A stretch of DNA of 64,000 nucleotides, taken from Bacteroidota bacterium (GTDB lineage: Bacteria; Bacteroidota; Bacteroidia; B-17B0; Aurantibacillaceae). Positions 1 to 64,000 of the stretch are shown here, in pieces. The position numbers were made by a program, and so were the translations under genes. The stretch lies in the NCBI GenBank assembly GCA_021156365.1, contig JAJNDK010000002.1:372001-436000 (forward strand). Direction: 5' to 3'. The notes under the pieces were generated by a model. It was not told where the DNA came from, did no database searches, and saw nothing but the letters and a program-made list of their open reading frames with translations. Each line of letters begins with the position of its first letter. Position 1 is the stretch's first letter.

Positions 1-2
1 CT

Positions 3-257
3 CATCTGGGTCTGAAAGAAGGACTTGTATTATTATTATTCGGCACATTTGGAGTGATCTTCGCGCCCAGCGGCGGTCTTGGAGCTTATCAAAGCATTCT
101 GTTTGTTGTGCTCGTTTTTTATTCAGTGTCCGAGGTCACAAGCTTTGCATTGCCATGGGTCATCTGGTCTACTCAGCTCCTGGTAACAGTTCTTATCGGG
201 TGCATCAGCCTGATCGTATTACCGATCTATAATAAAAACAAAAATGTCGCTCAATAA
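3..257 (+). CDS. C-terminal end of a flippase-like (LPG synthase TM region / YbhN-type) membrane protein, partial
   Basis: The gene enters from the left edge; the visible 84 codons are open from base 3 and end at TAA 255-257. The segment has two strongly hydrophobic helices. Between the first helix and the second there is a Pro-Ser-Gly-Gly-Leu-Gly-Ala-Tyr-Gln stretch, close to the PxPGGLGxxE loop of lysylphosphatidylglycerol-synthase-TM/YbhN family proteins, and the last helix ends in Leu-Pro before a basic tail. Members are inner-membrane proteins linked to lipid flipping or lipid modification. The stop lies 14 bases inside rfaE2, so the two genes are probably translationally coupled. The family call rests on the loop only; a different polytopic protein is possible. 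Confidence 0.6.
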   Translation, partial: HLGLKEGLVLLLFGTFGVIFAPSGGLGAYQSILFVVLVFYSVSEVTSFALPWVIWSTQLLVTVLIGCISLIVLPIYNKNKNVAQ

Positions 258-738
258 AAAAGTATACGCCAAGCTTACTACCGTTGATGAATTGAAACAA
301 CGACTTGCTGTCGTAAATTTTTTCGGAAGGAAAATTGTTTTCACCAATGGTGTATTCGACATCCTTCACACCGGCCATGTGGATTACCTCAGCAAAGCAC
401 GTGATCTCGGCGACTTCCTGGTTGTTGGCCTGAATACCGACAGCTCTGTAAAACGCCTGAACAAAGGCCCGGAACGTCCGATCAATAACGAACAGGCACG
501 GGCAACTGTATTGGGGGCACTGGAATGTGTAAATGCGGTTATCTTCTTCGATGAAGACACTCCTTATGAACTGATCAAAGCATTGCAACCGGACGTATTG
601 GTAAAAGGCAGTGATTATAAACCGGAAGATATTATGGGCTCCGATATTGTAAAAGCGAAAGGCGGGGAAGTAAAAACGATCGAGCTGTCGCAGGGTTTTT
701 CAACTACGAATATCATTAAGAAAATTTCAGGGAGCTGA
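244..738 (+). CDS. rfaE2: D-glycero-beta-D-manno-heptose 1-phosphate adenylyltransferase
   Basis: A 164-residue nucleotidyltransferase of the cytidylyltransferase fold, covering only the C-terminal (adenylyltransferase) half of the two-domain E. coli HldE. It would transfer AMP from ATP to heptose 1-phosphate in ADP-heptose synthesis for LPS. The N-terminal FTNGVFDILHTGHVDYL carries the HxGH nucleotide-binding motif; a Gly-Ser-Asp-Tyr segment and the terminal GFSTTNIIKKI match the family. The length is normal for stand-alone RfaE2. The ATG at 244 lies within the preceding gene. The kinase half (RfaE1) is not in this window. Confidence 0.93.
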   Translation: MSLNKKVYAKLTTVDELKQRLAVVNFFGRKIVFTNGVFDILHTGHVDYLSKARDLGDFLVVGLNTDSSVKRLNKGPERPINNEQARATVLGALECVNAVIFFDEDTPYELIKALQPDVLVKGSDYKPEDIMGSDIVKAKGGEVKTIELSQGFSTTNIIKKISGS

Positions 739-825
739 GAGATAGCAGAGCCAGGACTGTTAGGCGCAAGATGCAGGATATATTTCGGAAAATAATGTGG
801 CTGATCTCAAAAGGGATTAACAACC

Positions 826-863
826 AGAAACCCGGAACCCGATCCCGATAACTATCGGGACTA
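826..863. repeat. 38-base dispersed palindromic repeat, copy 1 (reverse orientation)
   Basis: The core TCCCGATAACTATCGGGA (843-860) is an almost perfect palindrome. It is flanked at 826-842 by a run of ACCCG/AACCC units. Read on the minus strand the unit is TAG, then the palindrome, then TCGGGTTCCGGGTTTCT; it matches the copy at 29432-29469 at 36 of 38 bases. The TAG is the stop codon of gmk. It sits between the convergent ends of rfaE2 and gmk and could fold as a hairpin, but there is no T-tract. Confidence 0.8.
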
Positions 864-1436
864 ACACTTATCCAGGAATTCTTTCACGATACGTTCTGCA
901 TCTTCAAATGCTATGTCAAGGTGTTCATTCAGGATAAAACGATCAAAGAGACTTGCTGTTTTTAATTCTTTTTCAGCTTTGTCGAGGCGGCGGGCAATGC
1001 TTTCCTGGTTGTCAGTACTGCGGCTGCGCAGGCGTTCTTCGAGGATCTTGATAGAAGGAGGCATCACAAAAATAGCCAGTGCATTATCTTTGAACTGGTT
1101 TTTCAGGTTCAATCCACCTTCCACATCGATATCAAAGATCACATGCTTGCCTTTTGCCCAGATACGCTCCACTTCTTCCCGCAGTGTACCGTAGCAGGTG
1201 CCTGAATACACTTCTTCCCATTCGAGGAATTCGCCCTTGTCTACTTTCTGTTTGAACTCTTCAGGCGTGAGGTAATAATAATCTTTCCCGTTTTGCTCCA
1301 CACCACGTTGATCGCGGCTGGTAGCAGAGATAGAAAATTCGATCTGATCCGGAAAGGTTTTGAGCAGGTGTCTTACAATCGTCGTTTTCCCTGATCCGGA
1401 TGGCGCTGAAAAGATAATGAGTTTACCATTTCCCAT
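861..1436 (-). CDS. gmk: guanylate kinase
   Basis: A 191-residue guanylate kinase that phosphorylates GMP to GDP with ATP. The P-loop SAPSGSGKTTIV is at the extreme N-terminus, followed by the GMP-binding SATSRDQRGVEQNGKDYYY segment and the YSGTCYGT and DIDVEGG motifs. Length is typical. The ATG at 1436 is preferred over an in-frame TTG six bases upstream because family members begin just before the P-loop. The stop codon TAG (861-863) is part of a dispersed repeat. It lies 42 bases downstream of the metallo-hydrolase gene and may be co-transcribed with it. Confidence 0.95.
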   Translation of the reverse strand: MGNGKLIIFSAPSGSGKTTIVRHLLKTFPDQIEFSISATSRDQRGVEQNGKDYYYLTPEEFKQKVDKGEFLEWEEVYSGTCYGTLREEVERIWAKGKHVIFDIDVEGGLNLKNQFKDNALAIFVMPPSIKILEERLRSRSTDNQESIARRLDKAEKELKTASLFDRFILNEHLDIAFEDAERIVKEFLDKC

Positions 1437-1478
1437 GCGCAAAGATAGGAAGTATATTGTTTTGGCAAAATCATTCGC

Positions 1479-2879
1479 TTACAGGGCGATCACTTCACCT
1501 TTATGCGGAATGACCACTTCGCCAAAACCGGCATCCAGCAATGTAGTACGCCATACTTCTTTGGTATCCGTTTCTCCATGCACCAAAAACACTTTCTTTA
1601 CAAGGGATTTATCCTGGCAGTCGAGGAAGCGCAGCATCTCCTCATAATCACCATGAGCGCTGTAGGATGCAATACTTTCCACTTCCGCACGCACTTCCAG
1701 TTCCTGCCCGAAGATCCGGACCTGTTTATCACCCCGCAGGATCTTCCCTCCCAATGAATTAGGGGAGCAATAGCCCACTGCCAGTATCGTATTGCGCGGA
1801 TCGGAAATATTGTGTGCAATGTGATGTTTTACCCTGCCCGCTTCCATCATACCCGAAGCCGAAATAATGATGCAGGGTTGTTTGTATTCGTTCAGGCGCA
1901 TGGAATCTTCTTTCTTCTGTATATACACCAACCCCTGGAAACCGAAAGGATCCGGATCTTTTTTGATGTATTCCTGCAGGCTGTCGTTCAGGCTGTATAC
2001 ATATTTCCGGGTAATATCCGTTGCGCTCACCGAAAGCGGGCTGTCTACGAACACCTTGATATCGGGCAAGAGACCTGCATTTTTCAGCTTGTCCAGCACA
2101 AACACGATCTCCTGTGTGCGTCCGAGGCTAAAAGCAGGAATGATCAGCTTTCCCTTCTTTTCCAGGCAGGTTTTCTTTACTACATCTAAAAAATGCTGTT
2201 CGGCCGATTCGGTTTTTTCATGCAGCCGGTCTCCGTAAGTAGATTCACAAATAATGTAATCGGCCTGAGGAAACCGCTCCGGGTCTTTCAGCAGCATATC
2301 CGTATACCGGCCAATATCTCCCGAAAAAGCAAGCCGGGTGGTTTTGCCATTCTCCTTCGCAATAATGTTCACTGCGGCGCTTCCCAGGATATGGCCGGCA
2401 TCCGTGAACATAAAGGAGATCTCATCATTGATGGCAAAAGACGTATGATAATCCACCGGGTGAAAAAGGTCTATGGTATCTTCGGCATTTTTTGCCGTAT
2501 AGTGTGGTTTCAGGAGCTCCAGGCCTTCTTTTTGCCGGAGCTTGTTCAGGAAACGTATATCCGATTCCTGGATATGTGCGCTGTCCTGCAGGAGGATCTC
2601 CGCTACTTCGGCTGTTGCTGGCGTACAATAGATCTTTCCACGAAAGCCTTGTCTTACAAGAAAAGGCAGGTTGCCTGAATGGTCGATATGCGCATGGGAA
2701 AGTATGATCGCATCTATTTCCGGCGGATTCAAACCTATCCGCTCGTTCAATTCCGGTGTACGGCTTCCCATGCCCTGATAGAGGCCGCAATCGAGCAGTA
2801 TCTGCCTGCCTTTTTCTGTTATGAGCAAATGCTTGCTCCCTGTAACGGTTTCGGTGGCTCCCAAAAATTTAACCTGCAT
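1479..2879 (-). CDS. metallo-beta-lactamase fold / beta-CASP RNase-like protein
   Basis: A 466-residue MBL-fold protein with a beta-CASP insertion and a C-terminal RNA-metabolising (RMMBL) region. Zinc motifs are visible: SHAHIDHSGNLP near residue 60, DAGHILGSAAV near 160 and SGDIGR near 186. The C-terminal part has SASGMMEAGRVKHH, SYSAHGDYEEM and FLVHGE. The layout matches the YSH1/CPSF-type family that is widespread in bacteria and includes exo/endonucleases of RNA. The exact substrate here is not known. The metal ligands appear complete, so an active hydrolase is likely. Confidence 0.85.
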   Translation of the reverse strand: MQVKFLGATETVTGSKHLLITEKGRQILLDCGLYQGMGSRTPELNERIGLNPPEIDAIILSHAHIDHSGNLPFLVRQGFRGKIYCTPATAEVAEILLQDSAHIQESDIRFLNKLRQKEGLELLKPHYTAKNAEDTIDLFHPVDYHTSFAINDEISFMFTDAGHILGSAAVNIIAKENGKTTRLAFSGDIGRYTDMLLKDPERFPQADYIICESTYGDRLHEKTESAEQHFLDVVKKTCLEKKGKLIIPAFSLGRTQEIVFVLDKLKNAGLLPDIKVFVDSPLSVSATDITRKYVYSLNDSLQEYIKKDPDPFGFQGLVYIQKKEDSMRLNEYKQPCIIISASGMMEAGRVKHHIAHNISDPRNTILAVGYCSPNSLGGKILRGDKQVRIFGQELEVRAEVESIASYSAHGDYEEMLRFLDCQDKSLVKKVFLVHGETDTKEVWRTTLLDAGFGEVVIPHKGEVIAL

Positions 2880-2910
2880 ATTTAAGATGGATTTAAAGGA
2901 TTATAAATGA

Positions 2911-2941
2911 AAAAGGTCATCCACACGTGTGAACGACCTTT
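2911..2941 (-). terminator. hairpin terminator after the 63-residue membrane protein gene
   Basis: On the minus strand AAGGTC and GACCTT arms (2913-2918, 2935-2940) enclose the perfect inner palindrome CACACGTGTG, and the hairpin is followed by CTTTTTC. The hairpin lies between the end of the small gene at 2969 and the start of the metallo-hydrolase at 2879. It reads as a Rho-independent terminator for the former. Confidence 0.6.
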
Positions 2942-2968
2942 CTATATTTTTCAGAAGAAAAGCGCTGC

Positions 2969-3160
2969 CTATGGCAATGTGCCTTCTCTTTTTGCTTTTT
3001 TTGTTTGCTGCGCGATCACATATGCACGGGAGAACACGAGGATCGTGATCAGGGTCCAAAGTGGGTAATTGATCAGCATGTTTCCGGTAGTCGGATTCAT
3101 GATTTGGAATATCCAGGTAAAAAAATCGCCGATTGAGGTCCAAACATCTGTCCAGGTCAT
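2969..3160 (-). CDS. small single-span membrane protein, unknown function
   Basis: A 63-residue protein with an amphipathic aromatic N-terminal part (residues 1-20, rich in Trp and Phe), one probable membrane helix around residues 32-51, and a short basic tail of KKAKREG type. I do not recognise the family. Support for it being real: an ATG start, a perfect -7 box TACTTTTG 26-33 bases upstream on the same strand, and a hairpin with T-tract after the stop. It is divergent from the DUF6427-like gene. Confidence 0.5.
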   Translation of the reverse strand: MTWTDVWTSIGDFFTWIFQIMNPTTGNMLINYPLWTLITILVFSRAYVIAQQTKKAKREGTLP

Positions 3161-3172
3161 AGCTTAAATTGT

Positions 3173-3180
3173 TAAGTTTG
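3173..3180 (+). promoter_or_regulatory. -7 promoter box for the DUF6427-like gene
   Basis: TAAGTTTG is an exact match to the Bacteroidota -7 consensus TAnnTTTG, ending 35 bases before the ATG at 3216. No clear -33 TTTG is seen. Confidence 0.5.
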
Positions 3181-3185
3181 CGCAA

Positions 3186-3193
3186 CAAAAGTA
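3186..3193 (-). promoter_or_regulatory. -7 promoter box for the small membrane protein gene
   Basis: TACTTTTG on the minus strand fits TAnnTTTG exactly, 26-33 bases upstream of the ATG at 3160. Together with the box at 3173-3180 it forms a compact divergent promoter pair. Confidence 0.5.
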
Positions 3194-3215
3194 CAAAGAA
3201 TTAGCAAAATTCAAA

Positions 3216-4199
3216 ATGGTAGCCCGTTTTTTTAGAAACAACGATCGATTAGGAATTATTTTGCTGCCGGTTGCTGCCATAGCCATCTGGTCGTTTTCGC
3301 TTGCGTTCCCTTCGTTCCATGTGCTGAAACCCTCTCATAGCTTTTTATCCGGGCTGCTTTTCCCTTGTCTTTCCGTGAAATTCTGGCTGGCACTGAACCT
3401 GCTTTTCAATATCGGAGGTGCGTATCTCCTGAGCTTTTTATGCAGCCGGCAGGAGATCACCGAAAAACAAAACCTGCTACCCGGCTTTGTATTCCTTCTT
3501 TTCTCAGGTCTGTTGAACCAGGACGGAGCCTTTCATCCACTCCTTGCTGCTACCATACCGCTTACAGGAGCTTTTTACCTGCTTTTTGGCACCTATCGCG
3601 AAGAATTGTCGTTATCGGATGTTTTTGATGCGGCCTTTTTACTTTCACTGGGCGCTATGTTCTATAGCCCCCTGGCGGTTTTTATGCTTATTCCTTTCAT
3701 CAGCCTGTTGATCCTGAAACCTTTTAAGCTGCGCGAATGGCTGCTGATACTGGTAGGATTAGCGCTACCTGTATTGCTCAGCTCTGTATTGCTGTTCCTG
3801 TTCAACAAAAGCCAGGAAGGTCTTATCAGCAGCTTCAAAAGTATATTCGTTCCTTTCCATGTGCCTGTTTTTGGTGTCGGTTCCTTCCTTATCCATACCA
3901 CATCCATCCTGCTGGGGCTCTTAGGGATTTACAACAGTATTTTCCGTTCAGGTAATTTCAAGATCAAAAGCCAGAAAGTAAAAACAGTGCTCGTCTGGAT
4001 CCTGTTGTTTGGAGCGGGAAGTATCTTTTTTTTGAATGAAACCAGTTTTTTCAAAGGAGCGCTTGTTGCAGTTCCTTTAAGTATTTTCATCGGCGATTAC
4101 CTTGGAAATATTAAAAAAGGCATTCTTCGTGAATTTTTAACACTTTTACTGGTAGCAGCTTACATTTGCTCTCAGCTACAGGCGGGCGGGTATTTATAA
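3216..4199 (+). CDS. polytopic membrane protein, DUF6427-like
   Basis: A 327-residue protein with about eight to ten hydrophobic helices spread over its whole length and short loops. The N-terminal MVARFFRNNDRLGIILLP followed by alternating helices resembles the Bacteroidota DUF6427 family, whose function is not known to me. Neighbours give no pathway: it is divergent from a small membrane protein and lies upstream of purQ in the same direction with about 100 bases and a separate promoter between them. The family assignment is from memory of the N-terminal pattern. Confidence 0.6.
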   Translation: MVARFFRNNDRLGIILLPVAAIAIWSFSLAFPSFHVLKPSHSFLSGLLFPCLSVKFWLALNLLFNIGGAYLLSFLCSRQEITEKQNLLPGFVFLLFSGLLNQDGAFHPLLAATIPLTGAFYLLFGTYREELSLSDVFDAAFLLSLGAMFYSPLAVFMLIPFISLLILKPFKLREWLLILVGLALPVLLSSVLLFLFNKSQEGLISSFKSIFVPFHVPVFGVGSFLIHTTSILLGLLGIYNSIFRSGNFKIKSQKVKTVLVWILLFGAGSIFFLNETSFFKGALVAVPLSIFIGDYLGNIKKGILREFLTLLLVAAYICSQLQAGGYL

Positions 4200-4266
4200 C
4201 GCAGCTATTCCCTGCACTTTATGGAAATTCAAGGCCGTTTCTGTCCCATTATGTACATAAATACCG

Positions 4267-4274
4267 TAAATTTG
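4267..4274 (+). promoter_or_regulatory. -7 promoter box for purQ
   Basis: TAAATTTG, exact TAnnTTTG match, 25 bases before the purQ ATG. The 100-base leader region holds no recognisable purine riboswitch. Confidence 0.5.
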
Positions 4275-4299
4275 TACTCTAATTTTTAATCGTTACTAC

Positions 4300-4998
4300 A
4301 TGAAATTTGGTGTTGTTGTATTTCCGGGCTCTAACTGCGATGAGGATATGGTATATGTGCTGAGCACTATCATGGGACAGGAAACCGTTAAATTATGGCA
4401 CAAGAATACCGATCTGGAAGGATGCGATGCGATCGTACTGCCGGGCGGATTCTCTTATGGTGATTACCTGAGAAGCGGAGCCATTGCCCGTTTTTCTCCT
4501 ATCATGGACAGCATCGTTGATCACGCCAACAAAGGCGGTTTTGTCTTCGGTGTATGCAATGGCTTCCAGATCCTTTGCGAGGCAGGGCTTCTGCCGGGCG
4601 CTTTGCTTCACAACAACGAGCGTAAATTCATTTGCAAAAACGTATTCATAAAAGCACAGACTTCCGAGACCCGCTTAACCAATGCGATCCCGAAAGACAA
4701 AGTACTGAAAGTTCCGATCGCACATGGCGAAGGAAAATATTTTGCCGACGAAAAAACACTGAAAGCACTGAACGATAATGGCCAGATCCTTTTCCGCTAC
4801 TGCGACGAGCAGGGCAAGATAAGCGATGAAGCCAACCCGAACGGAGCTACGGAGAATATTGCAGGTGTTTGCAATGCCGGCAAAAATGTGTTCGGTATGA
4901 TGCCGCATCCGGAAAGAGCTGCAGACGCAGAGCTGTTCAATGAAGACGGTAAGTTTTTGTTTGAATCGATCCTGAAACAGGCAGCTGTATTAGGTTAA
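4300..4998 (+). CDS. purQ: phosphoribosylformylglycinamidine synthase, glutaminase subunit PurQ
   Basis: A 232-residue class I glutamine amidotransferase that supplies ammonia for FGAR to FGAM conversion in purine synthesis. Visible motifs: KFGVVVFPGSNCDEDM at the N-terminus, LPGGFSYGDYLR, the nucleophile cysteine in GVCNGFQIL (about residue 87), and the His-Glu pair in MMPHPERA near the C-terminus. It is a stand-alone small subunit, implying separate PurL and PurS elsewhere. The last four bases overlap the convergent S4-domain gene. Confidence 0.95.
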   Translation: MKFGVVVFPGSNCDEDMVYVLSTIMGQETVKLWHKNTDLEGCDAIVLPGGFSYGDYLRSGAIARFSPIMDSIVDHANKGGFVFGVCNGFQILCEAGLLPGALLHNNERKFICKNVFIKAQTSETRLTNAIPKDKVLKVPIAHGEGKYFADEKTLKALNDNGQILFRYCDEQGKISDEANPNGATENIAGVCNAGKNVFGMMPHPERAADAELFNEDGKFLFESILKQAAVLG

Positions 4999-5375
4999 TG
5001 AAATCCTGAATCATCCAGGTCCCTTCTTTCTTTTTTGGTTGGCCTTCCGGAGCCCTTTTCCCGGTCTGATTTCGGCGAGTAGAATGCCGAAGGCTCTGCT
5101 TTTGGCGGAACATAAGGCAGCGAATGATCTGTATAAAAAGGCTTCATTTTTTCTGCGCTTCCCCGTTTATCCACCAGCGCCACCACTTCAATAACCTTTG
5201 AATAATCCGGCTGTATGCGGATCGTAAATTTATCTCCGGGCTTCACCGAATAAGAAGGTTTTACGGCATTGCTATTACACACCACTTTTCCTTTGTCGCA
5301 GGCTTCTGCGGCCAGTGAGCGGGTTTTATAAACCCTGATTGCCCAAAGATATTTATCAACTCTTACTTTTTCCAC
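4995..5375 (-). CDS. S4-domain RNA-binding protein (Hsp15-like)
   Basis: A 126-residue protein. An S4 RNA-binding domain occupies residues 1-60 (RVDKYLWAIRVYKTRSLAAEAC then a GKVVCNSNAVKPSYSVKPGD turn), followed by a basic low-complexity tail rich in Lys, Arg, Ser and Pro. Heat-shock protein 15 homologues of this size bind stalled 50S subunits carrying nascent chains; that role is inferred. The start is GTG at 5375, with a -7 box on the same strand at 5401-5408. It overlaps the purQ stop by four bases, tail to tail. Confidence 0.82.
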   Translation of the reverse strand: MEKVRVDKYLWAIRVYKTRSLAAEACDKGKVVCNSNAVKPSYSVKPGDKFTIRIQPDYSKVIEVVALVDKRGSAEKMKPFYTDHSLPYVPPKAEPSAFYSPKSDREKGSGRPTKKERRDLDDSGFH

Positions 5376-5396
5376 AATAAAACCTATCTGTATCCG

Positions 5397-5420
5397 TAAA
5401 CAAATATATATATTTGTTTA
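5397..5420. promoter_or_regulatory. 24-base perfect palindrome forming two back-to-back -7 boxes
   Basis: TAAACAAATATA followed by its exact reverse complement. The right half contains TATATTTG on the plus strand (5409-5416) and the left half the same box on the minus strand (5401-5408). One palindrome therefore gives the -7 elements of both divergent genes. The plus-strand box ends only five bases before the ATG at 5422, so that mRNA would be leaderless or nearly so; the minus-strand mRNA would have a leader of about 20 bases. Confidence 0.55.
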
Positions 5421-5421
5421 G

Positions 5422-5898
5422 ATGCCGGATTCAATCATAGAAGAAAAACAAGGTTCTTACCTGATCAGCACGGATAAGAGCAAGCTGGATATAATGGCCA
5501 TCCATAATTACCTGAGCAACGAAAGCTACTGGGCCAAACATATTCCCATCCGGATCGTGAAAAATGCGATCGAACATTCGATGTGTTTTGGCATGTACGA
5601 TCTGTCAGAGAATAATTTCATGAAACAGATCGGCTTTGCAAGAGTGATCACTGACCGTGCTACTTTCGGCTACCTCGCTGATGTGTATGTACTGGACGCA
5701 CATCGGAAAAAAGGACTCTCGAAATGGCTGATGCGTTTTATCCTGACACATCCCGAATTGCAGGGGCTGCGCAGATTCAGCCTGGCCACACAGGATGCAC
5801 ACGGATTGTATACCCAATTTGGTTTTAAACAACTTGAGCAACCCGATCGCATGATGGAGATCAAATTCAACAATGCATATTATCCGGCGCAGGAATGA
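5422..5898 (+). CDS. GNAT family N-acetyltransferase
   Basis: A 158-residue acetyl-CoA-dependent acyltransferase. The central FGYLADVYVLDAHRKKGLSKWLM segment (about residues 77-99) is the GNAT acetyl-CoA pocket motif A with its (R/Q)xxGxG/A-like turn, and the C-terminal ATQDAHGLYTQFGF motif B region is also clear. N-terminal residues 20-50 (IHNYLSNESYWAKHIP) match a common bacterial subfamily of unknown substrate. Its stop overlaps the next start in an ATGA, so the two genes are coupled. Confidence 0.85.
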   Translation: MPDSIIEEKQGSYLISTDKSKLDIMAIHNYLSNESYWAKHIPIRIVKNAIEHSMCFGMYDLSENNFMKQIGFARVITDRATFGYLADVYVLDAHRKKGLSKWLMRFILTHPELQGLRRFSLATQDAHGLYTQFGFKQLEQPDRMMEIKFNNAYYPAQE

Positions 5899-7391
5899 TA
5901 GCAGCCTGCATCTATATTCTCCTGTTCTCAGTGGCGATCCTGTTTTTCAAAAAAAAGAACGGGAGCGCTATTCCACGTAAAGCCTACCTCGCCGTTTTCC
6001 TTATAAAAATAGCCTGCGGTTTTGCACTCACCTGGATCTACACCAGTTATTATCCCGATCGTAAAACAGCGGACATCTACAAATATTATGACGATGCAAA
6101 AGTGCTCTACAGCGCCCTGCCCGATAAACCCGCGGATTATATCAAAATGATCTCTGGTATCGGTAACGACAACCTGCATTTCGATAATACCTATTATGCG
6201 AAAATGAATAACTGGTACAAACGTTATGATTTTGGCACTTATAATGACAATCATACGATCATCCGGTTCAATGCACTCGTGATGCCTTTATCTTTCGGGA
6301 GCTTTCATGTGCATACTGTATTCATGTGCCTGCTTTCCTTTATAGGACTGTGGCTGCTTTGCGAGGTATTCATCCGGTATTTTCCTGAAAAAAAATGGAT
6401 GGTGTTCTTTGCTGTTTTCTTTATTCCTTCTGTGTTGTTCTGGGGATCGGGTGTTTTAAAAGAAGGCATCCTGCTGTTCTCTATCGGATTGTTGTTCCAT
6501 TCTTTTTACCGGATCGTGGAAGAAAAAAAGAGAAGTGTGGCGATTTTTCTGCTGCTGATCCTCTCCCTGTTCCTCTTATTGATCAATAAGAACTATTTAC
6601 TGATATCCCTTGTGCCACCCCTGTTCTGTTATTACCTTATAAAACAATTCAGGATCCGGCGGGTCACGAGATTCTTTTTGTGCTTTCATTTTCTACTCCT
6701 GATTGTTGGTTTTTTATCCCTTCGTTTTATTTTTCATAAAGATCCACTGCAAACGATCTCAAAAAAACAACGCGACTTTATCAACCTTGCGCGTGGCGGT
6801 GTGTTCCTGCTGAACAAAGATCACCTGGTGCGCGTCGATCCCTCCCTGAAAGAGATGGCGCTCCTGCCGGAAAAAGATTCCTGTAGACTGAAAACGGATA
6901 TGCCCTGCATGCGCTGGAAACTGGATAATTTTAATGACACGCTTTTAGTGGATTTCAACAGCGATACTTCCTTATACAAAATGATCTGGGACCTTCCCAA
7001 AGCAGGCAGCCTGATACAGGAAAAACCGATCGCTCCGGACATTGGATCTTTTCTTTTGTTTGCCCCGAAAGCACTGTACAATGTGCTGTTGAAGCCCGGT
7101 ATTTTTAAAGCAAGATCAGTCATTGAAAAAATGGCCGCTGCAGAAAATATACTGATCGCAGGTATACTGCTGGTTTGCCTGTTTTTCACGGATCGTAAGC
7201 AGGTGAACAGCTCTCTGTTGAATTTGTGTATCTATGCCGTGTTGATCCTTTTCCTCATCATCGGGTTTACAACACCGGTTGCAGGAGCGATCGTGCGGTA
7301 TAAAATGCCATTACTACCCTTATTGGTAATGATCGGAATTAATAGTGCAGGTATAAACAAATTAAGAAAACCAGGGATCTTTAAAAAATAA
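5895..7391 (+). CDS. large polytopic membrane protein, GT-C/Wzy-like, function unknown
   Basis: A 498-residue protein with about nine to eleven predicted membrane helices and two non-membrane segments (about residues 50-120 and 290-390). The SVLFWGSGVLKEGILLF helix and the late GAIVRYKMPLLPLL motif recall membrane glycosyltransferases or polysaccharide polymerases of Bacteroidota, but no catalytic motif can be named with confidence. It is coupled to the upstream GNAT gene by a four-base ATGA overlap and precedes the ferredoxin reductase gene by eight bases, suggesting a three-gene operon. Confidence 0.6.
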   Translation: MIAACIYILLFSVAILFFKKKNGSAIPRKAYLAVFLIKIACGFALTWIYTSYYPDRKTADIYKYYDDAKVLYSALPDKPADYIKMISGIGNDNLHFDNTYYAKMNNWYKRYDFGTYNDNHTIIRFNALVMPLSFGSFHVHTVFMCLLSFIGLWLLCEVFIRYFPEKKWMVFFAVFFIPSVLFWGSGVLKEGILLFSIGLLFHSFYRIVEEKKRSVAIFLLLILSLFLLLINKNYLLISLVPPLFCYYLIKQFRIRRVTRFFLCFHFLLLIVGFLSLRFIFHKDPLQTISKKQRDFINLARGGVFLLNKDHLVRVDPSLKEMALLPEKDSCRLKTDMPCMRWKLDNFNDTLLVDFNSDTSLYKMIWDLPKAGSLIQEKPIAPDIGSFLLFAPKALYNVLLKPGIFKARSVIEKMAAAENILIAGILLVCLFFTDRKQVNSSLLNLCIYAVLILFLIIGFTTPVAGAIVRYKMPLLPLLVMIGINSAGINKLRKPGIFKK

Positions 7392-7399
7392 ATTGTGTG

Positions 7400-8449
7400 A
7401 TGAATTACCGGTTAAAGATAAGCAGGATCATTGATCAGCCCGGAGACAACAGTACGTTTGAACTGGAGCCGGTCGACCATGCATATCCTTCTTATAAAGC
7501 CGGCCAGTTCTTATCGCTGATCTTTACTATGAATGGCCAGGAGCTGCGGCGTTCCTATTCGTTCAACAGCTCTCCTGATGTTAACGAAGCCCTGAGCATT
7601 ACGGTAAAACGCCTGGAGAATGGTGAGATCTCCCGTTTCTTACACCATAAAACAGCCGTCGGAGATATTTTAACAGCACAGGCTCCACAAGGCATTTTTA
7701 CTTATACTCCTGATAAAGATAGTGAGCGAACTGTTTTCTTGTTTGCGGCTGGTGTTGGGATCACCCCTTTGGTCTCCATATTAAAAACAGCATTGGTGAG
7801 GGAAGAACGGTCGAAAATAGTACTTATCTACAGCAATCGGTCCAAAGAAAATACGCTCTTTTATGATGAGCTTACAGATTGGGAAACGCGGTATCCGGGA
7901 AGGTTAAAAATCGTATGGATCTTCAGCAATACCCAGAACCTGATGACTGCCCGGCTCAATACCTTTTATATTCATCAGCTGGTAGCCGAACATTTACAGT
8001 TCGATAGAAACAAAGCGCTGTTCTACAGCTGCGGGCCTGTGATCTACATGGATCTCTGCCGTATTACACTATTGGGAATGGGTTTCGACGGTACACAAAT
8101 TAAACGGGAAACGTTTGTTCTGCCGGAAAACGAAGCGGACGAAGACGACAGCTCACCCGACAAGGTAAAAGATACCAATACCTATTCGGTCATTCTGAAA
8201 TTCGAAGGTGAAACATATAATCTTGATATTCCTTATCCTAAACGGATCTTAGATGTAGCATTGGAAAATCATATTCAGCTGCCGTACAGCTGTCACAGCG
8301 GGGTCTGCAGTACCTGCGTTGCTACCTGCATCAGTGGCAGTGTGCGGATGGACTATAACGAAGTGCTTACCGATGATGAGCTGAAAAAAGGCCGGGTATT
8401 GGTTTGCACCGGTCATCCTACCGCGAACGGAACGACTATCGAATGGTAA
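7400..8449 (+). CDS. ferredoxin reductase-type flavoprotein with C-terminal 2Fe-2S domain (PaaE-like)
   Basis: A 349-residue electron-transfer protein. The N-terminal FAD domain has RRSYSFNSS (RxYS), the central NAD(P) domain has FAAGVGITPLVSIL and YSCGP, and the C-terminal plant-type ferredoxin domain has CHSGVCSTC (Cx4Cx2C) with the fourth cysteine in VLVCTGHP. This order is that of PaaE/HmpF-like NADPH oxidoreductases that feed electrons to a monooxygenase or desaturase. A sterol-desaturase-type hydroxylase lies 7.5 kb away, but no link is shown. The ATG at 7400 is preferred to the GTG just before it. It ends one base from the convergent terC gene. Confidence 0.88.
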   Translation: MNYRLKISRIIDQPGDNSTFELEPVDHAYPSYKAGQFLSLIFTMNGQELRRSYSFNSSPDVNEALSITVKRLENGEISRFLHHKTAVGDILTAQAPQGIFTYTPDKDSERTVFLFAAGVGITPLVSILKTALVREERSKIVLIYSNRSKENTLFYDELTDWETRYPGRLKIVWIFSNTQNLMTARLNTFYIHQLVAEHLQFDRNKALFYSCGPVIYMDLCRITLLGMGFDGTQIKRETFVLPENEADEDDSSPDKVKDTNTYSVILKFEGETYNLDIPYPKRILDVALENHIQLPYSCHSGVCSTCVATCISGSVRMDYNEVLTDDELKKGRVLVCTGHPTANGTTIEW

Positions 8450-8450
8450 C

Positions 8451-9236
8451 TCAATTTGTCTTTTTATCTTTCTCCTCTTCCAGCGTAGGTGTACGTAATT
8501 CCACAGGCGGTGTCGTTTTCTTCCGCAATTTCAGGTTCAGTAATTCAATGGAAAAGGAAAAAGCCATGGCAAAATAAATATATCCTTTCGGGATCTCTAA
8601 TTTCTCGACATGCACACCATCTACTACCAATAACACAGCGATCAATACAAGGAACGAAAGTGCCAGGATCTTAAAAGTAGGATGTTTGTGAATGAAAGCC
8701 GAGATCTTCGGGGCAAAATAGAACATGACCAGCATGCTGATTAGAATAGCAATGATCATGATCACAAGATTACTCGCCATACCGATCGCAGTAACAATGC
8801 CATCGATACTGAATACCATGTCGATCAGGATGATCTGTGTAATGATGGCTTTGAAGGTGGCAGGCTTCTTCTTTTCTGCTTTCAGCTTTTCGTCGGGATC
8901 TTCTCCTTCCAGCTTGTTGTGGATCTCCAGCGTGGAATTGACCAGCAAAAATAAACCACCGGCCAGCATGATAATATCTTTCAGCGCAACCGGGTGACTG
9001 AAGATCCGGAACAGCTCCTTCTCTCCTTTTATAAGGTAGCCCAGTACAAACAGGAATACGACGCGCATGATCACACCTGTTACCATCCAGACCATACCGG
9101 CCTTTTTCTGCTGACTTTTTTCAAGCCGTCCTAATACAATGGACACAAAGATCACATTGTCAATTCCGAGGAGGATCTCCATGAAAGTTAAGGGGATCAG
9201 ACTCAATAAGGCTTCTGTTGAAAATACATCACTCAT
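8451..9236 (-). CDS. TerC family integral membrane protein
   Basis: A 261-residue protein with seven or eight helices. Two conserved acidic helices are visible: EILLGIDNVIFVSIVLG near residue 20 and DMVFSIDGIVTAIGM near 138, the metal-site motifs of TerC/Alx proteins, which are linked to tellurite resistance and Mn2+ export. A hydrophilic Lys/Glu-rich loop lies near residues 110-125. It is the last gene of the arginase-like/yggS/terC run, two bases after yggS. Confidence 0.88.
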   Translation of the reverse strand: MSDVFSTEALLSLIPLTFMEILLGIDNVIFVSIVLGRLEKSQQKKAGMVWMVTGVIMRVVFLFVLGYLIKGEKELFRIFSHPVALKDIIMLAGGLFLLVNSTLEIHNKLEGEDPDEKLKAEKKKPATFKAIITQIILIDMVFSIDGIVTAIGMASNLVIMIIAILISMLVMFYFAPKISAFIHKHPTFKILALSFLVLIAVLLVVDGVHVEKLEIPKGYIYFAMAFSFSIELLNLKLRKKTTPPVELRTPTLEEEKDKKTN

Positions 9237-9238
9237 AT

Positions 9239-9892
9239 CTATACTGTATAATTTCTTTTTCCAAAAATACTGCTGCCCACGCGGATCATCGTCGATCCTT
9301 CTTCGATCGCTATCTTATAATCGCTGCTCATGCCACAGCTCATCTCCTTAAATGCAGGATACCGGTCCTTCAGCTTTTTCAGCTCTCTGAACTCTTTGCG
9401 GATCTGTTCTTCTTTTTCTGTATTACTTGCCATCCCCATCAGGCCTACTACACGGATGTTGTTTAATTGTTTGTATGCATCCGACTCTAAAAGAGCTACA
9501 CATTCCTCCGGGCTCAGGCCGAATTTGGTTTCCTCCTGCGCTATGTAGATCTGTAACAAACAATCGATAACACGGTTGTTCTTTTGTGCCTGTTTATTTA
9601 TTTCCTGCAGTAGCTTCAAACTATCCACTGAGTGGATCAGGGAAACAAAGGGAGCAATGTATTTCACTTTGTTCGTTTGCAAATGACCGATCAGGTGCCA
9701 TTCCACATCTTTCGGCATTTGCTCCTGCTTCTCGCACATTTCCTGTACTTTGTTCTCACCGAATACCCGTTGTCCTGCTTCATATGCAAGCATCACCACA
9801 TCAACAGGATAGGTTTTGGAAACAGCAATCAGCTTTACCTGCGCCGGCAATTCTTTTTTTATCTCCAGAAGATGCTGTGCTACCGAATTCAT
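9239..9892 (-). CDS. YggS family PLP homeostasis protein
   Basis: A 217-residue PLP-binding barrel protein that controls free pyridoxal phosphate levels. The PLP lysine is in KLIAVSKTYP (about residue 26). The EWHLIGHLQTNKVKYI, LMGMAS and CGMSSDYKIAIEEGSTMIRVGS segments are all family hallmarks. Length is normal. It starts three bases after the arginase-like gene and ends two bases before terC, so all three are almost certainly one transcript. Confidence 0.93.
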   Translation of the reverse strand: MNSVAQHLLEIKKELPAQVKLIAVSKTYPVDVVMLAYEAGQRVFGENKVQEMCEKQEQMPKDVEWHLIGHLQTNKVKYIAPFVSLIHSVDSLKLLQEINKQAQKNNRVIDCLLQIYIAQEETKFGLSPEECVALLESDAYKQLNNIRVVGLMGMASNTEKEEQIRKEFRELKKLKDRYPAFKEMSCGMSSDYKIAIEEGSTMIRVGSSIFGKRNYTV

Positions 9893-9895
9893 GTC

Positions 9896-11071
9896 TTAGC
9901 TTAATTTCTGGTACGTTTGCCACCAGCGGTCAGGGATCTCATCCTTGCACGCCGTTTCGTAATCTTTGTAAGAACAGGGAACAAGTGTATGCCTTTCGAA
10001 CTTCAATTTCTCATGGCTCGGATACGGAACTTCCATCCACCAGCGATCGCTTTTATTGCTCTTAAAAAAATTGATCTCGTATTTATTTTCCTGCAGGAAC
10101 ACATGAAAACGTGTGTAATCAGCACTTGTCCGGGTCGGGTAATCTTTTTTACGATTGTAAAACCCGTCGACAAAACACCAGATCATTTGTGCGGCTAATG
10201 CTGCTGTTTTTCCACGTTCGTCAAAAGAAGGGTTCAGCTCATAGATCCCGATAGACGTCAGCTTATCGTTCATGCCGGCATATCGCATCATCTGGCAGGC
10301 TTCTTCCGAATAAAATCCGTTCGGCTGTGCTTCGCTTTGTGCAGGTGCATCCGAATGTTTGATACAGGAAAAATCAAAGCTGATCATATCTGCATGACGA
10401 ATAATGGGTTCCGCTTCCTGGATATTATCGCGGATCTGCCCAAGACGATAGCTGTCGAAATACAGCTTCGTCATCATGTTGATAGCCGAAGGACTTACGA
10501 GATAGGTCTGGTAACCGATATTGCTGTAGTTGAAAAGGAAATTCGGCTGGTGCAGGATGATCTTGCCGAGATAGCTTTTGTTGGTCATTTGCTCTTCGGG
10601 GTTTCCGAGGTCGAAAGCAGCATCCACCGTAGCGATGTTGATCGTTTGCTCCAGTTTTTCGTATCCTCTGAACTGTGCATAGGTCAGGTCTTGCGAGCCA
10701 CCTATGATGATGGGTATAATGTTCTTTTTGATCAGCACTTCCACCGTGTTGGAAAGCGCATAGTAGGTGTCCTCTGCTTCAAACCCGGCTTTGATATTGC
10801 CCAGGTCGATGATCTTTGGTTCGGCGCTCCCCGGATACAGCTGATAGAGCTGCTTGCGTACCTCATCCGGTGCATCCGAGCTGCCCAGGCTTCCTTCGCT
10901 TTTCCGGTCTTCACACACACCGATAATGGCCATATGTGCATCCAGCTCCGGGAAATCGTCGGTGGAAGTATAAACGGTGATCAGTCCCCCGACCTGGCTT
11001 GCGTCGTACACTTTGTCGTTACTGACAGATGCCAGGTCTATGGGCGTAAAATAGTGAGCTATATCAGACAT
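9896..11071 (-). CDS. arginase/formimidoylglutamase-fold protein with degenerate metal site
   Basis: A 391-residue ureohydrolase-fold protein, the first gene of the operon with yggS and terC. The fold signature is seen in IIPIIIGGSQDLTYAQ, NIATVDAAFDLG and MISFDFSCIKHSDAP. In active arginases and formimidoylglutamases these read GGDHS/GGxH, DAHxD and SxDxDxxDP. Here the first His is Gln, the His of DAHxD is Ala and the second Asp of SxDxD is Ser, so a normal Mn2 site cannot form. It is longer than usual, with an extra C-terminal part of about 80 residues rich in Trp and Tyr. It may be non-catalytic or have another role. Confidence 0.75.
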   Translation of the reverse strand: MSDIAHYFTPIDLASVSNDKVYDASQVGGLITVYTSTDDFPELDAHMAIIGVCEDRKSEGSLGSSDAPDEVRKQLYQLYPGSAEPKIIDLGNIKAGFEAEDTYYALSNTVEVLIKKNIIPIIIGGSQDLTYAQFRGYEKLEQTINIATVDAAFDLGNPEEQMTNKSYLGKIILHQPNFLFNYSNIGYQTYLVSPSAINMMTKLYFDSYRLGQIRDNIQEAEPIIRHADMISFDFSCIKHSDAPAQSEAQPNGFYSEEACQMMRYAGMNDKLTSIGIYELNPSFDERGKTAALAAQMIWCFVDGFYNRKKDYPTRTSADYTRFHVFLQENKYEINFFKSNKSDRWWMEVPYPSHEKLKFERHTLVPCSYKDYETACKDEIPDRWWQTYQKLS

Positions 11072-11088
11072 GTTTTGTGCTTATCATT

Positions 11089-11096
11089 CAAAAATA
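11089..11096 (-). promoter_or_regulatory. -7 promoter box for the arginase-like/yggS/terC operon
   Basis: TATTTTTG on the minus strand, exact TAnnTTTG match, 18-25 bases upstream of the ATG at 11071. Confidence 0.5.
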
Positions 11097-11208
11097 CGGC
11101 GACAGCCTGTTCTCCCGACTTTTCCGGGCAATAGTTATTAACCCCTTTGTTTTAATTTCTGCTTCTAAGCCAAAAAATTGTGTAAACCTCTGTTTCCAAC
11201 GGAGTCAA

Positions 11209-11232
11209 TTTGTTGGTGTTGTCACCAACAAA
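11209..11232. promoter_or_regulatory. perfect inverted repeat upstream of idi (operator candidate)
   Basis: TTTGTTGGTG and CACCAACAAA, a 10-base perfect inverted repeat with a four-base spacer TTGT. It ends 13 bases before the idi -7 box, in the -33 region, inside the 204-base divergent spacer. The position fits a regulator site; an RNA hairpin is less likely because no transcript is known to cross it. Confidence 0.4.
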
Positions 11233-11245
11233 GGCAAAAAGACCG

Positions 11246-11253
11246 TAAATTTG
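11246..11253 (+). promoter_or_regulatory. -7 promoter box for idi
   Basis: TAAATTTG, exact TAnnTTTG match, 22 bases before the idi ATG at 11276. Confidence 0.5.
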
Positions 11254-11275
11254 TATCGCTAAAAGAAAAAGGCAA

Positions 11276-11794
11276 ATGGAGCAGGTAATACTGGTGAATG
11301 AGCAGGACAAGGAACTGGGAACAATGGAAAAAATGCAGGCGCACCTCGAGGGAAAGCTGCACCGTGCCTTCTCTGTTTTTATTTTTGATACTGCAGGCCG
11401 CTTATTACTGCAAAAACGTGCATTGGATAAGTATCATTCGGCCGGTTTATGGACCAATACCTGCTGCAGCCATCCCCGCCCGGGCGAAACTACTGCAGAC
11501 GCTGCTCTCCGGAGGTTAGAAGAAGAAATGGGCATGCGCTGTGAACTGAAACATATTTTCAGTTTTGTTTACAAAGCCGGAATGGAAAATGGATTAACAG
11601 AGCACGAATACGATCATATATTCTTTGGGAGCTATAGCGAATCGCCATCGATCAACAGAGAAGAAGTTTCTGAATGGAAATATGAAAGTCTTGCTGCCAT
11701 TGCAGAAAACATGAAAGCTCATCCGGATCAATATACTGTTTGGTTCAAACTGGTGTTCGAGCGTATCCTTGAACAAAGATCAAACACACATTAA
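11276..11794 (+). CDS. idi: isopentenyl-diphosphate delta-isomerase, type 1
   Basis: A 172-residue Nudix-fold isomerase interconverting IPP and DMAPP in isoprenoid synthesis. The catalytic cysteine is in TNTCCSHPRPGE (about residue 62-68), metal ligands include the His of that motif and of GKLHRAFSVFIF, and the catalytic glutamate region is LTEHEYDHIFFG near residue 108. The Nudix-like LRRLEEEMG helix is also clear. It is a single gene with its own promoter and an inverted repeat upstream. Confidence 0.95.
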   Translation: MEQVILVNEQDKELGTMEKMQAHLEGKLHRAFSVFIFDTAGRLLLQKRALDKYHSAGLWTNTCCSHPRPGETTADAALRRLEEEMGMRCELKHIFSFVYKAGMENGLTEHEYDHIFFGSYSESPSINREEVSEWKYESLAAIAENMKAHPDQYTVWFKLVFERILEQRSNTH

Positions 11795-11932
11795 AAGGGT
11801 GCGATAAAATTCTTTCCTGTTTGCATTTGTACATGGAGTGTAAAAAAATGGTGACGGGATACGTTCTCCGTTAAATAGTTTATAAATGGTGAAAAAATTC
11901 AACCTGCGTTAGCGGAATCAGGTATAAGTTTA

Positions 11933-11940
11933 TATTTTTG
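11933..11940 (+). promoter_or_regulatory. -7 promoter box for the secreted beta-helix/T9SS gene pair
   Basis: TATTTTTG, exact TAnnTTTG match, 21 bases before the ATG at 11962. Confidence 0.45.
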
Positions 11941-11961
11941 TTCCACTTTTAAAACTGTACC

Positions 11962-12981
11962 ATGAAAAAACTACTCTTCTTTTGTTTTTTATTTTCAACG
12001 CTCACCTCGCTCCAGGCAAAAATATGGCGCGTGAACAACACCGGTTTGCCGGCCGACTTCACCACCATTCAATCGGCTCATGACAATGGCTCAGTGCTGG
12101 CTGGCGACACGCTGCATATCGAACCTTCTCCCACCAGCTACGGCAGTCTTCTTGCAACCAAAAAACTCATCATTATTGGCAACGGCTACTTCTTAAACCA
12201 GAACCAGAACCTGCAGGCCAATCCCCTCAGTTCCAGGATGTCTTATTTTGATTTTGATGCAGGCAGCAGTGGTAGCGTAATTATGGGAATGGAAATTCTC
12301 GGCGGCGTCTCCGGCGCGAATTGTGCTATCCGGGTTGGCAATATCACCGTATCCCGCAATTATTTTCCTTTGGGTGGTATACCTACCTCTCTTTACTTTG
12401 TCCGGACCACAGCAGCCTATTCCAATGTGCTCATTTCTCAGAATTACTTTGCCAATGGAGGGATCACATACTCAGGAAGCGGTACCCAGTCCTATAACAA
12501 TATCATGATCCTCAATAATGTCATAAGTCAGATCAATTTGCCTGTTTATTTTTCAGGTTCCATTATGAATAATGTTCTTATCAGCACAAATAATGCTGCA
12601 GATTATTTCGTCATTAAAAACAACATCTGCACTAACACATCGGCCGGTTCTGTCTTTACAAGCGCTACCGGCAGTACGATTTCCTACAATACTTCTGCAG
12701 GAGCAACGGGATTTCCGGCAGGTAATAACAATTCCAACAGCGTGGTCATGTCTACGGTATTCGTACAAACGGGCTCTACCGACGGATACTATGTATTGAA
12801 AAGCGGATCGCCCGCTATTGGAACAGGTGAAAGTGGTATAGACAGAGGCATCTTTGGCGGTTTCAATCCTTATATATTATCGGGTATTCCACCAGTGCCA
12901 AGTATCTATAAGTTAACCGCTCCTACCAATAGCAATGGTAACCAGCTGAATGTGATCATCAGTACCAAAACGAATAACTGA
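11962..12981 (+). CDS. secreted protein, probable right-handed beta-helix
   Basis: A 339-residue protein with a clear signal peptide (MKKLLFFCFLFSTLTSLQA, then Lys-Ile-Trp). The N-terminal RVNNTGLPADFTTIQSAHDNGSVLAGDTLHI is the usual opening of pectate-lyase-like parallel beta-helix proteins, followed by short Asn-rich, Ile/Val-alternating turns such as NVLISQNYF and NIMILNNVI. The end is SPAIGTGESGIDRGIFGG, seen in the same fold. No T9SS C-terminal domain is present. Its stop TGA shares one base with the next ATG, so it is coupled to the T9SS type A protein and the two products may work together at the surface. No enzyme activity can be assigned. Confidence 0.65.
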   Translation: MKKLLFFCFLFSTLTSLQAKIWRVNNTGLPADFTTIQSAHDNGSVLAGDTLHIEPSPTSYGSLLATKKLIIIGNGYFLNQNQNLQANPLSSRMSYFDFDAGSSGSVIMGMEILGGVSGANCAIRVGNITVSRNYFPLGGIPTSLYFVRTTAAYSNVLISQNYFANGGITYSGSGTQSYNNIMILNNVISQINLPVYFSGSIMNNVLISTNNAADYFVIKNNICTNTSAGSVFTSATGSTISYNTSAGATGFPAGNNNSNSVVMSTVFVQTGSTDGYYVLKSGSPAIGTGESGIDRGIFGGFNPYILSGIPPVPSIYKLTAPTNSNGNQLNVIISTKTNN

Positions 12982-15635
12982 TGTTTGCACCCGCCCGGAA
13001 ATACGGCATTTTATCCTTTTATTGCCTGCTCCTCTTTTGTTTCGCTGTGCCATGCCAGGGCCAGACGATCCAAAAGATCGAATATTTTATTGATGTCGAT
13101 CCGGGCTTCGGGCAGGCCACATCTGTCGCGTTCGTCGCTGCTGCCGATGTGAACGATCTGTCGGTTGCTGTAAATACAAGCGGATTAAGCAATGGAATGC
13201 ACACCCTTTACATGCGTTCGCAAAACTCCAATGGATACTGGAGCTTTACCAATCGCCTTAGTTTTGTCCGCACACCTGTAAGCGCTCCACAAGCATTGAT
13301 CACAGGCTTGGAATATTTTGTAGATAGCGATCCGGGATTTGGAAACGGTACATTTGTCAGCACGCCGGCTTCAGCAGATGTAGTCGATTTTTCATTTGCT
13401 GCCAATCTGCCTATGCTGGGCAGCGGCATCCACATGCTCTATGTCCGTTCAAAGGACAACAGCGGCCAATGGAGTTTAACCAATGAACATGTGTTTGTGA
13501 AAACCTTCCTGAACACTCCTGATATTGTTTCGGCCGAATATTTTATAGATACCGATCCGGGTTTTGGTCTCGCGTCGGCTATCCCGGTCATTCCCGACGA
13601 TTCTATTCCTGCACTTACTTTTAATGCCGATGTAACCGGCCTAAACAACGGCATTCACACATTGTACGTACGCACAAAAGATAGCAACGGTTTGTGGAGC
13701 CTGACCAACAAACACGTTTTTGTAAAAATGTTCCTGGGTTCTCCAAGCATTGTTTCTGCGGAATACTTTGTTGACAGCGATCCCGGCTTTGGAATGGGAA
13801 CAGCTATTCCTCTTACAGCGAACGACACGATCCCTGCGCTGAATTTCACTGCAGATGTAACTGGTCTTAACAGTGGCCTGCATACACTGTATGTACGCAC
13901 AAAGGATTCGAACGGCCAGTGGAACCTGACTAAAAATGTGGTCTTCGTGAAAGAAAGTACGATCACCAGCGAAAACATAACCAGGCAGGAATATTTTGTC
14001 GATACAGATCCCGGGTTTGGAAACGGAACGTCTCTTGCATTACCTGCAGCGCCCGATATCTCTAATCACCCGTTCGTCGCTAACGTAACCGCTTACTCCA
14101 CCGGAGCGCACACACTGTATGTGCGAAGCAAAAATCCGACCGGCGACTGGAGTCTGAGCAATAAAGTAGATTTCACCAAGGCATTCATCGCTCCTGTTGC
14201 AGCTTTCACCGCGTCTTCTCTTACAAGCTGTGCACCATTTACGGTGAACTTTTCAGATGCCAGCCAGAACAGTCCCACTACCTGGGCATGGGATTTCGAC
14301 AACAACGGTACTACCGATGCAACAAGCCAAAACCCTTCCCATACCTACAACACACCCGGAACATACAGTGTTAAGCTTACGGTTACCAATAGTTCGGGCT
14401 CCAATACCATCACACAATCATCCTATATTGTAGTGGTTGCAAACTATCATACAAACACGACAGCATCCATTTGTCAGGGTGATAGTATTTTGCTCGGAGG
14501 CCACTATCAAAACAGCGCAGGGACCTTCCAGGACTCTCTGCTTTCCACAAATGGCTGCGATAGTATCGTGCATACGACTTTAAGCATTGCACCTCTCAGC
14601 ACACCCAGTGTTAGCATTACCAGCAATTTCTCCATTGCCTGTGAAGGTGACATGATCACTTTTAATGCCGGGATCAGCAATGGCGGGAGCGCTCCTGTGT
14701 ATCAATGGCAGATCAACGGAATTAATACAGGCACGAACAGTCCGACCCTGCTGATAAGCACGCTGAATGACAATGACAACGTAAGCTGTATATTAACAAC
14801 AAACATCAGCTGTCCTTCTCAACCACAAGATACCAGCAACCAGATCCAGGTAAGCATTCTTCAGGCCTCGGCACATACGATCACGGCAAGTGCCTGCGGT
14901 AGCTATACGCATAATTCCATTACATATAACAGCAGTGGAACATATACCCAACAGCTCACCAATGCTTTAGGCTGCGATTCGGTGCTGACGATCAACTTAA
15001 CCATTCACCCTGTCTTCCAGGTCAGCCAAAACCTTACAGGATGCGCCGGCGATACATTGCAGGTAGGGTCGAGCCTGTATACTGCAAGCGGAGTTTACAC
15101 GGATCATTTTACTGCGATCAACAGCTGCGACAGTATTATCACTTCAACCATTACAATCATTGATTTGGACACCAGCATTTATCTAAATGGAGCACAGCTT
15201 ATTTCGAACCAGGTCTCCGGTACACATCAGTGGTTTAATTGTTCGGATCAATTGCCGATCGCAGGTGCCACCGGCGTATCTTATACGCCTGCGCAAAACG
15301 GGAGCTACTACGTTGTGTTGTACAACAACGGTTGCTCCGATACATCGGGTTGCGTAAACATTAACAATGTTGGTATAGATGAAGCATTCCGTAACGGGCG
15401 TATCAGCGTATTCCCTAATCCGGGCAGTGGGGTCATCACTATCGATTATTCGGAGTTAAATGAGCCGATCGATAAACTGACCGTAAAAAACATGCTCGGG
15501 CAGACGGTGTATGAGGTTGCTGCAGAACCGCAACACATGCAAATACAGCTGGAAGATCTGTCATCCGGCACGTATTACCTGCAGCTGCATAGCGGGAACG
15601 CACTCTATAAAGAGCTGCTTATACTAAACAAATAG
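12981..15635 (+). CDS. T9SS type A sorted surface protein with five EYF(I/V)D repeats and a PKD domain
   Basis: An 884-residue secreted protein. Order: signal peptide (residues 1-28, ending GQ), five repeats of 75-77 residues that each begin EYFxDxDPGFG and end with LYVRxKxxxGxWSLTN (residues 32-402), a PKD domain near 405-490 with WAWDFDNNGT and NPSHTYNTPGTYSV, Ig-like Cys-containing segments with repeated GCDSI turns, and a C-terminal type A sorting domain (residues about 800-884) with ISVFPNPGSGVITID and the final YLQLHSGN...KELLILNK pattern. Such domains direct export and anchoring by the type IX secretion system. It starts on the stop codon of the beta-helix gene. Confidence 0.88.
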   Translation: MFAPARKYGILSFYCLLLFCFAVPCQGQTIQKIEYFIDVDPGFGQATSVAFVAAADVNDLSVAVNTSGLSNGMHTLYMRSQNSNGYWSFTNRLSFVRTPVSAPQALITGLEYFVDSDPGFGNGTFVSTPASADVVDFSFAANLPMLGSGIHMLYVRSKDNSGQWSLTNEHVFVKTFLNTPDIVSAEYFIDTDPGFGLASAIPVIPDDSIPALTFNADVTGLNNGIHTLYVRTKDSNGLWSLTNKHVFVKMFLGSPSIVSAEYFVDSDPGFGMGTAIPLTANDTIPALNFTADVTGLNSGLHTLYVRTKDSNGQWNLTKNVVFVKESTITSENITRQEYFVDTDPGFGNGTSLALPAAPDISNHPFVANVTAYSTGAHTLYVRSKNPTGDWSLSNKVDFTKAFIAPVAAFTASSLTSCAPFTVNFSDASQNSPTTWAWDFDNNGTTDATSQNPSHTYNTPGTYSVKLTVTNSSGSNTITQSSYIVVVANYHTNTTASICQGDSILLGGHYQNSAGTFQDSLLSTNGCDSIVHTTLSIAPLSTPSVSITSNFSIACEGDMITFNAGISNGGSAPVYQWQINGINTGTNSPTLLISTLNDNDNVSCILTTNISCPSQPQDTSNQIQVSILQASAHTITASACGSYTHNSITYNSSGTYTQQLTNALGCDSVLTINLTIHPVFQVSQNLTGCAGDTLQVGSSLYTASGVYTDHFTAINSCDSIITSTITIIDLDTSIYLNGAQLISNQVSGTHQWFNCSDQLPIAGATGVSYTPAQNGSYYVVLYNNGCSDTSGCVNINNVGIDEAFRNGRISVFPNPGSGVITIDYSELNEPIDKLTVKNMLGQTVYEVAAEPQHMQIQLEDLSSGTYYLQLHSGNALYKELLILNK
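13074..14185 (+). repeat. five tandem ~228-base repeats inside the T9SS type A gene
   Basis: The codon for the Glu of EYF(I/V)D occurs at about 13080, 13311, 13536, 13761 and 13989, giving a period of 225-231 bases. Repeats 3 and 4 are the most alike at both protein and DNA level, which points to recent duplication. Confidence 0.85.
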
Positions 15636-15695
15636 GAGTACTTTGTATTTTGATAATTTTAACAAACCAATTTCCGTTTTGTGTACGCTGTTTTC

Positions 15696-15703
15696 TATAT
15701 TTG
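15696..15703 (+). promoter_or_regulatory. possible -7 promoter box in the spacer before the desaturase gene
   Basis: TATATTTG, exact TAnnTTTG match, followed five bases later by an ATG that opens a 35-codon frame. It could serve that frame or give the hydroxylase gene at 15913 a long leader. Confidence 0.35.
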
Positions 15704-15708
15704 TTCTT

Positions 15709-15816
15709 ATGAACGGATCGAAACCAAACTTCTCTAAAAAAGGAAGGAACAATGTTTCTGTGGCGAACTGTATTCGCAACACCATTTTTTCGATCACCGC
15801 ATATCCTGCTCATTAA
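15709..15816 (+). CDS. possible 35-residue small ORF, unknown
   Basis: An ATG-to-TAA frame encoding a short basic peptide with no recognisable domain; it is rich in Asn, Ser, Lys and Ile. The only support is a -7 box directly upstream. A weak hairpin (GATCCT...AGGATC) follows the stop. It may be chance; the 277-base spacer holds nothing else I can name. Confidence 0.2.
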   Translation: MNGSKPNFSKKGRNNVSVANCIRNTIFSITAYPAH

Positions 15817-15912
15817 TTGTTTTAAGTGATCCTGCCCGTCAGTAGGATCCGTGCCTGTTTCCAGCGGGCTGATCTTCTATTTCCATTTTCCAAATCTTAA
15901 AACAAATCAATC

Positions 15913-16791
15913 ATGGCATTTATCCATCAATGCGTGGCATTTTGCCGCACGCTCACCATAGAACAAATTGCCGCTATTTTATTTGCCGGATTCCTGTGCA
16001 TCGAATGGCTTTCTTCAAAGCTCATGCGACTGGCTACCTACCGCTTCAAAGATTCCGTACAGAATTTTATGATCGGGGCTATTTCTTTTGTATTCGATTA
16101 TCTTTTCTCTGTGCTTAGCTTTCCCTTGCTCCTGTGCATTTTTCATCACGCCCGGTTATTCGACCTCAGCAAGGATTCGATCGGTATATTCTGCCTGCTG
16201 TTTGTGTTAGTGGATCTGTCCGAATACTGGTTCCACCGGCTCTGCCACGAGATAAATATTTTATGGAGGGCACATATTGTTCATCATCAAAGCGAAGAGT
16301 TCAATCTGAGCGTGGGATTACGCACTTCGCTCTTCATCCCGTTCTTTAATATCTTTTTGTATGCCCTGTTCCCTTTGTTCGGTTTTGATCCGGAGCAGGT
16401 ATTGATGATCCTTTTTATACAGGGATTCTTTCAATTACTCGTGCATACCAAACTGGTAAAGAAGCTGGGCATCCTTGAGTACATTTTTGTGACACCTTCT
16501 GCCCATCGCGTGCATCACGGAAAAAACGATCTGTATCTCGACAAGAATTACGGTAAGTTCTTTATCCTCTGGGACCGGCTTTTCGGCACCTACCGGGAAG
16601 AAACAGAAGAAGTGGAATTCGGGATAAAAGGGGAAACGAAATATAATCATGCGCTGCAATGTATTTTTAAACCCTATATCCAGTTGTTGAAGATCTATCC
16701 GAATCTGCAAAACAAATGGCTGAAGAAAAAATTGCTCTTAGGCTCGCCGGATGATGCGGAGAAGATCATTACCTGCAGCAAACAGGGGTGA
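15913..16791 (+). CDS. sterol desaturase/fatty acid hydroxylase family protein
   Basis: A 292-residue membrane di-iron oxygenase. Histidine clusters are complete: HRLCHEINILWRAHIVHH near residues 108-125 (HxxxH and HxxHH types) and HRVHHGKNDLYLDKNYG near 196-212 (HxxHH). Four or five helices precede and separate them. Members hydroxylate or desaturate lipids or carotenoids; the substrate here is unknown. It is monocistronic and convergent with the DUF72 gene across a repeat-bearing spacer. Confidence 0.88.
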   Translation: MAFIHQCVAFCRTLTIEQIAAILFAGFLCIEWLSSKLMRLATYRFKDSVQNFMIGAISFVFDYLFSVLSFPLLLCIFHHARLFDLSKDSIGIFCLLFVLVDLSEYWFHRLCHEINILWRAHIVHHQSEEFNLSVGLRTSLFIPFFNIFLYALFPLFGFDPEQVLMILFIQGFFQLLVHTKLVKKLGILEYIFVTPSAHRVHHGKNDLYLDKNYGKFFILWDRLFGTYREETEEVEFGIKGETKYNHALQCIFKPYIQLLKIYPNLQNKWLKKKLLLGSPDDAEKIITCSKQG

Positions 16792-16793
16792 GC

Positions 16794-16948
16794 TTAACCG
16801 CAAAGAGCACGAAGTGAAATGCCCGCAGAGAACGCAAAGAGGAGTGTGTTTTGTAATTTTTGAGTGACTGCTTTTCGATCATTTTTATTGTTGGGAAAAG
16901 TAAAGTCAAAACAGGATGGGGAAAAATCTTTGTGTTCTTTGCGGTTAA
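16794..16948. repeat. long inverted repeat with CGCAAAGA units between convergent genes
   Basis: TTAACCGCAAAGAGCACGAA at 16794-16813 is mirrored at 16928-16948 as the inverse of TTAACCGCAAAGAACACAAA; 19 of 21 bases agree over the arms. Between them is CGCAGAGAACGCAAAG (16824-16839), which recurs at 43584-43599 with one difference. The right arm includes the TAA stop of the DUF72 gene. The element lies in the convergent spacer after the hydroxylase gene and could end both transcripts. Confidence 0.65.
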
Positions 16949-17847
16949 AATAATTCTTCCTTAAAATCTTTGCTGTATGGTTTAGGAGCGCTCAGCTTCT
17001 TATGCAAATAGGGATTTAGCTTTTTTATAAAATACTCCGCCAGCGGAACGGTATGTGTTTTATCATGCAGGTGCAGAAAAAAGTAAAGTGTCTCAAGCCC
17101 GTTATCGATCCATTCGGTGCAGCGGACTATCCATTCATCCAGTCGTTGGTAATCGGTAGGATGAAGATCGTGTGCCTGAAAACGGACCATGGCTGTTTTA
17201 TTGGTGAGCCGCATATGCAGGATATCACGACGGCCCGCCACATCGGTGATCACGAGTCCCATTTTCTTTTTGTACAGGAAATTGCTCAGTTCCCTGAGAT
17301 CATCCGGTTGTGCGAACCAGTCCGGGTGGCGTAATTCTACCGATAAGTGTACAGGGTTGATGTAATCAAGAAAGTGCATCAGTGTATCTTTTCCTTTGGC
17401 AGAAAAGGTAGGCGGCAATTGCAGGAAAAGTGTACCGAGATTTTCTCCCAGCCCGGAAACGGATTCAATAAAATAATTCATCTCCGGGATCGTTTCTTCC
17501 AGCCGGATGGAATGACTGATCGTTTGCGGAACTTTGGGACAGAATTTGAACTGCTCGTTCACTGCTTTTTTCCATTTTTGTACGGTGGATGCTTCCGGAA
17601 TTTTGTAATGCGTTGCATTCAGCTCGATGCAGTTGAACTGACGCGCATAATATTTCAGGTAGGAAGAAGTTTTTACAGAAGCCGGATACAGGCTTCCTAT
17701 GTAGCCGGGGTCGGCCCACACAGGCGCGCCAACATATACTTTTAACGCGCCGCTTCTCTCTCCGCCCAGTACCTTGTTTACACCGGGGTGAGCGGCAGGC
17801 AACGAGAAATCGACGTCTTCAATATGCGGTAGTTTTCCGAAATCCAT
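16945..17847 (-). CDS. DUF72 family protein
   Basis: A 300-residue TIM-barrel-like protein of the DUF72/YecE family. Hallmarks: KVYVGAPVWADPGYIGSLYP, then YARQFNCIELNATHYKIP, FKFCPKVPQTISH, GTLFLQLPPTF, HLSVELRHPDW and YFFLHLHDK. Function is not established in the family. It starts on the last base of the nuclease gene's stop codon, so it belongs to the XRE-S24/nuclease transcript. That makes it a candidate damage-inducible gene. Confidence 0.85.
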   Translation of the reverse strand: MDFGKLPHIEDVDFSLPAAHPGVNKVLGGERSGALKVYVGAPVWADPGYIGSLYPASVKTSSYLKYYARQFNCIELNATHYKIPEASTVQKWKKAVNEQFKFCPKVPQTISHSIRLEETIPEMNYFIESVSGLGENLGTLFLQLPPTFSAKGKDTLMHFLDYINPVHLSVELRHPDWFAQPDDLRELSNFLYKKKMGLVITDVAGRRDILHMRLTNKTAMVRFQAHDLHPTDYQRLDEWIVRCTEWIDNGLETLYFFLHLHDKTHTVPLAEYFIKKLNPYLHKKLSAPKPYSKDFKEELF

Positions 17848-19250
17848 TACTCTTCGAAGTATTCAGTGGCTGTTGTTTTCCTTCCGAAATTCACTTTCCT
17901 GTACTTGTTCTTTTTGCACCAGCTCCGGATCAGGTCGTTTGTATCGGGATAATAATGATTGAGCTTCACAACATCACGGATCTCATCGACACTGTTTGCT
18001 TGTGTATACTGGTCGATGTAGCCGTAACCGGCATATTTCCGGTCTTCTATTAATACAACGGAACGCTCTTCGTGTGTGCGTCCTTTTTCGATGATTACAA
18101 AATCCGGTTCTGCATATAGATATTCTTCCAGCAAGGCGTAAGCACGTTTGTTGTAATCCTCGTTGCTTTCTTCGCCACAGCAGATACCATTGCATTTTTT
18201 TATCTGGTGATTAAAACAAATACTTCCTTCACCTGTTAAGGTGCAGTATTGCAGACAAAGCGTATACGTCTCCAGCCATTGCTCCAAACGTTCTCTTGCG
18301 GTGAAATAGGTTGTATACGATACAATAGGATTTTCTGCTTCATCGCAGGGAACGATCTTAAAATTCACGATACCGTCTTTGTTCTTGAACCAGTCGATAC
18401 TGTGAGTGAACACATCCGCTTTGCGCGCACGGTTATAGCGCGGTTTATGTGTTTTTATTTCCTCCGCTTCCAACAGCAAAGCGATGAGCTCGGAGCCGGT
18501 TTCCACGAAATCCACATTCATCAATTCGTTCAGCATCTTCTTCCCTTTTTTCTCATCGGTATTAAAATGACTGAGCGCCCGGCTATACATGTTGATGCTT
18601 TTCCCGATGTAGATGATCTTGCCGTCCTTATCCAGAAAGTAATACACACCGCAGCTTTCCGGCAATTTATTGAGAATGTACTTTTTGATGTTATCGATGC
18701 GGCGCGTCATCAGTTCCACTACGCCCTGGTTCTTGTATTGCGGATGCACGCTTTTTAATTCCATTAAGAGATCAAATAGCTTGGCAGTTGCCACCGCATC
18801 TCCTTCCGCCCGGTGCCTGCCTTCGATCTCGATCCCTAAGGAAGCGCACAAATGCCCTAAACTGTAAGAGATCCGACCCGGCATTAATTTACGCCCCAGG
18901 CGAACGGTGCAGAGCGTTTCCTTTTTGTATTTGTAACCCAGCGAATTGAATTCATCTTTCACAAAGCTATAATCAAAGCCGACATTATGTGCTACAAACA
19001 CACAGCCTTCCGTACGTTCAATGATTTCTTTTGCTACTTCATGGAATTTCGGTGCGTCAGCCACCATATCATTGGTGATCCCGGAAATGTTGGAAAAATA
19101 GCCGGAGATATGACATTCAGGATTGATGAGACTGGTCCATACATCCACCACTGCCAGCCCATCGTGCCGTACAATACAGATCTCAATGATCCTCCCTTTC
19201 CGGAAATCAAATTTTCCCCCGCAGGTTTCTATGTCTATTATTGCAAACAT
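17847..19250 (-). CDS. DnaQ-like 3'-5' exonuclease fused to a GIY-YIG (UvrC/Cho-like) nuclease
   Basis: A 467-residue two-domain nuclease. The N-terminal DEDDh exonuclease (residues 1-165) has MFAIIDIETCGG, VFVAHNVGFDYSF and HRAEGDAVATAKL. The GIY-YIG domain follows at about residues 195-290 (GVYYFLDKDGKIIYIGKS and then RALSHF), and a UvrC-like cysteine segment (CLQYC, CFNHQIKKCNGICCG) lies near 380-415. Fusions of this kind resemble Cho, the SOS-induced UvrC homologue that incises damaged DNA, plus a trimming exonuclease. It is 58 bases after the XRE-S24 repressor gene and overlaps the DUF72 gene by one base. Confidence 0.88.
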   Translation of the reverse strand: MFAIIDIETCGGKFDFRKGRIIEICIVRHDGLAVVDVWTSLINPECHISGYFSNISGITNDMVADAPKFHEVAKEIIERTEGCVFVAHNVGFDYSFVKDEFNSLGYKYKKETLCTVRLGRKLMPGRISYSLGHLCASLGIEIEGRHRAEGDAVATAKLFDLLMELKSVHPQYKNQGVVELMTRRIDNIKKYILNKLPESCGVYYFLDKDGKIIYIGKSINMYSRALSHFNTDEKKGKKMLNELMNVDFVETGSELIALLLEAEEIKTHKPRYNRARKADVFTHSIDWFKNKDGIVNFKIVPCDEAENPIVSYTTYFTARERLEQWLETYTLCLQYCTLTGEGSICFNHQIKKCNGICCGEESNEDYNKRAYALLEEYLYAEPDFVIIEKGRTHEERSVVLIEDRKYAGYGYIDQYTQANSVDEIRDVVKLNHYYPDTNDLIRSWCKKNKYRKVNFGRKTTATEYFEE

Positions 19251-19308
19251 GATTATTTCTGGTTACGGGTTTCTTGTTTTACGTATTCCAACAAGAAACG
19301 CGCAATAA

Positions 19309-20073
19309 CTAACTTTTTCTAATACTCTGTATTTCCACCTTCATGCTTTTCAGCATATTCATCAGGCTGTCCATATTGATCTCTTCTTCTTTTTTGTCGG
19401 ACATATTGATACAGCAGACAAATTCCCAGATCTCCAGCACGTCTTTTGCTTTCACGGGATAAGGTGAATAGGTTTTATTGTCGGAATGTAATTCGAGAAT
19501 GCTTTGATTATTGCCTTTGAAAACACGTTTGTACACGAGGCCTTCATCTTTGGTAATGAGTACATAGGTATTGCCGTTGCGGATGTCGCTTACGGATTCT
19601 ACGTATTTGCCTACTACGTAAGAACCGTCTTTCAGAGGCAACATGGAATCGCCTTTGATGGGAAAGGTGCGATGTTTGCCGGTAATTTTGAAGGGTAAAT
19701 TCATCTGGGGTAATTTTTCGATATACTCCGGATCGGCATAACCATTCAAATATCCTGCCGAAGCTTTTACCGTTACCACTTCTATGCAATCGTTATTGTC
19801 CTGGTTGATGAGTACCGGGAATAAAATGCGGTTCTTCCCCACCTTCATCAGCGCATCCGGATCGGTTTTCCGAAGGTCGGCACGCACCAGCGCATCAATG
19901 GAAATATGGAAAAAGTCGGCGATCTTAATGAGTAATTCGATCGGTGGCTCATTCCTGTCTTCCTCATAGGCTCCCAGGCGGCCACGGGTAATGTCCAGTT
20001 CGTAGGCCAGGGTTTCCTGGGAAATTTTCTTCAGGTCCCTGAGCACTTTGATATTAGAAGCGATATTTACCAT
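19309..20073 (-). CDS. XRE-type HTH repressor with S24/LexA-like autoprotease domain
   Basis: A 254-residue regulator. Residues 4-62 form an XRE helix-turn-helix (SQETLAYELDITRGRLGAYE). Residues 100-215 form a LexA/CI-type S24 domain: a putative Ala106-Gly107 scissile bond in KASAGYLNGY, the nucleophile Ser143 in IKGDSMLPL and the general base Lys182 in LVYKRVF. The 36- and 39-residue spacings are close to those of LexA. A short Met/Glu-rich tail follows. It heads an operon with a DnaQ/GIY-YIG nuclease and DUF72. Its start codon overlaps an operator-like sequence that is repeated before dinB, so it is likely the SOS-type repressor of both arms, relieved by self-cleavage. That role is inferred. 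Confidence 0.88.
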   Translation of the reverse strand: MVNIASNIKVLRDLKKISQETLAYELDITRGRLGAYEEDRNEPPIELLIKIADFFHISIDALVRADLRKTDPDALMKVGKNRILFPVLINQDNNDCIEVVTVKASAGYLNGYADPEYIEKLPQMNLPFKITGKHRTFPIKGDSMLPLKDGSYVVGKYVESVSDIRNGNTYVLITKDEGLVYKRVFKGNNQSILELHSDNKTYSPYPVKAKDVLEIWEFVCCINMSDKKEEEINMDSLMNMLKSMKVEIQSIRKS

Positions 20074-20092
20074 TGCTACAATTTATAGTACA
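20072..20092 (-). promoter_or_regulatory. operator-like site at the XRE-S24 start, matching the dinB operator
   Basis: TTGCTACA-ATT-TATAGTAC (20073-20091) matches the site before dinB at 16 of 21 aligned bases and is itself an imperfect palindrome (5 of 9 arm positions). It covers the start codon, the leader and the end of the -7 box, the ideal place for autorepression. Confidence 0.65.
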
Positions 20093-20098
20093 AAAATA
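20091..20098 (-). promoter_or_regulatory. -7 promoter box for the XRE-S24/nuclease/DUF72 operon
   Basis: TATTTTTG on the minus strand, exact TAnnTTTG match, 18-25 bases upstream of the ATG at 20073 and touching the operator. Confidence 0.5.
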
Positions 20099-20285
20099 CT
20101 ACATTTTGTTGCAATCGTATATTTTGGCCCGGATTTTTTTTGAGTTTTGCTATTTACCTCAAAAAAAATTGTATTTACCGTATTCGGCAACTTTTAAAGA
20201 TACGGATTCGTAGATAATAAGCAGTTACTACCATTAATTCGGCTGTTTGCTGACTTTGAATCATTTATAACCAAAGCAAACCTGT

Positions 20286-23200
20286 ATGAAATCAACGATT
20301 ATTATTCTACTTCTGTTGCTTAGCGTCTTAAGCCAGAAAATATATGCACAGTGTGGGCCGGCAACTCCCACTTTTACGGTAAACCTGACCGGAAATCCTT
20401 CCGCCATATGGAACAGCCCCTTTGTAATACGGAACGACAATTGTTGCGGAACCTCAGCACCTGATCGTTGTGTTAAATTCATTATTACGCTTGATCCCGC
20501 AGCTGTCGGTGTAAATTTTAATATAGTAGACGGCGCTGTCCCCGGTGGAGCGCTTTTTTACCAGATCAATTGCGGTCCTCCCTCAGCACTGGGTAGTCCC
20601 ATCTGTTTGTCAGGTCCTGGCCCTCACATTCTTACGTTCTGTAAACCGGGGAATAATGATAATGTGTACCAGATCTCCTCAATACCGGCAGCAACTACCG
20701 GTACCAATATCGTTATTAATGATGGATGTATCGGCCATATAACTGCTACAGGCTTCAATGCTTCCACAGCTGTATGGAATTCTGTTTTTCCCGGTACCCC
20801 GGGGCAATACAATAGTTACCTTTCCTGCACCAGCGGTTGTTTGAATCCAACCGTAACAGGATCGGGAACTCCGCCTCCTTTTGTTGATTACGTAGTATGC
20901 GGACAACCCGCTGCCAATTGCAATTTTGGTACAATCTGCGATACGATCCGGGTGACCTTTAATCCTACTCTCGGTGTAACGATCGTTCCGCAAAACCCAA
21001 CTATTTGTTTCGGACAAACGGCCACTTCGTTGACTGCAAATGGCAGCGGGGGAACACCTCCCTATTCGTATTTATGGAATAATGTAGTTCCTGCACAAAC
21101 GATCAATGTGGGTGTAGGTACATACAACGTTCAGCTATCCGATGCTTCGGGTTGTCCGCCTGTATTTAATTCTGTAACAGTTACTGCTTTTTCGGTAGCC
21201 ATAACAGCCAATGCCGGACCCGATCAGACAAAATGTTCGCAAAGCCCCTCAGCCACCATCAATGCCAGTGTAGCAGGTGCAAGCGGCGGGATCTGGTCAG
21301 GCGGCGGAGGAACATTCAGTCCTGCCAATACTACGCTTGCCAATATGGTGTATACACCCACAGCAGCAGAAGTCACAAGCGGACATGCAGACCTTTACCT
21401 GACCACAACCGGCAACGGAACCTGTACTCCCGATGTGGATACTATACGCATAAATTACCTGCCCTTTACAGGTACTATTACACCGGTTGCTACCAATGTG
21501 AGCTGCTTCGGGGGAACCAACGGAACTGCAGGCGTTACCATTGCTGGTGGTTCGTCCCCGTACCTGTATAATTGGAACACCGTGCCTCTTCAAACCACAC
21601 AAACAGCAAGCAATCTCCCGCAGGGAACATACACTGTTTCTATAACAGATGGAATCGGCTGTACTTCCCAAACAACTGTTACAGTGACCCAACCTACGCC
21701 GCTTGCCCTGGCTTCCTCCATAACAAATGTTTCCTGTGCGGGTGGAAGCAACGGATCTGTTGCTATCACAGCATCAGGTGGTACTCCGGGTTATACCTAT
21801 CTATGGAGCCCGGGTGGACAAACAAGTGCAAGCGCTTCCGGATTAATAGCAGGTGTTTATACAGTTACGGTTCGTGATCTTAATAACTGTCAGACAAGCG
21901 GCACTTACACTGTTACTCAGCCGACAGTGCTTACAGCAAGTATAAGCCCGGCACCTGTCAGCTGTTTTGGCGGAAGTAACGGAAGTGCAACCACTGTTGC
22001 TGCAGGAGGGACCAGTCCCTATACCTATTCATGGAGTCCCGGTTCTGCTACTTCGCCTACGGCAACAGGTCTGACAGCGGGCCCGTATACGGTTACAGTT
22101 ACCGATGCTCACAACTGTATAATTACTGCCACTACTTCCATTACTTCACCCCCTCAATTAACTGCTGCCGTCAACTCCACAAATGAAACCTGTGATTATT
22201 TGAATAATGGTACTGCTTCAGCTATTGTTACAGGTGGTGTTTCGCCTTACACTTATCTGTGGCAACCAGGGGGACAAAATACAGTATCCGTCTCTTCGTT
22301 AGCTGCAGGCACCTATTCGGTAGTAGTAACGGATGCCAGAAATTGTACAGTCACTGCATTTGCCACTATTACACAGCCCAACCCGTTGGTGGCTACTTTC
22401 GGTCCCTTTTCCCATGTAAGCTGTTTCGGCGGGAATAATGGCTCCGCCACAGCGAACGGTAGCGGCGGTACTCCCGGGTATACCTTCAACTGGATGCCGG
22501 GATCGATCAATAACGCAACTGCAACAGGCATACAGGCCGGCACTTATACTGTTACATTAACAGACAACAACTCTTGCCAGTCTACCGGCACAATAACCAT
22601 AACACAACCAACCGCTGCTCTTGCTGTGAATGCAAACGTGACAAATGCTTCCTGCGCAGGAGGCAGTAATGGTTCTGTAGCAAGTACGGTTTCCGGCGGA
22701 ACTGCACCTTACACCTATCTCTGGAACCCGGGCGCACAAACAGGCACTACGGCAACCAATCTCAGCAGCGGTGCTTATTCGCTCACCGTTACGGATTCAA
22801 AAGGATGTATTATTTCGGCTACTTATACTGTCACACAACCGGCTCCTTTAAATGTCTCCCTTACCCCTTCTCCTGCCAATTGTTTTGGTTCAAGCACAGG
22901 AAGCATCAACAGCATAGTAAACGGAGGTACTGTTCCTTATGCTTATTCCTGGTCACCCGGAAGTGCCAGCGGTCCTTCTGTGTCCGGATTGGCAGCAGGT
23001 ACCTACAGCGTAACTATAACAGACAATTTAAATTGTATAATAGCTGCATCTGCAAGTATAACCGAACCGGCCGTACTATTTGTTTCGGCAAGCGCTACCA
23101 ATGAAACCTGTAATTATCTCAACAATGGTATAGCGACTTCCGCTGTAAGCGGTGGAACGGGGCCTTATACCTACTCATGGGCACCTGGCGGAGCAACGAG

Positions 23201-26200
23201 CCCATCCATACTTTCACAAGCAAGCGGAACATATACTGTAACCGTAACAGATGCAAGAGGATGTGTTGCGAATACCACCACTACTATTAATGAGCCACCT
23301 GCTCTGAACATTTCATTTGTCAACCAGGTAAATGTGGCTTGTTTTGGCGGCAATACGGCTTCGGTGGGTTCGGCTATAAATGGGGGAACACCTAATTACA
23401 CATATAACTGGCAGCCGGGCACCATGGCTACAGCCAATGTCTCCAATCTCTCCGTAGGAACATATACACTGACTATTACAGATGCACAAAATTGTGTGGC
23501 ACAAAATACGCTTGCCATTACACAACCAGCCCAGGCTTTATCGGTAGGCGCTACATCCAATCCAACAACTTGTTTTAACGGAGCTGACGGTACAGCGACT
23601 GCACTTGCCGCAGGAGGAACAATCCCGTATACAAACTTCAGCTGGCAACCCGGAAATCTAAGCGGATCAATAGTTAACGGAATAGCCGCAGGTACATATA
23701 CCGTAACGGCAACCGATGCAAATGCCTGTGTAGCCACGAATACAATTGTCGTGAACCAACCTGCGGCTATTATTCCTGTCACATCTACAATTAACTCCAC
23801 CTGCAATTTATCGAACGGACAGGCTTCTGTTTCCGTAAGCGGAGGCATCGCGCCATACACCTATACCTGGTCGCCTACCGGGGGGAATGCTACAACCGCT
23901 ACGGGATTACTTGCCGGGCCTTACATGGTTTTTGTTACGGATGCAAACGGATGTGCTGCTTCCCAGTTTGCTAATGTCAATGATCTGGGTGGGCCTCAGG
24001 CCAGTATTTTTTCCACTACCAACGTTTCCTGCTTTGGAGGCTCGGATGGATCTGCAACAGTAGGATTGGCAGGAGGAACAGGGCCTTTTATTTATCAATG
24101 GACACCTCTTGGCGGAAATGCCCCAACTGCTATAGGTTTGTCGGCAGGTATATATACCATTACTGTCACGGATAACAATGGCTGTGTTTCTTCGGCCACC
24201 ACAAGTCCGCCTATTACAGAGCCTCCTGCATTAGCAGCGGTTATAACCACCGGTAATGTAAGTTGTTTTGGAGGAAGTAATGGCAGTGCATCAATTGTAG
24301 CCAGCGGGGGAACGCCCGGTTATGTATTTACCTGGCTACCGGGCAATACTAACGGTGCCGCTGTGAGCAATCAAACAGCAGGAACTTATTCGGTAAATAT
24401 TACGGATACTAAAAATTGTTTATTACAACAAACATATACTATTGCTCAGCCTTCAACACCTTTATCTGTAACCGCGGCTTCTAATCCTGCCCTCTGTTTC
24501 GGCACCAACAGTGGGAGCGCCTCCTCTGCAGCAGCAGGTGGTACGGGTCCTTATAATTATTCCTGGTTGCCCGGCAATACCAGCGGACAGACTATTTCCA
24601 ATCTTGGTGCAGGAACATATACGGTAAATGTAGTGGATAACCAGGGATGTCCGGCTTCAAATTCCACAACGGTAAGCGAACCCACCGATGTAACGCTTAC
24701 GGTCTCTACGCAGAATTCAACCTGCGGGGGTGCTAATGGGCAGGCTTCCGTAGTGGCAAGCGGCGGAACGCCCGGATTTTCCTATACCTGGATCCCTAAC
24801 GGCGGGAATACTAATATAGCAACAGGATTGGTAAGCGGCAGTTATACTGTTAGCGTAAGTGACAATAATGGTTGCCTCGAAATTGGTAATATAGTGGTGA
24901 ACAATACTCCGGGACCCGGAGCCTCTGTTACTGCCACTTCCAATGTTTCCTGTGATGGCGGATCTGATGGAACCGCCACTGTAACCGTCACGGGTGGCAC
25001 GGGAACCATGGGTTATTTCTGGGCTCCGGTAGGTGGTAACGCTGCTACCGGTACCGGTCTTTCTGCCGGGATCTATACCGTTACCGTTACAGATGATAAC
25101 GGATGCCAGATACAGGCTACGAGTCCGCAGATCACACAGCCTACTTCCGTTTCGGTTAATGTGGTAGCAGCTGCAGTAAGCTGTTTTGGAGGTAGCAACG
25201 GAGTAGCAAGCGCGGCGGCATCGGGCGGAACACCCGCTTACACGTATCTCTGGACACCCGGCAATATCGCAGGAGCATCCATAAGCGGGTTGAGCGCAGG
25301 CAGCTACACAGTAAGAGCAACAGATAGTAAAGGTTGTATACAAAATCAGACAGTAACCGTTTCACAACCTGCGAGCGCAGTATCCGTATCTGCTGTTACC
25401 AGTGCTGTCTCCTGTTTTGGAGGCAGCAACGGATCGGCGACTGCAAGCGCTTCCGGAGGAACAGGTCCTTACATGTATATCTGGAATCCCGGCAATGTTG
25501 CCGCCTCTTCTCACACAGGCTTAAGTGCCGGAACGTATACCGTAAACGTAACAGACAATAATGGTTGTCTTACAAATACCACAGTAGTTGTAAGCCAGCC
25601 TGTACAGTTTCTGTCTGCAACTGCCGATGGTGACTCCACTGCCTGCTTTGGCGGATCGGACGGTTCGGCAACGGTGACCCCTGCCGGCGGAACTCCCGGT
25701 TACACCTATCTGTGGACTCCTTCCGGAATAACAACACAAACTGCAGCCGGACTGAATTCCGGTAACTATATTGTGTTGGTTACCGATCTGAACGGCTGCC
25801 AGACCAACACATCTGTTTCCATCGGGCAGCCCACCCAGGTGAGCGGCACACTTATCAAAACAGATCCATCCTGTGGTTTGTCAAATGGTATTATCGTTTC
25901 TCAGATCTCAGGCGGCACGGGCCCATACTCATACCTCTGGTCGCCTGGCGCTTCCATCCAGTCTTCAATAAATGCCGTGGGGCCGGGCAACTATACACTA
26001 CAGGTAACGGATGCGCTCGGATGTGTTCAGACATTTACAACAACGCTTACCAATATTGCCGGGCCATCAGTCGCAGTTACCAATACCACACTGGTATCCT
26101 GTAACGGTGGAAGTGATGGAACTGCAAGTGTTTCCATAAGCCAGGGAACATTGCCCTATACTGTTTCATGGGCACCTGCAGGCGGCAATTCTACTACAGC

Positions 26201-28046
26201 TACAGGATTATTTGCTTCCACCTATACAGTAAGTATTACAGATGGATTGAATTGTCCTTCTACTGCTACTCTCACTATTTCAGAACCTACACCGCTAAGT
26301 ATCACGATCAGCTCTACAACCAATGCCTTGTGTAATGGAGCGGCAGATGGAACAGCAACAGTAAGTGCATCCGGCGGAACCCCGTCCTATACATACCAGT
26401 GGGCATTCCCGGTAAACAGCACTTTGCCTTCTGTAGGTGGTCTTTCAGCAGGCACATACATCGTCAATGCCTTCGATCAGAATAATTGTCCCCATGCCAT
26501 TTCTGTTACAATCACAGAACCTGCTCCGCTTGCCGGGTCCATCGGATCGTTGATCAATCCAACCTGTTTCAATGGACTGGGATCCGCAAGTGTACTGGCC
26601 TCCGGAGGTACCATCCCCTACAGCTATTCATGGAATACAAATCCTTTACAAACAAATAATACGGCTATTGATCTGGCTAATGGTTCTTACCAGGTAACAG
26701 TTACAGATGCCAATGGCTGTACAAATGTAGTTACGACTTCCATTACACAGCCTGCGCAGGTACTGACCCTTGGTGGCAATAATGATACGATCTGCATCGG
26801 GTCATCTGCTACTATTACCGCAAATGCAAGCGGGGGGACAGGAAATTATACCTACGCATGGCAGCCTGCAGGCACTATAAGCGCTGGCAGCCTGACTGCC
26901 AGCCCGACTGTTAACAGCTCCTATATTGTTATTGCCTATGATCAGAATGGTTGTCAGGGAATCCCGGATACCATTGATGTAATAGTATACAGTTTAAGCT
27001 CTTCTGATGTGGAAGCCGTAGGTAATACACCTATTTGTCCGGGAACCGCTTCCACGATCTATGCCCAGGCGAGTGGCAACACAGGCCCTTTAACATATAG
27101 CTGGAGTAATGGTCTTGGCAGCGGACCGGGATCCTTCCAGGTGATCCTGAACCAGCCAACCAATTACATAGTAACTGTTTCCAATACCTGCGCCGTTACT
27201 GTTACGGATACTGTTTCCATTCTGTTCAATCCGCAACCCACGATCCTGATAGATCCTGATACCAACAGGATCTGTATTCCCGGTATCGTTCAATTCAATG
27301 ACCTGTCGGTTTCAGGTAACACCTCGGATCCTATCACTTCCTGGTTTTGGAGCTTTGGAGATGGAAGCACTTCTACCCTGCAAAATCCTTCGCATACGTA
27401 TACCAATACGGGGACATACAATATAAGCCTCATTGTAAGCACCAATGGAGGATGTATAAGCAATAGCGCCGGCGCTCCCTATACGATCAATGCCTATCCG
27501 GTGCCCGTAGCCGGGTTTACGATCAGTGACAACTCACTGACCTTACCTTTCGAAACATTAAATTGCATTAATACGTCTTCCGGGGCTATCAGCTATAGCT
27601 GGGACTTTGGCGATGGCGGAAGCTCAACGCTGGTTAACCCGCATCATACATATAATTCCGTAGGAACTTTCACTGTTCAGCTCATTTCTACCAATCAATA
27701 CGGTTGTTCTGATACGGAGATAAAAGATGTGATCACGGATGCTGATGTTATTTTTCCGAATGCTTTTTCTCCGGGTTTTGAAGGCGGTAACGGTGGATCC
27801 TATAATTACAATGATTTAAGCAACGATGTCTTTTTCCCCTTTACTTCAGGGGTAACCGATTACAAATTACAGATCTTCAACAGATGGGGAGAGCTTATAT
27901 TTGAGTCCCTGGATGTTAAAATAGGTTGGGACGGATACTACAGGGGACAGGTTTGTCAACAGGATGTTTATATATGGAAAGCTTATCTAAAATTAAACAA
28001 CGGCAAAACATATGATCTGGTGGGAGATGTAACGCTTTTACAATAA
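20286..28046 (+). CDS. giant SprB-repeat surface protein with type B (gliding-associated) C-terminal domain
   Basis: A 2586-residue secreted protein. Order: signal peptide (residues 1-22), a unique Cys-rich N-terminal region to about 250, two divergent Ig-like units to about 400, about 23 SprB repeats of 75-78 residues (404-2165), one or two Ig-like units, two PKD domains (about 2319-2400 with WFWSFGDGST and 2405-2485 with YSWDFGDGGS), and a gliding-motility-associated C-terminal domain (2487-2586) with DVIFPNAFSPG, YKLQIFNRWGELIFES and the GWDGYYRG turn. SprB-type adhesins are exported by the type IX system and moved on the cell surface in gliding. Low charge and high Thr/Ser/Gly fit an extracellular fibre. 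It lies between the two arms of the putative damage regulon. No exact -7 box is seen; TGACTTTG at 20251-20258 has one mismatch. Confidence 0.9.
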   Translation: MKSTIIILLLLLSVLSQKIYAQCGPATPTFTVNLTGNPSAIWNSPFVIRNDNCCGTSAPDRCVKFIITLDPAAVGVNFNIVDGAVPGGALFYQINCGPPSALGSPICLSGPGPHILTFCKPGNNDNVYQISSIPAATTGTNIVINDGCIGHITATGFNASTAVWNSVFPGTPGQYNSYLSCTSGCLNPTVTGSGTPPPFVDYVVCGQPAANCNFGTICDTIRVTFNPTLGVTIVPQNPTICFGQTATSLTANGSGGTPPYSYLWNNVVPAQTINVGVGTYNVQLSDASGCPPVFNSVTVTAFSVAITANAGPDQTKCSQSPSATINASVAGASGGIWSGGGGTFSPANTTLANMVYTPTAAEVTSGHADLYLTTTGNGTCTPDVDTIRINYLPFTGTITPVATNVSCFGGTNGTAGVTIAGGSSPYLYNWNTVPLQTTQTASNLPQGTYTVSITDGIGCTSQTTVTVTQPTPLALASSITNVSCAGGSNGSVAITASGGTPGYTYLWSPGGQTSASASGLIAGVYTVTVRDLNNCQTSGTYTVTQPTVLTASISPAPVSCFGGSNGSATTVAAGGTSPYTYSWSPGSATSPTATGLTAGPYTVTVTDAHNCIITATTSITSPPQLTAAVNSTNETCDYLNNGTASAIVTGGVSPYTYLWQPGGQNTVSVSSLAAGTYSVVVTDARNCTVTAFATITQPNPLVATFGPFSHVSCFGGNNGSATANGSGGTPGYTFNWMPGSINNATATGIQAGTYTVTLTDNNSCQSTGTITITQPTAALAVNANVTNASCAGGSNGSVASTVSGGTAPYTYLWNPGAQTGTTATNLSSGAYSLTVTDSKGCIISATYTVTQPAPLNVSLTPSPANCFGSSTGSINSIVNGGTVPYAYSWSPGSASGPSVSGLAAGTYSVTITDNLNCIIAASASITEPAVLFVSASATNETCNYLNNGIATSAVSGGTGPYTYSWAPGGATSPSILSQASGTYTVTVTDARGCVANTTTTINEPPALNISFVNQVNVACFGGNTASVGSAINGGTPNYTYNWQPGTMATANVSNLSVGTYTLTITDAQNCVAQNTLAITQPAQALSVGATSNPTTCFNGADGTATALAAGGTIPYTNFSWQPGNLSGSIVNGIAAGTYTVTATDANACVATNTIVVNQPAAIIPVTSTINSTCNLSNGQASVSVSGGIAPYTYTWSPTGGNATTATGLLAGPYMVFVTDANGCAASQFANVNDLGGPQASIFSTTNVSCFGGSDGSATVGLAGGTGPFIYQWTPLGGNAPTAIGLSAGIYTITVTDNNGCVSSATTSPPITEPPALAAVITTGNVSCFGGSNGSASIVASGGTPGYVFTWLPGNTNGAAVSNQTAGTYSVNITDTKNCLLQQTYTIAQPSTPLSVTAASNPALCFGTNSGSASSAAAGGTGPYNYSWLPGNTSGQTISNLGAGTYTVNVVDNQGCPASNSTTVSEPTDVTLTVSTQNSTCGGANGQASVVASGGTPGFSYTWIPNGGNTNIATGLVSGSYTVSVSDNNGCLEIGNIVVNNTPGPGASVTATSNVSCDGGSDGTATVTVTGGTGTMGYFWAPVGGNAATGTGLSAGIYTVTVTDDNGCQIQATSPQITQPTSVSVNVVAAAVSCFGGSNGVASAAASGGTPAYTYLWTPGNIAGASISGLSAGSYTVRATDSKGCIQNQTVTVSQPASAVSVSAVTSAVSCFGGSNGSATASASGGTGPYMYIWNPGNVAASSHTGLSAGTYTVNVTDNNGCLTNTTVVVSQPVQFLSATADGDSTACFGGSDGSATVTPAGGTPGYTYLWTPSGITTQTAAGLNSGNYIVLVTDLNGCQTNTSVSIGQPTQVSGTLIKTDPSCGLSNGIIVSQISGGTGPYSYLWSPGASIQSSINAVGPGNYTLQVTDALGCVQTFTTTLTNIAGPSVAVTNTTLVSCNGGSDGTASVSISQGTLPYTVSWAPAGGNSTTATGLFASTYTVSITDGLNCPSTATLTISEPTPLSITISSTTNALCNGAADGTATVSASGGTPSYTYQWAFPVNSTLPSVGGLSAGTYIVNAFDQNNCPHAISVTITEPAPLAGSIGSLINPTCFNGLGSASVLASGGTIPYSYSWNTNPLQTNNTAIDLANGSYQVTVTDANGCTNVVTTSITQPAQVLTLGGNNDTICIGSSATITANASGGTGNYTYAWQPAGTISAGSLTASPTVNSSYIVIAYDQNGCQGIPDTIDVIVYSLSSSDVEAVGNTPICPGTASTIYAQASGNTGPLTYSWSNGLGSGPGSFQVILNQPTNYIVTVSNTCAVTVTDTVSILFNPQPTILIDPDTNRICIPGIVQFNDLSVSGNTSDPITSWFWSFGDGSTSTLQNPSHTYTNTGTYNISLIVSTNGGCISNSAGAPYTINAYPVPVAGFTISDNSLTLPFETLNCINTSSGAISYSWDFGDGGSSTLVNPHHTYNSVGTFTVQLISTNQYGCSDTEIKDVITDADVIFPNAFSPGFEGGNGGSYNYNDLSNDVFFPFTSGVTDYKLQIFNRWGELIFESLDVKIGWDGYYRGQVCQQDVYIWKAYLKLNNGKTYDLVGDVTLLQ
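21495..26780 (+). repeat. array of about 23 SprB repeats (~228 bases each)
   Basis: Each unit opens with a Val-Ser-Cys-Phe-Gly-Gly type turn, continues with Asn-Gly-(Ser/Thr)-Ala, then GGTxPYTYxWxPG, and closes with AGTYTVTVTDxxGC and a Gln-Pro boundary. Codon choice varies strongly between units, so the array is old, with a few closer pairs. Two unit types alternate locally: ones starting NETCxYLNNG (units 4 and 8) and ones starting STC without the Phe-Gly-Gly (units 11, 15, 20). Confidence 0.9.
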
Positions 28047-28104
28047 AATTATCGACTTTCGCAGCTAGCGATCAATTAAATTTCCACATACAAAGACAAG
28101 TCGG

Positions 28105-28130
28105 GGCAATAAATGGTGCTATTGCCTTTT
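28105..28130 (+). terminator. Rho-independent terminator after the SprB-repeat gene
   Basis: GGCAATA (28105-28111), eight-base loop, TATTGCC (28120-28126), then TTTT. A perfect seven-base stem, 59 bases after the stop codon. Confidence 0.7.
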
Positions 28131-28187
28131 ATCCGCCAACGGTCCCCTAGCTCGCCCAGGATAAAAGCAAAATAGTTAAATTTTCGA

Positions 28188-28208
28188 ATTGCTATAAATT
28201 ATAGCAAT
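28188..28208 (+). promoter_or_regulatory. palindromic operator before dinB-dnaE
   Basis: TTGCTATAAATTATAGCAA (28189-28207), extended by one more A/T pair on each side to a perfect nine-base palindrome with a three-base centre. A diverged version overlaps the start of the XRE-S24 repressor. It lies 48 bases before the dinB ATG, just upstream of a TATGTTTTG sequence (28216-28224) that resembles a -7 box with one extra spacer base. Confidence 0.7.
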
Positions 28209-28255
28209 ACCAACCTATGTTTTGTGGTACCTTAGCCACACCTAATGATCGCAGC

Positions 28256-29434
28256 ATGGACCGCAGTATTGTACACATCGACCTGGATTCTTTTTTCGTA
28301 TCGGTAGAACGGAAGATCAATTCCAAACTTGTCGGCCTGCCTGTATTGGTGGGCGGTTCCAGCGACCGGGGTGTAGTCGCTTCCTGCAGCTATGAGGCCC
28401 GCAGCTATGGGATCCACTCTGCCATGCCGATGAAAATGGCCAAACAGCTGTGCCCACATGCAGTGGTAGTGAGAGGCGACACGGAGCAATACAGTTATTA
28501 TTCCAACATGATCACGGATATTATCCGGGAAGATGTGCCTGTGTATGAAAAGACTTCCATTGATGAATTTTATATCGACCTCAGCGGAATGGATCGTTTT
28601 TTCGGTTCCTATAAAATGGCTACCGAGTTGCGGCAAAAGATCACGAAAGAAAGCGGACTGCCCATTTCCTTTGCCATGTCGCCCAACAAAACCGTATCGA
28701 AAGTAAAAACAGGAGAAGTGAAGCCCAACGGGCAAGGACAGATCCTGCAAGGAGAAGAAAAAGGATTCCTGGCGCCGCTCTCGATCCGGAAGATCCCGAT
28801 GGTAGGCGATAAAACCTATCAAACCCTTCGTGATATGGGCATTGTGTGGATCCGCACCCTGCAGGAAATGCCGGTGGAACTGCTGCAGCAGGTACTAGGG
28901 GAGAACGGCGGCGTGATCTGGAGAAAAGCCAATGGCATTGATAATTCACCGGTAGAGCCCTACTCCGAACGTAAATCCATTTCTACGGAACAAACCTTTG
29001 AAAAAGATACGATCGATGTGAAAGCATTGAAAGAAGTGTTGGTGAGTATGGCCGAAAAATTAGCTTTTCAATTACGCAGCGAAGAAAAACTGACGGCCTG
29101 CATAACCGTGAAGATCCGCTACTCGGATTTTAATACCTATACCCAGCAAATGAAAATTCCCTACACATCACTGGATCACACGCTGATCGAACGGGTAAAA
29201 GAACTTTTTGACAAGCTGTACCAGAAACGTATGCTGATCCGCCTGATCGGGATCCGCTTCAGCCATTTGGTGCAGGGCAATTACCAGTATAATATGTTCG
29301 AGGATACTACAGAACAGATCCAGCTCTACCAGGCCATGGACCTGATCCGCAAACGATACGGCAACGGTGCCATCACCCGCGCGGTAGGAATGGATAAACG
29401 GCATAGTAATTTTAATCCTTTTGGAAAAGGGTAG
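28256..29434 (+). CDS. dinB: Y-family DNA polymerase (Pol IV/DinB-like)
   Basis: A 392-residue translesion polymerase. Catalytic acidic residues are intact: VHIDLDSFFVSVE at the N-terminus and YEKTSIDEFYIDLSG near residue 100. The LPISFAMSPNKTVSKVKTGEVKPNG stretch and the thumb/little-finger region with SISTEQTFEKDTID are typical. The ATG at 28256 is chosen over an in-frame ATG 39 bases upstream because homology begins at MDRSIVHIDLD. It is followed by dnaE 67 bases downstream on the same strand. Intact acidic residues argue against the inactive ImuB class. The palindromic operator upstream suggests control by the XRE-S24 repressor. Confidence 0.92.
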   Translation: MDRSIVHIDLDSFFVSVERKINSKLVGLPVLVGGSSDRGVVASCSYEARSYGIHSAMPMKMAKQLCPHAVVVRGDTEQYSYYSNMITDIIREDVPVYEKTSIDEFYIDLSGMDRFFGSYKMATELRQKITKESGLPISFAMSPNKTVSKVKTGEVKPNGQGQILQGEEKGFLAPLSIRKIPMVGDKTYQTLRDMGIVWIRTLQEMPVELLQQVLGENGGVIWRKANGIDNSPVEPYSERKSISTEQTFEKDTIDVKALKEVLVSMAEKLAFQLRSEEKLTACITVKIRYSDFNTYTQQMKIPYTSLDHTLIERVKELFDKLYQKRMLIRLIGIRFSHLVQGNYQYNMFEDTTEQIQLYQAMDLIRKRYGNGAITRAVGMDKRHSNFNPFGKG

Positions 29435-29469
29435 TCCCGATAGCTATCGGGATCGGGTTTCGGGTTTCT
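29432..29469 (+). repeat. 38-base dispersed palindromic repeat, copy 2
   Basis: TAG (the dinB stop codon) followed by TCCCGATAGCTATCGGGA (29435-29452, perfect palindrome) and TCGGGTTTCGGGTTTCT. Differs from copy 1 at two of 38 bases. It fills most of the dinB-dnaE spacer and could form a hairpin that lowers readthrough into dnaE. Confidence 0.8.
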
Positions 29470-29501
29470 TATTGCGGGCTCAAAACAGAACTAAAATAAA
29501 A

Positions 29502-32500
29502 ATGTTACTTAATTGTCATACCTATTACAGCTTTTGCTATGGGACGCTTTCCGTACAGGAATTCCTATTAGAGATCCGGAAGAATGGGTATGCTGAATTT
29601 GTGATCAGCGACATCAACAATACTTCTGCCTGCCTCGAGCTCTTCCGTATCAGCGGAGAGCAGGGACTAAAACCCATTGCAGGGATCGATTTCCGGAACG
29701 GCATCCGGCAGAAATATGTAGGCATCGCAAAAAACAATACCGGTTTTTCACAGCTCAACGAACACTTGTCAGAACACCTGCGCCAGGAAAAAGAATTCGA
29801 AGACAATGCTCCGGCAGCTGATCTGAATGAGACATTTATCATTTACCCTTTTGCTTCCTACAAAGGCCAAGTTTTACAGGAGAATGAATTTATCGGTGTG
29901 TCTGTCAAAGATCTTTCCTCCTATTCTTTTTTAAGCAGCAAATGGCCACAGGAAAAAATGGTGGTATTGCAGGCCGCTACCTTTTCCACCAAGCGGCAAT
30001 TCAATGCGCATCGCTTGTTGCGGGCCATCGCCAACAATACCTTACTCAGTATGCTGCCCGCTACCGAACAGGCTACGCCGGATGAATTATTCATTCCGAA
30101 GGAAGAACTGTACAAAGCATTTGAATCACACCCTGTTATTATACAGAACACCGAAAATATCCTGGAAGCCTGTTACATTCATTTTGAATTCGGGAAATTT
30201 GCAAACAAGAACCTGCAATACTATACCGGCAGCATGGAAGAAGACATGGCTTTGTTGCGCAGCGAATGCCAGAAAGGGATCCGTTACCGCTTCGGTGATA
30301 CACCAGCCAAAGAAGTAAGTGAACGGATCGAAAAAGAATTACAGATCATCGAGCAGATGAAATTTGCTTCTTATTTCCTCATCAACTGGAACATCATTAG
30401 TTATGCGCAAAGCAAAGATTATTATTATGTAGGAAGAGGAAGTGGAGCCAACAGCATCGTTGCCTACCTGCTGCGGATAACGGATGTGGATCCCCTCGAG
30501 TTGGACCTTTACTTCGAGCGGTTCATCAATCCGCACCGCGCCAATCCACCGGATTTTGATATTGATTTTTCCTGGACCGACCGGGATGATATCACCGACT
30601 ATATTTTCAGGACATTCGGTTCCGATAAATGTGCATTGGTAGGCACCTACAGTTCTTTCCAGGAAGATGCCGCATTGCGTGAGTTGGGAAAAGTATTCGG
30701 CCTGCCACCCGAAGAAATTGACAAGCTCCAGAATCCATATAAATACCCGGACGTGGACGAGCTCGGAAAACAAGTGAAACGCTACAGCGAAATGATCAAA
30801 GGTTTCCCACGGCATGTAAGCATTCACGCCAGCGGTATCCTGATCTCGCAAGAACCCATTACCAATTACTGTGCTACCAACATGCCTCCGAAAGGCTATC
30901 CTACCACACAGTTCAGTATGATAGAAGCGGAAGATATCGGCCTGTACAAATTCGATATCCTGAGCCAGCGCGGACTTGGAAAAATAAAAGACTCCCTGCA
31001 GATCATTAAAGAGAACAGAGGTGCGGAGATCGATATTCACCAGGTAGCACAATTCAAAGAGGACGAAAAGGTAAAAGACCTGCTGCGCGAAGGAAAAACT
31101 ATCGGTTGTTTTTATGTGGAATCTCCTGCCATGCGGATGCTGCTGAAAAAACTCCGGGCCGATGATTACCTGCGATTGGTAGCAGCCAGTTCCATTATCC
31201 GTCCCGGTGTTTCCAAAAGCGGGATGATGCGCGAATACATTCTGCGTTTCCGCAACGAAGAACTACAGGAAAAAGCCCGCGCGCAATTGCCGGCTTTCTA
31301 CGACCTGCTGAAGGAAACCTATGGCGTGATGGTATACCAGGAAGATGTGATCAAGATCGCGCATTTTTTTGCAGACCTCTCCCTTGCCGAAGCAGACTAC
31401 CTGCGAAGAGGTATGTCCTGGAAGTTCAAGCAACGTGATGAGTTCTTCCGGGTGCGGGAGCTCTTCATCAACAACTGCCGCAAAAAAGGATACGAGGAAC
31501 AGTTCATTCAGAATGTGTGGATACAGATCGAAAGCTTTGCCAATTTTGCTTTTTCAAAAGGTCACTCTGCAAGTTATGCCGTAGAAAGTTACCAGGCACT
31601 CTACCTGAAAGCCTATTTCCCGCTTGAGTACATGGTAGCCACGCTAAATAATGGCGGTGGCTTTTACCGGATCGAACTGTATGTACACGAGGCGCGCCTT
31701 CACGGTGCCGACATTCAAACTCCCTGCATCAACAACAGCGCGATCCTCTCGGTAATAAAAGACAAAACCATTTACCTCGGCTTCCAGCTCATTGCCGGGC
31801 TAGAACAACAGGCATTCAAAGCTGTGATCGCAGAAAGAGAACGGAACGGCCCGTTTGCAGACTTGTATGATTTTGTAAAACGTGTGCCTTTGTCGTTGGA
31901 ACAAATGCGTATTCTCACAAGAGCCGGAGCTTTTGCTTTCACCGGCCGGAATAAAAAAGAATTGTTGTGGGAGCTGCACACGATGGTTGCACCGGTTAAA
32001 AAGAAAGATGCCACAGCTCTTGCTTTCGGAGGAGAAGAGCCGTCCCTGTTTGACCTCAGCCCGAAAAAATTCCAGTTACCCGTACTCAGCACCAATCCAT
32101 TTGATGAAGCATTCGACGAAATGGAATTTTTTGGGTTTTCCCTGTCCTCACCTTTTATGCTATTGCGTGATCCGGTTAGTCATACGCTCACCGCTTCGCA
32201 ATTGCACCTACATCAAAACAAAACTGTGACGATCATCGGTTACCTGGTGAATATAAAAACAACTTACACCTCCAAAAACGACCGGATGAATTTCGGGACT
32301 TTCATAGATACGGATGGTGACTGGATCGACACGGTACATTTCCCTCCTTCTGCAAAGCAGTATCCCTTCAGTGGGCCTGGTTGTTACCAGCTTACAGGAA
32401 AAGTAGTGACGGAGTATGATTTCACAACAATAGAAGTGGAACAGATGCAGCGACTCGCATTGGTAGACAGGGAAACGATGAGTGAGAAAACAGTTTCGGA

Positions 32501-32513
32501 TTTATCCGCTTAA
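29502..32513 (+). CDS. DNA polymerase III alpha subunit, second (DnaE2-like) copy
   Basis: A 1003-residue C-family polymerase, shorter than a replicative DnaE. The PHP domain at residues 1-200 is degenerate at its first motif (NCHTYYSFCYGT in place of HxHSxxSxxDG). The polymerase core is intact: YYVGRGSGANSIVAYLL near 335 and PPDFDIDFSWTDRDD near 370 with the catalytic Asp residues. A C-terminal OB-fold (IIGYLVNIKTTYTSKNDRM) follows. The start ATG at 29502 is chosen because similarity begins at MLLNCHTYY. The context with dinB and an S24 repressor points to damage-tolerance synthesis. The last four bases overlap the convergent kinase gene. Confidence 0.88.
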   Translation: MLLNCHTYYSFCYGTLSVQEFLLEIRKNGYAEFVISDINNTSACLELFRISGEQGLKPIAGIDFRNGIRQKYVGIAKNNTGFSQLNEHLSEHLRQEKEFEDNAPAADLNETFIIYPFASYKGQVLQENEFIGVSVKDLSSYSFLSSKWPQEKMVVLQAATFSTKRQFNAHRLLRAIANNTLLSMLPATEQATPDELFIPKEELYKAFESHPVIIQNTENILEACYIHFEFGKFANKNLQYYTGSMEEDMALLRSECQKGIRYRFGDTPAKEVSERIEKELQIIEQMKFASYFLINWNIISYAQSKDYYYVGRGSGANSIVAYLLRITDVDPLELDLYFERFINPHRANPPDFDIDFSWTDRDDITDYIFRTFGSDKCALVGTYSSFQEDAALRELGKVFGLPPEEIDKLQNPYKYPDVDELGKQVKRYSEMIKGFPRHVSIHASGILISQEPITNYCATNMPPKGYPTTQFSMIEAEDIGLYKFDILSQRGLGKIKDSLQIIKENRGAEIDIHQVAQFKEDEKVKDLLREGKTIGCFYVESPAMRMLLKKLRADDYLRLVAASSIIRPGVSKSGMMREYILRFRNEELQEKARAQLPAFYDLLKETYGVMVYQEDVIKIAHFFADLSLAEADYLRRGMSWKFKQRDEFFRVRELFINNCRKKGYEEQFIQNVWIQIESFANFAFSKGHSASYAVESYQALYLKAYFPLEYMVATLNNGGGFYRIELYVHEARLHGADIQTPCINNSAILSVIKDKTIYLGFQLIAGLEQQAFKAVIAERERNGPFADLYDFVKRVPLSLEQMRILTRAGAFAFTGRNKKELLWELHTMVAPVKKKDATALAFGGEEPSLFDLSPKKFQLPVLSTNPFDEAFDEMEFFGFSLSSPFMLLRDPVSHTLTASQLHLHQNKTVTIIGYLVNIKTTYTSKNDRMNFGTFIDTDGDWIDTVHFPPSAKQYPFSGPGCYQLTGKVVTEYDFTTIEVEQMQRLALVDRETMSEKTVSDLSA

Positions 32514-34909
32514 GATTTGGATTTGCCATAACCGCCGTAACCACCATAGCCATAGCTTCCATAGCCATAACCCGATCCGTAGCCGTAACCATATCCGTAC
32601 TTGTTGTAATAATAACGCGCACGTTTTCTTCTCACACCGTTCAGTACAAATGCGAAATGCTCCGTTTTGTTATTCTCCACCAGCTCATTGATGCCGGCGA
32701 TCATTCGTTTGGTGGCAAACTTTGTATTCAGAACGAATAAGGAAATATCACTGTACTGCATCAGGTAAATGGAATCGGAAATTAGCCCGGCAGGTGGCGT
32801 ATCGATCACCACGTAATCATAATTCTGTTTTCCGTATTCGATAATTTCTTTCAGCTTATCCGACAGGATCATTTCGGAAGGATTGGGAGGAATAGGTCCC
32901 GAGAGCATTACATCGAGATTTTCTACTACCGTCTTTTTAATACTTTCTTTGATGCCTGTTTGCCCGATGATCACAGTACTGATCCCGATGTCGGCTTCCA
33001 TTTCCAGCGCCTTTTGCACGCGCGGTTTGTGAAGATCGAGCTCAAGGATCAATGTTCTTTTACCGGCTTTTGCCAGGATAGCCGCCATGTTGATAGAAGC
33101 AAAGGTTTTTCCTTCACCCGGACTGTTGGAGGTGATCAATACTACTTTAGAGCCCTTGTTCACATTGAGGTATTGAATATTGGTCCGTAATGTCCGGAAG
33201 GCCTCTGCGATCCGTGATTTCTGATCCACTTCCACAATGATCCCTGTAGAAGGCATGTTCCGTACGAAAGGCAACTCTCCAAGCACAGGAAGCGAAGTAG
33301 ATTCTTTTAATTCTTCTACTGTTTGAAGTGTAGTAAAGAACAATACACGAAGCAATACAATGATAATACCAATTGCCAAACCGATGAACGCAAAACTTTT
33401 GTTGATCTTTCCTTTGTCAGGCCATATCACACCCGACATTCGCGGGCTTTCGATCACCTTACTGTCCGGCACAATACTCGCACGCGCGATGTAGGTAGAT
33501 GCACGACGCTGTAATAAGAAAACATACAGGTTTTCGTTCACGTCCACTTTCCGCTGAATACCATTGTACTCGCGCTGTTTACGTGGAACTGTTTTCAGCG
33601 TGCCGATATAGCCGCTGATCTGTTTGGTTATATTCTCGAGGATCTTTTTATATGCGTTGCGCGAGTTGTTGATATACACCAGGAGGTCCTGCTTGATCTT
33701 GGAAATATTTTCGCGGAGTGCAATAGCCGACTGATTTTGCTCGGTAGTAGTGGAAAGAAGTCCTGTATACTCGATCTGTTTCTGATACAGGTCGGAAGTG
33801 GTCTTCACCATGTACGGATCATCTTTTATTACGAATACGGAAGGCGGCAGGAATTGCGGATCTTTATCCTGTATGATGTAATTCTCCAGGTCGTTCAGCG
33901 CCTCCAGCTGCAGATCCAATTGCCCCTGCTGTTCCTGATAAATGGTGAGCTTATCAAATTCCAGCTCTTCTTCCCGCTTGATGTCCAACATTACTTTGTT
34001 GGTTCGGAAATCCTGCATGGTATCCTCCACGTTTTTCAGGATGGAAGAAACTTCGGCCATCTGCTTGTCGATGAATTCCAGTGTACGTTCGTTGAGCTCA
34101 TATCTCGATTGCAGCTTCTGATCGATATACACGGCAGCAAGTGTATCGAGGAACAGGCTGGCTCTTTCCGGGATCACATCCTGGCAGCTGATCTTTAAGA
34201 TATTGGTGTAGTCAGGATTTTCGATAGACAGTCCTGATTGATATTGTGATATAAGCGCATCCAGCGAATGTACCTGGAACTCGAATTGCCCGGCCTGGAA
34301 AGTTCCTGCATTCGTTCCCGAAAAATTATTCTGGCGCGAGATCTTCAGATTAAAATATTCCGTGATCAGCTCTTTATCGAACTGGCCTTTGTATGTTTTT
34401 TCCTTTCCGTTCAGCAAAAGTGCAATGGAATAATTATTCTGATCGACAATATTGAACTTGATCTTTTGTTCGTACAGGGAAGAATTGATCGAATTCACAT
34501 ACACCGAAAAAGGCATACCAGTAAAATATTCCGTGGTACGGATCTTCCCGACAATAAAATAAGAGACCTGGATCTTTGTTTTTATTTTTTCAATAACCTT
34601 GCTGATGAGGTTGTAGGACTGAATGATCTTGGATTCGTTGGTATTATCCACATACCTGCCGTAATCGCCTTTACTGCCGGCGTAGGATTCGTTGATAAGG
34701 CTCTGCGAATAATACTGTTCGTTCGTGTTGAGGAGGATCTGCGTAGAGATGCCGTAAATATTGGTAAGCTTATAGGTATAAAAATATCCCAGCAGGTAGG
34801 AGATACCCACAAATATCAGTGGAATGTACCAGTTCCTGGCAAAAATCCGCCAAACAGCTTTCAGGTCATTTAAACTAACTAAAGCCTCGTTCTTCTTTTG
34901 TGTTGCCAA
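32510..34909 (-). CDS. Wzc-like polysaccharide co-polymerase with BY-kinase domain
   Basis: A 799-residue inner-membrane protein controlling exopolysaccharide chain length or export. N-terminal Wzz domain with a helix at about residues 30-50, a long periplasmic coiled coil (about 260-450), a second helix near 510-530, and a cytoplasmic tyrosine kinase at 560-770. Kinase motifs: Walker A SNSPGEGKTFASIN, Walker A' LILELDLHKPRVQKA, Walker B YVVIDTPPAG. The C-terminus is a Gly-Tyr tail with about 13 tyrosines in the last 35 residues, the expected autophosphorylation cluster. The start is TTG at 34909 with a -7 box TAAATTTG 20-27 bases upstream. It is divergent from the exosortase genes. Confidence 0.88.
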   Translation of the reverse strand: MATQKKNEALVSLNDLKAVWRIFARNWYIPLIFVGISYLLGYFYTYKLTNIYGISTQILLNTNEQYYSQSLINESYAGSKGDYGRYVDNTNESKIIQSYNLISKVIEKIKTKIQVSYFIVGKIRTTEYFTGMPFSVYVNSINSSLYEQKIKFNIVDQNNYSIALLLNGKEKTYKGQFDKELITEYFNLKISRQNNFSGTNAGTFQAGQFEFQVHSLDALISQYQSGLSIENPDYTNILKISCQDVIPERASLFLDTLAAVYIDQKLQSRYELNERTLEFIDKQMAEVSSILKNVEDTMQDFRTNKVMLDIKREEELEFDKLTIYQEQQGQLDLQLEALNDLENYIIQDKDPQFLPPSVFVIKDDPYMVKTTSDLYQKQIEYTGLLSTTTEQNQSAIALRENISKIKQDLLVYINNSRNAYKKILENITKQISGYIGTLKTVPRKQREYNGIQRKVDVNENLYVFLLQRRASTYIARASIVPDSKVIESPRMSGVIWPDKGKINKSFAFIGLAIGIIIVLLRVLFFTTLQTVEELKESTSLPVLGELPFVRNMPSTGIIVEVDQKSRIAEAFRTLRTNIQYLNVNKGSKVVLITSNSPGEGKTFASINMAAILAKAGKRTLILELDLHKPRVQKALEMEADIGISTVIIGQTGIKESIKKTVVENLDVMLSGPIPPNPSEMILSDKLKEIIEYGKQNYDYVVIDTPPAGLISDSIYLMQYSDISLFVLNTKFATKRMIAGINELVENNKTEHFAFVLNGVRRKRARYYYNKYGYGYGYGSGYGYGSYGYGGYGGYGKSKS

Positions 34910-34928
34910 GCGTGAATGATAAAGTAGG

Positions 34929-34936
34929 CAAATTTA
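34929..34936 (-). promoter_or_regulatory. -7 promoter box for the BY-kinase gene
   Basis: TAAATTTG on the minus strand, exact TAnnTTTG match; it supports the nearby TTG start, since no ATG lies in frame in the leader. Confidence 0.5.
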
Positions 34937-35042
34937 ACACTTTAGGTGGAAAAAACGAGTTAAGAATATATAATTCATGCCCCTTTCCGGCCTTTTTTAT
35001 TTCAATAAAATAGCTATATTTACCACATTATTTTTAGAAAAA

Positions 35043-35267
35043 ATGAGGAAACCGCTTGCACTTCTGTTCGTACTTGCTTTTTTAGCGCTTAATTATTCGT
35101 CTTTTGCCGGTGGAGCTCCTCCTCCTCCGGGTGGTGGCACAGGTCCTAACTGCTGGCCTCCTCCATGCGTTCCCATTGATGGCGGTATCACTTTTTTACT
35201 GATAGCAGGCGCTGCTTACGGTTCTAAAAAAGTGTACGACCTCACAAAAACCAAAGTGAACCCATAA
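35043..35267 (+). CDS. PID-CTERM exosortase substrate, 74 residues
   Basis: A tiny secreted protein: signal peptide (residues 1-23, ending SSFA), a Gly/Pro/Cys segment of about 23 residues (GGAPPPPGGGTGPNCWPPPC), the sorting motif Val-Pro-Ile-Asp-Gly-Gly, a short hydrophobic helix (ITFLLIAGAAYG) and a basic tail with Lys-Lys. This is the tripartite layout of exosortase targets, of the PID-CTERM type. After both cleavages a peptide of only about 25 residues would remain. The ATG at 35043 is chosen because it opens the signal peptide. The exosortase gene starts seven bases after its stop. Confidence 0.78.
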   Translation: MRKPLALLFVLAFLALNYSSFAGGAPPPPGGGTGPNCWPPPCVPIDGGITFLLIAGAAYGSKKVYDLTKTKVNP

Positions 35268-35274
35268 TCCGGGT

Positions 35275-35811
35275 ATGTCTTTCCGGGATAAATTCACCTC
35301 TCTATTCAAATCCAGGACCGGTCTGTTTTTTGCTCTTGCCGGAGCTGTTTACCTGTTTTGGTTCTTCCTCTATGATCTGTATATCAAGCCACACACCTTG
35401 CTGGATGAGAAAATAATTTCCAATATCGTATACTTTAGCTCGAATATTCTAAGTTGGTTTTCTCATGAAACGTATTCTTCTACGGACGACCTCAATATGC
35501 AGATGATCGGTATCGACGGCGCACACCCTGTATGGATCGGCGGCCCCTGCGATGGTGTTTCCGTGATGGCCATCTTTATTATTTTCATTGCCTGCTTCCC
35601 TGCCAATCATACATCCAAGCTATGGTATATCCCCGCAGGGGTGCTTATCATTCATTTCCTGAATATACTGCGCGTATGTGCCCTTGCCAGTATTTCCTAT
35701 TATGCACCGGATTACCTGGCGTTCAATCACACCTATACCTTCACCATCCTGATCTATGGCTGTATATTCGGGCTTTGGATGTTCTGGGTGAACAAATTTG
35801 CACACAGATGA
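35275..35811 (+). CDS. exosortase family transpeptidase (XrtF/XrtX-like)
   Basis: A 178-residue membrane protease/transpeptidase with five or six helices. The catalytic residues of exosortases are all visible: Cys92 in IGGPCDGVSVM, Arg133 in LNILRVCAL and His152 in AFNHTYTF. It is expected to cut the VPIDGG-type tail of the 74-residue protein encoded just upstream and to release or transfer it outside the inner membrane. It overlaps the next gene by four bases (ATGA). Which Xrt subfamily it belongs to cannot be settled by eye. Confidence 0.88.
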   Translation: MSFRDKFTSLFKSRTGLFFALAGAVYLFWFFLYDLYIKPHTLLDEKIISNIVYFSSNILSWFSHETYSSTDDLNMQMIGIDGAHPVWIGGPCDGVSVMAIFIIFIACFPANHTSKLWYIPAGVLIIHFLNILRVCALASISYYAPDYLAFNHTYTFTILIYGCIFGLWMFWVNKFAHR

Positions 35812-36278
35812 TCAAAAAGACGGGGATAGTGCTGCTTATACTTGGTGCATTGATAGGGCTTGGGTTCCTTCGTGAATTCATTTTTGTAAATACAAATTCC
35901 ATTCTTTACTCCAAATTGTACAACGAAGATTACCCGCTACACCCGTTTTTCGGCTTCTTCCGGACAAAAACCTATACGTTCATCTACATTTCCAAATGGT
36001 TTCTGACCGCCGCCTTCATTGCTGCATACTATATTTTGCAGCTCCTGGCCGTCAAATGGCTCCTGAAAAACAGCCCGGCCAAAAATTGGCTTTTATTTTT
36101 TTATGTTTTTCTCGTAATATTGTCGGTAATTACATTTGGGATTGGATGGCTGGCCGGATCTATAAATAAAGGCTATACATTCAGCCGTGTGTTTTTAGGT
36201 ATATTGCAATCGCCTTTGCCGCTGATGTTTTTAATGCCCGTACATTATTTTGCAAAAAAATTGAATCAACAAAATTAA
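35808..36278 (+). CDS. exosortase-associated membrane protein
   Basis: A 156-residue protein with four hydrophobic helices and a basic C-terminus. The [14 protein letters not shown] segment after the first helix resembles the small membrane protein encoded beside XrtF-type exosortases. Function is unknown; the tight coupling to the exosortase (ATGA overlap) suggests a shared complex. glyA follows ten bases downstream, so it may ride on the same transcript. Confidence 0.65.
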
Positions 36279-36288
36279 TATCCCGATT

Positions 36289-37563
36289 ATGAAAAAAGAC
36301 ACCGCTATTTTTAAACTGATAAAAGAAGAGAACGATCGCCAGACACATGGTATCGAACTGATCGCTTCCGAAAATTATGTAAGCGACCAGGTGATGAAAG
36401 CCATGGGCTCCGTGCTTACCAATAAATATGCAGAAGGACTTCCCGGCAAACGTTATTACGGCGGTTGCGAAGTAGTAGATAAGGTAGAGCAGATCGCTAT
36501 CGATCGTGCAAAAGAATTATTCGGCGCCGTATGGGTAAATGTACAGCCACATTCGGGAGCACAGGCCAATGCTGCAGTGATGCTGGGCTGCCTGAAACCG
36601 GGCGATACTATTTTAGGTTTCGACCTGAGCCATGGCGGACATCTTACACACGGCTCACCGGTGAATTTCAGTGGTAAATTATACCATGCTACTTTTTACG
36701 GTGTGGAAGAAAAAACAGGACGTATCAATTACGATACCGTAGAAGCCACTGCAAAAAAAGAAAAACCGAAAATGATCATCTGCGGAGCTTCTGCTTACAG
36801 CAGGGATTGGGACTATGTGCGTTTGCGCAAAATTGCCGATGAAGTAGGCGCTTTATTGATGGCAGACATTTCACATCCATCGGGACTGATCGCCAAAGGA
36901 ATTTTAAATGACCCATTGCCGCATTGCCATATCGTAACCACTACCACACACAAAACACTACGCGGACCAAGAGGCGGTATGATCATGATGGGCCAGGATT
37001 TCCCGAACCCATGGGGCGAAAAAACACTAAAAGGCGAAGTGAAAATGATGAGCGCCGTGTTGGATGCAGCTGTATTCCCGGGCACTCAGGGCGGACCGTT
37101 AGAACATGTGATCGCTTCCAAAGCTATTGCATACGGAGAAGCACTGACCGACGAGTACATGCACTACTGCGTTCAGGTGATCAAAAATGCGCAAGTGATG
37201 GCAAAAGCGCTGGTAGAAAAAGGCTATAAGATTATTTCCGGCGGCACCGACAACCATTGCATGCTGATCGATCTGCGCAGCAAGAACATTACCGGTAAAG
37301 AAGCAGAAAAGGCATTGGGTGAAGCGGACATCACAGTAAACAAAAACATGGTTCCTTTTGATGACAAATCTCCATTCGTTACTTCCGGTGTACGTATCGG
37401 AACTCCTGCTATCACTTCGAGAGGGCTGAAAGAAAAAGACTGTTTGAAAGTGGTGGAGCTGTTTGATGCCGCTATCATTAATAAAAATAATCCGAAAGAG
37501 CTGGCAAAGATCAAAAAGAAAGTGAACACAATGATGATCAAATATCCTTTGTTCCAGGCATAA
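36289..37563 (+). CDS. glyA: serine hydroxymethyltransferase
   Basis: A 424-residue PLP enzyme converting serine and tetrahydrofolate to glycine and methylene-THF. Motifs: [12 protein letters not shown] at the N-terminus, [27 protein letters not shown] and the PLP lysine in [15 protein letters not shown] (about residue 226). Length is normal. It starts ten bases after the exosortase-associated gene; it has no visible promoter of its own, so partial co-transcription is likely. Confidence 0.96.
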
Positions 37564-37650
37564 ATTTCAATCCCCGGCAAACGTTGAAAGTCCTTTTGGC
37601 ATACCGCATGTTCCCTGCACCTGAAGGGTGCCAGATTTTACGAAGATGAC

Positions 37651-37854
37651 TTGAATACGGAAAAGAATATCGAAGAGTTATTCGACTACTGTCAAATATT
37701 GGAAGCGATAATTTATCCGGCAGGGTGGGATTTTCTTATCAAGAGGTTCGGAATTGAAAAACTATTCGCTATAAATAGCAAGAGTGGCTGGCTGGACTGC
37801 AGTTCCGCTGAAGAGTACTTAAAAGACATAGAAAACTATAAACAGGGATCCTGA
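37651..37854 (+). CDS. possible small acidic protein or gene remnant, unknown
   Basis: A 67-codon frame starting with TTG; no ATG lies in frame upstream before a stop at about 37585. The product is acidic, with ILEAIIYPAGWDFLIKRFGIEKLFAINSKSGWLD in two pieces resembling a folded small domain, but I recognise no family. A strong hairpin overlaps the stop codon. It may be a real TTG-start gene (TTG is used by three other genes here) or the end of a decayed longer gene. Confidence 0.3.
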   Translation: MNTEKNIEELFDYCQILEAIIYPAGWDFLIKRFGIEKLFAINSKSGWLDCSSAEEYLKDIENYKQGS

Positions 37855-37867
37855 CAGATCCCTGTTT
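37840..37867. terminator. strong hairpin, bidirectional terminator
   Basis: AAACAGGGATC (37840-37850), loop CTGACA, GATCCCTGTTT (37857-37867), then ATTTTG; an eleven-base perfect stem with A/T ends on both sides. It separates the plus-strand glyA/small ORF from the convergent arrestin-like gene. Confidence 0.75.
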
Positions 37868-37909
37868 ATTTTGACTACCGGATTCTATACGCTCAGTGCG
37901 TTTACAGGA

Positions 37910-38380
37910 TCAGATCAGTTTGATGGCTTTCGAATCGGAAGGATCGAGAGCAGCGCTTTTTACATCCACCATTGCTTCTACCTCGTATTCGGATTTTTCA
38001 TTGTTGGCAAAAGCAGCCATTGATCCTAATTTACCCATTGCGCCACCCATTTCCTTCAGGTCGTCGCTATTGGACTTAACCAATGCAAATTTCAGATCGA
38101 AATGCAGTTCTTTTTCATCACCGGGATTGATGCTATACAACAAACTCGTTTTGTATTCGCCCAATATAAATTCTTTTGTTTTTTTGTCCTCACCTCTGCC
38201 TGTTGTGTATTTTTCTTTCAATACTACTTTCATGGATATGAGCTCCTGCGGGCTTTTTGAAGTAAGGACAATTTTTCCTTTAATGATTCCTTCGCTTTTT
38301 GCCACTTGCCCCGGTACATGCAAGGCAATTTTTACGCCGCCAATACCCAGCTTGCTTTTGATCGTTTGTATAAATCCCAT
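37910..38380 (-). CDS. SpoOM/arrestin-like protein
   Basis: A 156-residue beta-rich protein. The N-terminal SKLGIGGVKIALHVPGQVAKSEGIIKGKIVL and following ISMKVVLKEKY alternate as in the SpoOM family of arrestin-like folds. No signal peptide or membrane helix. Its role is unknown outside sporulating bacteria. A perfect -7 box (TACATTTG) lies 26-33 bases upstream, and the transcript ends at the shared hairpin. Confidence 0.6.
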   Translation of the reverse strand: MGFIQTIKSKLGIGGVKIALHVPGQVAKSEGIIKGKIVLTSKSPQELISMKVVLKEKYTTGRGEDKKTKEFILGEYKTSLLYSINPGDEKELHFDLKFALVKSNSDDLKEMGGAMGKLGSMAAFANNEKSEYEVEAMVDVKSAALDPSDSKAIKLI

Positions 38381-38405
38381 TCTTACGTTTTTTATTGTTG
38401 AATGG

Positions 38406-38413
38406 CAAATGTA
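38406..38413 (-). promoter_or_regulatory. -7 promoter box for the SpoOM-like gene
   Basis: TACATTTG on the minus strand, exact TAnnTTTG match, 26-33 bases upstream of the ATG at 38380. Confidence 0.5.
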
Positions 38414-38518
38414 GGCGGTATACGTCCATGCAATTCTGCCAATGTAGAACTGCGGGGATTCAATTAATATTCGCAGGGATTTACAGGATATCTGAAATGC
38501 GGGAAAGTGTTTTTGATT

Positions 38519-39412
38519 TTAATACGCCAATTTCACTCCATTCGCCTTCACCGACAGGCTCACTTCCTTCCCCAGGTAAATAGCATGGTTCTTATCGATG
38601 TGCCCGGTCGGGAAATTAAAACATACAGGATAGCCATATTGTTTCACGGCATCGTAAATGATCTCTTCTGCAGTTTTCCCGAAAGGAATAGTATTGTCTT
38701 TCATGTCCGTCATGCCTCCGATCACCAGTCCTGCCAAGTGCTGTAGCTTACCGCTGCGTTTCAGGTTCATCATCATCCGGTCGATGTGGTATAGGTATTC
38801 GTCCAGGTCTTCGAGAAATAATAGTTTGCCTTTGGTGTCGATATCACTTTCGCTGCCGCAGAGTGCATAACACAAACTCAGGTTGCCACCAACGATCTCT
38901 GCCTTCGCTTCTCCACTTACATTCAATGGATGCGGCTCTATGCTGAATTCGATCGTTTCTCCGAACAGTGCTTTGCGCAGGCTCTCCAGGGCTACCGGGT
39001 CTTTATCGAAAGTGACCAGCATCGTAGAATGCAAAGTGGCGATCCCGAAATTCTGATTGATATGCTGATGCAACACGGTGATATCACTATACCCGGTGAT
39101 CCATTTCGGATGTTTCTGAAAACCGCTGAAATTGATCTTGTCCATCAAACGGATGGTTCCGTATCCACCACGTGCAAAAAACACAGCTTTTATGTCTTCC
39201 GCATCTAAGGCCCATTGCAGATCTTTCGCACGGTTTATATCACTACCTGCAAACTGGTTTTCTTCTTCAAAAATATGCTCGCCCACAATAGGCTCCAGTC
39301 CCCAGTCTTTGAGGATCATTTTAGCCGGACGAATTTCATCTGCTGTCACTTTGCGGGCGCTTGCAATAAGTGCAACTTTATCTCCGGGTTTTAGAAATGG
39401 GGGCTGTTTCAT
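38519..39412 (-). CDS. LD-carboxypeptidase (peptidase family S66)
   Basis: A 297-residue murein tetrapeptide carboxypeptidase that removes the terminal D-Ala from cytoplasmic recycled muropeptides. The Ser-Glu-His triad is visible: Ser in WITGYSDITVLH, Glu in LLFLEDLDEYLYHIDRM and His in FPTGHIDKNHAIYLG. FFARGGYGTIRL precedes the serine. The ATG at 39412 overlaps the asd stop in an ATGA, so the two genes are coupled. Confidence 0.9.
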   Translation of the reverse strand: MKQPPFLKPGDKVALIASARKVTADEIRPAKMILKDWGLEPIVGEHIFEEENQFAGSDINRAKDLQWALDAEDIKAVFFARGGYGTIRLMDKINFSGFQKHPKWITGYSDITVLHQHINQNFGIATLHSTMLVTFDKDPVALESLRKALFGETIEFSIEPHPLNVSGEAKAEIVGGNLSLCYALCGSESDIDTKGKLLFLEDLDEYLYHIDRMMMNLKRSGKLQHLAGLVIGGMTDMKDNTIPFGKTAEEIIYDAVKQYGYPVCFNFPTGHIDKNHAIYLGKEVSLSVKANGVKLAY

Positions 39413-40401
39413 CCTACCAGTTTGTTTTTTATGAGGTATTCTGCTATCTGCACTGCGTTGGTAGCCGCTCCTTTGCGGAGATTGTCTGCCACTACCCACA
39501 TATTCACCGTATTGTTTTGTGTTTCATCCAGGCGGATCCTACCCACAAACACTTCATCCCGGTTATGGCTGTTCATCGGCATCGGGTACAGCTGCTGCGA
39601 AGGATCATCCTGCACGATCACTCCTTCCGTTTTTGCCAGTAGTTCTTTGATCGCTGTCACGTCCGGTTGTTTTTCAAATTCGATGTTCAGCGATTCGCTG
39701 TGTCCGCCCATTACTGGGATCCGGACAGCAGTCGCCGTTACGCGGATCGTATCATCGCCCATGATCTTTTTGGTTTCGTTCACCATTTTCATTTCTTCTT
39801 TGGTGTAGCCGTTTTCCATAAAGACATCGATCTGCGGGATCGCATTCATATCGATCGGGTATTTATAGGCCATTTCGCCGTCCAGTCCTTTTCGCTCGTT
39901 CATCAGCTGGTTCACTGCTTTCACGCCTGTTCCGGTCACCGATTGGTAGGTAGAGACCACTACCCGTCTGATCGTATATTTTTTATGCAGGGGTTGCAGC
40001 ACCACTACCATCTGGATCGTGGAACAATTCGGATTGGCAATGATCTTATCTTCTTTTGTGAGCACATGTGCATTCACTTCCGGCACTACTAATTTTTTTG
40101 TGGGATCCATTCTCCAGGCGGAAGAATTGTCGACCACGGTAATACCTGCCTCCGCAAATTTCGGTGCCCATTCCCTGGAGGTATCACCGCCTGCCGAAAA
40201 GATCGCAATGTGTGGTTTGGCCGCAATTGCCTGCTCCATACTGTGAACGATGTACGTCTTCCCCTTAAATCCGATCTCCTTGCCTACCGAACGCTCGGAT
40301 GCTACAGGGATCAGCTCACTCACCGGGAAGTTCCGTTCTTCCAGTACTTTCAGCATAGCCGTACCTACAAGTCCGGTGGCTCCTACAACTGCGATTTTCA
40401 T
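39409..40401 (-). CDS. asd: aspartate-semialdehyde dehydrogenase
   Basis: A 330-residue NADP-dependent enzyme reducing aspartyl phosphate to the semialdehyde, feeding lysine/diaminopimelate, threonine and methionine. Motifs: VVGATGLVGTAMLKVLEE at the N-terminus, the catalytic cysteine in NPNCSTIQMVV (about residue 128) and the histidine in RIPVMGGHSESLNIEF. Coupling to the LD-carboxypeptidase gene joins DAP supply with peptidoglycan recycling. Confidence 0.95.
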   Translation of the reverse strand: MKIAVVGATGLVGTAMLKVLEERNFPVSELIPVASERSVGKEIGFKGKTYIVHSMEQAIAAKPHIAIFSAGGDTSREWAPKFAEAGITVVDNSSAWRMDPTKKLVVPEVNAHVLTKEDKIIANPNCSTIQMVVVLQPLHKKYTIRRVVVSTYQSVTGTGVKAVNQLMNERKGLDGEMAYKYPIDMNAIPQIDVFMENGYTKEEMKMVNETKKIMGDDTIRVTATAVRIPVMGGHSESLNIEFEKQPDVTAIKELLAKTEGVIVQDDPSQQLYPMPMNSHNRDEVFVGRIRLDETQNNTVNMWVVADNLRKGAATNAVQIAEYLIKNKLVG

Positions 40402-40430
40402 ACGTGTTTTGGAATAAAAAATTAATGGAA

Positions 40431-40438
40431 CAAATGTA
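40431..40438 (-). promoter_or_regulatory. -7 promoter box for the asd operon
   Basis: TACATTTG on the minus strand, exact TAnnTTTG match, 30-37 bases upstream of the asd ATG. Confidence 0.5.
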
Positions 40439-40547
40439 CAAAAGGTTCATTCATAATTAGCTCTTATGCGGTTCTATTCGCATTATTTACCGATTTTTTC
40501 CCATATTCCCTGTTTAAATCTTTGGCTGCTTTATTTAAACAGTTTAG

Positions 40548-40555
40548 TATATTTA
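40548..40555 (+). promoter_or_regulatory. -7-like box for the acyltransferase/engB genes
   Basis: TATATTTA has one mismatch to TAnnTTTG; TTTG at 40521-40524 lies 23 bases upstream as a possible -33 element. The ATG is 13 bases downstream. Confidence 0.4.
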
Positions 40556-40568
40556 CACAAACGAAATT

Positions 40569-41516
40569 ATGGAACCTATAATAGCAAAAGTCGACAGGGA
40601 CCTTATCGAAAAAGAACTGCAGGGCAGATTTGTGCGGAAAACAAATAACGGTCACAACCAGATCTATATTATCACCCATTCTGATTCTCCCAATGTGATG
40701 CAGGAAATAGGGCGTCTGCGGGAAGTTACTTTCAGGCATGCAGGAGGCGGAACGGGCAAATCCATCGACATTGATGAGTTTGATATCAGCGATCATCCTT
40801 ACAAACAGCTATTGGTATGGAATCCGGAAGACAGGGAGATCGTGGGCGCATACCGCTATATCCTCTGCAGGGATGCCGAGTATGAGAACGGAGAGGTGAA
40901 GCTGGCAACTACAGAGCTTTTTCATTTTTCCGAGAAATTCTGCAAAGACTACCTGCCCTATACCATTGAATTGGGACGGTCTTTTATCCAGCCCGATTAC
41001 CAGCCATCGGAACAGTTCCGTAAAGGGCTTTTCAGCCTCGATAACCTTTGGGATGGACTGGGCGCTATCGTGGTGGACAATCCCGATCAGCGGCATTTCT
41101 TTGGCAAAGTAACCATGTATACCGACTTCAATGCACATGCCCGGGACATGATCCTTGCCTTTATGAGACATTATTTCCCGGATACAGATAACCTGGTAGA
41201 GCCGGTAGCCTCCTTAAAATTAGGTTACAAAACCGACGTTACCGAATTCCTCCGTTCTCTTGAAGGACTGAATTACAAAGAAGGGCATGCCGTGCTGAAC
41301 AAAAATGTGCGTGCCTTAGGAGAAAATATTCCACCGCTTGTGAATGCCTATATGAACCTTTCTTCCACTATGAAAACCTTCGGGACCGCTACCAATCCTA
41401 CCTTTGGCGACGTAGAGGAAACGGGCCTGATCGTTACCGTGGCAGATATATTCGAATCGAAAAAAGACCGTCACCTCACTTCCTACATCAACGAAAAGCA
41501 GGCACGCACTGCATAA
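40569..41516 (+). CDS. OlsB/GlsB-like N-acyltransferase (GNAT-type)
   Basis: A 315-residue protein of the bacterial hemolysin-like/OlsB acyltransferase group. Segments NVMQEIGRLREVTFRHAGGGTGKSIDID, IVGAYRYIL and YTIELGRSFIQPDYQ are typical. Family members N-acylate ornithine or glycine to begin aminolipid synthesis; Bacteroidota make ornithine and glycine lipids, so that role is plausible but not proven. engB follows three bases after its stop, implying an operon. Confidence 0.72.
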   Translation: MEPIIAKVDRDLIEKELQGRFVRKTNNGHNQIYIITHSDSPNVMQEIGRLREVTFRHAGGGTGKSIDIDEFDISDHPYKQLLVWNPEDREIVGAYRYILCRDAEYENGEVKLATTELFHFSEKFCKDYLPYTIELGRSFIQPDYQPSEQFRKGLFSLDNLWDGLGAIVVDNPDQRHFFGKVTMYTDFNAHARDMILAFMRHYFPDTDNLVEPVASLKLGYKTDVTEFLRSLEGLNYKEGHAVLNKNVRALGENIPPLVNAYMNLSSTMKTFGTATNPTFGDVEETGLIVTVADIFESKKDRHLTSYINEKQARTA

Positions 41517-41519
41517 AAT

Positions 41520-42143
41520 ATGGTAATCAGCAAAGCAACATTTGTAAAGAGCAGTAAGGAGTTGAAACAACTTCCGAAGCCTGATAAACCGGAATACGCT
41601 TTTATCGGCCGGAGTAATGTAGGGAAAAGCTCCCTGATCAACATGGTCTGCAACAATAACAAGTTGGCCCAAACCTCGGGAAAACCGGGTAAAACCAAGC
41701 TGATCAATCATTTTCTCATCAACGAATCCTGGTACCTGGTCGATTTGCCGGGCTTTGGCTATGCAAGCACCTCTAAAGTAAACCGGGAAGCATTCGAAGG
41801 AATGATCAGCGATTATATTACCAAACGCAAAAGTCTGATCTGTCTTTTCCTGCTCATCGACAGCCGCCTGGAGATGCAGAAGATCGATGCGGAATTTATG
41901 GACTGGCTGGCTGAAAAAGAGATCGCTTTTGTGATCGCTTTTACCAAAACCGATAAGCTGGGAAAGAACGAACTTGCCAAAAATATGGCAGCTTATAAAA
42001 AGGAGTTGGTGAAGCATTTCGGAGAGCTACCGGATCTCTTCCTTACTTCGGCTGAAAAGGGCCTGGGCAAGGCGGAAATCTTAGCCTTTATTAACGAAAA
42101 TATGCATTATTTCACACCGCCGCCGAAGTCGGAAGCACAATAA
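41520..42143 (+). CDS. engB: ribosome biogenesis GTPase EngB (YihA/YsxC)
   Basis: A 207-residue GTPase needed for 50S assembly. G1 GRSNVGKSSLINM, G2 region TSGKPGKTKLINHF, G3 DLPGFGYA and G4 TKTDK are complete. Length is typical. It follows the acyltransferase gene by three bases. Confidence 0.95.
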   Translation: MVISKATFVKSSKELKQLPKPDKPEYAFIGRSNVGKSSLINMVCNNNKLAQTSGKPGKTKLINHFLINESWYLVDLPGFGYASTSKVNREAFEGMISDYITKRKSLICLFLLIDSRLEMQKIDAEFMDWLAEKEIAFVIAFTKTDKLGKNELAKNMAAYKKELVKHFGELPDLFLTSAEKGLGKAEILAFINENMHYFTPPPKSEAQ

Positions 42144-42149
42144 ATTATG

Positions 42150-42157
42150 TAAATTTG
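42150..42157 (+). promoter_or_regulatory. -7 promoter box for the BI-1 gene
   Basis: TAAATTTG, exact TAnnTTTG match, 23 bases before the ATG at 42181. Confidence 0.5.
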
Positions 42158-42180
42158 TACCTATAAACTTTATAAACAAA

Positions 42181-42933
42181 ATGAGCAATTTTAATTTCAA
42201 TAACTTCAATAACAGAAGTTCGAATATTGAAAACATCACTCCCCAGGCCGCTGCCCGCACACGTTCATTGATGACGTATACGTTTGGATGGATGACTTTA
42301 GGTTTGGTTATTTCTACTATTCTTACATTAGTATTTGGCAACAGTGCAGAGCTGTTCTCCTATCTCGTTACGGTGGATGAAACCGGAAGACTTCACAGAA
42401 CTATCCTGTACTGGGCAGTGCTTTTGTCACCGCTTGCATTTATACTGGTAATGAATTTCGGCTTCAATAAGCTTTCCTTCGGTGCCCTATTGACTTTATT
42501 CCTGGCCTACGCTGCCTGTACGGGTATCAGTTTAAGTGTAATCCTGATCCAATACGAAGCTGCTACTGTTGCAAAAGCTTTCGGTTCTGCTGCAGGCCTT
42601 TTCGGTTTGATGGCGATCGTGGGAGTAACCACCAAAACAGACCTTACTAGTTTCGGAAGGATCTTAGGGATTGGCGTAGTGGCGATCTTTATTGCCATGC
42701 TGATCAATATGTTCACCCAAAGCCCGGCTTTTGATTACCTGATCAGTGTGATCGGTGTAGCGGTATTTACGGGTCTGGTTGCATACAATGTACAGCAGGT
42801 AAAACGTATTTCGGCTGAAAGCGACGGCAGCGCAAGCTATATGAAACTTTCGGTAATGGCGGCTTTTACGCTGTACCTCGATTTCGTAAACATCTTCCTG
42901 TTCCTGCTCCGTATTTTCGGAAGAAGGGACTAA
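42181..42933 (+). CDS. Bax inhibitor-1/YccA family membrane protein
   Basis: A 250-residue protein with seven helices. SLMTYTFGWMTLGLVIS, the GISLSVILIQY helix and late YLDFVNIFLFLLRIFGRRD (the conserved Asp-containing end) are characteristic of the BI-1 family, proposed pH-sensitive calcium leak channels. It has its own promoter and terminator and is thus monocistronic. Confidence 0.9.
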   Translation: MSNFNFNNFNNRSSNIENITPQAAARTRSLMTYTFGWMTLGLVISTILTLVFGNSAELFSYLVTVDETGRLHRTILYWAVLLSPLAFILVMNFGFNKLSFGALLTLFLAYAACTGISLSVILIQYEAATVAKAFGSAAGLFGLMAIVGVTTKTDLTSFGRILGIGVVAIFIAMLINMFTQSPAFDYLISVIGVAVFTGLVAYNVQQVKRISAESDGSASYMKLSVMAAFTLYLDFVNIFLFLLRIFGRRD

Positions 42934-42958
42934 GCGGATCCTGAAAAATAAATTCTAA

Positions 42959-42985
42959 AAGTGCTGCAAAAACAGCACTTTTTTT
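42959..42985 (+). terminator. Rho-independent terminator after the BI-1 gene
   Basis: AAGTGCTG (42959-42966), loop CAAAAA, CAGCACTT (42973-42980) and a run of seven T from 42979. Confidence 0.85.
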
Positions 42986-43001
42986 GTTTATATTCGTGAA
43001 T

Positions 43002-43571
43002 ATGATGAAGTCATTGAGCACGATCATGGCAATAAGCACTCCGGCGCTTGCCCTTTTTATTGCCTGTAACAACGAGTCGAAAACGAAGGATGCCAACAGC
43101 TATTTTGCACGGGTGATCGCAAAAACGGATGAGGTAGTGAATGTATTCAACACATTTATCCAGCGGTCGACCTATAACCAGATAGATTCCATGCGGGCTT
43201 CCAATACCCTGCTGGAAAAAACAGCCCTGGCAAACATAGATACCATAGGAAAAATGGAAGATTATAACGGGAAAGCTATCTTGAAACAGGAAGCCACCGA
43301 ATACATAAAAGCACTACAAGACATTAACAATAATGAGTTCAGGGAGTTGATCCGCCTGTACTCTATCCCGGAAGATAAATTCACGGAAAGCGAGAACCTG
43401 AAGATCGATTCGGTTTCCAATAGCCTGGATGTAAAGATGAGTGCTTTGTCCAATCGTTTCCTGAAGGCCCAGACGGCCTTTGCCAAAGAGAACAATATCA
43501 AGCTGAATTTTAATTACGAGCTGGATTCCACGATCAAAAAAGGGGTGGATACTTCGGTGATCATGAATTAA
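43002..43571 (+). CDS. putative lipoprotein, unknown function
   Basis: A 189-residue protein with a short lipoprotein signal (hydrophobic ALALFIAC, lipobox Cys about residue 20) and a mature part that is mostly helical and charged. I recognise no domain. The length and helix-rich, Thr/Asn-containing pattern resemble the lipoprotein at 47594-48148. It starts 16 bases after the BI-1 terminator T-run; a TATATTCG sequence there resembles a -7 box with one mismatch. Confidence 0.6.
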   Translation: MMKSLSTIMAISTPALALFIACNNESKTKDANSYFARVIAKTDEVVNVFNTFIQRSTYNQIDSMRASNTLLEKTALANIDTIGKMEDYNGKAILKQEATEYIKALQDINNNEFRELIRLYSIPEDKFTESENLKIDSVSNSLDVKMSALSNRFLKAQTAFAKENNIKLNFNYELDSTIKKGVDTSVIMN

Positions 43572-43583
43572 CCTCCTGTTTCG

Positions 43584-43599
43584 CGCAGAGAGCGCAAAG
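43584..43599 (+). repeat. CGCAGAGAGCGCAAAG dispersed repeat unit
   Basis: Differs by one base from the unit at 16824-16839. Both are in convergent spacers. Confidence 0.55.
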
Positions 43600-43686
43600 G
43601 ATTGATTCATTTTCGTTTGAGATAAAATAAATCCTATATCGGCGACAGGTTAATCACATCTATTTTTATTTCTCCACGCCCTTTGC

Positions 43687-43704
43687 TCCCGATAGCTATC
43701 GGGA
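43687..43704. repeat. palindromic repeat core, copy 3
   Basis: TCCCGATAGCTATCGGGA, identical to the core of copy 2, without the GGGTT tail. It lies in the 144-base convergent spacer between the lipoprotein and DUF4286 genes, about 90 bases after the CGCAAAG unit. Confidence 0.75.
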
Positions 43705-43715
43705 TTTGCGAGCCA

Positions 43716-44015
43716 CTAATCCACTATTTGTAAAAGTGTGCGGTAGGCAATAAATCTGGCACCGAATTTATCAAAGCCTTGTTGTTGCATCCCGGCTGCA
43801 TGCTCTTTGCGATAGCGTTCGTAATCTTCCATGGTCTTAAAGGAATATTGAGCGGAATAAGTAGCTCCTGCATCATCAGCCAACACACGCAGGATCCGGC
43901 TCTCTGTGAAACAGCCTGTACTCACTACATCCGGCATGTGCTTTTCCTTCATCCATTTCAGCCACTCTGTGTGGATGGATTCTTCTACGTTTATGGTTAC
44001 GTTATAAATAAACAT
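43716..44015 (-). CDS. DUF4286 family protein
   Basis: A 99-residue soluble protein. MFIYNVTINVEESIHTEWLKWMKEKHMPDVVSTGCFTESRI and the later TYSAQYSF stretch (given here in outline: residues 1-12, 15-26, 50-58) follow the ferredoxin-like alpha/beta pattern of DUF4286, common in Bacteroidota and of unknown role. Ten bases separate it from the MuiA-like gene upstream, so it is the last gene of that operon. Confidence 0.75.
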   Translation of the reverse strand: MFIYNVTINVEESIHTEWLKWMKEKHMPDVVSTGCFTESRILRVLADDAGATYSAQYSFKTMEDYERYRKEHAAGMQQQGFDKFGARFIAYRTLLQIVD

Positions 44016-44025
44016 AATTCAGGTT

Positions 44026-45756
44026 CTAAAATTTTGCCCTCGATTTTTTCCGCATGTTATCCATATTGATGCTCTGATCGCGTGGATATTTGACAGAAAA
44101 GGTAAGGATAACTTTTTTCATTTCGTCGGGTGCCAGCGTCAGGACCCATTTGAGCTTACCGGTGGCAGGATCCAGCTGTGCTTTCGACAGCTCGATATTC
44201 TCTACTACAATATCCGTATTCTTCGAAACAGGAAGCTGGTCGTTTAACTCGATCGTTACCGGACCTTTGCGGTTGTTCTTCACCACCATTTCATAGGAGA
44301 AGGTTACTTTTTTGTTATTTCCTATTACACGGTCTTTATTCAGGTCTTTTAGCTTCGTGCGTGTTACGATGATCTTCTTATCCCTTCCGAAAGAAAGATC
44401 GAGGGTGTCGTCCACACTGCGCGGATTGATATAAGATTGACCTACATACGTTCCTCCGAAATACACATTGGCGCTACCTTCCACCAGGTTCAGCTCTTCC
44501 CATCCGGTTATCCTCGCCAGCATAAACGCTTCTTTCTCCATCTTCGGTACACAGAAATGTTTATAGGTTGCAGGAAGATTGTACTCCGTCACATCCACGA
44601 GGTAAGGCTTTGCATCGGAAGGGATCGAGTAGGTTTGTTTGATCTCAAACTCTGCGCTTAATTCGGAAACCTGGATGTCCTCATAAGCAATGGTGGTTTT
44701 TACCTGCTGGCCTTTCTTTTGTTGCACTTCCAACTGCTTCTTTTTCAGCTCTTCCTTGTAGATATTGTCCAGTGTCATGCTGGCCGGGGCATTATAATTT
44801 TGGTCGTTGTTGTTATTGTTGCTGGTCGTATTCGAATAACTATTGTAAGTCTGCTGGTAAGCCATGTTTTGCTGGTACGCATTGTTGTAATTCAGGTACC
44901 AGGTCATGAGCTCCGGTTTGGATGCATTCTTCATTGGATCGCCGGTAGAAAGCTTGATCTTGATGTCATTCCAATCCACATTGGTATTGTTGAACACCTT
45001 GGCTTTGTATTTCAACTGGATCGGTTTGTTGATGTCCTCTGCGATCAGGTCATAGGTAGGCACCCAGCCGGCATTGGCAACGATGTACTTGATCTCCATT
45101 TCCGAACCTGCTTTGGCAGCGCCGTTGTTGTTCACCAGGATCTCAATTTCCGCTGTCGGTTCGTCATCCACGCCATTGATCTCAGCAAGGGACAATTGTA
45201 ATTTGGTAGCTGTCTTTTGGTTGTTTTCTATTTTCTTGTCCAGCTTGAATAATTCTCCATTGATCTCTTTGATCCTCGAGCGATAAAAATCGGCGGCCAG
45301 TTTCAGCTCTGCGATGGCCACACCTTTTTCGTTACCCCCGATGCGCTGGTTGGCATTGATCATTTTTTTCTCGGTGTCATAGGCTTCCCGGTCGTATTGC
45401 AGCTGGGAAATGATATCGTTGATCATTTCCAGCGAATCCTTCAGCTGTTTGGTCTTTGCGGTTTCTTTGGCATCCGTCAGGTAATTGATGCGGTCGCTCA
45501 CTGATAAAAGAGACACATCGCCCGTACTGGTTACCTGCACACTTTTGGAAACAAGCTTTGGTGTAATTCCCGAAAAGATGATGAGATTCCGCCCCGGATT
45601 CAGGGTAATGGTTTTCCGCTGTGTAAGCTCTGCACCATCCAGGTAAAGAATAGCCGATTCTATCTTCGACTGGACCGTTTGAGAAGGGATAAGAGATTGC
45701 GCAACCGCAAAAGAAAAAGGGATTGCGAACAGGGCAGTAAGGGTAAATTTGTTCAT
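44026..45756 (-). CDS. MuiA-like protein with DUF4139 domain
   Basis: A 576-residue exported protein with a signal peptide (residues 1-19, ending VAQ). An N-terminal DUF4140-like part (AILYLDGAELTQRKTI), a coiled-coil region near residues 95-190, and a C-terminal DUF4139 domain from about 205 with AGWVPTYDLIA and the late NNRKGPVTIELNDQLPVS. The Asn/Tyr/Gln-rich linker (about residues 295-325) is low complexity. The family includes the mucoidy inhibitor MuiA; its biochemical role is unknown. It is the third gene of a four-gene operon. Confidence 0.82.
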   Translation of the reverse strand: MNKFTLTALFAIPFSFAVAQSLIPSQTVQSKIESAILYLDGAELTQRKTITLNPGRNLIIFSGITPKLVSKSVQVTSTGDVSLLSVSDRINYLTDAKETAKTKQLKDSLEMINDIISQLQYDREAYDTEKKMINANQRIGGNEKGVAIAELKLAADFYRSRIKEINGELFKLDKKIENNQKTATKLQLSLAEINGVDDEPTAEIEILVNNNGAAKAGSEMEIKYIVANAGWVPTYDLIAEDINKPIQLKYKAKVFNNTNVDWNDIKIKLSTGDPMKNASKPELMTWYLNYNNAYQQNMAYQQTYNSYSNTTSNNNNNDQNYNAPASMTLDNIYKEELKKKQLEVQQKKGQQVKTTIAYEDIQVSELSAEFEIKQTYSIPSDAKPYLVDVTEYNLPATYKHFCVPKMEKEAFMLARITGWEELNLVEGSANVYFGGTYVGQSYINPRSVDDTLDLSFGRDKKIIVTRTKLKDLNKDRVIGNNKKVTFSYEMVVKNNRKGPVTIELNDQLPVSKNTDIVVENIELSKAQLDPATGKLKWVLTLAPDEMKKVILTFSVKYPRDQSINMDNMRKKSRAKF

Positions 45757-45774
45757 GTATGCAGGTTTATATTT

Positions 45775-47610
45775 TTAATTGATGAGGTCGCCACGTAATA
45801 TCCGGAAGCGCTTCCTGGCCTCCACCGTATATACACTCGAAGGATATTTGGTGAGCAGGTCCTGGTAAGTAGCTTTCGCTTTCTCCACATCACTCAGGTT
45901 GTACTGATAGATCTCCGCTATCTTATACAAGGCATCATCGCCGAAGATCTCATCGCCGTAAGCATCCACAACACGTTGAAAAGCCTCTACCGCTTCCTTG
46001 AATTTATTTTGCTTCAAAAAGATGATCCCTTTTTTATAGTAGATATCATCCGCCAGGCTGTGATTGTCAAAAATAATATTGATAGAATCCAGCCTCGCCA
46101 ATGCCTGCGGTATTTTATTCTGAATAATGAGGAGATCCGCTGAAGAGAACATTTGCAGAGGAACCACGTTCGTGTCCACATTGATGGCATCACCTATCAG
46201 CAGCGACATATCCATCGCATCGTTGGCAATAAGCTTGGAAGTCGCGCCCTTCAATACATCCAGCTGTGCCTTCGACCATTTGAAATCCCCGTTGTAATAA
46301 GAAAGTTTTGCATTCCTGAATTTTGCCTCCTGCCCCACCGGATCATATTTGAAAGCTTTTTCCACCTGTGAATACAATAAGGAAGCATCCCAGATATTAC
46401 CGGAGATCAGCGTTACATCACCGAGATCCAGCTTGCATTCGGCCTGCATGAATTTATCAAGACCTGGAAGCTCAACTGCCTGTGTCAATAGCTCCGCTGC
46501 TTTCGGAAGGTTGTTCAGGTAATAGGCATTGAGGCTGGCCAGCTTGCGGAGTAAGGGAATGGTCATCTGGTTCATTCCGAAATCCGTGATGGTAGTAGTT
46601 AACTTTACTTCGAGCTGCTTCAGATCTTCGTTTGTATAGATACGTTGTTTTACGATCTTATCGTATTGCGCATTGGCCGATTCAATATAGGCTGCGTTGT
46701 AATTGTAATTGTCTTTTCCTTTAGCCAATACATAATTGTAACATTTTTCCGCCACATCATACGCTTCATTGCCCACACAGATCCTGCCCAGCTCCATCAT
46801 ACGAAAACCATCTTCCTTGTTTCGTTTGTCCAGCGCTTTACTCTGCGTAAAAGCTCCTTCAAAATCTTTTTGCTGCATCTGGATGTAGATCAGGAATTCG
46901 GAAAAGATGATCTTGTTTGGATCGCTCTGGATGCGTTTTTGCAATTCCTGTTTCAGTATGGGATTATTAAAGCCTCCCTTTTCGTCATCATAACCCAGGT
47001 TGTTCTGGATATTGTTCTGTACGTTCACCAGCTCTGTTTCCCTGAAATCAAGTGCATCGAGGTACTGATTGATCATGGCTTTGAGGTCGCCCTTTTCCTT
47101 ATAAATATCGGCCTTTTCATAAAAGTACGGATACAGGCCGTTGTTCATCTTTGCTGCCTTTTCGAATGTCTGGATCGCATAATCGAAGAGCTTTACCGTT
47201 TTGAAAGCATTGGCGAGGGCCGCTATCTGCGTATAGTCATTCGGCATTTCCTTAATGGCCTTTTGGTATTGTTCCTCCGCTTTTTTCGGATCGTTCTGCA
47301 CTTTGTATACTTCGCCCAGGTCGATGTATAGATGAACGGTGGAAGGATTTTGTTTTATCTGCCGTTTTACGGTTTTTTCGGCCTGTTTCAGGTCATTTGT
47401 TTTCAGCAGGCACACCAGGTAATACTGATAATAGGCAGAAGGATTTTTATCATACAGCTTTTCGTAATACACGATGGCCTTGTCATATTCCTTGTTATTG
47501 AATGCCTGCAGGGCCAACTGCTCGTTTGCATTATTGGCGGGTTGTGCAAAACCGGAAGCCATGCACAGGAACGCGACCAGGAAAAAAGTTATTCTACTTA
47601 GTACCACCAT
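45775..47610 (-). CDS. exported tetratricopeptide repeat protein
   Basis: A 611-residue protein with a signal peptide (residues 1-22, ending GFAQ) followed by TPR units through most of its length, for example AFNNKEYDKAIVYYEKLYDKNP near residue 32 and the last units near 530-600 (FKEAVEAFQRVVDAYGDE, KAKATYQDLLTKYPSS). It probably serves as an envelope scaffold. It overlaps the lipoprotein gene upstream by 17 bases and precedes the MuiA-like gene by 18. Confidence 0.8.
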   Translation of the reverse strand: MVVLSRITFFLVAFLCMASGFAQPANNANEQLALQAFNNKEYDKAIVYYEKLYDKNPSAYYQYYLVCLLKTNDLKQAEKTVKRQIKQNPSTVHLYIDLGEVYKVQNDPKKAEEQYQKAIKEMPNDYTQIAALANAFKTVKLFDYAIQTFEKAAKMNNGLYPYFYEKADIYKEKGDLKAMINQYLDALDFRETELVNVQNNIQNNLGYDDEKGGFNNPILKQELQKRIQSDPNKIIFSEFLIYIQMQQKDFEGAFTQSKALDKRNKEDGFRMMELGRICVGNEAYDVAEKCYNYVLAKGKDNYNYNAAYIESANAQYDKIVKQRIYTNEDLKQLEVKLTTTITDFGMNQMTIPLLRKLASLNAYYLNNLPKAAELLTQAVELPGLDKFMQAECKLDLGDVTLISGNIWDASLLYSQVEKAFKYDPVGQEAKFRNAKLSYYNGDFKWSKAQLDVLKGATSKLIANDAMDMSLLIGDAINVDTNVVPLQMFSSADLLIIQNKIPQALARLDSINIIFDNHSLADDIYYKKGIIFLKQNKFKEAVEAFQRVVDAYGDEIFGDDALYKIAEIYQYNLSDVEKAKATYQDLLTKYPSSVYTVEARKRFRILRGDLIN

Positions 47611-48148
47611 TTTTATGCAGTGTAATTAATTTTTCGATCTCACTATTGTATTTATCGAATGTATCCACACTTTGCTTCACCAGTTGCTGGTTCTCTGCAA
47701 GTGCATCCATTATCTTTTTCGCTTCGTTCTTTTCAACGGTATAAAATTCAAATGCCCGCTCTTCTTCGATGCTCGCACTCTTCAGGTCACTTGCCAGCTT
47801 TTGCAATTGCTCCCGGCTTAGTTGCGCGTCACTTACCATATCCCGGTAATTCTCACGGACAAAGATCAGGGGCTCATTGATGTTCCTGTAGTTCTTAAGT
47901 GCCGACAGGTATTCCACCGGCAAGGTATCTTTTATGTTTTCACGGATCCAGTTCACATTCGTTTCGTAGGTCTTTACATACCTGGCGATTTTACCTGTAT
48001 CGATCGATTGAAAAACGGCCAGCTGTTTATCCAGTTCCACCCGTATGCTATCCAGACTGCCGATCTGCGACAGGTATTTTGCTTCGTTATTACACGAAGC
48101 AAAACCAAGGGAAAGGACACAGGCAAATATGGGCAAACGTAGCTTCAT
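47594..48148 (-). CDS. putative lipoprotein, coiled-coil, first gene of the TPR/MuiA operon
   Basis: A 184-residue protein with a lipobox (LGFASC, Cys about residue 18) and a long helical, charged mature part that ends in a Lys/Asn tail. The ATG at 48148 is chosen because it opens the signal sequence. No known domain is recognised. It is the head of the operon with the TPR, MuiA-like and DUF4286 genes, 87 bases after nuoN on the same strand. Confidence 0.62.
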   Translation of the reverse strand: MKLRLPIFACVLSLGFASCNNEAKYLSQIGSLDSIRVELDKQLAVFQSIDTGKIARYVKTYETNVNWIRENIKDTLPVEYLSALKNYRNINEPLIFVRENYRDMVSDAQLSREQLQKLASDLKSASIEEERAFEFYTVEKNEAKKIMDALAENQQLVKQSVDTFDKYNSEIEKLITLHKNGGTK

Positions 48149-48235
48149 ACGAGGATTAAAGGTACAAAATAAAGGGAAAGGGATAAAGCCGGAAAAGGCC
48201 TTTTTTGCATTAAATAACAAGCTTTTTGGGCCTGA

Positions 48236-49630
48236 TTACAGCATGTCTATGACATAATTCGGCATAAAACCGATCGCAAGTGTCAGAAGGGCTGTGATCA
48301 CGATCACCAAAAGGACCGGCAGTTCGATCTCCACTTTTTCAGTAGTTTCGGCCGGTTTGAAATACATAGCGATGATCACTTTGAAATAATAATACACGCC
48401 TACCGCAGAGGTAAGTACCGCCAGCACCAGTAACCATTTGAAAGAGGTGGTCATGATCGTAGTGAAAATAAAGTACTTCGCGAAAAAGCCTGCCGTAACC
48501 GGAATACCCGCGAGGGAAAGCATAGCAATGGTCATACAGATCGCCACCAAAGGATTTCTTTTGCTCAGGCCGTTGAATGCATCAAATCCTTCGCCGCCTT
48601 TTTTACTTACATTGTAAAGTACCGAGAAAGCAGTGATAGATCCTATAGAATAGGCCAGTGTGTAAAATAATACGGAAGGAATGGACATCCCCGGTTTAAC
48701 CGCCAGGATCCCCATCAGCATAAAGGCAGCGTGTGAGATACTGGAATAAGCCAGCATACGTTTCACATTGCCCTGCGAGGCGGCCGTAATATTGGAAATA
48801 ATAAGCGACAAGGCAACGATCACCGCCATTACCATTTCCCATCTCTCGTTGATATTACCGAAACCTACCAGGAACAAACGTACGAATGCGGCAAAAGCTG
48901 CCGTTTTTACGATCGTGCTCATGAAAGCCGTAATAACAGTCGGAGATCCCTGGTACACATCCGGTGTCCAGAAATGGAAAGGTGCAGCCGCTACTTTGAA
49001 ACACATCGCCACCAACATCATCATTACACCTACGTTAAAGAACATCGGCATGGAACCCTCCATAAGAGAGATCTTGGTGCGAATGGTCATGATGTCGAAA
49101 GAGCCGGTAGCTCCGTAAACCAATGCAATACCAAATAATAAAAATCCGGTGGCAAAAGAACCTAAGATCAGGTATTTGAAACCGGCTTCGTTGGAGCTGA
49201 CATCATTCTTTTTGCTGGCTGCGAGTACATACAGAGGGATGGACATGATCTCGATACCAAGGAACAGTGTCGTCATATTCCTGTATGCCGTCAGCATCAA
49301 TGCCCCTGTGAGGGCAAACAATACAAGTGCAAAATGATCGGTAACATTAGTTGTATTCTCAAAATAATCGTTTGCAAAAATAAACCAGAAAAAAGCAAGG
49401 GCCAAAATGATCCCGCTGAAGGCCAGCGCAAAATTATCGAACACGATCATATTATCGAACCAGGAAATGGACATAGTATTGTTCCATTCGTAGTTGATAT
49501 TTACAACAAATGCTGCGATAATACCCAACAATACAACAGGGTACAGGATTTTCTTCAGGCCTAATCCCTTGAAGATTTCTGCCAGCATGGCGAAGATTCC
49601 TAAACCGCTTATGATAAAAAGACCTTTCAT
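48236..49630 (-). CDS. nuoN: NADH-quinone oxidoreductase subunit N
   Basis: A 464-residue antiporter-like proton-pumping subunit of complex I with about 13-14 helices. The conserved lysine helix is in MCFKVAAAPFHFWTPDVYQGSP (about residue 215-235), with the family's discontinuous helix, and AYSSISHAAFML near 305. It is the last gene of the nuo operon. Confidence 0.94.
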   Translation of the reverse strand: MKGLFIISGLGIFAMLAEIFKGLGLKKILYPVVLLGIIAAFVVNINYEWNNTMSISWFDNMIVFDNFALAFSGIILALAFFWFIFANDYFENTTNVTDHFALVLFALTGALMLTAYRNMTTLFLGIEIMSIPLYVLAASKKNDVSSNEAGFKYLILGSFATGFLLFGIALVYGATGSFDIMTIRTKISLMEGSMPMFFNVGVMMMLVAMCFKVAAAPFHFWTPDVYQGSPTVITAFMSTIVKTAAFAAFVRLFLVGFGNINERWEMVMAVIVALSLIISNITAASQGNVKRMLAYSSISHAAFMLMGILAVKPGMSIPSVLFYTLAYSIGSITAFSVLYNVSKKGGEGFDAFNGLSKRNPLVAICMTIAMLSLAGIPVTAGFFAKYFIFTTIMTTSFKWLLVLAVLTSAVGVYYYFKVIIAMYFKPAETTEKVEIELPVLLVIVITALLTLAIGFMPNYVIDML

Positions 49631-49649
49631 ATTCTATTTATGATTTTTG

Positions 49650-49666
49650 TCCCGATAGCTATCGGA
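49650..49666. repeat. palindromic repeat core, copy 4
   Basis: TCCCGATAGCTATCGGA, one G shorter than the full palindrome. It lies in the 47-base nuoM-nuoN spacer. Confidence 0.7.
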
Positions 49667-49677
49667 ATTCGTAATTC

Positions 49678-51141
49678 TTATTTTGTACTACTCAATATGT
49701 TTTTCACTGCAGGTTCCGCCAGATCTGTTAAAGGCTGCGGATACACACCGAAAGCAATGATGGCAGCACACACAATGATGAGCACTGCTTTGTCGCTTGG
49801 CGCTAATGTCCCAAAACCTGCTGTTACAGAATTGCTTTCTCCCAACATAATACCCTGGTAACTTCTCAGCATATACACTGCGCCTAAGATCACGGTAAGC
49901 CCTGCAAAAGCCGCAGTCCATGCGCCATAGCCATATACACCGGTAATCAGTAAAAACTCCCCCACAAATCCATTTGTCAGCGGAAGTGCAACGGATCCCA
50001 GCAGGATGATCAGGAACAGAACAGCAAACCAGGGATTCACATTGCGGATACCTCCAAGCTTGCTGATCTCACGTGTACCGGTGTGACGGAATAAAATATC
50101 TGCTACAAGGAAAAGACCTACCACATTGATACCGTGGCTTACCATCTGGATCAATGCTCCCTGGATGCCCTGCTGGTTCCAGGCAAGGATACCCGCAGCA
50201 ATAAGACCAACGTGAGCAATGGATGAATACGCGATCAGGCGTTTGAAATCCGTTTGTACAATAGCAATGCAGGATGCATAAATGATCCCGATCACCGAAA
50301 GCAGCATCGCCCAGCTACCCCAGTTAGCAACACCGAGGGGAACAACCGGTAATAACCATTTGATCATCCCGAAAGTCCCCATCTTCAGCATGATCCCGGA
50401 AAGCAGCATGGTTCCTTGTGTAGGAGCATTCACATACGTATCGGGCTGCCAGGTATGGAAAGGGAAAATCGGCATTTTAATAGCAAAAGCAAGAAATACG
50501 GCCCAGAACACATAGCCCTGCTGGCTGGCGTTCAGTGAGCGTCCCGCCTGGTAAAGATCATTGATGGCCCATGACTTGATGCCGGTGTACATGCCGGTAT
50601 GCTGGTAAAGGAATACCAGGGCTACCAGCATAAAAAGAGAACCGAATAAGGTGTAAATAAAAAATTTGAATGTAATCCGTGCTCTGTTCTCACCGCCCCA
50701 TACAAGGCAGATAAAATAGATCGGGATCAATGCAAGCTCCCAAAAGATATAGAACAGGAATCCGTCATTCGTCGTGAAAACCCCAATCAACGCCATCTGC
50801 ATCAGGAGTATCAATCCATAGAAACTGTTAGGCTTGTCGTATTCATTTTTGAAAGAAGAAAGTATAATAAGTGGTACAAGGAAGGTGGTCAGGAGCACCA
50901 TCAGGAGACTCATGCCGTCCAGGCCAACGGAAAAATTGGCTCCAATCGATTCAATCCAGGTGCAATTCAGGTAGAGCTGTTTGCTCAGCGGTTCGGTCTT
51001 GTATTGATACCATGCAAATACGGAGACAGCGAATTCGAGGATCGAAAATCCTAAAGCAGCTACACGCGCCGCTTTCCCTTTTATAAAGAAAGTGAGCAGG
51101 GCAGCAATAAGTGGAATAACAATTAATAATCCTGTTAACAT
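49678..51141 (-). CDS. nuoM: NADH-quinone oxidoreductase subunit M
   Basis: A 487-residue antiporter-like subunit with about 14 helices. The conserved FWELALIPIYFICLVWGGE loop (Glu about residue 133), AFAIKMPIFPFHTWQPDTY and AYSSIAHVGL are present. It lies between nuoL (ten bases) and nuoN. Confidence 0.95.
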   Translation of the reverse strand: MLTGLLIVIPLIAALLTFFIKGKAARVAALGFSILEFAVSVFAWYQYKTEPLSKQLYLNCTWIESIGANFSVGLDGMSLLMVLLTTFLVPLIILSSFKNEYDKPNSFYGLILLMQMALIGVFTTNDGFLFYIFWELALIPIYFICLVWGGENRARITFKFFIYTLFGSLFMLVALVFLYQHTGMYTGIKSWAINDLYQAGRSLNASQQGYVFWAVFLAFAIKMPIFPFHTWQPDTYVNAPTQGTMLLSGIMLKMGTFGMIKWLLPVVPLGVANWGSWAMLLSVIGIIYASCIAIVQTDFKRLIAYSSIAHVGLIAAGILAWNQQGIQGALIQMVSHGINVVGLFLVADILFRHTGTREISKLGGIRNVNPWFAVLFLIILLGSVALPLTNGFVGEFLLITGVYGYGAWTAAFAGLTVILGAVYMLRSYQGIMLGESNSVTAGFGTLAPSDKAVLIIVCAAIIAFGVYPQPLTDLAEPAVKNILSSTK

Positions 51142-51151
51142 ATACTTTTTC

Positions 51152-53038
51152 TTATTTTAAAACACTCCAAAAAATAATAGCGACAACTCCCAATACCATC
51201 GAGAAAATATAGAAGCCTATATTTCCTGTCTGCAGCTGGCGGATCACTCCGCTCAGCCATTTCACCATTGTGCCCACACCGTTCACGAGGCCATCGATCA
51301 GATCCGATTCCACAAACTTGTGAAAAGCCACGGATATGCCATTGAGCGGACGGGTAATTACTGCATTATAGAATTCATCCACTTTGAATTTGTGATAAAT
51401 GAAACGTTCTGACGGGCGCATGTCTTTCTCACTTGCAGCCGGAAGCACTTTCGATTTTTGATATACATTATATGCAGTGTATGCTCCGCAAATAAATACA
51501 AGCGTTGCAATTCCCATCAGCATGTATTCGGTTTCGTGCGATAAGGTAGAAGGGCTCCTGTGTGCAATGATCGGACTCAGGTAACCGCTGATCCAGTTAT
51601 TGCCATGAAAAGCTTCCGGAAGACCCAACAAACCGCCCGCCAGAGAAAGGATCGCCAGTACGATAAGCGGAATGGTCATGGATTTCGGCGACTCGTGTAA
51701 ATGATGCTTTTGCTCGGCCGTTCCACGGAAATTGGTATGAAACGTAAGAATGAACATCCTGAACATATAGAATGCAGTAAGCAAGGATGTAAGAGTAGCC
51801 ACTATCCACAGGATCTTATTTTCTTCCCATACATGTGCAAGAATTTCGTCTTTACTAAAGAAACCTGATAAGAGTGGGAATCCACTGATGGCAAGTGTTG
51901 CAATACCCATCGTCAGCCAGGTGATCGGTAATGCTTTTCTTAATCCACCCATTTTGCGCATATCCTGTTCATTGCTCATAGCATGGATCACAGAACCAGC
52001 GCCAAGGAATAACAATGCTTTGAAGAATGCATGCGTCGTTACGTGGAAAACAGCGGTACTGTATGCTCCCACGCCTAAAGCGAGGAACATCAAGCCTAAT
52101 TGGGATACCGTAGAATAAGCCAGCACTTTTTTAATATCCGTTTGTGCACAGCCAATAACAGCAGCCATCAGTGCAGTGAGTGCTCCGACGATAGCAACCA
52201 CTTCGCTTGCCACTTCTGATGAGGAATAAAAAATGTTGGAACGAACGATCATGTAAATACCTGCTGTTACCATCGTCGCCGCGTGGATCAGTGCAGATAC
52301 AGGAGTAGGACCTGCCATCGCATCCGGCAACCAGGTGTATAAAGGGATCTGTGCTGATTTACCCATTGCACCTACAAACAACAACAGTGCAATAGCCGTC
52401 ATAATAGTGTCGCTGCCGGTATGTGCTTTTTCAAACACGTCTCCGTATGTAATGGTTCCGTACGTGAAAAAGATCAGGATGATACCTAAGAGGAAACCAA
52501 GGTCACCGATACGGTTCATGACGAATGCTTTTTTAGCTGCATTGTTGTACTCCGTATTTTTGAACCAGAAACCGATCAATAAATACGAACACAATCCAAC
52601 TCCTTCCCAGCCAACGAACATGATCAGGTAGTTGTTGCCCAACACTAACAATAACATGAAGAAGATAAAGAGATTCAGGTAGGTGAAGAACCGCGCGAAT
52701 CCTTCATCGTGGTGCATGTAGCCGATGGAATAAATATGGATCAGGAAACCAATGCCGGTGATGATCAGTAAAAAGATGGATGATAAAGGATCTACTAGGA
52801 AGGAGAAAGGGATCTTTAAGGTATCGGAATTGATCCAGGAGAACAGATTCACCACTACCGATTTTTCCGGCATCTTCTGAAGATCCATAAATATCAGCAG
52901 GGATACTACAAACGAAGCAGCGATACTCAAACTGGCAATAGTGCCCGAAAGCCCTTTGCCCATTTTCTTACCAAAGAATCCGTTAATGATGAAACCAATC
53001 AGCGGAAACAAAGGAACTAAACCTATTAACTTTATCAT
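51152..53038 (-). CDS. nuoL: NADH-quinone oxidoreductase subunit L
   Basis: A 628-residue subunit, the distal proton channel with its long lateral helix near the C-terminus. Motifs FVGWEGVGLCSYLLIGFWF (about residue 140), GKSAQIPLYTWLPDAMAGPTPVSALIHAATMV (residues about 225-255, quoted in parts: GKSAQIPLYTWLP and SALIHAATMV) and AYSTVSQLGLM are diagnostic. Confidence 0.96.
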   Translation of the reverse strand: MIKLIGLVPLFPLIGFIINGFFGKKMGKGLSGTIASLSIAASFVVSLLIFMDLQKMPEKSVVVNLFSWINSDTLKIPFSFLVDPLSSIFLLIITGIGFLIHIYSIGYMHHDEGFARFFTYLNLFIFFMLLLVLGNNYLIMFVGWEGVGLCSYLLIGFWFKNTEYNNAAKKAFVMNRIGDLGFLLGIILIFFTYGTITYGDVFEKAHTGSDTIMTAIALLLFVGAMGKSAQIPLYTWLPDAMAGPTPVSALIHAATMVTAGIYMIVRSNIFYSSSEVASEVVAIVGALTALMAAVIGCAQTDIKKVLAYSTVSQLGLMFLALGVGAYSTAVFHVTTHAFFKALLFLGAGSVIHAMSNEQDMRKMGGLRKALPITWLTMGIATLAISGFPLLSGFFSKDEILAHVWEENKILWIVATLTSLLTAFYMFRMFILTFHTNFRGTAEQKHHLHESPKSMTIPLIVLAILSLAGGLLGLPEAFHGNNWISGYLSPIIAHRSPSTLSHETEYMLMGIATLVFICGAYTAYNVYQKSKVLPAASEKDMRPSERFIYHKFKVDEFYNAVITRPLNGISVAFHKFVESDLIDGLVNGVGTMVKWLSGVIRQLQTGNIGFYIFSMVLGVVAIIFWSVLK

Positions 53039-53091
53039 ATTTCTTATTTACTCCCGGTTTTACGGGATTTGTTTAACAATTATATAATTTC

Positions 53092-53427
53092 TTAGTGTCT
53101 TAATTTACTTAATACGTCGATATCGATACTTTTCACATTCCGGTAGATCATACTCAGAATAGCAAGCCCGACAGCTACCTCAGCAGCAGCCACCGCCATA
53201 ATAAAGAACACGAATACCTGTGCCGAAGCATCACTGTGATAACTGGAAAATGCAACCAGTAAAAGGTTCACAGCGTTCAGCATCAGCTCCACACTGGCGA
53301 AGATAATAATTGCGTTCCTCTTGAACATTACACCACACGCTCCTATGGTAAAAAGAGCTGCACTGAGCAGAATATACCACTCAATAGGTGTGGAGATAAT
53401 AGCGGATTGAAGTAAAATTCCTGTCAT
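53092..53427 (-). CDS. nuoK: NADH-quinone oxidoreductase subunit K
   Basis: A 111-residue three-helix subunit. The FASVELMLNAVNLLLVAF helix with the buried glutamate and AVAAAEVAVGLAIL with the second glutamate are intact. It lies between nuoJ and nuoL in the usual order. Confidence 0.95.
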   Translation of the reverse strand: MTGILLQSAIISTPIEWYILLSAALFTIGACGVMFKRNAIIIFASVELMLNAVNLLLVAFSSYHSDASAQVFVFFIMAVAAAEVAVGLAILSMIYRNVKSIDIDVLSKLRH

Positions 53428-53453
53428 TGTTTAATTCTTAATTTTAATTCCGT

Positions 53454-53978
53454 TTACTTAATGTCTTTTTTACCGATCATGATCGCTCCTACCATTGCTG
53501 CAAGCAATAGTATGGAAGAAACCTCGAAAGGAAACAAATATTCACCGAACAGGGTTGTTCCCAGATTTTTGATAAGACCAACGTTCGTATTCAGTGGCGC
53601 AGCAGCAGTTAGTTTTTCGGCACCTTTCAGGGCTGCAACGAGTGTGATCAATAACAACAAGGCGGAGCCCACTGCTGCAAACTTCAGATAAATATGCTTG
53701 TGAGACTCGGTGTCTTCATTCAGATTCATCATCATGATCACATACAGGAACAGTACCATGATAGCCCCGGCGTAGACGATAATGTGTACCACCGCCAGGA
53801 ACTGTGCATTCAACAACAGGTAGTGCCCGGCAATTGCAAAAAACGTAATGATCAGGTACAGGATACTGTGGATCGGGTTTTTGGATGCTACTACCATGAT
53901 CGCACAAAGAAATGCAACAAACGACAGAAAGTAAAACATGTACTGTGTTACCGGGATATTTAAAAGTAATGTGCTCAT
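53454..53978 (-). CDS. nuoJ: NADH-quinone oxidoreductase subunit J
   Basis: A 174-residue membrane subunit with five helices; HIIVYAGAIMVLFLYVIMM is the conserved third helix. The ATG at 53978 is preferred over an in-frame TTG 21 bases upstream, because the first helix begins directly after it. Confidence 0.93.
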   Translation of the reverse strand: MSTLLLNIPVTQYMFYFLSFVAFLCAIMVVASKNPIHSILYLIITFFAIAGHYLLLNAQFLAVVHIIVYAGAIMVLFLYVIMMMNLNEDTESHKHIYLKFAAVGSALLLLITLVAALKGAEKLTAAAPLNTNVGLIKNLGTTLFGEYLFPFEVSSILLLAAMVGAIMIGKKDIK

Positions 53979-54025
53979 ACTATTCGTTAAAATCGTCAAA
54001 TTGTAAATAGTTAAATCGTCAATCC

Positions 54026-54625
54026 TTAGTGTTTGTCTTTTAGTTTTTTCGGATCATGCAATTCATTATGCTTTAATCCTTTTATTTTTTTGAACTCCAG
54101 TACTTCCGGTGTCTGACGCTTGGTCACATCGATCCGCTGATCCATTTTTTCCACCAGCTTGTCTTTGCCATAAATAAAATCGTCGCGTTCGTATTCCGCA
54201 TCCACAAGTCTATCGGTAAGGAAGATCGCTTCTTTCGGGCAGGCTTCTTCACAGAGCCCGCAGAAAATGCAACGCAGCATATTGATCTCATAGATCTTCG
54301 CATACTTCTCCTCACGGTACAAATGCTCTTCGCCTTTTTTGCGCTCGCCGCTTTCCATGGTGATCGCCTCTGCCGGACAGGCCACTGCACACATCCCGCA
54401 GGAGGTACAACGTTCTGCTCCGTTATCATCACGCTTCAATACATGAAGGCCACGATAGATCGGTGCAATAGGACGTTTTTCATCCGGGTAATCAACCGTA
54501 GCCCGTTTTTTGAATAAGTGGCTTCCGGTGATCAGCATCCCTTTCAACAAGCCCGGAAGGTACAATTGTTCCATCACGGTTTGTTTTTTATCGGATACTA
54601 CTTTTCTTCTGTTTGTAAGTTGCAT
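54026..54625 (-). CDS. nuoI: NADH-quinone oxidoreductase subunit I
   Basis: A 199-residue peripheral-arm subunit with two [4Fe-4S] motifs, CTSCGMCAVACPAEAI and CIFCGLCEEACPKEAI (N6a and N6b clusters). An amphipathic N-terminal helix contacts the membrane. The Lys-rich C-terminal tail is somewhat long. Confidence 0.95.
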   Translation of the reverse strand: MQLTNRRKVVSDKKQTVMEQLYLPGLLKGMLITGSHLFKKRATVDYPDEKRPIAPIYRGLHVLKRDDNGAERCTSCGMCAVACPAEAITMESGERKKGEEHLYREEKYAKIYEINMLRCIFCGLCEEACPKEAIFLTDRLVDAEYERDDFIYGKDKLVEKMDQRIDVTKRQTPEVLEFKKIKGLKHNELHDPKKLKDKH

Positions 54626-54637
54626 GATCGCTCCTTT

Positions 54638-55702
54638 TTAAATAGTTATATTTCCTCTTAAGAATTCAACACCAACGGTAAGCGCCAGGTTTAACAACGA
54701 AAGCGGGATCAGTATTTTCCATCCTAAATTCATCAGCTGGTCGTAACGGAAACGCGGGATGGTCCAGCGGATCCACATGAACACGGAGATGAAAATAAAT
54801 ATTTTTGTTACATAACACGCCATTCCTATTATCGCGAACGTATCCAGTGAAACATGGCTCCTGTATAAGTTCTCGAACCACTCCGGCATATTGTAACCTC
54901 CGAAATAAACACCTGCCATGATCGCAGAGGAGATGAACATATTGATGTATTCTGCAAATAAGAACAAGCCTAATTTCATGGAAGAGTATTCCGTATGATA
55001 ACCACCTACGAGCTCTGCCTCACATTCCGGCAAATCAAATGGCGCGCGATTGGTTTCTGCCAGTGCGCACACGAAGAAAATGATGAAGCCCAGCGGCTGC
55101 CAGCATACGTTTGCCAGTCCGCCATCACCTTGTGACTCGTAGATGTCTGTAAGGCTTAATGAACCGCCTGAAGAAATAACCAACGCTATCACCGCAAGTC
55201 CCATCGCCACCTCGTAGCTGATCATCTGCGAAGAAGCACGGATAGCTCCGAGTAAAGCATACTTGTTATTAGAAGCCCAGCCCCCGATCATAATTCCATA
55301 CACACCAACCGATACAACACCTAATAAATAGAGAAAACCAATGTTCAGGTCGGTGATCTGGAGTGCGAAAATATCGCCGTTATTGAGGTGAAGCGGTCTT
55401 CCCCAGGGAATCACAGCTCCTGTCATCAATGCCGTGATCATTACCAGCGATGGCCCCAGTATAAATAAAAATTTGTTCGATACATTCGGGATGATCTCTT
55501 CTTTGAAAAATAATTTTCCACCATCGGCCAACGGTTGAAATAAACCAAAAGGGCCTGCACGTTTAGGTCCGTAACGATCCTGTAGCCAGCCCGCAAATTT
55601 ACGTTCCCACCAGGTAGAGTATGCCGCAATAGCCAATGATACGGCAAACACCGCTACACACATGATCGCCTTATAAATGATAAAACTCCAAATAACTAAC
55701 AT
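54638..55702 (-). CDS. nuoH: NADH-quinone oxidoreductase subunit H
   Basis: A 354-residue quinone-site subunit with eight helices. WLQDRYGPKRAGPFGLFQPLADGGK (quoted in parts WLQDRYGPKRAGP and FQPLADGGK) near residue 40 and NRAPFDLPECEAELVGGYHTEYS (NRAPFDLPE and GGYHTEYS) near 220 are the loops lining the quinone entrance. It starts one base after nuoG ends. Confidence 0.95.
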   Translation of the reverse strand: MLVIWSFIIYKAIMCVAVFAVSLAIAAYSTWWERKFAGWLQDRYGPKRAGPFGLFQPLADGGKLFFKEEIIPNVSNKFLFILGPSLVMITALMTGAVIPWGRPLHLNNGDIFALQITDLNIGFLYLLGVVSVGVYGIMIGGWASNNKYALLGAIRASSQMISYEVAMGLAVIALVISSGGSLSLTDIYESQGDGGLANVCWQPLGFIIFFVCALAETNRAPFDLPECEAELVGGYHTEYSSMKLGLFLFAEYINMFISSAIMAGVYFGGYNMPEWFENLYRSHVSLDTFAIIGMACYVTKIFIFISVFMWIRWTIPRFRYDQLMNLGWKILIPLSLLNLALTVGVEFLRGNITI

Positions 55703-55703
55703 A

Positions 55704-56693
55704 CTATGGTTGTTTATTATAGTCCATGAATCCTAATGCCTTTTGCTGTTTCATTACCTGCACCTTCAGGTTGTTCAGGTGGTTGTAATGATTCTGCGCG
55801 ATCACCGAATGCCGGTTTACCTGTGTAGGTCCTTCGATCACCCAGTCCGATTTTTTCTTTTTATCGTAGCGGCAGGTGTTGCAGATAAAATCTTCCACCT
55901 CGTCCCACTGATCTTTACGTGCCGTTACACGCAGGATCTCATCGCCTTTCAGCCACACACGTGTTTTGCCTGTACATTTCGGGTTCTCACAATCGCGGTG
56001 TGCATCCATTGGTTTGGTAAACCATACACGTTGTTTGAAACGGAATGTTTTATCGGTCAGTGCGCCAACAGGGCATACATCGATCACGTTACCGGAGAAA
56101 TCGTTATCAATAGCCTGTTCAATATACGTAGAGATCTCTGCCGCATCACCGCGGTTGATCACACCGTGTACACGGCCATCCGTAATTTGCTCTGCTGTTT
56201 TTACACAACGGAAACACATGATGCAGCGGGTCATGTGCAGTTTTATTTTATCACCGATATCGATCGGTTCAAATTCTCTTCTTTCGAATTCGTAACGGGT
56301 GGTTACAGCGCCATGTCCATAACCCAAATCCTGCAGGTTACATTCGCCTGCCTGATCGCACACCGGGCAATCCAGCGGATGGTTCATCAATAAAAATTCT
56401 ACCACACCTTTGCGGGCTTCCAGTACTTCCGGGGAAGTAACATTCTGCACCACCATTCCATCCATCACTTCCGTACGGCAGGATGCTACCGGCTTCGGCA
56501 TAGGGTTGGGGTTGGCTGTGCTTCCCTGTGTTACTTTCACAATGCAGGTACGGCAATAGCCGCCGCTTGTTTTCAGCTTGCTGTAGTAGCACATGGTGGG
56601 CGGCGCCACTTCCGGCCCGATCATCCTTGCTGCCTGGAGAATCGTTGTACCCTTTGGTACATCTATCTCTATTCCGTCTATTGTTACTTTCAT
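55704..56693 (-). CDS. nuoG: NADH-quinone oxidoreductase subunit G, short form
   Basis: A 329-residue iron-sulfur subunit. The N-terminal [2Fe-2S] domain has CYYSKLKTSGGYCRTC, followed by CPVCDQAGECNLQDLGYGHG (N1b/N5 region), then CIMCFRCVKTAEQ and DVCPVGAL for the N4 cluster. The usual C-terminal molybdopterin-like domain of about 400 residues is absent; only its opening CENPKCTGKTRVWLKGDEILRV (in part) remains. The short form is seen in Bacteroidota. The gene starts 14 bases after a TonB-C-domain gene. Confidence 0.92.
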   Translation of the reverse strand: MKVTIDGIEIDVPKGTTILQAARMIGPEVAPPTMCYYSKLKTSGGYCRTCIVKVTQGSTANPNPMPKPVASCRTEVMDGMVVQNVTSPEVLEARKGVVEFLLMNHPLDCPVCDQAGECNLQDLGYGHGAVTTRYEFERREFEPIDIGDKIKLHMTRCIMCFRCVKTAEQITDGRVHGVINRGDAAEISTYIEQAIDNDFSGNVIDVCPVGALTDKTFRFKQRVWFTKPMDAHRDCENPKCTGKTRVWLKGDEILRVTARKDQWDEVEDFICNTCRYDKKKKSDWVIEGPTQVNRHSVIAQNHYNHLNNLKVQVMKQQKALGFMDYNKQP

Positions 56694-56707
56694 CTATTTA
56701 TAAAGTC

Positions 56708-57082
56708 TTATACTTTAAAATTAATTGGTAAATTAAAATACACAGGTACTGGTTTTCCATTTTGCTTACCGGGAGTCCATGGTGGCATTATCTCAATCAC
56801 CCGCATAGCTTCTTTGTCCAATAATTCATCTCCACTGCTTTTCAAAACTCTAATATCCTTAACTTTTCCATCCACATCAATTACAAATTTAATAAAGGCC
56901 TTTCCTCCCTTACTCTTTTTAGGCATGCTGGCATTATCCATTATAAATTTTATCATTTCAGAACTACCACCAGGGTATAATGGCATCTCGTCGACAATAG
57001 TATATACACCCAAAGAATTAGCCTGCGAAAACACATTCGCAAATGAAAACAAAAAGAATAATATGTATGCTGCCTTTTTCAA
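56708..57082 (-). CDS. periplasmic TonB C-terminal-domain protein, single domain
   Basis: A 124-residue exported protein: signal peptide (residues 1-20, ending VFSQ), then VYTIVDEMPLYPGG and one TonB C-terminal domain with AFIKFVIDVDGKVKDIRVLKSSG and PPWTPGKQNGKPVPVYFNLPI. It lacks an N-terminal anchor and Pro-rich spacer, so it is not a classic TonB. The start is TTG. Its first 86 bases differ by about nine positions from the gene at 57143-57979, a recent duplicate. It sits inside the nuo operon before nuoG. Confidence 0.8.
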   Translation of the reverse strand: MKKAAYILFFLFSFANVFSQANSLGVYTIVDEMPLYPGGSSEMIKFIMDNASMPKKSKGGKAFIKFVIDVDGKVKDIRVLKSSGDELLDKEAMRVIEIMPPWTPGKQNGKPVPVYFNLPINFKV

Positions 57083-57142
57083 CTTCAGTTTATCATTTTT
57101 GAAAGAATCGTTGTATCTTCTGGTACATCTATCTTGTTATTT
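57083..57142 (-). pseudogene. relic of the nuoG 5' end between two TonB-C-domain genes
   Basis: Bases 57104-57134 match nuoG 56638-56668 at 28 of 31 positions. In frame the relic reads Ile-Asp-Val-Pro-Glu-Asp-Thr-Thr-Ile-Leu, against Ile-Asp-Val-Pro-Lys-Gly-Thr-Thr-Ile-Leu of NuoG residues 10-19, then reaches TGA just before the TTG of the next TonB gene. It has no start codon. This marks a tandem duplication with nuoG as the downstream border. Confidence 0.75.
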
Positions 57143-57979
57143 TTATTCTTTTATAATACCTTTTGTTGAACTATTACTATTTAAGTATCCGTTCAAATTA
57201 ATAGTCATCTTACAATATGTTTTAACTGGCTGACCTTCTTTAATAGCAGGTTTCCATTTGGGTAGTGTTTTCGCTATTCGGATAGCTTCCATATCAAGAG
57301 AATCTGATCCGGATGATATTAATACTTCAGGCTTTGAAACTTCTCCCGAAGCATCTATTACAAATTTTATATATACATCACTGGACTTTTTATTCTTTAT
57401 TGTTTGAGCATCGCATTGAACACTTGCTTTAACAAATTCCATGAGCCCATCCAATCCTCCTGAAAACTCTGGCAGTTTTTGAAATTTACCATCAGTCGAT
57501 CTTATTACATTGCCGTATAAATCACAAAAGATTATATCAGGTGGAATATACTTATAAGAAGGATAAAATCCACCAGTTCCGCTAATATTAGTTTCGGCCT
57601 TAAAACTTATTGGTAAATTAAAATAAACTGGCACTTCTTTCCCATTTTGCTTTCCCGGCTTCCAGTCAGGCATAATAGAAATAACGCGTATTGCTTCGCT
57701 ATCCAATAATACAGACCCCGAAGACCTCATAATGCTCACATCTTCGATCTTCCCTTTAGGATTCACAATATATTTTATATATACTTTTCCCTGTATACCA
57801 TTCTCTTTAGCTCTTTGTGGAAAGGTCATATTCTCCTGAAGAAAGTTCATCATTTTTTGCATTCCCCCTGGAAATTCGGGCATCTCTTCTACAACAGTAT
57901 ATACACCCAAAGAATCTGTTTGCGAAAACACATTCGCGAACGAAAACAAAAAGAATAATATGTATACCGTCTTTTTCAA
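57143..57979 (-). CDS. periplasmic protein with two TonB C-terminal domains
   Basis: A 278-residue exported protein: signal peptide (residues 1-20), first TonB-C domain at about 30-130 (EEMPEFPGG, VYIKYIVNPKGKIEDVSIMRSSG, PVYFNLPI), a linker, and a second divergent domain at about 165-268 (LPEFSGGLDGLMEF, VYIKFVIDASGEV). The start is TTG, one base after the nuoF stop. Like its neighbour it has no membrane anchor. It is a paralogue of the gene at 56708-57082. How TonB-C proteins serve or interfere with complex I is unknown. Confidence 0.8.
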   Translation of the reverse strand: MKKTVYILFFLFSFANVFSQTDSLGVYTVVEEMPEFPGGMQKMMNFLQENMTFPQRAKENGIQGKVYIKYIVNPKGKIEDVSIMRSSGSVLLDSEAIRVISIMPDWKPGKQNGKEVPVYFNLPISFKAETNISGTGGFYPSYKYIPPDIIFCDLYGNVIRSTDGKFQKLPEFSGGLDGLMEFVKASVQCDAQTIKNKKSSDVYIKFVIDASGEVSKPEVLISSGSDSLDMEAIRIAKTLPKWKPAIKEGQPVKTYCKMTINLNGYLNSNSSTKGIIKE

Positions 57980-57980
57980 C

Positions 57981-59324
57981 TTATGCCTCTACCAAATTAT
58001 TCAACCGGTAATAATGTTTCACATCTTTAATGTTCTGCGGATTTTTCACATAGTCCAAAAACTCGTGCTTGAAATGGCGCAGTGCGGCCGCTACCGGCCA
58101 TGCTGCTGCTTCTCCTAACGGGCAGATCGTTTTTCCTTCGATCTTGCTCTGGATATCCCACAGCAATTCAACATCCTGCTCGGTTCCGTGACCGGCTAAT
58201 ATTTTTTTCAGGATCTTCTCCATCCAGCCTGTTCCCTCACGGCAGGGTGAACATTGTCCGCAGGACTCGTGATGATAAAAACGTGTGAAAGTGAAGAGAT
58301 TTTTTACGATACTGGTATCTTCATCCATTACGATGAATCCACCGGAGCCTAACATCGTTCCCGTTTGGAAACCACCATCACCAAGGCTTTCGTATGTCAT
58401 CAAACGTGGCTCACCTTTGGCAGTCGTTAAGATCAATTCAGTAGGAAGAATAGGAACAGAAGATCCCCCCGCTACTACTGCTTTCATTTTTTTGCCGTTG
58501 CGGATCCCGCCACAGTACTCATTGCTATAAATAAATTCTTCTACCGGAATTCCCAATTCAATTTCATACACACCCGGTTTGTTGATGTGACCGGAAGCGG
58601 AGATCAGCTTGGTACCGGTTGATTTGCCGATCCCGATCTTTGCATATTCCTCACCACCCATATTCACGATCGGGCAAACAGCTGCGATCGTTTCCACATT
58701 GTTTACCACCGTAGGGCAGCCCCACAAACCAGCTACAGCCGGGAACGGAGGTTTGATACGCGGATTGCCACGTTTACCTTCCAAAGATTCCAGCAATGCT
58801 GTTTCTTCTCCGCAGATATAAGCACCACCGCCCACCTGCACATAACAGTCGTGAGAGAAATCAGTCCCCAAAATATTTTTTCCCAGTAAGCCCGCAGCAT
58901 ACGCTTCTTCGATAGCTTTCTCTACAATACGCGCTACATAAAAATATTCACCGCGGATATAGATGTAAGATGTTTTTGCGCCGAGTGCATAGGAAGAAGT
59001 GATCATCCCTTCGATCAGTGCATGCGGGACCTTTTCCATCAGGTAACGGTCCTTGAATGTTCCGGGCTCCGATTCATCCGCATTGCAAACCAAATAACGC
59101 GGAACGCCTTCCGGTTTTGCAAGGAAGCTCCATTTCATTCCTGTCGGGAAACCTGCTCCTCCTCTTCCTCTCAATCCGGATTTTTTTACCTCATCGGTAA
59201 CCTGGTCCGGTGTCATGGTTTTCAGGGCCTTCTCCACCGAAGCGTATCCGCCATGCGCGCGGTATACATCCAGTGTATGGATATTCGGAACGTGATCGTT
59301 GTGTATTAAAAGCTTTTTACCCAT
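57981..59324 (-). CDS. nuoF: NADH-quinone oxidoreductase subunit F
   Basis: A 447-residue flavoprotein binding NADH, FMN and one [4Fe-4S]. GLRGRGGAGFPTGMKWSF is the FMN loop (about residue 50-67), PRYLVCNADESEPGTFKDR the NADH/FMN region and CGQCSPCREGTGWMEKIL plus ICPLGEAAAWPV the cluster ligands near the C-terminus. Confidence 0.96.
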   Translation of the reverse strand: MGKKLLIHNDHVPNIHTLDVYRAHGGYASVEKALKTMTPDQVTDEVKKSGLRGRGGAGFPTGMKWSFLAKPEGVPRYLVCNADESEPGTFKDRYLMEKVPHALIEGMITSSYALGAKTSYIYIRGEYFYVARIVEKAIEEAYAAGLLGKNILGTDFSHDCYVQVGGGAYICGEETALLESLEGKRGNPRIKPPFPAVAGLWGCPTVVNNVETIAAVCPIVNMGGEEYAKIGIGKSTGTKLISASGHINKPGVYEIELGIPVEEFIYSNEYCGGIRNGKKMKAVVAGGSSVPILPTELILTTAKGEPRLMTYESLGDGGFQTGTMLGSGGFIVMDEDTSIVKNLFTFTRFYHHESCGQCSPCREGTGWMEKILKKILAGHGTEQDVELLWDIQSKIEGKTICPLGEAAAWPVAAALRHFKHEFLDYVKNPQNIKDVKHYYRLNNLVEA

Positions 59325-59340
59325 TTTGGATAACTATTTA

Positions 59341-59790
59341 TTATTGTATTTTCTTTCCTTTAAATTCCCGTATATCAGAACCAGCTAAACCTATAGGGGT
59401 TCCTTTCCTGTATTTCAGGCTATCGCCGATCAGGCTGGCTTTTATGAATACATTAGGTTCATACCGATAAGCCGTGTTAAAATGCACTGTTTCATAAGGG
59501 GTGCCTGATGTATAAAAATATAATGAGTTGGTCGAGTCGATGGCACCCGCAGTCATCCCTGAACCATTAGTGACACCGGCAGTTAATACCATTGTTGTAT
59601 CAACGGTTGTAGTCGTTGATGAACCCGGACCTGATATAGTTATAGTCCAGGTGCCACGGTAACTGCCCACAAACTGCTCGTTCCATTTTGGAGTAACAGC
59701 CGGTGTTGCAGGGTTCGGTTGTTCCGTCTTATCCTTTTTACAGGCTGCAAACGCCAACAACAGACCTCCTATGAGTACGTAATTTTTCAT
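59341..59790 (-). CDS. small lipoprotein inserted between nuoE and nuoF
   Basis: A 149-residue protein with a lipoprotein signal (lipobox LAFAAC, Cys about residue 17), a Lys/Pro-rich linker, and a beta-rich part with GSYRGTWTITISG and many Thr. It may be a lipocalin-like or ligand-binding fold, but I recognise no family. The ATG at 59790 lies just after the nuoE stop, with only two bases between them; an in-frame TTG six bases upstream overlaps nuoE. Its codons are more Thr/Ser-rich than the flanking nuo genes. Confidence 0.6.
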   Translation of the reverse strand: MKNYVLIGGLLLAFAACKKDKTEQPNPATPAVTPKWNEQFVGSYRGTWTITISGPGSSTTTTVDTTMVLTAGVTNGSGMTAGAIDSTNSLYFYTSGTPYETVHFNTAYRYEPNVFIKASLIGDSLKYRKGTPIGLAGSDIREFKGKKIQ

Positions 59791-59792
59791 GA

Positions 59793-60374
59793 TCAAAGTG
59801 TATTATGATAATCCATATCCGTATAACTTCTCAAACGTCCTTCGTTTCTGTATTTTTCCAGCAGACCATCCACTTTTTCGAAAGTCAGGTTCTCATGGAA
59901 AGAAGCACCGCATTGCAGCATAGGAGCTGTCCCGCAGGATCCGAGACACTCTGCCACTTTCAGGGTGAACATGCCATCTTTGGTTGTTTCTCCTGTTTTG
60001 ATATTCAGTTTTTTCTCGATGTAACGAACGATATCCTCTGCTCCGTTCAGCCAGCACGAACTGGTCTGACAAACTTCAAGTGTACATTTGCCTACCGGTT
60101 TCAGGTTGTACATGGTGTAGAAAGAAGCTACCTCAAATACTTCGATCGGTTTGATTGTCAGTACCTCTGCCACGTAATCCATTGTTTCCGGGCTCAGCCA
60201 TCCGCCGAATTCGGCCTGTGCCACATGCAATACCGGCAACAACGCCGATTTTATCCGTTCAGGCGGATATTGGCTAATGATCTTTTGTACGGTAGCCATT
60301 GCTTCCGGACTGAATTTTATCTCAGCGCGCTTAGCTGCGTTAAACGTTTGCGTTCCATGTACCTGAGCTCCCAT
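59793..60374 (-). CDS. nuoE: NADH-quinone oxidoreductase subunit E
   Basis: A 193-residue thioredoxin-fold [2Fe-2S] subunit. The first Cys pair is in CQTSSCWLNG and the second in CLGSCGTAPML (about residues 105-150). FYTMYNLKPVGK precedes the first pair, as in the family. Length is slightly long at the N-terminus. Confidence 0.94.
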   Translation of the reverse strand: MGAQVHGTQTFNAAKRAEIKFSPEAMATVQKIISQYPPERIKSALLPVLHVAQAEFGGWLSPETMDYVAEVLTIKPIEVFEVASFYTMYNLKPVGKCTLEVCQTSSCWLNGAEDIVRYIEKKLNIKTGETTKDGMFTLKVAECLGSCGTAPMLQCGASFHENLTFEKVDGLLEKYRNEGRLRSYTDMDYHNTL

Positions 60375-60409
60375 TTTTTATTCCGGTCTTTTAAATTTCT
60401 AAATTTTAA

Positions 60410-61618
60410 TTAAGCATCGAGTTCGCCTGCGATGACATTCATACTACTCATCGTGATGATCGCATCGCTCAACATGGTTCCTTTTATCATTTCAGGATAA
60501 GCCTGGTAGTATATGAAACATGGTCTTCTGAAATGCAGGCGGAAAGGTGTTCTGCCTCCGTCGCTGATCAGGAAAAATCCAAGCTCTCCGTTCCCACCTT
60601 CTACTGCGTGGTACACTTCTCCTTTCGGGATATCTGTTTCGCCCATCACGATCTTAAAGTGATAGATCAATGCTTCCATATTGTTATACACCTGGTCTTT
60701 CGGTGGCAGGAAAAAATCAGGAATATTAGCATGACAAAGTCCTTCAGGTAATTTCTTGATCGCCTGTTTGATAATGCTTAAGGATTCCCACATCTCTACC
60801 TGGCGTACCCGGAAGCGATCGAAGGTATCACCGCTTTGTCCAACCGGGATGATAAAATCAAAATCCTCATAGGACGAATACGGAGTTGCAACGCGCACAT
60901 CGTAATCAACGCCTGCGGCACGGAGGTTTGGTCCTGTGAAGCTGTATGACAATGCCATTTCTGCTGAGATCGGTCCGCAGTTGATCGTGCGGTCCATAAA
61001 TATTTTATTACGTTCCAATAAGCTGGTAAATTCTTCCAGTGCTTTCGGAAAGCCTTCGATGAATGCATGAATAAGATCCCAGGTTTTTTTGTCCCACTCT
61101 TTTTCAAAACCACCAATGCGGCAAATGTTCGTTGTTAAACGCGCACCGCACATGTTCTCAAAAATATCGTAGATCTTTTCTCTCCACTGGAACAGGTAAA
61201 GGAAACCTGTAGTAGCTCCCGTATCCTGCCCGATAACGGTGTTGCAGATAATATGATCGGAAATCCGTGCAAGCTCCATCACGATCACACGCAGGTAATC
61301 CACACGTTTCGGGATCTCTGCTTTGATGAGCTTTTCTACCGTCATGTGCCAGCCGATGTTGTTGATCGGGGAAGAGCAGTAGTTCAAACGATCGGTGATA
61401 GGAGTGATCTGTGCATAGGGCCTGCGCTCGGCAAGCTTCTCGAATGCGCGGTGGATATAACCTACAGTAGGCTCTGCTTCCACGATGATCTCACCGTCCA
61501 TTTTCAGTACGTTCTGGAAAATACCATGGGTGGCAGGATGCGTGGGCCCGAGGTTAAGAATGGAATATTCCTTCTCTTCCTGTGGCTCTGCGGTAGTATT
61601 GTTTTCTTTTTTGCTCAT
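60410..61618 (-). CDS. nuoD: NADH-quinone oxidoreductase subunit D
   Basis: A 402-residue 49-kDa-type subunit forming the quinone pocket. LGPTHPATHGIFQNVLKMDGE near the start, YIHRAFEKLAE, RICGGFEKEW-like GGFEKEW and the late GELGFFLISDGG and PFRLHFRRPCF are diagnostic. The separate nuoC gene shows the unfused form. Confidence 0.96.
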   Translation of the reverse strand: MSKKENNTTAEPQEEKEYSILNLGPTHPATHGIFQNVLKMDGEIIVEAEPTVGYIHRAFEKLAERRPYAQITPITDRLNYCSSPINNIGWHMTVEKLIKAEIPKRVDYLRVIVMELARISDHIICNTVIGQDTGATTGFLYLFQWREKIYDIFENMCGARLTTNICRIGGFEKEWDKKTWDLIHAFIEGFPKALEEFTSLLERNKIFMDRTINCGPISAEMALSYSFTGPNLRAAGVDYDVRVATPYSSYEDFDFIIPVGQSGDTFDRFRVRQVEMWESLSIIKQAIKKLPEGLCHANIPDFFLPPKDQVYNNMEALIYHFKIVMGETDIPKGEVYHAVEGGNGELGFFLISDGGRTPFRLHFRRPCFIYYQAYPEMIKGTMLSDAIITMSSMNVIAGELDA

Positions 61619-61696
61619 TTTTAGTTCCTGGTTTGGAGTTTCTGGTTTCAGGTTAGTACACTACAAAAATCAGAACATTATTCTCCTTAGTTTTGT

Positions 61697-62191
61697 TTAA
61701 CGTCCAAACATTTTATCGCTCTTGTCATCGCGTGTCTGGTCTTCCAGCGGATATTCCTTACGTAAAGGGAAAATATCCATTTCATCCACGTTCAGGATCC
61801 GCTTCAATTTCGGATGCCCGATGAAACGTACTCCATAAAAATCATAGGATTCCCGCTCCATCCAGTTGGCACCCGGCCACAGGTCGGTAGCAGTAGGCAC
61901 TTCCGGCTTGTTAATGTCCATGAATGTTTTTACGCGCACACGATAATTTTTCATCATGTTGTGCAGATGGTAGATCACGCCCAATTGCTTCTCATCGGCT
62001 GTTTGCATAGCCGTAAGATCAGTAAGGAAATGAAAATTCAGCTCTTCATCGTTTTTCAGGAACGTAAGTACTTCGTGCACTTTACCGGAAGGTACCGTAA
62101 TAACAGGAAAATCGTATAACACTTCTCCCGTGCAAACTTCTCCCTGGAAATGCTGGGTCAATTTTGAGACTATTTTATTTAAAAGTTCCAT
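61697..62191 (-). CDS. nuoC: NADH-quinone oxidoreductase subunit C
   Basis: A 164-residue 30-kDa-type subunit. ANWMERESYDFYGVRFIGHPKLKRIL (in part: ERESYDFYGVRF and GHPKLKRIL, residues about 112-137) is the signature. The short acidic-basic C-terminal tail is typical of stand-alone NuoC. The 78-base spacer to nuoD contains GGTTTC-type microrepeats. Confidence 0.94.
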   Translation of the reverse strand: MELLNKIVSKLTQHFQGEVCTGEVLYDFPVITVPSGKVHEVLTFLKNDEELNFHFLTDLTAMQTADEKQLGVIYHLHNMMKNYRVRVKTFMDINKPEVPTATDLWPGANWMERESYDFYGVRFIGHPKLKRILNVDEMDIFPLRKEYPLEDQTRDDKSDKMFGR

Positions 62192-62204
62192 GTACTGTCT
62201 GGTG

Positions 62205-62768
62205 TTATTCTATTCCGTAGCTGTTCAACAATCGTTTGTATTCCGGCGAATCCCTTCTGCGGATCGTTTCATTCTTCGCTAATTCCTGGATCTTCATGAT
62301 CCCTTCAATGTATTGTTCCGGACGCGGAGGGCAACCCGGCACATACACATCTACCGGAATGATCCTGTCGATACCCTGCAGTACGCTGTAGGTATCAAAA
62401 ATACCACCGCTGCTTGCACAGGCTCCAACCGAGAGCACCCAACGTGGTTCTGCCATCTGCTCATATACCTGGCGGAGAGTAGGTCCCATTTTTTTTGCGA
62501 TCGTCCCCATTACCATCAGCAGATCAGCCTGGCGTGGCGAGAAGCTCAAACGCTCCATACCAAAACGTGCAAGGTCATAATTGGAAGCAACCGTTGCCAT
62601 GAATTCGATCCCGCAGCAGGACGTAGCGAAGGGCAATGGCCAGAGTGAATTGGCACGTGCCAGCCCGATCACATCACTCAGCTTTGTCGCAAAGAACCCC
62701 GGACCTTCTAAGCCATCCGGTGCTTTTGCTATCTCTATTTTCGATCTTTTTGCAATTTCTTTACTCAT
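62205..62768 (-). CDS. nuoB: NADH-quinone oxidoreductase subunit B
   Basis: A 187-residue subunit carrying the N2 [4Fe-4S] cluster. Cysteine motif SLWPLPFATSCCGIEFM near residue 45, SPRQADLLMVMGT and the last ligand in VYVPGCPPRPEQYIEGIM near 155 are visible. The ATG at 62768 is preferred over an upstream in-frame start because upstream codons lie in a repeat-derived spacer and do not match the family. Confidence 0.96.
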   Translation of the reverse strand: MSKEIAKRSKIEIAKAPDGLEGPGFFATKLSDVIGLARANSLWPLPFATSCCGIEFMATVASNYDLARFGMERLSFSPRQADLLMVMGTIAKKMGPTLRQVYEQMAEPRWVLSVGACASSGGIFDTYSVLQGIDRIIPVDVYVPGCPPRPEQYIEGIMKIQELAKNETIRRRDSPEYKRLLNSYGIE

Positions 62769-62783
62769 GATGCATTTTTTATT

Positions 62784-62800
62784 TCGGGTTCCGGGTTTCT
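62784..62800 (+). repeat. tail unit of the dispersed palindromic repeat, upstream of nuoB
   Basis: TCGGGTTCCGGGTTTCT is identical over 17 bases to the tail of copy 1. A further shorter match, CGGGTTTCT, is at 19266-19274 in the XRE-nuclease spacer. Here it lies in the nuoA-nuoB spacer without the palindrome. Confidence 0.6.
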
Positions 62801-62881
62801 TGTTTTTCAGCTTACAAACTGAATCAAACAAACTAAGTTACATGGTTCAACCCGAAACATAAACCTGTAACCTGAAACTAA

Positions 62882-63256
62882 TTAATCTTCCCACTTCAAT
62901 GCTTTCTTCGCCAGGAGGTAGTAGAAACCCACTAACAGCATGGCTATAAAGCTGAACATCTCCACAATTCCCAATACCCCCAGCTCTTTGAAATTCACAG
63001 CCCATGGATACATAAAGATCACCTCCACATCGAACAACACAAAAAGAATAGCTACGAGGAAATATTTTACAGAAAAAGGAAAACGTGCGTTCCCTTTACT
63101 TTCGATACCGCACTCAAACACAGCATCTTTTACTTTCGATTTGCGTTTAGGTCCTAAAAAATGGGTAGCAACAATTGTGGTGATCACAAATCCGAGGGCT
63201 ACCAAAAACATCAAAACTATTGGCAGATAATCGATTGGGGTTCCGGTTGAAGACAT
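62882..63256 (-). CDS. nuoA: NADH-quinone oxidoreductase subunit A
   Basis: A 124-residue three-helix subunit. Signature segments are FECGIESKGNARFPFSVKYFLVAILFVLFDVEVIF in pieces (YECGxE-like FECGIES and FDVEVIFMYPWA, with the conserved acidic loop). It is the first gene of the nuo operon. The 212-base spacer upstream (63257-63468) shows no clear -7 box, only a short CATCG/CGATG inverted repeat. Confidence 0.95.
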   Translation of the reverse strand: MSSTGTPIDYLPIVLMFLVALGFVITTIVATHFLGPKRKSKVKDAVFECGIESKGNARFPFSVKYFLVAILFVLFDVEVIFMYPWAVNFKELGVLGIVEMFSFIAMLLVGFYYLLAKKALKWED

Positions 63257-63468
63257 ATGTGTATACGTTTAATCGGATGTAAGATTAGCGATTTTATTGG
63301 AAATCTTCAACTTTGTTAACTTAATTTAGAACGATTTTAAATAAGCTGGAAGCCCTGATTTTTCATCGGTTTAAACGATGGATTGAACGATTAAATCACT
63401 CCATTTCCCGATGTGGATTTTAAATAAAATTGGCGCAATTTTTTAGTGTTTTTTCCGGGCAGAAAAAA

Positions 63469-64000
63469 TCAATTCTCATCCTCGTTGATGATCTCCACAT
63501 CCAATTGTCCGATGACGCGGAATTCGGTACGGCGGTTTTGTTGACGACCATCCGGATCATCACTTCCATCGGGTTTCTCGTTCGGAGCAATCGGTTTGGC
63601 CTCACCATAGCCGACTGCCTGCAACCTTTTGGTATCAATGCCTTTGGAGATAAGGTATTTTACTACCGATTCGGCACGTTTCTGAGAAAGATTCTGATTG
63701 TATTTGTCGGCTCCTTTGCTGTCGGTGTGAGAAGAGAGCTCCACGATCAGCTGCGGATTTTCTAACAGGAGTGGGTAGATCGTAGTATCGATAACGGTTT
63801 TGGAGCTGGCAGTAAGCTCCGAACGATCAAATTCGTATTGGATATTTTTGATGCGGATCGGTTCTTTCGGCAGTTTGTTGATGTTGAAATTCTTTTCCAA
63901 TGTCTGGGAAGTGCTGATATTCTTTGTTGTGAGGTCCTGCCCCGAATTGAGAAAACCGTCTTTTTTCGCCATGATAAAATAGTCTTTCCCTGCTTCCAGG
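63469..64000 (-). CDS. OmpA family protein, C-terminal part (runs off the right edge)
   Basis: The visible 177 codons are the end of a larger gene. A Tyr/Phe-containing stretch precedes an OmpA peptidoglycan-binding domain: IQYEFDRSELTASSKTVID, then LIVELSSHTDSKGADKYNQNLSQKRAESV (HTDSKGxxxYNxxLSxxRA pattern), YLISKGID and QQNRRTEFRVIG. Bacteroidota members often have N-terminal TPR, WD40-like and regulatory domains, which would lie beyond the window. It is tandem with nuoA on the minus strand, 212 bases upstream of it. Confidence 0.88.
   Translation of the reverse strand, partial: LEAGKDYFIMAKKDGFLNSGQDLTTKNISTSQTLEKNFNINKLPKEPIRIKNIQYEFDRSELTASSKTVIDTTIYPLLLENPQLIVELSSHTDSKGADKYNQNLSQKRAESVVKYLISKGIDTKRLQAVGYGEAKPIAPNEKPDGSDDPDGRQQNRRTEFRVIGQLDVEIINEDEN

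Follow-up and report, generated by a model that had tools for sequence, protein, structure and literature searches.

The DNA analysed here, called the window, is a stretch of 64,000 nt from a Bacteroidota bacterium of the Aurantibacillaceae (assembly GCA_021156365.1, contig JAJNDK010000002.1, positions 372,001 to 436,000). It harbors two gene units of interest. The first, on the reverse strand, starts with the gene of a 254-residue XRE-S24 repressor (19309-20073), followed by that of a DnaQ-like exonuclease combined with a GIY-YIG (UvrC/Cho-like) nuclease (17847-19250) and, with a 1-bp overlap, by that of a DUF72 protein (16945-17847); the examined loci of other genomes show no DUF72 gene at this place in the operon. 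The second unit, on the forward strand, comprises the gene of the Y-family polymerase DinB (28217-29434; the start is more likely at 28256, judged from the congeners) and, behind it, a gene for a second DnaE-type polymerase alpha subunit (29421-32513). Open reading frames and domain searches agree with the description of these proteins in a previous, sequence-only reading of the window; the HIDLD and SIDE motifs of DinB are intact. An SprB-repeat adhesin of 2586 residues with 24 SprB repeats is encoded between the repressor and dinB (20286-28046, forward strand); this is a statement of location and does not imply regulon membership. DinB scores as DNA polymerase IV (PRK02406, 286.8 for a cut-off of 256), and DnaE scores 463 against the error-prone polymerase model PRK05672, below its cut-off of 939. 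The intact motifs and both scores speak against an ImuA-ImuB-DnaE2 cassette. A defence role of the nuclease operon was also rejected, since the PADLOC matches of the nuclease (candidate PDC-S48, DEDDh and an effector model) are confined to its exonuclease part.

The repressor contains an N-terminal HTH_3 domain (PF01381) and a C-terminal S24 domain (PF00717), both above the Pfam cut-offs. The winged-helix DNA-binding domain of LexA (PF01726) was not found in it by Pfam at E 0.001, HTH_3/HTH_19 being matched instead. The predicted cleavage site Ala106-Gly107 and the Ser143/Lys182 dyad are present as first proposed; these four residues are the same in all 89 distinct orthologues, and Met replaces Ala106 in a single protein (L273) among 109 distinct homologues. 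Overall, confidence in the structure model of the repressor is low (mean pLDDT 64.7, with values below 50 for residues 74-132), and its use was therefore restricted to the helix-turn-helix (HTH) helices and the domain folds. The N-terminus of the model resembles P22 c2 (Z 12.7 over 66 residues), tied with other XRE proteins, and its C-terminus resembles LexA (Z 12.8 over 112 residues). A sequence search of the PDB with the repressor returned HTH proteins only. Pfam identified three S24 matches in the genome, namely the window repressor, a 40% paralogue on contig C9 and a 105-residue ORF (L017), which appears signal-peptidase-like by eye. None of the three resembles a classic LexA; the sequence-only reading was right on this point and needs correction only in that such an absence is normal for the phylum.

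Three putative operators are located in the window. The dinB-dnaE operator, ATTGCTATAAATTATAGCAAT (28188-28208, matrix score 26.4), is a genuine palindrome, with 10-bp arms around a 1-nt centre rather than the nine-base arms described previously. Only two palindromes with arms of at least 10 bp and a centre of 0-3 nt, this one included, occur in the window, for a mean of 0.175 over 40 dinucleotide shuffles. The proximal XRE-S24 operator, TGTACTATAAATTGTAGCAAT in the coding sense (20072-20092, score 25.1), covers part of the start codon and shares the last two bases of the -7 box TATTTTTG (20091-20098, reverse strand), as had been noted; compared in the more favourable orientation, it agrees with the dinB site at 17 of 21 positions, and not at 16. 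Elsewhere in the window, none of 631 segments of 200 bp reaches 15 matches to the dinB site. The third site, ATTGCAACAAAATGTAGTATT (20095-20115, score 16.0), is degenerate, weaker and absent from the earlier account; it lies 23 bp upstream of the proximal site, so that the -7 box sits at the edge between both XRE-S24 operators. The Bacteroidetes -7 consensus is TAnnTTTG, which TATTTTTG matches exactly. The window dyads are CTAT-N5-ATAG and CTAT-N5-GTAG, and no exact CTAA-N5-TTAG dyad was seen among them.

We scored the promoters of relatives with an operator matrix trained only on 87 S24 promoters of relatives, using a score of 15 as threshold. These 87 distinct orthologous promoters contain 152 CTA-N7-TAG sites; in 64 of them two sites occur at a distance of 23 bp, and only one lacks any site. 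Among 22 scored dinB loci of relatives, 12 have an operator that reaches 15, with both congeners among them, which bears out the expected conservation of the palindrome. The nuclease gene carries an operator in 10 of 19 scored loci, all ten located away from S24, and close nuclease orthologues away from the repressor gene carry one in 9 of 9. Nuclease genes directly after S24 or one gene behind it, that of the window included, carry none (0 of 6). Of the 17 scored genomes whose repressor is of the CTA class, 12 have an operator at recA (11 reach 15 and one 14.9), compared with none of the 13 other scored genomes (Fisher p 7e-5). As a control, none of 26 PIF1-like loci of relatives reached 15 (best 12.5). 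A divergent dinB lies within 1.5 kb in 25 of the 76 loci of the named collection with more than 1.5 kb upstream, and dnaE is present in all 25. The operators found by the matrix at dinB, the nuclease gene and recA in relatives thus argue that the regulon is real, and their conservation supports the earlier proposal that the repressor, the nuclease operon and dinB-dnaE share an operator. The palindromes might also be chance or terminator-like repeats with no regulator, as could be suspected from the lack of genome-wide enrichment of loose patterns; given that position, spacing and sequence are conserved over many genomes and track the presence of the repressor, the probability of this is close to negligible.

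In the genome itself, five exact TTRCTAY-N5-RTAGYAA sites were observed for 0.27 expected. The additional exact sites precede a UvrD-like helicase gene, a PIF1-like helicase gene and an orphan ORF (L005). The congener G002, the sole relative among 37 with the UvrD-like gene at E 1e-40, lacks the site before it; no helicase site was found in G002, and L005 has no relative in the 37 genomes. These three sites were thus rejected as conserved targets, no matching sites having been found among the relatives searched, and may be recent recruits. Of six genome sites considered besides that of dinB, two are intragenic and were discarded as chance, namely L009 and L007, the latter falling where a signal peptide is encoded. 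One mismatch is found at 11 places, ten of which had loci that were inspected; an intergenic position with an AT-rich spacer was seen only for S24, C4:1014 and perhaps C12:122697. C4:1014 is 196 bp before the likely start of a replicative DnaE with a fused exonuclease. Further sites near repair genes had been anticipated, and this holds for the two DNA helicases and fails for recA; neither uvrA nor uvrB was recognised among the genes next to the inspected sites with 0-1 mismatch. The looser patterns show no enrichment (TTRCTAYNNNNNRTAGYAA at up to 2 mismatches, 246 genome places for 417 with the reversed control; RCTAHWWWWWDTAGY, 12 for 13) and cannot map the regulon, so only near-exact sites were used for this purpose.

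The usual SOS target is recA. The matrix detected no recA operator in this genome, in the congeners G001 and G002, in the sister genus G008 or in G011, contrary to what the sequence-only reading anticipated for this gene. Such an operator is common in the remainder of the family. The missing recA operator in these five genomes counts against the window gene being an SOS master repressor, as do the dinB loci below 15 (10 of 22), the unenriched loose patterns and the helicase sites missing in G002. A small detected regulon without recA could be that of a local phage-type or antitoxin-like repressor, acting on dinB-dnaE and its own operon only and unrelated to DNA damage, and HdiR and UmuDAb are examples of minimal regulons (PMC8565304). 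However, same-family orthologues have recA operators, the self-cleavage residues are conserved, and the target genes encode an error-prone polymerase and a repair nuclease, which makes a local repressor unlikely. Alternatively, the C9 paralogue, in which A-G, S, K and a CI-like HTH are all retained, could be the real SOS regulator that binds the operators, the window gene being one target among others; several such repressors indeed occur in some Bacteroidetes (PMC8565304). Yet no CTA-N7-TAG was found within 200 bp before the C9-type gene in 4 of 4 genomes, nor any other shared palindrome by eye, whereas 86 of 87 promoters of the window type carry the motif. Moreover, operators are still present at other genes in the family members G006, G007, G009 and G015, in each of which a single S24 match was found. 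We consider a leading role of the paralogue very unlikely.

We thus favor, with high confidence, that the window gene encodes an SOS master repressor, made of a CI-like HTH and a self-cleaving S24 domain, and that the window also holds two of its target units. Support at the sequence level comes from the predicted operators, their conservation, their co-occurrence with the repressor and the conserved catalytic residues; from these we infer repressor binding, self-cleavage and induction in this bacterium. A repressor dimer would bind CTAY-N5-RTAG palindromes, the pair of operators at the -7 box, 23 bp from each other, controlling the repressor-nuclease-DUF72 operon and the single operator controlling dinB-dnaE. 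Upon DNA damage, the Ser143/Lys182 dyad, prompted by RecA filaments, would cut the repressor's own Ala106-Gly107 bond. With its dimers lost, the cell would produce the nuclease, the Y-family polymerase and DnaE, and newly made repressor would eventually reset the switch. Two repair gene clusters are thus probably switched on by a phage-like repressor after DNA damage.

A non-canonical LexA SOS system of Bacteroidetes was published in 2021, with targets that include dinB-dnaE, a GIY-YIG exonuclease and the repressor itself (PMC8565304). The regulon is a member of this described system with a slightly shifted DNA target, as far as the available text of PMC8565304 allows comparison, and is in itself ordinary for the phylum. 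For relatives, binding by EMSA and induction by mitomycin C are reported, and Chitinophagaceae are named among the families with large regulons (PMC8565304). The repressor is probably an orthologue of non-canonical LexA, as judged from shared features. With Pontibacter actiniarum WP_025606010.1, of the CTAA-N5-TTAG group (PMC8565304), it shares the XRE (HTH_3) and S24 domains, Ala-Gly and Ser-Lys. Also common to this group are the N5-spacer palindrome, autoregulation, more than one motif in several promoters, and the targets dinB and DnaE, GIY-YIG exonuclease (COG0847) and, in relatives, recA. A further mark of the family, one N5-spacer palindrome common to the repressor's own promoter and that of the error-prone polymerase, is seen here as well. 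The base beside the spacer is T or C in the window lineage and A in the published group, and A-class relatives in our dataset carry CTAA; since PMC8565304 accepts diverged palindromes within the family, the CTAT dyads fall outside the narrow CTAA motif and not outside the family. The group further differs from the window genus, where no recA operator was found, and from the window, with its DUF72 gene in the operon and SprB adhesin gene before dinB. In Elizabethkingia anophelis, the gene of the non-canonical LexA likewise lies opposite an error-prone polymerase gene, both being mitomycin C inducible, and the operator TTAC-AAATT-GTAA, a diverged palindrome, has the N5 geometry with a TTAC half-site unlike that of the window (PMC8565304). 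Other S24 damage-response repressors outside LexA are HdiR (Streptococcaceae), UmuDAb (Moraxellaceae) and FddR (Francisella; PMC13148647). The published trees available do not group HdiR or FddR with the Bacteroidetes clade; FddR binds GTG-N11-CAC, and recA expression was unchanged in Francisella (PMC13148647). Canonical E. coli LexA shares with the window repressor the S24 domain, the SOS role and the expected RecA-dependent cleavage, but has a winged-helix DNA-binding domain where the latter has a CI/P22 c2-like one. New relative to the published system are the predicted CTAY-N5-RTAG operator type of this lineage, a link with residues 35 and 41, recA without a site in three genomes of the genus, and the SprB gene between the repressor and dinB.

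Position 35 belongs to the recognition helix, and position 41 to the loop that follows this helix. Repressors with S35 and C/A41 pair with CTAA-N5-TTAG in 33 of 33 cases, and those with G/A35 and N41 with CTAY-N5-RTAG in 57 of 57. Of five K35/S41 paralogues, four (L270-L273) have TGATAC-N5-GTATCA, and the T35/N41 repressor L266 (G038) has a GTTAC-N5-GTAAC palindrome before its own gene. A one-residue rule is contradicted by exceptions with S35 (mixed sites for L047, L123 and L125, GTGAT-N5-ATCAC for L268, no recognised site for L278), with A35 or G35 (the mixed case L048 and seven distant homologues that lack CTA-N7-TAG) and with K35 (L269, no recognised site). A quick tree, in which 45 of 105 inner branches are unresolved, shows three changes of operator class and three of residue 35; the residue-operator test yields one independent pair on well-supported branches, with which a sign test cannot reach significance. 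A natural operator-specificity code, in which residues 35 and 41 change with the operator and the window is one state in a traceable series of SOS operator rewiring, is a serious possibility to which we give slightly less than even chances. Our literature searches brought up no account of residue-level operator specificity in Bacteroidetes non-canonical LexA, and the term "recognition helix" does not occur in the available text of PMC8565304.

From one lineage to another, LexA-type operators vary strongly. Within the family, closely related orthologues use different operators and only a few residues accompany the difference, which makes an operator switch testable by exchanging one or two residues; the family also includes relatives with and without the recA operator. 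Should the code be true, the window would represent a lineage with its own operator state and, in addition, without a recognisable site at recA.

The XRE-S24 repressor gene (positions 19309-20073, minus strand) is followed on the same strand by genes for a DnaQ/GIY-YIG nuclease (17847-19250) and a DUF72 protein (16945-17847). The plus strand carries a SprB-repeat adhesin gene (20286-28046), dinB (28217-29434, with a start more likely at 28256) and a second dnaE that ends at 32513. The operator ATTGCTATAAATTATAGCAAT lies upstream of dinB, and TGTACTATAAATTGTAGCAAT spans the S24 gene start. The sequence-only reading, which had proposed a split SOS-like regulon with an operator common to XRE-S24 and dinB-dnaE, was correct in its coordinates and residues, and both its sites stand; it had overlooked a third, weaker site, ATTGCAACAAAATGTAGTATT, 23 bp upstream of the S24-start operator. 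These two S24 operators flank on both sides a TATTTTTG box, which from its consensus we take to be a promoter box, an arrangement in which operator occupancy should block the S24 promoter. Palindromes with arms of at least 10 occur at two places in the window versus 0.175 matches per shuffle (40 shuffles), and the S24 promoter matches the dinB site at 17 of 21 positions, with 15 of 21 reached by none of 631 other 200-bp window pieces. A chance origin of these palindromes is thus unlikely.

S24 relatives are present in 51 of the 60 genomes searched, our own included; the comparison set from the named genome collection comprises the best 80 loci. An operator matrix was built on 152 CTA-N7-TAG sites in 87 distinct promoters of S24 relatives and then run on other genes, with 15 as threshold score. 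At least two sites are found in 66 of these promoters, one in 20 and none in 1; 64 harbor a site pair 23 bp apart, and the usual positions are near -38 and -15. As a control, none of 26 PIF1-like loci of relatives reached 15. The window dinB scores 26.4 and both congeners (G001, G002) near 20. The palindrome is kept before orthologous dinB, as the sequence-only reading anticipated, in 12 of 22 relatives' loci scored over 300 bp upstream (at least 15; one further incomplete locus was left out). The ten loci under 15 are those of G003 (12.3), G020 (8.2), G023 (6.6), G011, G038, G044, G045, G048, the second dinB of G002, and the sister genus G008, where the S24-side operators are some 290-330 bp upstream, mostly outside the scan. 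By these sequence comparisons, the regulon is conserved. The dinB orthologues of G006, G018 and G041 (L216, L222, L226) contain internal stop codons; their upstream operators remain, with scores of 15.8 to 24.4.

Among relatives, 19 nuclease-gene loci were scored and 10 have an operator by the matrix, starting 51-55 bp upstream in nine of the ten. All ten genes lie apart from S24, and in G016 the operator is common to a divergent dinB. Among orthologues at least 59% identical and apart from S24, every scored locus (9/9) has the site. No own operator was detected by the matrix at the nuclease gene behind S24 in six genomes; this gene directly follows S24 in our own, G001, G008, G011 and G041, and is one gene further on in G002. 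The remaining four relatives' loci lacking a site are only distantly related (31-41% identity). In G002, the gene between repressor and nuclease in the SOS operon encodes a 538-aa KAP/YobI-like P-loop NTPase (L139 15002-16618), for which PADLOC gives no match. In G006 (L150, L250; contig C32 197108-200824), PIF1-like helicase and nuclease genes adjoin on one strand, which suggests a link between two genes that each carry this operator type in some member of the family.

Of 76 loci with more than 1.5 kb of upstream sequence, 25 have a divergent dinB no further than 1.5 kb from S24, accompanied by dnaE in all 25, and the gap in G001 is about 0.3 kb. In the window, S24 and dinB are 8.1 kb apart with the adhesin gene between them, and in G002 a larger module (L139 614-13839) separates S24 and dinB in the same relative orientation. 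It encodes a CHU_C protein, PorP/SprF, an adhesin-like protein of 2804 aa and a PD40/TPR protein; the end of the 2804-aa protein and the final 350 residues of the window adhesin share 61% identity. Given the short gap in relatives and these intervening genes, the split noted earlier probably reflects a rearrangement or insertion at this locus, around separate operators. The DUF72 gene overlaps the nuclease gene, which suggests co-transcription. DUF72 was found near S24 in 1 of 109 loci compared (L058, opposite strand), for many of which the flank is limited to 1.5 kb, and none near S24 in G001, G002 or G008. One paper notes DUF72 genes near polB2 and a TIM-barrel fold akin to that of UV-damage endonuclease (PMC11791011).

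The exact pattern TTRCTAY-N5-RTAGYAA occurs five times in our genome versus 0.27 expected under a dinucleotide model; looser patterns show no genome-wide enrichment and so do not help to map the regulon further. Besides the window dinB site, exact sites lie upstream of genes for a UvrD-like helicase (C1:192094) and a PIF1-like helicase (C10:225104) and of an orphan ORF (C20:99110; L005 3913-4629); the fifth is intragenic. The three additional pre-gene sites were not found in the relatives searched. In the orphan promoter the exact operator is joined by a TATCTTTG box and by a half-site 23 bp further along; the 216-aa product of the ORF matched nothing in Pfam, NCBIfam or PADLOC, and 37 genomes contained no relative of it. 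A one-mismatch site (C4:1014) is located 196 bp upstream of the likely start of a replicative DnaE with a fused DnaQ-type exonuclease domain (L008 1014-5691).

RecA was found in 36 genomes, and 30 loci were retrieved and scored. Of the 17 genomes with a CTA-class repressor, 12 have a recA operator (G005 scores 14.9, the other eleven over 15), versus 0 of 13 others (Fisher p 7e-5), the latter having no S24 match or no CTA-N7-TAG promoter among the S24 examined, which in G037, G040, G048 and G050 were the stronger matches. The site that the sequence-only reading expected at recA did not appear: our 3.8-kb recA locus has none scoring above 8, nor do the whole recA loci of G001, G002 and G008.

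A106-G107, S143 and K182 are unchanged in all 89 distinct orthologues. In the structure model, which is weak (mean pLDDT 64.7; at least 80 in residues 1-50), the N-terminus matches P22 c2 (Z 12.7, rmsd 1.6, 66 residues), with other XRE proteins scoring equally, and the C-terminus matches LexA (Z 12.8, rmsd 3.0, 112 residues). From the conserved cleavage residues and these folds we infer cleavage and binding, and the protein should work as a CI/LexA-type self-cleaving repressor. A second S24 repressor on contig C9 (L016 6935-7729) is 40% identical and retains A-G, S and K; no operator was found at its gene, and its type is 80-85% identical in G001, G002 and G008.

We classed operators by the base adjoining the N5 spacer, as A class (CTAA) or Y class (CTAT/CTAC, including the window). 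Among 109 distinct proteins, the A class has S35 with C/A41 in 33 of 33 and the Y class G/A35 with N41 in 57 of 57; four have mixed operators and 15 no CTA-N7-TAG site. Within these 15, K35/S41 paralogues have TGATAC-N5-GTATCA-type palindromes in four of five cases (L270-L273), a T35/N41 protein (L266) has GTTAC-N5-GTAAC and an S35/N41 protein (L268) GTGAT-N5-ATCAC; no palindrome was recognised for the rest. The G023 dinB (L217), beside a K35 paralogue, has TGATAC-N5-GTATCA instead of CTA-N7-TAG, as if this paralogue had taken over dinB. Residues 30-37 sit on the third helix of the weak model. A quick tree of the C-terminal domains shows three changes of operator class and three of residue 35, of which only one independent pair is strongly supported, so the link of residues 35 and 41 to the operator, which may be new, is a lead and no proof.

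Sanchez-Osuna et al. 2021 (PMC8565304) describe non-canonical LexA proteins of Bacteroidetes, whose motifs are CTAA-N5-TTAG and GGA-N5-TCC, and report EMSA and induction by mitomycin C, large regulons in families including Chitinophagaceae, and diverged palindromes accompanying paralogy; the repressor (COG2932), dinB, DnaE and the GIY-YIG exonuclease (COG0847) are among the regulon members listed. The window regulon is therefore a member of this already known Bacteroidetes non-canonical LexA system.
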